Shown one piece after another: positions 1 through 18,842 of a stretch of 18,842 bases of DNA. Source of the DNA: an uncultured Flavobacteriia bacterium (GTDB taxonomy: Bacteria > Bacteroidota > Bacteroidia > Flavobacteriales > Flavobacteriaceae); NCBI GenBank assembly GCA_946482495.1, contig CAMLRV010000018.1:1-18842 (forward strand). The letters run 5' to 3'. The number at the start of each line of letters is the position of its first letter. The first letter of the stretch is position 1. Position numbers and translations under genes: made by a program. A model generated the notes under the pieces. That model did no database searches. It was not told the DNA's origin and saw only the letters and a program-made list of their open reading frames with translations.

Positions 1-1
1 A

Positions 2-544
2 ATTGTTTTAGCTGAAGAAACTGACCTGACTCTTGACGGAAGACACCTCAGCCATTACGAAATGTACATTGAAGCCATGGAAGCCTGTGGGGCTGATACC
101 AGCAAAATCAACATTTTTTTATCCGATGTTCAATCGTTACAAAATATATTTGTCGCTATTAAAAAAAGCGATTTACACCCAAACATTAAAGCTTTTTTGG
201 ATTTTACTTTCCGGGTAATAGAAGAAGGAAAGCCTCATGAAATAGCAGCTGCTTTTACCTTTGGAAGAGAAGACTTAATACCGAGTATGTTCTTTGCAAT
301 CTTAAAAAACTTTCAGGAGCAATTTCCGGAAACTGATTTATCGAAACTAATTTATTATTTTGAAAGACATATCGAATTAGATGCCGATGAACACGGTCCA
401 ATGGCCATGAAAATGATTGATGAATTATGTGGTGATTGTCCGAAAAAATGGGCAGAAGTGAAACAAGTCGCACTGGATTCGTTACAAATGAGATTGCAAT
501 TATGGAATGCCATTGATAAGACAATTACGAGTCAATTAGTATAA
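2..544 (+). CDS. DUF3050 family protein, 5'-truncated by the window edge
   Basis: The frame is open from base 2 through the in-frame Met at 62 to the stop at 542-544, so only the C-terminal 180 or so residues are present and the true start lies outside the window. The visible part is all helical. It contains the stretch RHIELDADEHGPMAM (about 30-45 residues before the end of the middle third) and an early EETD-x(8)-SHYEMYIEAM segment, which I recognise as DUF3050, a family with a heme-oxygenase-like fold. The His/Glu/Asp-rich motifs would suit a metal or cofactor site. The biochemical role of the family is not established, and no neighbour in the window suggests a pathway. It is convergent with the DUF4296 gene and shares its terminator. 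Confidence 0.8.
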   Translation: MVLAEETDLTLDGRHLSHYEMYIEAMEACGADTSKINIFLSDVQSLQNIFVAIKKSDLHPNIKAFLDFTFRVIEEGKPHEIAAAFTFGREDLIPSMFFAILKNFQEQFPETDLSKLIYYFERHIELDADEHGPMAMKMIDELCGDCPKKWAEVKQVALDSLQMRLQLWNAIDKTITSQLV

Positions 545-546
545 AT

Positions 547-576
547 AAAAAAGCGACCAATTGGTCGCTTTTTTAT
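547..576. terminator. Bidirectional intrinsic terminator between convergent genes
   Basis: A perfect inverted repeat, AAAAAAGCGACCAA followed directly by its complement (547-560 and 561-574), gives a GC-centred hairpin flanked by A and T tracts. It can therefore stop transcription in both directions. It sits 3 bases after the DUF3050 stop and overlaps the last codons of the leftward DUF4296 gene. Confidence 0.85.
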
Positions 577-920
577 TCGTTTGTAGTATTATTTGCAGGT
601 TTGTTAGAAGAAAGTGCTTCTATTCTTGCTAAAATTCTTTTGTGCATGTGTTTGTGTTTTCTAACATCTCCAGCATAATATCTGTTGTTTTGATGATAAG
701 TAGCACTGTCTATTTTATATTTTTTATAAATAAAATCTTTAGTATCAATGTTGTTGGCTTCTAAAACTTCAGGTGAATTTGCTTTTGTAGCTTGTAAAAC
801 TGCTACATCAAACAAAATGTTTTCCATAGTTTCTTCATCCAATAAATGATCTGGTTTTTTTACTGGATTGTTATTGCAAGCAATAAGTATAAATAGGAAT
901 AAAACAACAATTTTCTTCAT
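573..920 (-). CDS. DUF4296 domain lipoprotein
   Basis: A 115-residue protein. The N-terminus MKKIVVLFLFILIACNNNP is a lipoprotein signal peptide, with a lipobox ending at Cys15. This points to anchoring in the cell envelope, probably the outer membrane. The mature part (PDHLLDEETMENILFDVAVLQATKA and a following YKKYKIDSATYHQNNRYYA segment) fits DUF4296, a Bacteroidota family of unknown role. The C-terminus is short and Asn/Thr-rich. The gene starts 11 bases after the dihydroorotase stop and is the last gene of a leftward operon with a glycosyltransferase and dihydroorotase. I see no functional link beyond co-transcription. Confidence 0.85.
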   Translation of the reverse strand: MKKIVVLFLFILIACNNNPVKKPDHLLDEETMENILFDVAVLQATKANSPEVLEANNIDTKDFIYKKYKIDSATYHQNNRYYAGDVRKHKHMHKRILARIEALSSNKPANNTTNE

Positions 921-931
921 ACTAAATATTT

Positions 932-2275
932 TTATTCTCTGTCGAAAGTTAATCTTTGGCCAGCAATAATATCTTTTAATTTCCCGTTAGCATATACTAA
1001 ATTTCCATTTACAAAAGTATGGGAAATTCGTGATTTAAAATTAACATCTTCCAAAGGAGACCAACCACATTTGTAAAGAATATTTTCTTTTTTCACATTC
1101 CAAGGCATATGCGGATTCACAATTACTAAATCGGCAAAATAACCTTCTCTAATAAATCCACGGTTTTCAATTTTGAAAATCTTAGCTGGATTGTGACACA
1201 TTTTTTCTACTACTTTCTCAACGGAAATTTTACCTTTTATATAAGCTTCCATCATTACCACTAAAGCGTGTTGAACCATAGGTGCACCACTAGGGCAACT
1301 TGTGTATTTGTTTTGTTTTTCTTCAAATGTATGAGGTGCGTGGTCTGTAGCAATTACATCAATTCTATCATCTAGTAAGGCTTTCCACAAACCATCTTGG
1401 TCAGCTTGCGTTTTAACCGCCGGATTCCATTTTATTAAATTTCCTTTCGTATCGTAATCTTTGTCGGTAAACCACAAATGATGAACACAAACTTCAGCAG
1501 TAATCTGCTTATTTTCTAACGGAATTTTGTTTGTAAATAAATCAGTTTCTTTTGCAGTTGAAACATGGAAAATATGTAAACGAGCTCCTGTTTTTTGAGC
1601 TAATTCTATAGCTTTTGATGAAGATAAATAACAGGCTTCTTCACTTCTAATTAAATGATGCTTATTAACTGGAATATCTTCCCCGTATTCTGCTAAATAT
1701 TTTTCCACATTCGCTTTAATAGTAGCTTCATCTTCACAATGTACTGCAATTAACATTTTTGTAGAGGAAAATATTTTTTCTAACGTTTCTGGATTGTCTA
1801 CTAACATATTCCCGGTTGAAGAGCCTAAGAATAACTTAATTCCTGCAACATTTTTAGGATTCGTTTTTAAAACTTCTTCTAAATTGTCATTCGTTCCACC
1901 CATCATAAACGAATAATTCGCATAGGAAGTTTGAGAAGCAATTTGGTATTTGTCTTCTAATAATTCTTGAGTGATTGCGTTGGGAACTGTATTAGGTTGC
2001 TCAATAAAAGAGGTAATTCCGCCGGCAACTGCAGCTCGACTTTCAGATGCTATATTTCCTTTATGTGTTAAACCTGGTTCTCTGAAATGTACTTGGTCAT
2101 CAATTACTCCTGGTAATAAAAAGTTTCCTTCTGCATCAATGATCACACAGTTTGAAGTTTTCGCACTAATACTTTCTGCAATCTGACTTATTTTTTCATT
2201 TTCAATTAACACATCCCCTTCGAAGATGCTTCCCTCATTTACAATCTTTGCATTTTTAATTAAAAATGTGCTCAT
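932..2275 (-). CDS. pyrC: Dihydroorotase (class I amidohydrolase)
   Basis: A 447-residue cytosolic amidohydrolase expected to interconvert N-carbamoyl-aspartate and dihydroorotate in pyrimidine synthesis. Visible landmarks are DDQVHFREPG at 59-68, the candidate bridging lysine in AGIKLFLGSS (Lys147), AVHCED (His179), HIFHVST (His237) and ATDHAPHT (Asp311). Length and motifs fit the class I dihydroorotase/allantoinase group; dihydroorotase is preferred over allantoinase because of the REPGLTHKG context and the usual flavobacterial assignment. The first metal-binding His of the HxH motif is Gln61 here. The ATG at 2273-2275 directly abuts the stop of the upstream glycosyltransferase gene, with no spacer, which suggests translational coupling. 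Confidence 0.88.
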   Translation of the reverse strand: MSTFLIKNAKIVNEGSIFEGDVLIENEKISQIAESISAKTSNCVIIDAEGNFLLPGVIDDQVHFREPGLTHKGNIASESRAAVAGGITSFIEQPNTVPNAITQELLEDKYQIASQTSYANYSFMMGGTNDNLEEVLKTNPKNVAGIKLFLGSSTGNMLVDNPETLEKIFSSTKMLIAVHCEDEATIKANVEKYLAEYGEDIPVNKHHLIRSEEACYLSSSKAIELAQKTGARLHIFHVSTAKETDLFTNKIPLENKQITAEVCVHHLWFTDKDYDTKGNLIKWNPAVKTQADQDGLWKALLDDRIDVIATDHAPHTFEEKQNKYTSCPSGAPMVQHALVVMMEAYIKGKISVEKVVEKMCHNPAKIFKIENRGFIREGYFADLVIVNPHMPWNVKKENILYKCGWSPLEDVNFKSRISHTFVNGNLVYANGKLKDIIAGQRLTFDRE

Positions 2276-2998
2276 TTATAATCTGTTAAATATTTTTCTA
2301 ATTCGTAACATAATCACGCCAACAACGGCTTCACGGATGATTGCTCCGCTCATTTTAGATTCACCCAACGTTCTATCGGTAAAAATAATAGGCACTTCTT
2401 CAATTTTAAATTTATTAACAAAAGCGCGATATTTCATTTCAATTTGGAAGGCATAACCCACAAATTTAATTTTATCGATATTGATGGTTTCTAAAACGTT
2501 TCTTTTATAACAAATAAAACCTGCCGTAGCATCGTGAATTTTCATTCCTGTGATAAACTTGACATAAACAGAAGCAAAATACGACATCAAAACTCGGTTC
2601 AATGGCCAGTTTACCACATTTACACCTTTAGAATATCTAGAACCAATTGCTACATCTGCACCATTTTGACAGGCTAAATATAATTTCTCTAAATCGTTTG
2701 GATTATGAGAAAAATCAGCATCCATTTCATAAATGTACTGATAATTATGAGATAATGCCCATTTAAAACCGTGAACATAGGCAGTTCCAAGTCCAGATTT
2801 TTTATTTCGAACTTCTAAAAATAATTTTCCTTGGTATTGTTGTTGTAGTTCAATTACTTTTTGAGAAGTTCCATCGGGTGAATTATCATCTACAATTAAT
2901 AGGTGAAAATCCGAAGGTAATTGAAAAACCGCATGAACAATTCGTTCTATGTTTTCAATTTCGTTATAGGTAGGTATAATTACTATTCCTGCTGACAT
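2276..2998 (-). CDS. GT2 glycosyltransferase, polyprenol monophosphomannose synthase type
   Basis: A 240-residue family 2 glycosyltransferase. The nucleotide-sugar fold is shown by IIPTYNE at residues 7-13, VDDNSPDGT near 36-44 and the metal-binding-type motif MDADFSHNP near 93-101. The closing segment IKFVGYAFQIEM, followed by EVPIIFTDRTLGESKM, matches dolichyl/polyprenyl-phosphate mannosyltransferases. Such enzymes load a sugar onto a lipid phosphate at the cytoplasmic face of the membrane. No C-terminal transmembrane helices are present, so this is the short soluble or peripheral form. The sugar and lipid acceptor cannot be told from sequence. It is the first gene of the leftward operon with pyrC and the DUF4296 lipoprotein. 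Confidence 0.85.
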   Translation of the reverse strand: MSAGIVIIPTYNEIENIERIVHAVFQLPSDFHLLIVDDNSPDGTSQKVIELQQQYQGKLFLEVRNKKSGLGTAYVHGFKWALSHNYQYIYEMDADFSHNPNDLEKLYLACQNGADVAIGSRYSKGVNVVNWPLNRVLMSYFASVYVKFITGMKIHDATAGFICYKRNVLETINIDKIKFVGYAFQIEMKYRAFVNKFKIEEVPIIFTDRTLGESKMSGAIIREAVVGVIMLRIRKIFNRL

Positions 2999-3016
2999 GT
3001 GATTTTATTTTCGTTG

Positions 3017-3024
3017 CAAAATTA
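3017..3024 (-). promoter_or_regulatory. Candidate -7 box for the glycosyltransferase-pyrC operon
   Basis: On the minus strand this reads TAATTTTG, matching the Bacteroidota TAnnTTTG box, 18 bases upstream of the ATG at 2998. No clear TTG lies at the expected -33 distance, so support rests on the box and its position. Confidence 0.5.
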
Positions 3025-3065
3025 AGATTTTTTTAGATTTAATGTCTTAATAATATTATAATTAA

Positions 3066-3093
3066 TTGATAGTTGTTTTTTTTGTTACTTTTG
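3066..3093 (+). promoter_or_regulatory. Bacteroidota promoter of the DUF4271-hemD unit
   Basis: TTG at 3066-3068, a 17-base spacer and TACTTTTG at 3086-3093 match the Bacteroidota sigma-A consensus (TTG, 17-23 bases, TAnnTTTG). The box ends only four bases before the first ATG (3098), so transcription should begin at or next to the start codon and the leader must be very short or absent. Confidence 0.7.
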
Positions 3094-3097
3094 CGGT

Positions 3098-3763
3098 ATG
3101 ATTATGATACAATTATCGGAGCGAATTTTAGTAAACAAAGATTGGGCCACAATATTATTTGTGTTGGCCATAGCTATTATTGCACTTAATAAATCTATTT
3201 TTTCAGTTCGTTTTAATGAATTTTTAAAACTGGGTTATTCTGATAAATATAATAAAGTGTATAAAGACACGAATAACTTATTGAACTGGTTTACCATTTC
3301 GATGTTTATCATTCAATTAATTTCGTTTTCATTCTTTATTTTACTGCTTTTAAGTTTTTTTAATTACACTAAAATTGATAATTATATTACTTATATTCAG
3401 ATAATTACTTTTCTTTTTGTGTTTGTATTGTCTAAATTTTTAATCGAAAAAATTGTCGGTACTGCTATAGATTCAGAGAGTGTTGTAGATCAATTTAATC
3501 TGATTAAAACAAATTATAGAGCTTTTTTAGGTTTTATTTTATTGCCTGTGAATATTGTTTTGTATTATAATCAAACACCAATCAAAGAAGTTTTCTATGT
3601 AATACTTGGTGTTTTCCTGCTTTACAACGTGTTTACCTATTATTTTTTAGTAAAAACGTATCAAAAAATAATACTTGGTAAATTGTTTTATTTTATTTTA
3701 TATCTTTGCACGCTTGAAATAGCACCGTACTATTTCATGTATTATTGGGTAACGAAAAATTAG
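3098..3763 (+). CDS. DUF4271 integral membrane protein
   Basis: A 221-residue protein with about six predicted transmembrane helices (near residues 16-33, 65-88, 98-118, 142-160, 165-187 and 195-216), separated by short charged loops, and a conserved-looking end EIAPYYFMYYWV. I recognise it as DUF4271, a Bacteroidota membrane family commonly placed just before hemD; its function is unknown. Two ATGs are possible, at 3098 and 3104 (MIMIQ). The promoter box at 3086-3093 makes the second at least as likely, or implies a leaderless message. The hemD ATG follows after 13 bases, so the two genes are almost certainly co-transcribed. Confidence 0.82.
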   Translation: MIMIQLSERILVNKDWATILFVLAIAIIALNKSIFSVRFNEFLKLGYSDKYNKVYKDTNNLLNWFTISMFIIQLISFSFFILLLLSFFNYTKIDNYITYIQIITFLFVFVLSKFLIEKIVGTAIDSESVVDQFNLIKTNYRAFLGFILLPVNIVLYYNQTPIKEVFYVILGVFLLYNVFTYYFLVKTYQKIILGKLFYFILYLCTLEIAPYYFMYYWVTKN

Positions 3764-3776
3764 GAATTTGTTAGAT

Positions 3777-4535
3777 ATGTCAAATTTGAAAGTTAAAACG
3801 ATTTTGGTTTCTCAACCAGAGCCGAAAGTGGAAAATTCTCCATATTATGATCTGCAAAATAAATTTAAGGTGAAAATTGATTTTCGTCCTTTTATTCACG
3901 TAGAAGGAGTGTCGGCTAAAGAAGTTAGAGCTCAGAAAATCGATTTAAATAATTTTACAGCAATTATATTTACAAGTAAAAACTCAGTAGATCATTTTTT
4001 CAGAGTTGCTGAAGAAATGAGATATAAAATTCCTGAGGATTTAAAATATTTTTGTCAATCAGAAGCTGTTGCCTTTTACTTACAAAAGTATGTTGTATAC
4101 AGAAAACGTAAAATTTATGTAGGTCAGAAAGAATTTGCTGATTTAGCACCACTTATTAAAAAGTATAAAGACGAAAAGTTTTTATTGCCAAACACTGACC
4201 AATTAAATCATGATGTGCCAGTAACATTAGATGGTTTAAAAGTAGAATGGAAGCAAGGTATTTTTTACAAAACAGTAATGAGTGACTTAACGGATTTAAA
4301 AGATGTATATTACGATGTATTAGCGTTTTTTAGCCCAACTGGAATTAAATCGTTATTTAAAAACTTCCCAGATTTTGAACAAAACAATACACGTATTGCG
4401 GTATTCGGTTCAACAACTCAAAAAGAAGCATTAGAGCATGGTTTAAGAGTGGATATTATGGCTCCAGCGCCAGGAACACCTTCTATGACAGGTGCTTTAG
4501 AAAAATATGTTGCAGAAGCAAATAAAGGAAAATAA
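3777..4535 (+). CDS. hemD: Uroporphyrinogen-III synthase
   Basis: A 252-residue cytosolic enzyme that cyclises and isomerises hydroxymethylbilane to uroporphyrinogen III, the branch-point precursor of heme and other tetrapyrroles. HemD sequences diverge strongly. Recognition rests on the N-terminal KTILVSQPEPKVENSPYYDL, the FTAIIFTSKNSVDHFF segment, VLAFFSPTGIKSLF, and IAVFGSTTQKEALEHGLRVDIMAPAPGTPSM near the end, which together form the two-lobed HemD pattern. I take ATG 3777 as the start. An in-frame TTG at 3768 would add only three residues (MLD) and lacks support. The gene lies 13 bases behind the DUF4271 gene and is followed by a strong terminator. Confidence 0.9.
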   Translation: MSNLKVKTILVSQPEPKVENSPYYDLQNKFKVKIDFRPFIHVEGVSAKEVRAQKIDLNNFTAIIFTSKNSVDHFFRVAEEMRYKIPEDLKYFCQSEAVAFYLQKYVVYRKRKIYVGQKEFADLAPLIKKYKDEKFLLPNTDQLNHDVPVTLDGLKVEWKQGIFYKTVMSDLTDLKDVYYDVLAFFSPTGIKSLFKNFPDFEQNNTRIAVFGSTTQKEALEHGLRVDIMAPAPGTPSMTGALEKYVAEANKGK

Positions 4536-4554
4536 TAATTACTTATATAAAATG

Positions 4555-4585
4555 AAAAAGCGTTCAGAAATGAACGCTTTTTTTA
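4555..4585 (+). terminator. Intrinsic terminator after hemD
   Basis: A 12-bp inverted repeat (4555-4566 and 4571-4582) with a GAAA tetraloop and a T tract follows the hemD stop by 19 bases. Confidence 0.88.
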
Positions 4586-4609
4586 TACTTTGAATTTACT
4601 TTAGAGCAA

Positions 4610-4640
4610 AAAAAACGCCTTGAAAATCAAGACGTTTTTT
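4610..4640 (-). terminator. Intrinsic terminator of pckA
   Basis: Arms 4610-4623 and 4627-4640 pair over 14 positions around a 3-base loop. The single imperfect position is a G-U wobble in RNA from the minus strand but a C-A mismatch from the plus strand. This shows the hairpin serves the leftward pckA message, whose stop codon is about 25 bases away. Confidence 0.82.
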
Positions 4641-4663
4641 AAATAGTATTTTGGTTACTATGA

Positions 4664-6289
4664 TTATAACTTTGGTCCTGCGTTTACTAAAGCAGCACCT
4701 TCTGCATTGTCTGTGTATTGAACGAAGTTCTTAATGAATCTTCCAGCTAAATCTTCCGCTTTAGTTGTCCATTCAGAAGCATCTGCATAGGTGTTTCTTG
4801 GATCTAAAATGTTAGAATCTACATTGTTTAATGATGTAGGAACTACAAAGTTAAATGTAGGAACTACTGTAGTTTCAGCATTTTCGATAGAACCATCTAA
4901 AATCGCATCGATAATAGCACGTGTATCTTTAATAGAAATACGCTTTCCAGTTCCATTCCAACCCGTGTTTACCATATAAGCAGTAGCTTTATGTTCTTCC
5001 ATTTTCTTAACTAATTCTTCACCATATTTAGTTGGATGTAACGTTAAAAACGCTTTTCCGAAACAAGCTGAAAAAGTTGGTTCTGGTTGTGTAACACCTC
5101 TTTCCGTTCCAGCTAATTTTGCTGTAAATCCTGATAAGAAATAGTATTTAGTTTGTTCTGGAGTTAACTTTGATACTGGAGGCATAACTCCGAAAGCATC
5201 AGCTGTTAAGAAGATAACTTTATTCGCATGACCTGCTTTAGAAACTGGTTTTACGATATTGTCAATATGGTTAATTGGGTAAGAAACACGAGTGTTTTGT
5301 GTAACTGAACCATCTTTGAAGTCGATTTTTCCGTTCGCATCAACGGTAACGTTTTCTAATAAAGCGTCTTTACGAATTGCATTAAAAATATCTGGTTCGT
5401 TTTCTTTGCTTAAGTCGATAGTTTTGGCATAACATCCACCTTCGAAATTGAAAACACCATCATTATCCCATCCGTGCTCATCGTCACCAATTAATTCGCG
5501 TTTTGGATCTGTAGATAAAGTAGTTTTTCCTGTTCCAGATAATCCGAAGAAAACAGCAACATCACCATTTGCAGCTTTATTTGCAGAACAGTGCATTGAA
5601 GAAATTCCTTGTAGTGGTAAGTAGTAATTCATTAAGGCGAATAAACCTTTTTTCATTTCACCACCATACCATGTTCCACCAATTAATTGAATTTTTTCTG
5701 TTAAGTTGAAAGCAATATATACTTCAGAATTTAACCCATGAGAGGCATAATCTTTAAAAGAAGTTTTAGAACCATTCATAACTACGAAATCTGGCTCTCC
5801 AAAATTTGCTAATTCTTCTGCAGTAGGTCTAATAAACATATTTGTTACGAAATGTGCTTGCCAAGCCACTTCCATAATGAAACGAACTTTTAAACGAGTG
5901 TTTTCGTTCGCACCACAAAATGCATCAACCACAAATAATCTTTTTTCAGATAATTGAGAAACCGTAGTTTCTTTTAACGCATTCCAAGTGTCTGTTGAAA
6001 TAGGTTTGTTATCATTAACTGCTTTTTCAGAATTCCACCAAATTGTGTTTTCTGTAGTACTGTCTTTAACAATATATTTATCCTTTGGTGAACGACCTGT
6101 AAATTCACCAGTCATTACATTAACCGCACCAAGTTCTGTTAATTGCCCTCTTTCAAAGCCTTGCAAGTTATTGCTTAACTCTTCATCATATAATAAATCG
6201 TAAGACGGATTGTAAACGATTTCTTTAACATTTTTGATTCCATATTTTTCTAACGAAATCGATTTCGCAGATTGAGCGGATGTGTTCAT
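4664..6289 (-). CDS. pckA: Phosphoenolpyruvate carboxykinase (ATP)
   Basis: A 541-residue cytosolic enzyme that converts oxaloacetate and ATP to phosphoenolpyruvate, CO2 and ADP, the entry step of gluconeogenesis. The full set of family motifs is visible: GRSPKDK at 65-71, [11 protein letters not shown] at 204-214 (Mn-binding and substrate region), the P-loop GLSGTGKTT at 249-257, then [22 protein letters not shown], and [11 protein letters not shown] further on. Length is normal for the ATP-dependent bacterial enzyme, and no key residue appears lost. It is transcribed alone, with a TAATTTTG box at 6324-6331 upstream and its own terminator. Gluconeogenic need fits an organism living on peptides and amino acids. 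Confidence 0.97.
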
Positions 6290-6323
6290 AAAAATATAAG
6301 TTATGTTGCTTTTATTTAAAGCA

Positions 6324-6331
6324 CAAAATTA
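6324..6331 (-). promoter_or_regulatory. Candidate -7 box of pckA
   Basis: The minus strand reads TAATTTTG, a match to TAnnTTTG, 34 bases upstream of the pckA ATG. The -33 element is not clear. The same eight-base box precedes the glycosyltransferase operon. Confidence 0.5.
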
Positions 6332-6361
6332 AACAATAATTTGACAAATAAACGTTTTCTG

Positions 6362-6745
6362 TTATTTTTTAGTTAAAATAGCGTAAAATAAATAACCCCA
6401 AGATACGATTAAAAACAAACCGCCAATAGGAGTAATAGGTCCAAATATTTTAGATTTAATTCCTGTAATCGCGCTTGTGGTTAAAATGTAAATAGAACCT
6501 GAAAAGAATAAAATACCCACTAAAACCATATAAAAAAGCACCGCTTTCTCTTTAAGAGTAATTATTTGTGTATTTCCTACAAATAATAAAAATAAGGCAT
6601 GGTACATTTGATATTTCACACCAGTTTCAAAAGAAATTAATTGTTCTGGTGTTAATGTTTTTTTTAAGGCATGAGCTCCAAAAGCACCTAAAATTATGGC
6701 TAAAAAACCTAAAAAACAGGCCGCTAATAAAATTTTCTTTTCCAT
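6362..6745 (-). CDS. DUF423 small integral membrane protein
   Basis: A 127-residue protein with about four hydrophobic helices and the signature AAxxGxxAxxLGAFGAHAL near residues 8-27, followed by FETGVKYQMYHALFLL and GSIYIL. This is the DUF423 (YgdD-like) family of small inner-membrane proteins, whose function is not known. The ending FGPITPIGGLFLIVSWGYLFYA is typical of the family. The gene is leftward, 72 bases upstream of pckA, but pckA has its own promoter box in the gap. It is divergent from the saccharopine-dehydrogenase-like gene. Confidence 0.88.
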   Translation of the reverse strand: MEKKILLAACFLGFLAIILGAFGAHALKKTLTPEQLISFETGVKYQMYHALFLLFVGNTQIITLKEKAVLFYMVLVGILFFSGSIYILTTSAITGIKSKIFGPITPIGGLFLIVSWGYLFYAILTKK

Positions 6746-6766
6746 TGATTTTGTTTAAATTCTGTA

Positions 6767-6774
6767 CAAATATA
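6767..6774 (-). promoter_or_regulatory. Candidate -7 box of the DUF423 gene
   Basis: The minus strand reads TATATTTG, a match to TAnnTTTG, 21 bases upstream of the ATG at 6745. The nearest TTG upstream is only 13 bases away, shorter than the usual 17-23. Confidence 0.45.
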
Positions 6775-6839
6775 TTAAACTTAAATGCAAATTTTTTGAT
6801 AAAAGCGAGGTTTTATTTTTTAGAAATATAACATATCAT

Positions 6840-6847
6840 TACCTTTG
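6840..6847 (+). promoter_or_regulatory. Candidate -7 box of the saccharopine-dehydrogenase-like gene
   Basis: TACCTTTG matches TAnnTTTG and ends 18 bases before the ATG at 6866. Its position also argues against translation from an in-frame TTG at 6845, which lies inside the box. Confidence 0.5.
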
Positions 6848-6865
6848 TGTGATATTAAGATAAAA

Positions 6866-8227
6866 ATGAGAAAGATTTTGATTATAGGAGCAGGTAGATC
6901 TGCTTCATCACTTATAAAATATTTATTAGACAAATCGGAGGTAGAAAATTTGTTTATTACAATTGGTGATTTGTCTGAAGAATTGGCCATTAAGAAAACA
7001 GGTAATCATAAAAATTCAAGAGCCATTTCATTTGATGTGTTCAATGCGGAGCAACGCAAACAAGAAATTAAGCAAGCAGATATTGTAGTTTCTATGTTAC
7101 CAGCTCATATGCATATTGAAGTCGCAAAAGATTGTGTTTTCTATCATAAACATATGGTTACAGCATCTTATATTAGTGCAGAAATGCAAGCTTTAGATGA
7201 AGTTGCTAGAGAAAACAATATTGTTTTAATGAACGAAATTGGTTTAGATCCTGGAATTGACCATATGAGTGCCATGAAAATTATGGATGACATCAGAAGT
7301 GAAGGTGGAAAAATCATCTTATTTGAGTCGTTTTGTGGTGGGTTAGTGGCTCCAGAAAGTGATACTAATTTATGGAATTATAAATTCACTTGGGCGCCTC
7401 GTAATGTAGTATTAGCCGGACAAGGTGGTGCTGCGAAATTTATCCAAGAAGGAACTTACAAATACATTCCGTACAATAAATTATTCAGAAGAACAGAATT
7501 TTTAGAAGTGGAAGGTTTCGGAAGATTTGAAGCTTACGCGAATAGAGATTCTTTAAAATACAGAGAAATTTACGGTTTAGAGGAAGCCAAAACGTGCTAT
7601 CGTGGAACCATAAGAAGAGTTGGTTTTTCAAAAGCTTGGGATGTTTTTGTACAATTAGGAATGACTGATGATACCTACATTTTAGATGATTCTGAACATT
7701 TAAGCAATAGAGATTTCGTAAACTTATTTTTACCTTATCATCCTTCTGACTCTATTGAGATTAAATTCAGACATCAATTAAAAATTGATCAAGACGATGT
7801 GATTTGGGATAAGCTTTTAGAATTAGATTTATTTAGTAAAACCACATTTGCTGGTTTAAAAAATGCTACTCCTGCTCAAATGTTAGAAAAAATATTATCT
7901 GAGAAATGGACATTAGAACCAGATGATAAAGACATGATTGTGATGTATCATAAAATTGGTTATGAAATTGATGGTGAGCAAAGACAAGTCGATTCTACAA
8001 TGGTTTGTTTAGGAGATGATCAAACCTATACAGCTATGGCAAAAACAGTTGGATTACCAGTTGCAATTGCAACTTTAAAAATATTAAATGGTGAAATTAC
8101 TACTGCAGGTGTGCAATTGCCAACATCTAAAGAAGTGTACGAGCCAATTTTAGAAGAATTAGAAGATTATGGTGTTTTATTTAATGAATTTGAAGTGCCT
8201 TATTTAGGATATAGTTCTTTTGTATAA
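6866..8227 (+). CDS. Saccharopine dehydrogenase/reductase family protein
   Basis: A 453-residue NAD(P)-dependent oxidoreductase. The Rossmann nucleotide site is at the N-terminus (KILIIGAGRSASS, residues 3-15), followed by ADIVVSMLPAHMH near 73-85 and the domain-joining segment NEIGLDPGIDHMSAM near 125-139, all characteristic of the LYS9-like saccharopine dehydrogenase (L-glutamate-forming) group. In flavobacteria this enzyme probably acts in lysine breakdown through saccharopine, though reductive use is not excluded. The ATG at 6866 is chosen because the glycine-rich loop then starts at the usual distance and because the promoter box lies at 6840-6847. An Lrp/AsnC regulator follows, fitting amino-acid metabolism. 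Confidence 0.85.
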   Translation: MRKILIIGAGRSASSLIKYLLDKSEVENLFITIGDLSEELAIKKTGNHKNSRAISFDVFNAEQRKQEIKQADIVVSMLPAHMHIEVAKDCVFYHKHMVTASYISAEMQALDEVARENNIVLMNEIGLDPGIDHMSAMKIMDDIRSEGGKIILFESFCGGLVAPESDTNLWNYKFTWAPRNVVLAGQGGAAKFIQEGTYKYIPYNKLFRRTEFLEVEGFGRFEAYANRDSLKYREIYGLEEAKTCYRGTIRRVGFSKAWDVFVQLGMTDDTYILDDSEHLSNRDFVNLFLPYHPSDSIEIKFRHQLKIDQDDVIWDKLLELDLFSKTTFAGLKNATPAQMLEKILSEKWTLEPDDKDMIVMYHKIGYEIDGEQRQVDSTMVCLGDDQTYTAMAKTVGLPVAIATLKILNGEITTAGVQLPTSKEVYEPILEELEDYGVLFNEFEVPYLGYSSFV

Positions 8228-8251
8228 AAATTAAATAATTTTCTTAACTTT

Positions 8252-8284
8252 AATCCGAAACAGCAATTTGTTTCGGATTTTTTA
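8252..8284 (+). terminator. Intrinsic terminator after the saccharopine-dehydrogenase-like gene
   Basis: An 11-bp perfect stem, AATCCGAAACA with its complement (8252-8262 and 8269-8279), a six-base loop and a run of T follow 24 bases after the stop codon. The Lrp gene starts 16 bases later, so this hairpin could also act as an attenuator in its leader. Confidence 0.82.
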
Positions 8285-8300
8285 TTTAAAATTATAACTT

Positions 8301-8771
8301 ATGAAGATAAATCACTTACAAATAGAGATTGACGGTATAGACAAAGAAATTCTTCGTAACCTTATGGAAGATGCCAGAAAACCTATTCTTCAAATTGCTA
8401 ATAAATTAGGTATTTCAGGAGCTGCCATTCACCAACGTTTGAAGAAGCTAGAACAAGCTGGTGTGATTTCAGGTTCTAAATATGTGGTGAATAATAAAGT
8501 GTTAGGCTATAAAACTATGGCGTTTATTGGTATTTATTTAGACAAAGCTTCTAGTAATACGGAAACTGTTAAAGAGCTAAAAAAAATCCCAGAAGTATTA
8601 GAATGTCACTATACCACTGGGAATTGGAGTATTTTAACCAAAATTATTTGTAGAGACAACGAACACTTAATGCAATTATTGAATGATAAAATTCAAAGCA
8701 TTAAAGGTGTTTCACGTACGGAAACATATATTTCTTTAGAACAACAAATTGAAAGACAAATTCAATTGTAA
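8301..8771 (+). CDS. Lrp/AsnC family transcriptional regulator
   Basis: A 156-residue regulator. An N-terminal winged helix-turn-helix spans about residues 10-60 (DGIDKEILRNLMEDARKP, then IANKLGISGAAIHQRLKKLE as recognition helix and VISGSKYVVN as wing). A C-terminal ligand-binding RAM domain follows, with the LECHYTTGNWSILTKIIC core near 97-114. Family members form octamers and sense amino acids. The family name is secure; the effector is not. Its position directly behind a saccharopine-dehydrogenase-like gene suggests lysine or a lysine-pathway intermediate as the signal, with that gene as a target (inference). A terminator hairpin separates the two genes. Confidence 0.93.
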   Translation: MKINHLQIEIDGIDKEILRNLMEDARKPILQIANKLGISGAAIHQRLKKLEQAGVISGSKYVVNNKVLGYKTMAFIGIYLDKASSNTETVKELKKIPEVLECHYTTGNWSILTKIICRDNEHLMQLLNDKIQSIKGVSRTETYISLEQQIERQIQL

Positions 8772-8775
8772 GTGT

Positions 8776-8798
8776 GATTTACGATTTTTGATTTACGA
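8776..8798 (+). repeat. Short direct repeat GATTTACGA x2
   Basis: Two identical 9-base copies (8776-8784 and 8790-8798) are separated by TTTTT in the 47-base gap between the Lrp gene and a small membrane protein gene. This could be a slippage-type duplication or a regulator site; neither is shown. Confidence 0.5.
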
Positions 8799-8818
8799 AA
8801 TTAAAAACAATAATTCTG

Positions 8819-9082
8819 ATGAAAAGAAACTTGATAAGAGTAGTAATTTTTTACATATTATATGTTCTAACATGTGTTTTTACTGAGATGTTATCGCCAA
8901 GTGTTCATGGTCCTGGATTAAGTTTTTTCATGTTTCTATTTTTTGGATGTATTTCTATTTTAATGTTACTATTCGATTTAGGTAAGCTCATTAATGGAAG
9001 TAAAGAATACAAGTTAAATACTTTTGTGCATTTAACTTTTTACGGCTTAATTGTATTTTTAATTTATTATTTAAAAGCTTAA
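8819..9082 (+). CDS. Small three-helix membrane protein, unknown function
   Basis: An 87-residue protein with hydrophobic segments near residues 6-23, 34-53 and 67-85, a short outside loop (EMLSPSVHGPGLS) and positively charged ends. I do not recognise a family. The composition and charge pattern are those of a real inner-membrane protein. It starts 47 bases after the Lrp gene with no terminator between, so the two may be co-transcribed. Its stop codon overlaps that of the convergent response regulator within the palindrome TTAA (9079-9082). Confidence 0.7.
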   Translation: MKRNLIRVVIFYILYVLTCVFTEMLSPSVHGPGLSFFMFLFFGCISILMLLFDLGKLINGSKEYKLNTFVHLTFYGLIVFLIYYLKA

Positions 9083-9720
9083 ATGCAAACAATTTTGTTT
9101 TTAATAGCATATAAAACCAAACCAATTCTGGTTTTTAGTTCTAGTTTTTGAAATAAATTTTCTCGGTAACCGTCTATTGTTTTTGGACTTAAGCACATAC
9201 CATCTGCAATTTCTTTATATGTTTTTTCGGTACAAGCTAATCGGATAAATTCTACTTCTCTATCTTTTAAAACGATTTTGTTTTCGTTTTGGTTTAATTT
9301 GTTTATTAAAAATCCAGAAACAATTTCGGTATAGTAAAACCCTTTGTTATGTACTTCTAATAAAGCTTCTTTAAATGTTTTCGGATCGGTATCTTTCAAT
9401 AAATAGCCTTTGGCACCATTCGTAATCATTTTCATGATGGTGTCTTCATCATCGTTTACGGACAAGGCTAAAACTTTTAAATCTGAATGATTTTCTTTAA
9501 TCCATTTCATCGTTTCAATTCCATCCATAATTGGCATATTAACATCTAATAGCACAATGTTTGGAATTTCGATATTTTCTGTTTCAAATGCGGTGATAAA
9601 TTCTTTACCATTGGGGTAACTTCCAATCACTTCGAATTCTTTGTATTTACTTATTAAAAAAGAGAGTGATTGAGAGAATAATAAATGATCATCTACAATT
9701 ATTATTTTAATTTTTTCCAT
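9079..9720 (-). CDS. NarL/LuxR-type response regulator
   Basis: A 213-residue two-component output protein. The receiver domain (residues 3-120) has the acidic pair Asp10-Asp11, phospho-acceptor Asp59 in VLLDVNMPIMDG, the switch Ser87 and Lys109 in GYLLKDTD. A LuxR-type helix-turn-helix follows at about 148-213 (LKDREVEFIRLACTEKTYKE, then SPKTIDGYRENLFQKL). All key receiver residues are intact. It starts 6 bases behind the histidine kinase gene, its obvious partner. The DNA target is unknown. Autoregulation and control of the neighbouring protease cluster are both possible but not shown. Confidence 0.95.
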   Translation of the reverse strand: MEKIKIIIVDDHLLFSQSLSFLISKYKEFEVIGSYPNGKEFITAFETENIEIPNIVLLDVNMPIMDGIETMKWIKENHSDLKVLALSVNDDEDTIMKMITNGAKGYLLKDTDPKTFKEALLEVHNKGFYYTEIVSGFLINKLNQNENKIVLKDREVEFIRLACTEKTYKEIADGMCLSPKTIDGYRENLFQKLELKTRIGLVLYAIKNKIVCI

Positions 9721-9726
9721 GATTTT

Positions 9727-10512
9727 TTATATATTTTTCTCTTCTTTTATCGGATAATCTATCATTAAAATTGTTCCATTATTGTTGGAATAAATAGTTA
9801 AACTTGCACCAATTAAATCGGCTCTAGTATAAATATTGGATAAACCTGAGCCTTTTTTACTTTTTTCTACGTTGAAGCCTTTTCCGGTATCAATGATGTC
9901 AATTTTACAATTCTTTTCGGTAAACAAAATATTTATTGTTATAGAATCACTGTGTGAATGTCTTAATATATTTGATATAGATTCCTGTAAAATTCTATAA
10001 ATAATAGTTTGATGTTCCGAGTTTATTTTTTTTAGTTCTCCATTAATATGTACTTCACATTTAATTTTTTTAAGGGCTTTTATTCTATCTAAATCTTCTG
10101 AAATTGCAGTAATGAAATTGGTGTTTAGAAAAAGATCACCATTCATTATTTTAGATAATACACGAATTTCATTTAAAGATTTTGTAACTAATTCTTTTAT
10201 TTCTTTAAGTTCTGAAATTGAATATTTGTCGTTGTCTTCAATAATGATATTCATCTGCATGAGTGCTACTGAAAGAATTTGTCCGACATTATCATGTAAT
10301 TCCCGACTTACATTTGTTAAAGTTTGTTCTTTAATTTCAATTTTCGACTTAGTTAATTCAGATTGAAAAAGTAATTCTGCTTCTAACTTATCCGTTAAAA
10401 ATTTTGTTTTCTTCTTCTGAAAAAAAAAGAACAAAATAAATACAGTCAGTAATAGTGTAAATAATACTATACTAAAGGAAATTACTAATAATTGTATTTC
10501 TTCTCGCTGCAT
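9727..10512 (-). CDS. Sensor histidine kinase (HisKA_3 type)
   Basis: A 261-residue kinase with one transmembrane helix (about residues 7-31), a charged coiled-coil-like linker, the H-box VSRELHDNVGQ (phospho-His73) and a HATPase domain with N-box QESISNILRH, G1 box DTGKGF and G2 box GSGLSNIYTRA. There is almost no extracytoplasmic domain, so sensing probably comes from the neighbouring membrane protein or the membrane itself. I start it at the ATG at 10512. A TTG at 10533 would add seven residues but is a weaker start. The reading frame overlaps the end of the upstream membrane-protein gene by 28 bases, suggesting translational coupling. Confidence 0.93.
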   Translation of the reverse strand: MQREEIQLLVISFSIVLFTLLLTVFILFFFFQKKKTKFLTDKLEAELLFQSELTKSKIEIKEQTLTNVSRELHDNVGQILSVALMQMNIIIEDNDKYSISELKEIKELVTKSLNEIRVLSKIMNGDLFLNTNFITAISEDLDRIKALKKIKCEVHINGELKKINSEHQTIIYRILQESISNILRHSHSDSITINILFTEKNCKIDIIDTGKGFNVEKSKKGSGLSNIYTRADLIGASLTIYSNNNGTILMIDYPIKEEKNI

Positions 10513-11132
10513 ATAAAACCTATTAAAAAACAACTGTGCATTAACAAATTTAATATAAATAAAACAAATCTAAAGATGGTCATATTCGTATCAATCAAGA
10601 AAAAATGATTGGCCAACATGTAGGGTAAAAAAGGAACATGAAAAGCTAAAATGCCGAGTACAAACCAAAAATAGATTGATTTTTTAAAGTTTAGAATGTT
10701 TTCTGAGCTAAATATTTCTAATAAATACAAGCACGATAAAAACAAAATTATTATTACACCTATTGCAAAAACACTCGTTAAAGTACTACTAAGATTGTTT
10801 TCAATAAACAATAAATTTACAAAATACGTACTAATGAAAAGCAGTAAGAATATTAATGCAATTTTCTTATTCTTTATCTTAATTAGCAATAATTTTAATA
10901 AAATGATATAATATGAAAAACTAATTAAGATGTAAAAATTGTAAATTGGATAATTGATACAGCCTGTCCATTCTGTAAAATTTAAACCAATATAATCTAT
11001 AATAAAAGCTATCCAAATGAAAGCTAATAGAGATTTAGCTTTATTATTTGGAAGTTTGAAATAGAAAAATATTCCTGGAATTCCTGATAATAAAGCTAAA
11101 TAAATAGTATAAGAGTTTAAATTTTGTAACAT
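10485..11132 (-). CDS. Seven-helix membrane protein, unknown function
   Basis: A 215-residue protein with about seven hydrophobic helices (near residues 8-26, 34-50, 62-84, 90-110, 117-141, 150-173 and 183-207) and no large soluble domain. I recognise no named family. It sits between a 144-residue soluble protein and a histidine kinase that lacks its own sensor domain, starting 3 bases after the former and overlapping the latter. An input or sensor subunit for the kinase is the most economical role, but this is inference from context only. The gene is very AT-rich, mostly because of its Phe, Leu, Ile and Tyr content. Confidence 0.8.
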   Translation of the reverse strand: MLQNLNSYTIYLALLSGIPGIFFYFKLPNNKAKSLLAFIWIAFIIDYIGLNFTEWTGCINYPIYNFYILISFSYYIILLKLLLIKIKNKKIALIFLLLFISTYFVNLLFIENNLSSTLTSVFAIGVIIILFLSCLYLLEIFSSENILNFKKSIYFWFVLGILAFHVPFLPYMLANHFFLIDTNMTIFRFVLFILNLLMHSCFLIGFICSEKKYNY

Positions 11133-11135
11133 ATT

Positions 11136-11570
11136 TTATTGTGGATACGTTATTTTTGGAGGATTACCAATCCCACCATAATTTAGGGGTTCAATTTCTG
11201 TAACATCTACATTTACTTCTACAGATGTATTCGCGTCTAAACTTTTTTCTAAATTACCAGAAATTTTCTTTTTTGTTGGCGACAGAAATATAGTTGTTAA
11301 ACCCGCTTTTTCTTTATATTTCAAACCATCTTCTGGATACACTCCGATATAAAATCTAATTCCGTTTATTTCAATTCCTTTTTCAATTCCCTTAGTTTTT
11401 ATATAATTAATGTAATTCTCTAATTCTTCAATAGAATACCAAACTGCATTTGTATCTTCTTTACCAATATTCGATAAAATTAAACCTGATCTTTTTTCAT
11501 TATATCTTTTGTTTAAATCAAGTGCCAATTCACTCGTTATTAATTGAGTTGGTTCATCAAATTGTTTCAT
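11136..11570 (-). CDS. Conserved-looking soluble protein of unknown function, first gene of the signalling operon
   Basis: A 144-residue protein with no signal peptide or membrane helix. It has a helical N-terminal half (TSELALDLNKRYNEKRSG, then VWYSIEELENYINYIKTKG), a beta-like segment GIRFYIGVYPED, and an ending NYGGIGNPPKITYP. I cannot assign a family. It probably folds as one alpha/beta domain. An in-frame ATG at 11615 exists, but the promoter box (11595-11602) lies inside that extension, so the ATG at 11570 is the likely start. Only 3 bases separate its stop from the seven-helix protein gene, so it belongs to the kinase/regulator operon and may modulate that pathway. Confidence 0.78.
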   Translation of the reverse strand: MKQFDEPTQLITSELALDLNKRYNEKRSGLILSNIGKEDTNAVWYSIEELENYINYIKTKGIEKGIEINGIRFYIGVYPEDGLKYKEKAGLTTIFLSPTKKKISGNLEKSLDANTSVEVNVDVTEIEPLNYGGIGNPPKITYPQ

Positions 11571-11594
11571 TTTTTTAGTTTTTAGTTTATAATA

Positions 11595-11626
11595 CAAATT
11601 TAATTTTTTAGTCATTTTCTGAACAA
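11595..11626 (-). promoter_or_regulatory. Promoter of the leftward signalling operon
   Basis: The minus strand carries TTG (11624-11626), a 21-base spacer and TAAATTTG (11595-11602), a good Bacteroidota promoter. It predicts a leader of roughly 20 bases before the ATG at 11570 and decides that start. Confidence 0.65.
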
Positions 11627-11795
11627 GGGGAAAAACCCCCTTTTTCGTTCCGTATTTATCTGCGAAACTTCAAATAAATTTCCCTAAAAGCAATCCCGCT
11701 AAAGCCCTTTTAAAAAATCAGGAAATCAGCTCTACCTCAGAAAAATAAAAGGTTCCAATTTTACAAAATCAAAATCACCTTAAGAATTGAGGTAG

Positions 11796-11823
11796 TACAT
11801 AAGTAATAATGTAGTATTAATAC
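11796..11823. promoter_or_regulatory. Two adjacent inverted repeats upstream of the caspase gene, possible operator
   Basis: TACAT, 8 bases, ATGTA (11796-11813) is followed directly by the perfect 10-base palindrome GTATTAATAC (11814-11823), about 85 bases before the caspase ATG. Symmetry and position suit a dimeric regulator, for example the neighbouring LuxR-type protein, but AT-rich DNA produces such repeats by chance. Confidence 0.3.
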
Positions 11824-11889
11824 AGTGTTATAAATGTAAGAAATTCTTTATCAAATATAACAAGTGTTTTTTGATTAACAATTAATAAC

Positions 11890-11906
11890 AATTTAAATTT
11901 TGAAAT
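11890..11906 (+). repeat. 17-base leader repeat, first copy
   Basis: AATTTAAATTTTGAAAT directly precedes the caspase start codon, with one base between, and is repeated exactly at 18354-18370. Confidence 0.6.
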
Positions 11907-11907
11907 T

Positions 11908-12750
11908 ATGGCTAAGAAAGCTTTAGTAGTGGGCATCAACGATTATGCTCCTATAGGGGTTGGAGGACCCGATTTAAACGGATGTGTGAATGACGCACGA
12001 GACATGGCAAACACTTTAGTAATATGTGGTTTCCCAGCTTTAAGCGTAAGAATTTTAACGAATCAGAACGCAACAAAAGCAAATATCGTTTCTAATTTAA
12101 CCAACTTAGTAACTACGAGTAAAAAAGGCGATTCTATTGTGTTTTACTATTCAGGTCATGGTACAAGAGTAGCGAATATCGGAAGTGATTTTGAAGTAGA
12201 TGGTTTAGATGATGCTATTTGTCCACACGATTTTGCCTCAGCAGGTGTAATGCGTGATGATGAATTCGCGGCCATACTAAGTCAACTTCCTGCCGGAGTC
12301 AATATGGATGTGATTTTTGATTGCTGCCATTCAGGAACTGGAACTAGAAAAATGAGTTTGGTGGATTTAGACGGAAATCCAACAAATGAAGCAGCCAGAT
12401 TTATTGAGCCAAATTTAGAAGATGAGTTTTACTTCAATCACTCTAAAGAATTAGTTGAGGTTAAAAAAACTAGTAAAAAAGGAACCAAACAACTTACTGC
12501 AACTTCTATGAATCATTCACTTTTTGCAGCTTGTAAAGATAGTCAAGTGGCCATGGAAGGAAATATGGGCGGAGTAACTCGTGGTTATTTCACATATAAT
12601 TTATGTAAAATCTTAAGAGCCACAAATGGTAACATTAAGAGAAACGCTTTAGATTCTCAAATATCAAATGCTTTATCTGCAATGGGTGCGGCTCAAATCA
12701 ATCAAACAGAAGGGAAAAGAACCGAATTAAATCAAAATATCTTTTTATAA
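11908..12750 (+). CDS. Metacaspase-like cysteine protease (peptidase C14, caspase fold)
   Basis: A 280-residue protein that opens with KALVVGINDYAP and LNGCVNDARDM, a typical bacterial metacaspase start. The catalytic dyad is visible: His84 in YYSGHGTR and Cys140 in FDCCHSG. A p10-like part follows a basic linker (residues about 180-196, rich in Lys) and contains LFAACKDSQVAMEG and RGYFTYNLCKIL. Metacaspases cut after Arg or Lys, unlike animal caspases. There is no signal peptide, so it should act in the cytosol. It is the first gene of the cluster, 20 bases ahead of a serine protease gene, and could be the activating protease. Both catalytic residues are intact. Confidence 0.93.
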   Translation: MAKKALVVGINDYAPIGVGGPDLNGCVNDARDMANTLVICGFPALSVRILTNQNATKANIVSNLTNLVTTSKKGDSIVFYYSGHGTRVANIGSDFEVDGLDDAICPHDFASAGVMRDDEFAAILSQLPAGVNMDVIFDCCHSGTGTRKMSLVDLDGNPTNEAARFIEPNLEDEFYFNHSKELVEVKKTSKKGTKQLTATSMNHSLFAACKDSQVAMEGNMGGVTRGYFTYNLCKILRATNGNIKRNALDSQISNALSAMGAAQINQTEGKRTELNQNIFL

Positions 12751-12770
12751 CTAAATAAACAATTAAAATC

Positions 12771-13697
12771 ATGGAAACAACAAATCCAATTCTTTGCGAA
12801 GAATTAAAAAAAGCAAAAGGCGTAAAAGCAAAAAAAGCAGCTTCAAACTTGGAAGAAATTGAAGCAATAGGGATTAAAAGTTTAGAAGGAACTAAAAAAG
12901 CTATCGAAAAAACAGAAGGTTTTACACCTGAGAATTTAGATGTAGAGTTTATTCCTAAGGCAGTAAAAAACACCAAGTTCATTGACAGAGAAACGTTCAT
13001 GCAAGAAAAAGGAAGCAAAACTATTTTTGGCCCAGATCAAAGAACTGTATACAATTCAATGACTTATCCTTGGAATTGCGTTGGAAGAGTTCAAACAGAA
13101 CTTGGAATTGCAAGTGGTGTAATGATTGGACCTCGTCACGTATTAACTTGTGCACACGTTATCAAATTTTTAGCAAACGGAACTACGGGATGGGTGAAGT
13201 TCTCGCCAATGTACTACAATGGTCCAAATGCTACTTATGGAACCGCAAATAGTATCAAAACTTTCTACAAATACAAAGTAAGTGGGCCAACTATCGATGC
13301 AACTGAATCAAAATTTGATTATGTAGTGGTGGTTTTAGATAGAAACTTAGGGAATACTACAGGTTGGATGGGAGCAACAGCATATACTGACTCTTGGGAC
13401 GGTGGCGCTTACTGGACACACGCTGGTTATCCGGTTGATTTAACAGCAGGAGAAAGACCAACTTATCAAACAAATATTGCCTTAAATGGAGATGATGCAA
13501 CTTCAGATAAAGCACAAGCACTTTACCATACTGGAGATGTATGGCCAGGTCAAAGTGGTGGACCATTTTGGGGATACTGGGGAACCACTCCAAATGTAGT
13601 AGGAGTACAAAGCTGGCAAAATAGTTCTACGAACGCTGCAAGTGGAGGATCTGACTTGGTTGATTTAGTAAATCAAGCTAGAACACAATATCCTTAA
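12771..13697 (+). CDS. Trypsin-fold serine protease with pro-region (V8/glutamyl endopeptidase-like)
   Basis: A 308-residue protein. Residues 1-83 form a charged, Lys/Glu-rich helical pro-region with no signal peptide. The protease domain runs from about 84 to the end, with the S1 triad His129 (LTCAHV), Asp183 (KFDYVVVVLD) and Ser262 (PGQSGGPFW). The domain start TIFGPDQRTVYNSMTYPW resembles the mature N-terminus of Bacillus glutamyl endopeptidases (IGSDDR...TxxYP). A late His (THAGYP, His217) sits where such enzymes often have a pocket residue. Lys83 directly precedes the mature start and would suit cutting by a basic-specific metacaspase. It lies between the caspase gene and the helical-module genes. 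Confidence 0.92.
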   Translation: METTNPILCEELKKAKGVKAKKAASNLEEIEAIGIKSLEGTKKAIEKTEGFTPENLDVEFIPKAVKNTKFIDRETFMQEKGSKTIFGPDQRTVYNSMTYPWNCVGRVQTELGIASGVMIGPRHVLTCAHVIKFLANGTTGWVKFSPMYYNGPNATYGTANSIKTFYKYKVSGPTIDATESKFDYVVVVLDRNLGNTTGWMGATAYTDSWDGGAYWTHAGYPVDLTAGERPTYQTNIALNGDDATSDKAQALYHTGDVWPGQSGGPFWGYWGTTPNVVGVQSWQNSSTNAASGGSDLVDLVNQARTQYP

Positions 13698-13707
13698 AAT
13701 TTAGAAA

Positions 13708-14067
13708 ATGGAAACTGAAAAAACTATCGAGGAAATTTTTGAAGATGTTTCAGATGTAAATCAACTTCAATATCTGAAGGATAAACTTGGTCAAGCCAAA
13801 AAAGATAAAAATGGAGAAATCCAAGTATTTCCATCGCCAAAATTTTCAAAATATTTAGAACTGAAACAAAAATATAATGAATTGTCTTCCCATCTAAATA
13901 CTGTTAAAAGTAATGTTGAAAATGGAGATGTAAATGCTATGACAGAGATCAATTTTTCAGGAGCTACACATATGAAAAAAATCGAAAATGCTCTTAAACT
14001 ATGGACTAGTATAGGGTATAAAAATGAAGTTGAAAAAATTATTTCGCTAAGCGAAAAAATAAATTAA
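13708..14067 (+). CDS. Small helical protein sharing a module with the next gene
   Basis: A 119-residue, highly charged, helical protein starting 10 bases after the serine protease gene. Residues 39-112 align without gaps to residues 189-262 of the 516-residue protein encoded next, with 29 of 74 identities by hand count, including FPSP, KYLE, ALK-x-W and IGYK-x(3)-EK. Everything else of the larger protein is missing, so this is a stand-alone copy of that module. It has no signal peptide, no enzyme motif and no membrane helix. It may bind or hold back the larger relatives, but nothing shows that directly. An expressed gene is more likely than a remnant, because the frame is intact and has its own A-rich start. 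Confidence 0.82.
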   Translation: METEKTIEEIFEDVSDVNQLQYLKDKLGQAKKDKNGEIQVFPSPKFSKYLELKQKYNELSSHLNTVKSNVENGDVNAMTEINFSGATHMKKIENALKLWTSIGYKNEVEKIISLSEKIN

Positions 14068-14122
14068 TAGGTGCAGTCCGAAAAGCCTTTAAAAGAGTAG
14101 GAGTAACTAAAAATTTAATATT

Positions 14123-15673
14123 ATGCCAGATTTTACACCAATGCCTGATGAAAAAGACTTTTTAAACTATTTATTAGGCGATGTTTTTAAAAAAATGACT
14201 AATGGAGGAGACGCCAAAATGTTAGGGCCAAACAACTTTATTGCTTGGGAACCAGTTCCTGTAGTCATGGATCCAGAAGCATTTGATTATGCTTTAAAAG
14301 GTTTTTTTGGAGCTACTCCAAAATTAGAAAATATGTCAGATGAAGAGTATGAAGATGCTAGAAGTTCTAAAAAATATAGCAAGTATGCTTATTCAGAAGA
14401 ATTTGCCAGAATAGCAGATCAAATTCCGAGTATGATTCCAGAAATTGACCCTGCTACAGGAGCTAGAAAATTTACCATTTTTAGTCCACATCCTGACCAT
14501 ACAAAATCAAATGTTTATAGTGATGTTTTGGATTATTGCGTTGTTAAAAATTCAAAAATCGATCCTAAAGTGGAAAAGAAATTAGAGACTTTAAGAAAAC
14601 AAATCGTTACTATTAAAAAATTAGCAAACCCTGATTTTGATGATACGGTTGTAGAACATCCAGAAGATAATCCGAAATTTATCTATCAATCTTTCCCTTC
14701 TCCACAATACGTGAAGTATTTAGAGTATGAAGCGTTATATTATGAACAAGAAGATAAATTAACAGATTTACAAAAAAGAGTAGCTGACGGTGAAGCTGAT
14801 GCGATGTCGGAAATGGCTATCAATGGTAGAAACTACATCAAAAGAAGAGATGATGCTTTAAAACGTTGGGAAGGTATCGGTTATAAAGGGAAAATTGAAA
14901 AAGCTTTAAATTATATTGATGAAATTGAAAGTAGTAATTTCATTACGATTAAAAAGCGTTATGAGTCGGAACTTTTAGCAGCAAAAAGAACTGGTTTAGG
15001 TGGTATGAATACTTATTACTTCTCTCAACCTGTACCAGCAAGTACTTTAGCTAATTCAACAAAATGGTTAGAGTATAAATTTAGTAAAAGTGAATTCGAT
15101 TCAAATTACAAAAGCACAACACACAGCTGGAGTGCAGCAGCAAGTTTTGCAGGAATGGTTAATGTAGGCGGAACTGGAAAACATAAAAGAATCGATTCTA
15201 CTTATAACTTCAATGAATTTGAAATGTCCTTTAAAATTGGAAAATGTTATGTGTCAAGTCCATGGTTTGGTAGTACGTTCCTTAAATCTCGTTATTGGAA
15301 ATACTCAAAAAATGGAGCTGAAATTTTAAACAACCAAATGATTAGCGATGGTAATGGTAAAGGTTTATTACCTGCTGTTACAACAGAATTATATTTTATT
15401 TCTGATTTAAAAATTGGTTTTAAAAAGAATTCTACTTCATACAAAAGAGCTGAAGATGAAGTTAACGCAGGAGCACATTTAGCAATTGGTCCTTTCATGT
15501 TTGGAGGTACTTATGGGTATCAAGATACTCGTGTAAATAGTACGGGTAAAAAAGAAGAACAAGGATTGTCTTCTGGAGGAATTTTACTTTTAGGAAGAAA
15601 ATGTAACATTCTTGATTTATCGCCAAACCCACTTCCATCAATTAAAGATGACGAATGGGTAGAGGTTAACTAA
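14123..15673 (+). CDS. Uncharacterised protein with helical module and Ser/Gly-rich beta region
   Basis: A 516-residue protein of a layout I know only as uncharacterised. It has an N-terminal part rich in Phe and Pro (1-130), a helical region (145-270) ending in ALKRWEGIGYKGKIEKAL, then a predicted beta-rich C-terminal half. That half has a Ser/Thr/Ala/Gly stretch (328-360, SWSAAASFAGMVNVGG), PWF-x(4)-LKSRYW (380-392), LLPAVTTELYFISDLKI (415-431), AIGPFMFGGTYGY (454-466) and a hydrophobic strand before GRKC (491-494) and a Pro-rich tail. There is no signal peptide. The small-residue, alternating pattern is like that of membrane-inserting hairpins, so a membrane-active role is plausible but unproven. 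A strong terminator follows. Confidence 0.88.
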   Translation: MPDFTPMPDEKDFLNYLLGDVFKKMTNGGDAKMLGPNNFIAWEPVPVVMDPEAFDYALKGFFGATPKLENMSDEEYEDARSSKKYSKYAYSEEFARIADQIPSMIPEIDPATGARKFTIFSPHPDHTKSNVYSDVLDYCVVKNSKIDPKVEKKLETLRKQIVTIKKLANPDFDDTVVEHPEDNPKFIYQSFPSPQYVKYLEYEALYYEQEDKLTDLQKRVADGEADAMSEMAINGRNYIKRRDDALKRWEGIGYKGKIEKALNYIDEIESSNFITIKKRYESELLAAKRTGLGGMNTYYFSQPVPASTLANSTKWLEYKFSKSEFDSNYKSTTHSWSAAASFAGMVNVGGTGKHKRIDSTYNFNEFEMSFKIGKCYVSSPWFGSTFLKSRYWKYSKNGAEILNNQMISDGNGKGLLPAVTTELYFISDLKIGFKKNSTSYKRAEDEVNAGAHLAIGPFMFGGTYGYQDTRVNSTGKKEEQGLSSGGILLLGRKCNILDLSPNPLPSIKDDEWVEVN

Positions 15674-15682
15674 TCCACTAAT

Positions 15683-15719
15683 AAAAATCCAAATGCCTGA
15701 AAAGGTGTTTGGATTTTTT
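15683..15719 (+). terminator. Strong intrinsic terminator inside the cluster
   Basis: Arms 15683-15698 and 15703-15718 pair over 16 positions (two G-U wobbles) around a GAAA tetraloop and end in six T. It lies 10 bases after the 516-residue protein's stop and 15 bases before the next ATG, with no promoter visible after it. Downstream genes should therefore depend on read-through or on a promoter inside the preceding gene. Confidence 0.85.
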
Positions 15720-15734
15720 AAACTAATAGAAATC

Positions 15735-17507
15735 ATGAAATACTATATATCATTATTCCAGAAAATTAAAGAGTATTATAAAACGCAAAGTACAAATGAT
15801 GCGGAAATTCCTCTAATTTGTCCTTCATTACGCGTGTATAATAATGAGGAAATGAAACTGTTATTGCCTCAAATGCTGATTGATGAAAATCAAAAAGGAG
15901 AAGCTTTTCTAAAAAAACAAGATATTTCTTTTCAATTGAATTCGATTCCTTCTTCTGATAAATATTGGGATGTTAACCCAAGCAATACTTTGTTTAATGC
16001 TTATGGTAAAATCATTGAAGCCAAACAAGTAGAAGCAGAGCAAATCAAAGAAACACAACACCTTGATGCGAATAAAATTTTATACGACGATAAAGGTAAA
16101 CCAACAAAAGAAAAAAAAGCCTACGATAAGTATTTGCCCTTGTTTGATAAATTAATCACAGAATGGGAAGAACACGTAGCCAAATATAATAGCCTAACAA
16201 CGGATGATGAAAAAAATGTTTGGTTGGCAAAATTGAACAATATTTTATTGCGAAAAGAAAAACTTATTGTAGACCATAAGCTTCTTGGCTATAAAGAACT
16301 CATTGAAAACGCCATGAGCAAAATAAATGCACTTGACGGATTAGATATTTTCTTAGCGAATTTGATGAACTCAAGAAACATCATGGAAAATACTGCAAAA
16401 ACAGGTTTGCAATCGTTAGAGTCGTATCATGATATCAATTTTATTCCATACGATTTCATGTCAAACAAAAACGGTTGGACAAAATTGTCTATCGATAAAA
16501 AAGAATTAGATGAATTGTATGAAAGAGCTAAAGTGGAAAAAGATGATTTTCCTAAGGAAATTATTTCTATAGATTATGATGAGAAAAATATAATTGGTGT
16601 GGAATTAGAATTCTCCATTGTTACTTTACAAAGAAGTTGGTTTTCTAAGTCGACATTAGTTTCTAATTTTTTCAAATGGACCGAAGCAAAATCCATTTCG
16701 GATGGGGAAACTATCAGTAACGATTTTCTTCTGCCTGCGTTTCCGCTAAAAATGTTCTTGATTCAAAATCTTAAAATTAATATCGATCCGACGGTTTCAG
16801 CTTCAGTAGTGAGCGACATCAACCAACTGATACATTTCGGACCAATTATCATGAAAAATCAGCTTTTTGTAAATTCAACAAATAATATCAGTTTTATAAA
16901 AGCAGTCAGAAATAAAGAAACGTTGACTTCTACAAATGTCAAATATTATAGTGATAAAGCTGAAATTAGTAAAGTTGAAACACGAACTGTAGAAACGCCA
17001 CCAATTGTAAGCGCACCAAGAATGGCTTCAGCCCGAGTAATGGCTGCCAGACCAATTGTTATGGATCCAAAACCTATAATTACACCAAAGCCTGTGGTTT
17101 CAACAGCTATTTTGTCTTCAACCATTTTGGTGAATCCAGTTTTGTTTCAGCCAGCAATTGTGACTACTATTATTCCTGCGAATCAAACTACAATTGTGGT
17201 GAACATTAAGGATTCAATTACTAAACAAGCGGTTTATAAGTCAGAAATCTCTATAATCGGAATTAACAATGCTTTCTTCAAAGAAATCGAATCGAATAAA
17301 GAAGGTTCCACCGAAATAAAACTTCCAATTGGAAATTATAAATTGACTATCATCAAAGATGGTTATCGCGTTTTTGAAGAGGAATTGAAAGTAGAAAATC
17401 AAAATACCATTTCGAAAGAATATAGCCTACTACCTGAATCGGTGAATTACGATAGTTTTTTTCTCATCGGAATGGTTTGCGAAAAACTACCTAAAATTCC
17501 GAACTAG
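15735..17507 (+). CDS. Second, larger family member with Pro-rich linker and regulatory-like beta domain
   Basis: A 590-residue protein. The helical part (about 85-200) ends in LLGYKELIENAMSKIN, matching the module in the two preceding genes. The middle aligns with the 516-residue protein: WTKLSIDKKELDELY (248-262) with WLEYKFSKSEFDSNY, SWFSKSTLVSNFFKW (301-315), and LLPAFPLKMFLIQNLKI (332-348). Next come a Pro/Val/Ala-rich linker (421-480), a carboxypeptidase-regulatory-like (PEGA-like) beta domain (about 484-565: ITKQAVYKSEISI, LPIGNYKLTIIKDGY) and the end FLIGMVCEKLPKIPN. The Ser/Gly-rich stretch of its relative is replaced by charged residues. I start at ATG 15735, since an upstream ATG at 15693 lies inside the terminator hairpin. 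No signal peptide is visible. Function is unknown. Confidence 0.87.
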   Translation: MKYYISLFQKIKEYYKTQSTNDAEIPLICPSLRVYNNEEMKLLLPQMLIDENQKGEAFLKKQDISFQLNSIPSSDKYWDVNPSNTLFNAYGKIIEAKQVEAEQIKETQHLDANKILYDDKGKPTKEKKAYDKYLPLFDKLITEWEEHVAKYNSLTTDDEKNVWLAKLNNILLRKEKLIVDHKLLGYKELIENAMSKINALDGLDIFLANLMNSRNIMENTAKTGLQSLESYHDINFIPYDFMSNKNGWTKLSIDKKELDELYERAKVEKDDFPKEIISIDYDEKNIIGVELEFSIVTLQRSWFSKSTLVSNFFKWTEAKSISDGETISNDFLLPAFPLKMFLIQNLKINIDPTVSASVVSDINQLIHFGPIIMKNQLFVNSTNNISFIKAVRNKETLTSTNVKYYSDKAEISKVETRTVETPPIVSAPRMASARVMAARPIVMDPKPIITPKPVVSTAILSSTILVNPVLFQPAIVTTIIPANQTTIVVNIKDSITKQAVYKSEISIIGINNAFFKEIESNKEGSTEIKLPIGNYKLTIIKDGYRVFEEELKVENQNTISKEYSLLPESVNYDSFFLIGMVCEKLPKIPN

Positions 17508-17530
17508 TTTATAACTAAAAATCACTCGTC

Positions 17531-18355
17531 ATGAAAACAATAAAATACAATAATAAAACTTCCGAAGTCGTGACGCTTTGCGAAATGCTTAATAATTTAG
17601 GCTACAATTTAATGGTTTCAGATTCGTTCACTCTTGCTGTTGATGCAGCAGTTAAAGATTTTCAATCTAAACATAATTTGGTTGTTGATGGAATTGTAGG
17701 AACTAAAAGTTGGTCGAAATTATATGAATTGAATTTACAATTTACTAATCATAACGACAAATTTTTATCAGAACAAGATTTAATCCACTTTTCTAATATT
17801 TTCGAATTAGAATTGGCTACTGTAAAAGCGGTTAATGAAGTAGAAAGCAGTGGTAAAGGTTTTTTATTGAGCGGAAAACCCAAGATTTTGTTCGAAGGTC
17901 ATGTTTTTTGGAGAGAATTAGAAAGAAGAAGTGTCAATCCGAACAATTATTGGAATAATAATACTGCTGATGTATTGTACAAAAGTTGGACAAAAAAGTA
18001 TTATGTAGGCGGAGAAGGTGAATATTTACGTTTACAGAAAGCGATGCAAATTGGCTCAGGACAAGATTTTGTAGACGCTGCAAATGCTTCCGCTTCTTGG
18101 GGATGTTTTCAAATTATGGGTTTTCATGCACTACCATTAGGATATACTAGTATTGACGATTTTGTACAAAAAATGCAGTTGAACGAAGGTGAACATCTGA
18201 AAGCTTTTGGTCAGTTTTTAAAAATCAATCATTTAATTTCTTATCTACAAAATAAAGAATGGGATGAATTTGCCAGACGTTATAATGGCGCTTCTTATAA
18301 AGTGAATAAATACGATATAAAATTGGCTCACGCTTACGCGAAATATTCTAATTAA
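17531..18355 (+). CDS. N-acetylmuramidase (DUF3380/PF11860 type) with peptidoglycan-binding domain
   Basis: A 274-residue two-domain wall hydrolase. Residues 1-68 form a PG_binding_1 domain (VVTLCEMLNNLGYN, then AAVKDFQSKHNLVVDGIVGTKSW). Residues about 80-274 are an N-acetylmuramidase domain: ATVKAVNEVESSGKGFL (catalytic Glu probably Glu105), KPKILFEGHVFWRELERR, and SWGCFQIMGFHALPLGY with the closing RRYNG. This resembles phage modular endolysins, which cut the glycan backbone of peptidoglycan. There is no signal peptide, so the enzyme needs a membrane breach or a dedicated export route to reach its substrate. No phage structural gene or holin lies in the window. It sits 23 bases behind the 590-residue protein gene. 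Confidence 0.93.
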   Translation: MKTIKYNNKTSEVVTLCEMLNNLGYNLMVSDSFTLAVDAAVKDFQSKHNLVVDGIVGTKSWSKLYELNLQFTNHNDKFLSEQDLIHFSNIFELELATVKAVNEVESSGKGFLLSGKPKILFEGHVFWRELERRSVNPNNYWNNNTADVLYKSWTKKYYVGGEGEYLRLQKAMQIGSGQDFVDAANASASWGCFQIMGFHALPLGYTSIDDFVQKMQLNEGEHLKAFGQFLKINHLISYLQNKEWDEFARRYNGASYKVNKYDIKLAHAYAKYSN

Positions 18356-18370
18356 TTTAAATTTTGAAAT
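18354..18370 (+). repeat. 17-base leader repeat, second copy
   Basis: AATTTAAATTTTGAAAT here is identical to 11890-11906. Each copy ends one base before an ATG, that of the caspase gene and that of the last gene of the cluster. The first ten bases are a palindrome. The repeat probably acts in translation initiation. Confidence 0.6.
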
Positions 18371-18371
18371 C

Positions 18372-18746
18372 ATGGAAAATCGTGTACTGGAAATGATTGA
18401 CATTTTGTCTAACAAAAAACTCATTAGAGAAAAAGTTAATAGCGACAGAGATTACTCTGGTGGTGGTTGGTTTGATGAAAAAAAGGAAACACTTTTTTTG
18501 TGTTCTGATAAAAGTTTTGCTTTTGTGATTGAATCTTTTTCAAGTGTTTCTTCAGGTGGATTTTCGTTACCCTCGCAAAGTAGGAATGAGTATTTCGGAA
18601 CTTGGAATATTATTGAAGAAGATTTTACCTTGTTTTTGATGTTGAGGTATCAAGATGGCTCATTAGAAAAAATACAAACCAGAAGTTTAGGTCGAGGTTT
18701 ACAAGAGTTAAATTACATCACATGGAACAGATATTTGATGGAATAA
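18372..18746 (+). CDS. Small beta-rich protein of unknown function, last gene of the cluster
   Basis: A 124-residue protein without signal peptide or membrane helix. After a short N-terminal helix (ENRVLEMIDILSNKKL) it is dominated by alternating strand patterns: ETLFLCSDKSFAFVIES, a Ser/Gly-rich turn (SSVSSGGFSLPSQS), FGTWNI, FTLFLMLRYQDGSLEKI and a final NYITWNRYLM. The FGTW motif after a Ser-rich segment, followed by paired strands, suggests a small lipocalin-like or other beta barrel, but I cannot name a family. It starts 16 bases behind the muramidase gene and shares a 17-base leader with the caspase gene. It could be an accessory or immunity-type protein; no direct evidence. Confidence 0.8.
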   Translation: MENRVLEMIDILSNKKLIREKVNSDRDYSGGGWFDEKKETLFLCSDKSFAFVIESFSSVSSGGFSLPSQSRNEYFGTWNIIEEDFTLFLMLRYQDGSLEKIQTRSLGRGLQELNYITWNRYLME

Positions 18747-18776
18747 AAAAGAGCGTCGAAATTGACGCTCTTTTTT
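18745..18776. terminator. Bidirectional terminator closing the cluster
   Basis: AAAAAAGAGCGTC (18745-18757), a six-base loop, then the exact complement (18764-18776) ending in six T. It begins inside the stop codon of the last cluster gene. The A tract on one side and T tract on the other would also let it stop transcription arriving from the right. Confidence 0.88.
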
Positions 18777-18812
18777 CATTATAATCAAAATAGGCATTGT
18801 AATTAACTAACT

Positions 18813-18842
18813 CTATTTCTTAATAATCAAGAACTCACTACG
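18813..18842 (-). CDS. Possible 3' end of a leftward gene cut by the window edge
   Basis: On the minus strand the last bases read as ...RSEFLIIKK followed by TAG (18813-18815). A Lys-rich hydrophobic ending is common for flavobacterial C-termini, and the bidirectional terminator at 18745-18776 would fit a convergent gene. Only nine residues are visible, so this is a weak call. Confidence 0.25.
   Translation of the reverse strand, partial: RSEFLIIKK

Follow-up and report, generated by a model that had tools for sequence, protein, structure and literature searches.

The closest described counterparts of the locus analysed here are the operons of bacterial gasdermins (bGSDM), in which, in the portions of the source cited (PMC9612521), proteases of the caspase and trypsin types are present, joined in some cases by genes for an amidase or lysozyme. 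Peptidases of the caspase and trypsin types, along with lysozyme-like and papain-like wall peptidases, are also part of predicted conflict systems, as described in parts of two further papers (PMC7159879, PMC8195603). A third point of comparison is the holin-endolysin lysis of phages.

In the current analysis we have characterised a cassette encoded by a bacterium related to Flavobacterium, in a DNA stretch of 18,842 nucleotides (the window). The coordinates have confirmed the original prediction of seven genes, all on the forward strand at 11908-18746 (Table 1), with mostly short gaps of, in order, 20, 10, 55, 61 (to 15735), 23 and 16 bases. The cassette joins two modules, a core, in which two paralogues lying in tandem and belonging to an unnamed family are combined with a wall hydrolase, and a metacaspase with a V8-like protein. 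Divergent sensor, kinase and regulator genes, which lie outside the cassette as first delimited, link the core and protease halves. The explanation that we favour, with a confidence somewhat short of an even chance, is that these genes form a kit for regulated self-lysis in which the proteases serve as a lineage-specific trigger.

No Pfam family has been assigned above cut-off to the 119-, 516-, 604- and 124-residue proteins. None of the seven proteins carries a signal peptide or a membrane segment in a simple hydropathy test, in agreement with what had been predicted, and the same is true of the homologues of A1, A2 and the hydrolase that were scored; the N-termini used were those at the first start codon of each frame, and the test was positive for two lipoprotein controls and the histidine kinase. 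The terminator expected at the end of the cassette is present and strong. It was overlooked by a pattern scan, but its stem is perfect, and folding of 51 bases gave -17.9 kcal/mol (z -6.1, with 0 of 200 shuffles as good).

Table 1. Features of the cassette and of the divergent regulator genes in the window
Feature	Position	Strand	Basis
Response regulator, Response_reg + LuxR-type GerE	9079..9720	-	Pfam
Histidine kinase, HisKA_3 + HATPase_c	9727..10533	-	Pfam
Polytopic membrane protein, no Pfam match at E 0.01	10485..11132	-	hydropathy
159-aa protein of regulator module	11136..11615	-	homologues
Metacaspase/orthocaspase-type protease, 280 aa	11908..12750	+	Peptidase_C14, His-Cys dyad
Glutamyl-endopeptidase-like (S1B) putative zymogen, 308 aa	12771..13697	+	Pfam, triad, 1p3c alignment
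Lys83 codon, basic residue before inferred mature N-terminus (TIFGxDxR)	13017..13019	+	alignment
119-aa stand-alone copy of A1 helical module	13708..14067	+	similarity to 516-aa protein
Core protein A1, 516 aa	14123..15673	+	helical module + C-terminal beta domain
Core protein A2, 590 aa, paralogue of A1	15735..17507	+	profile comparison
PG_binding_1 + N-acetylmuramidase, endolysin-like, 274 aa	17531..18355	+	Pfam, phrog_1224
124-aa protein, no family over cut-off	18372..18746	+	last gene
Intrinsic terminator	18745..18776	+	perfect stem, folding

The paralogue pair and the gasdermin comparison

The beta domain of A1 contains two Gly-rich, low-charge and hairpin-like stretches at about residues 327-360 and 448-486. 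The frame of A2 (15693-17507) codes for 604 residues from the first ATG, and the conserved start, Met15 at 15735, gives the 590-residue form. A2 has an extra PEGA/transthyretin-like domain (about residues 494-582 of the 604-residue frame) and a disordered linker containing Pro and Arg. The profiles of A1 and A2 match with an E-value of 1.4e-14 over 354 columns. The module proposed to be common to three of the proteins is borne out by similarities of about 54 bits between the 119- and 516-residue proteins and about 24 bits between the 516- and 604-residue proteins. A single small gene of the 119-residue type is also present in loci L001, L005 and L064.

The original prediction envisaged a latent pore-former beside the proteases. 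Proteases do adjoin the candidate membrane-active pair in some genomes, but a gasdermin is not recognised by sequence, as the core proteins have no gasdermin match in Pfam or PADLOC and no sequence match in the PDB. A gasdermin-like fold is hinted at by a structure model of A1 of middling quality (pLDDT 69.7, lowest in the hairpins), for which bGSDM chains rank 1, 2 and 5 in Foldseek at non-significant E-values of 0.038, 0.18 and 0.31, the top match having a probability of 0.38, a TM score of 0.13 and an rmsd of 14.7. The lack of significance of this match and the quality of the model count against self-lysis, as does a beta-moment scan of A1 that did not single out the hairpins. The cassette shares with the bGSDM operons, as the cited portions of PMC9612521 present them, the proximity of caspase and trypsin-type proteases to a candidate pore-former, to which some of those operons add a wall hydrolase. 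It differs in that the pore candidate has no sequence match to gasdermins, has roughly double the length of the bGSDM chains matched by Foldseek, comes as a pair and is adjoined by a two-component system. Most bGSDMs have an N-terminal Cys (lipidation), whereas the core proteins have no Cys near the N-terminus; it is absent from the first 100 residues of the 516-residue protein, and the first Cys of the 590-residue form is residue 29.

Wall hydrolases associated with the pair

The predicted peptidoglycan hydrolase is a muramidase with matches to PG_binding_1 (E 3.2e-11) and Muramidase PF11860 (E 3e-62), both above the Pfam cut-offs, and to phrog_1224 (E 4.3e-83). The paralogue pair is present in 51 of 53 loci and a hydrolase is encoded within 4 kb in 48 of the 53, a near-versus-far count that unlike hydrolases farther out would escape because the query hydrolases were themselves taken from beside the pair. 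The class of the hydrolase differs between loci while its pairing with the core stays. Three classes have been identified, namely muramidase, Amidase_2 with SH3 (L005) and CHAP with PG_binding, the last assigned by Pfam in L067 and by phmmer similarity in L007, L061, L065 and L066. The hydrolases scored lack a signal peptide by hydropathy and would therefore need an opened inner membrane to reach the wall of their own cell. A signal-less hydrolase adjoining the pair fits an opening of the membrane followed by digestion of the wall.

This arrangement is similar to holin-endolysin lysis in having an endolysin-like muramidase without signal peptide that needs the membrane to be opened. It differs in that no small transmembrane holin, as judged by the absence of hydropathy membrane segments, is found among the seven proteins, and soluble paired proteins are found instead. 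Searches for A1 in viral contigs and for a distant relative, P0227, in phage records gave no match and no sign of phage origin.

The pair could also be a carrier or pore, freed by secretion or lysis, that brings the hydrolases (and proteases) into competitors. Wall hydrolases are typical antibacterial payloads, the hydrolase and protease slots vary as cargo does, and the small gene of unknown family that is the last one after the muramidase in six loci (window, L001-L004 and L064; 124-residue type) could be an immunity gene. However, the Chryseobacterium and Kaistella loci have only the pair and the hydrolase in the locus table and no small partner gene, and signal peptides are absent by hydropathy. 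The related suggestion of injection-system cargo has found no general link to contractile sheaths: a search of 21 chosen core-bearing genomes with the phage-type family PF04984 gave matches at E 1e-3 in 8 and above cut-off in 2. Such a use as a weapon is considered improbable, slightly more so than the remodelling described below.

Proteases, their coupling to the core and the divergent regulator

The two proteases belong to different classes, as had been proposed. The 280-residue protein matches Peptidase_C14 (PF00656, E 3.4e-30, 105.9 bits against a cut-off of 21.4), and its His84 and Cys140, the dyad of the p20 fold, are invariant in 5 of 5 aligned sequences. It shares sequence similarity over the catalytic domain with the metacaspases 7qp0, 6w8s and GSU0716 (3bij). 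The acidic residues aligned with those lining the S1 pocket in metacaspases appear to be conserved, and the enzyme is expected to cleave after Lys or Arg.

The V8-like protein matches Trypsin_2 (E 1.6e-6) and Trypsin (E 2.9e-6), both above the cut-offs, with His129, Asp183 and Ser262 invariant in all nine aligned sequences. Its best match in the PDB is the glutamyl endopeptidase 1p3c (E 4.1e-8), with the mature form of which it aligns from residue 85 on; a zymogen with a propeptide is the probable layout. All 8 of the aligned homologues that are encoded beside a caspase have a Lys or an Arg at the position of Lys83. The homologue in L086 has neither residue before the inferred mature N-terminus, and no caspase match is found in the 19.5 kb of that locus that were covered. 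In comparison with 1p3c and the metacaspases, both proteases are here predicted to be cytosolic and are encoded as a pair.

Caspase and trypsin-like genes are situated upstream of the core in the window, L001, L002, L004 and L064, and L003 carries a Peptidase_C1 with a chagasin-type inhibitor in their place. In the remaining 47 of the 53 loci, no activating protease gene adjoins the core. Across 148 Chryseobacterium genomes the core shows no significant association with the protease (16/35 versus 38/113, p 0.23), which excludes an obligate role of the proteases as trigger. Of the predicted co-occurrence, the conserved order has held up, while the protease pair is separable.

The divergent neighbours in the window are the same regulator genes as those preceding the proteases of Chryseobacterium, where the caspase-trypsin pair follows a lipoprotein, membrane protein, kinase and response regulator in all 11 loci examined. 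These genes adjoin the core in the window, L003-L006 and L065. Homologues of the 159-residue protein in L004, L065 and Chryseobacterium have a lipoprotein-like signal that the window copy lacks. The regulator genes often occur where there is no cassette: the 159-residue family is present in 182 of 299 family genomes, which counts against self-lysis, and ten further loci that were inspected have no cassette gene nearby.

The pair and hydrolase could instead remodel the envelope of their own cell without killing it, perhaps under stress or during dormancy, while the proteases would be a general stress-proteolysis unit sharing the regulator by chance. This would agree with the finding that core and protease occur independently of each other in Chryseobacterium, with the commonness of the two-component module and with the presence of L,D-transpeptidase-like and OmpA-family genes near distant loci. 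L,D-transpeptidase-like proteins are of the kind that builds, not breaks, the wall, and the one near the pair in L067 is counted against self-lysis. The same upstream genes precede the core in all 32 Chryseobacterium and Kaistella loci fetched, a constancy that would be the pattern of a household function and would also speak against self-lysis. Remodelling is nevertheless regarded as unlikely; the hydrolases have no export signals by hydropathy, which is unusual for wall-remodelling enzymes, and the class of wall hydrolase changes freely.

The least probable of the alternatives, in our view, is anti-phage abortive infection, in which an infection would be sensed, the proteases would activate the pair and lysis would precede phage assembly. 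The caspase matches the PADLOC caspase model (E 2.7e-25), and the peptidases and wall enzymes recall the predicted conflict systems, within the cited portions of PMC7159879 and PMC8195603. NucA-trypsin and EACC1 systems (Kaur et al. 2020, PMC7159879, cited in part) resemble the cassette in trypsin or caspase activation and in lysozyme and papain-like wall peptidase effectors; unlike them, the cassette and regulator genes contain no such nuclease or STAND component. The EACC1 caspase model NF047832 of NCBIfam is matched with 47.8 bits, not reaching its cut-off of 140, and no NTPase sensor is found among the seven cassette and four regulator genes. The constancy of the upstream genes in all 32 Chryseobacterium and Kaistella loci and the ordinary two-component nature of the linked regulator also argue against this role. 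A location in defence islands received no signal from a PADLOC scan, with no control set, of 94 flanking ORFs from nine loci: of 77 families matched, the 25 listed are mostly helicase models, and none of these matched more than two members.

A proposed kit for regulated self-lysis

Self-lysis is favoured because of the conserved linkage of pair and hydrolase, the missing signal peptides, the catalytic residues, the Lys/Arg site and the regulator linkage, and also because of the variable protease slot, the top-ranked bGSDM fold matches and the published gasdermin operons. The lysis interpretation of the original prediction is supported by the conserved order and the adjoining proteases and hydrolase, and is unsupported or weakened as regards the gasdermin, the defence island and the coupling to the proteases. 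To the observed genes, order, families, paralogy, conservation of catalytic residues, regulator linkage and pairing with a changing hydrolase we add the zymogen layout and every step of action, namely membrane insertion, the order of the proteases and lysis itself, as what we infer. The membrane sensor module (lipoprotein-like protein, polytopic protein, histidine kinase and response regulator) would turn on the two gene groups, and the metacaspase would mature the V8-like zymogen by cleavage behind the conserved Lys/Arg preceding the mature N-terminus. The common helical module and the beta domain may allow the 516- and 590-residue paralogues to associate at or within the inner membrane, which they would then open. 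The proteases would release or modify the pair, for example in the Pro/Arg-containing linker of the 590-residue protein. The endolysin-like muramidase would then gain access to the wall and the cell would burst; the 119-residue protein, as a solitary copy of the module, would modulate or prevent the assembly.

A wider proposal, for which we see only a small chance, is that proteins of the 516/590 type constitute a new superfamily of cytosolic beta-pore formers that act as hetero-oligomeric pairs in Bacteroidota, Chloroflexota and Pseudomonadota, a protein-based holin releasing signal-less wall hydrolases, to which Flavobacterium and Chryseobacterium have wired a two-component-controlled cascade from metacaspase to V8-like protease. 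Such wiring would be the equivalent in bacteria of a caspase cascade directed at a pore.

Should the lysis interpretation prove wrong, the constant association of a paralogue pair with a wall hydrolase of exchangeable class would still be a genomic rule in want of an explanation. If it is true, an unnamed and widespread family would be added to the few lysis effectors of bacteria, together with a small regulated protease cascade of a metacaspase and a zymogen whose candidate activation site is conserved, and the finding would bear on the substrates of bacterial metacaspases and on proteolytic cell death in bacteria beyond phage defence.

The paralogous pair and its wall hydrolase

The seven genes of the cassette are separated by 10 to 61 bases between neighbours, with a strong terminator 3' of the last gene. 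The families Peptidase_C14, Trypsin_2/Trypsin, PG_binding_1 and Muramidase have been assigned to cassette proteins above the cut-off, and the proteins of 119, 516, 604/590 and 124 residues match no Pfam or NCBIfam family above the cut-off. The length of 590 residues given in the original prediction is correct, the conserved start being Met15 of the 604-residue frame. A Pfam scan of 28 members of the family of the 516-residue protein (A1) and 42 of its paralogue (A2) revealed a carboxypeptidase-regulatory/PEGA domain in A2 members and otherwise weak matches only.

When species-representative genomes were scanned with A1, 44 loci were identified, from Flavobacterium, Algibacter, Chryseobacterium, Kaistella, Petrimonas/Proteiniphilum and other MAGs. 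These, the window and eight fetched loci (L061-L068) constitute a set of 53 loci. Two adjacent family members are present in 51 of them, the exceptions being L041, which stops at the contig end, and L044, which is broken; in L008 an opposite-strand transposase gene lies between the two members. A peptidoglycan hydrolase is encoded within 4 kb of the pair in 48 of the 53 loci and is not found within that distance in L008, L041, L062, L063 and L068. Hydrolase matches among ORFs outside the core pair number 51 of 501 within 4 kb as against 0 of 456 farther out, in a comparison where the query hydrolases had been chosen from beside the pair and 32 of the 53 loci represent one chromosomal site in Chryseobacterium or Kaistella. 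The 51 matches include three additional, CHAP-like genes that follow the muramidase (L009, L010, L040); a scan of one of them, in L009, gave nothing beyond a sub-threshold NLPC_P60 match. The hydrolase class varies among muramidase, Amidase_2 with SH3 (L005) and an upstream CHAP with PG_binding (L061, L065, L066, L067, L007), as assigned by Pfam for the window, L005 and L067 and by phmmer similarity for the remaining loci. The firm genomic rule is that a paralogous, apparently cytosolic pair from an unnamed family is fixed to an interchangeable wall hydrolase.

In L044 (Kaistella palustris) the core copy is split into several frames and the muramidase frame is full length.

Counting the centre genome, a known positive, the core family occurs in 6 of 395 sampled phylum genomes and 5 of 299 sampled family genomes, and, in a search with the divergent alignment A3, in 7 of 326 phylum genomes. 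The A3 profile retrieved 250 proteins at E 1e-4, with named sources including Ktedonobacter, Spirosoma, Chitinophaga, Cellulophaga, Acetobacteraceae MAGs and Nitrosomonas MAGs; none of the 120 matches listed carries a precomputed Pfam domain. Relatives of P0227, a distant A1 relative, are encoded on 2 of 72,556 plasmids. The Neorhizobium relative is followed by another protein that shares its motifs, recognised by eye where profiles gave no match, and that of Acuticoccus adjoins an OmpA-family gene. A protein of 390 residues on a 4.9-kb contig (P0060), joining a piece of the A1 module to a subtilase, is probably an assembly chimera.

Separable protease and regulator modules

The caspase and trypsin-like genes lie upstream of the core in the window, L001, L002, L004 and L064, and their catalytic residues are invariant across the aligned sequences. 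In L003 this slot is occupied instead by Peptidase_C1 and a chagasin-type inhibitor. The genes of this papain-family peptidase and inhibitor lie side by side, neither product has a signal peptide by hydropathy, and a cytosolic protease-inhibitor pair is possible.

Since the alignment of the trypsin-like protein with glutamyl endopeptidase 1p3c (E 4.1e-8) begins at residue 85, the preceding stretch of 83 or 84 residues is probably a propeptide. Lys or Arg occupies position 83 in all eight aligned caspase-linked copies, and neither does so in the copy of L086, whose fetched stretch shows no caspase. This pattern is only suggestive, because Thr84 to Gly87 are also conserved in the same eight copies, which are drawn from two genera.

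In Chryseobacterium a lipoprotein resembling the 159-residue protein, a membrane protein, a histidine kinase, a response regulator, the caspase and the trypsin-like protease follow one another in 11 of 11 protease-bearing loci examined (L083-L085 and L088-L095, from 11 of the 54 genomes with strong protease matches), away from the core. The same four regulator genes are divergent in the window, 292 bases from the caspase. They are next to the core in L003, L004, L005, L006 and L065 as well; no protease gene is nearby in the last three. Regulator-core, regulator-protease and protease-core adjacency are therefore each seen in several loci. Among 148 sampled genomes of Chryseobacterium, the genus of genome G008, the core is encoded in 35, the protease in 54 (57 with three weak matches added) and the two together in 16 (Fisher p 0.23). 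The modules are thus found separately in many species. The metacaspase/V8-like pair is firmly a separable, two-component-linked module, joined to the core in some Flavobacterium. Against a dedicated system count the presence of the 159-residue family in 182 of 299 family genomes and ten further regulator loci (L096-L105, of which one is truncated at a contig end) with no cassette gene.

The 159-residue protein of the window is without the lipoprotein-like signal of its homologues in L004, L065 and Chryseobacterium, the alignment showing the stretch absent between KKMK and QFDEP. Regulator modules contain three tandem membrane-protein copies in L099 and L100 and two copies of the 159-residue family in L097, L100 and L102; the sensor part of the module expands in these loci.

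Neighbouring genes

A gene family (cluster c2), which we take to be tonB, adjoins the core in 32 of 32 Chryseobacterium/Kaistella loci and L001, and L064 has a similar gene at the same place. A YLATT (YEATS-Like-Associating Three TM) protein is encoded behind three pairs; no relevant paper on YLATT or pYEATS turned up in the literature searched.

Coordinates of features in the window and in homologous loci
Locus	Position	Strand	Feature
Window	11908-18746	+	seven-gene cassette
Window	11136-11615	-	159-residue protein
L003	8676-9943		peptidase and inhibitor genes
L007	13427-14143		YLATT membrane protein (PF20303) behind A1-A2 pair
L008	4609-5301		YLATT membrane protein (PF20303) behind A1-A2 pair
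L067	4038-4691		YLATT membrane protein (PF20303) behind A1-A2 pair
L067	4703-6097	-	Hemopexin repeats and L,D-transpeptidase-type YkuD_2 domain, near distant A1-A2 pair

The proteins of 119, 516, 604/590 and 124 residues have no PADLOC match at E 0.01, and 94 flanking ORFs of nine loci matched 77 PADLOC families, of which the 25 listed are mostly helicase models and none matched more than two ORFs, in a scan made without a control set. Searches of viral contigs with A1 and of phage records with P0227 retrieved no relative.

Predicted membrane activity and self-lysis

Hydropathy revealed no signal peptide or membrane segment in the scored homologues of A1, A2, the caspase, the trypsin-like protease, the hydrolase and the 124-residue protein, and was positive for the kinases, membrane proteins and two lipoprotein controls. 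The model of the 516-residue protein (mean pLDDT 69.7, pTM 0.67) has in its C-terminal part a strand (316-321), a low-confidence region (327-360) and a strand (366-378), followed by a strand (418-433), a helix with a low-confidence hairpin to 486 and a strand (487-496). MACPF/CDC and gasdermin pore domains have two insertions between strand pairs; judged from strand order, the model would likewise have two. A Gly-rich motif is common to both insertions when distant relatives are compared (e.g. GGGFSLGFFSIGG and GGGAIGIGPFMVGG). Bacterial gasdermins rank 1, 2 and 5 in a Foldseek search of the model against the PDB, with non-significant E-values of 0.038, 0.18 and 0.31.

The signal-less hydrolase is best explained by regulated self-lysis; weapon cargo, envelope remodelling or phage defence may be the alternative. 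The self-lysis reading resembles the published bacterial gasdermin (bGSDM) operons that include genes for an amidase or a lysozyme (PMC9612521). Regulated self-lysis, with a predicted membrane activity of the pair, is a tentative reading of the cassette, with a probability a little below even.
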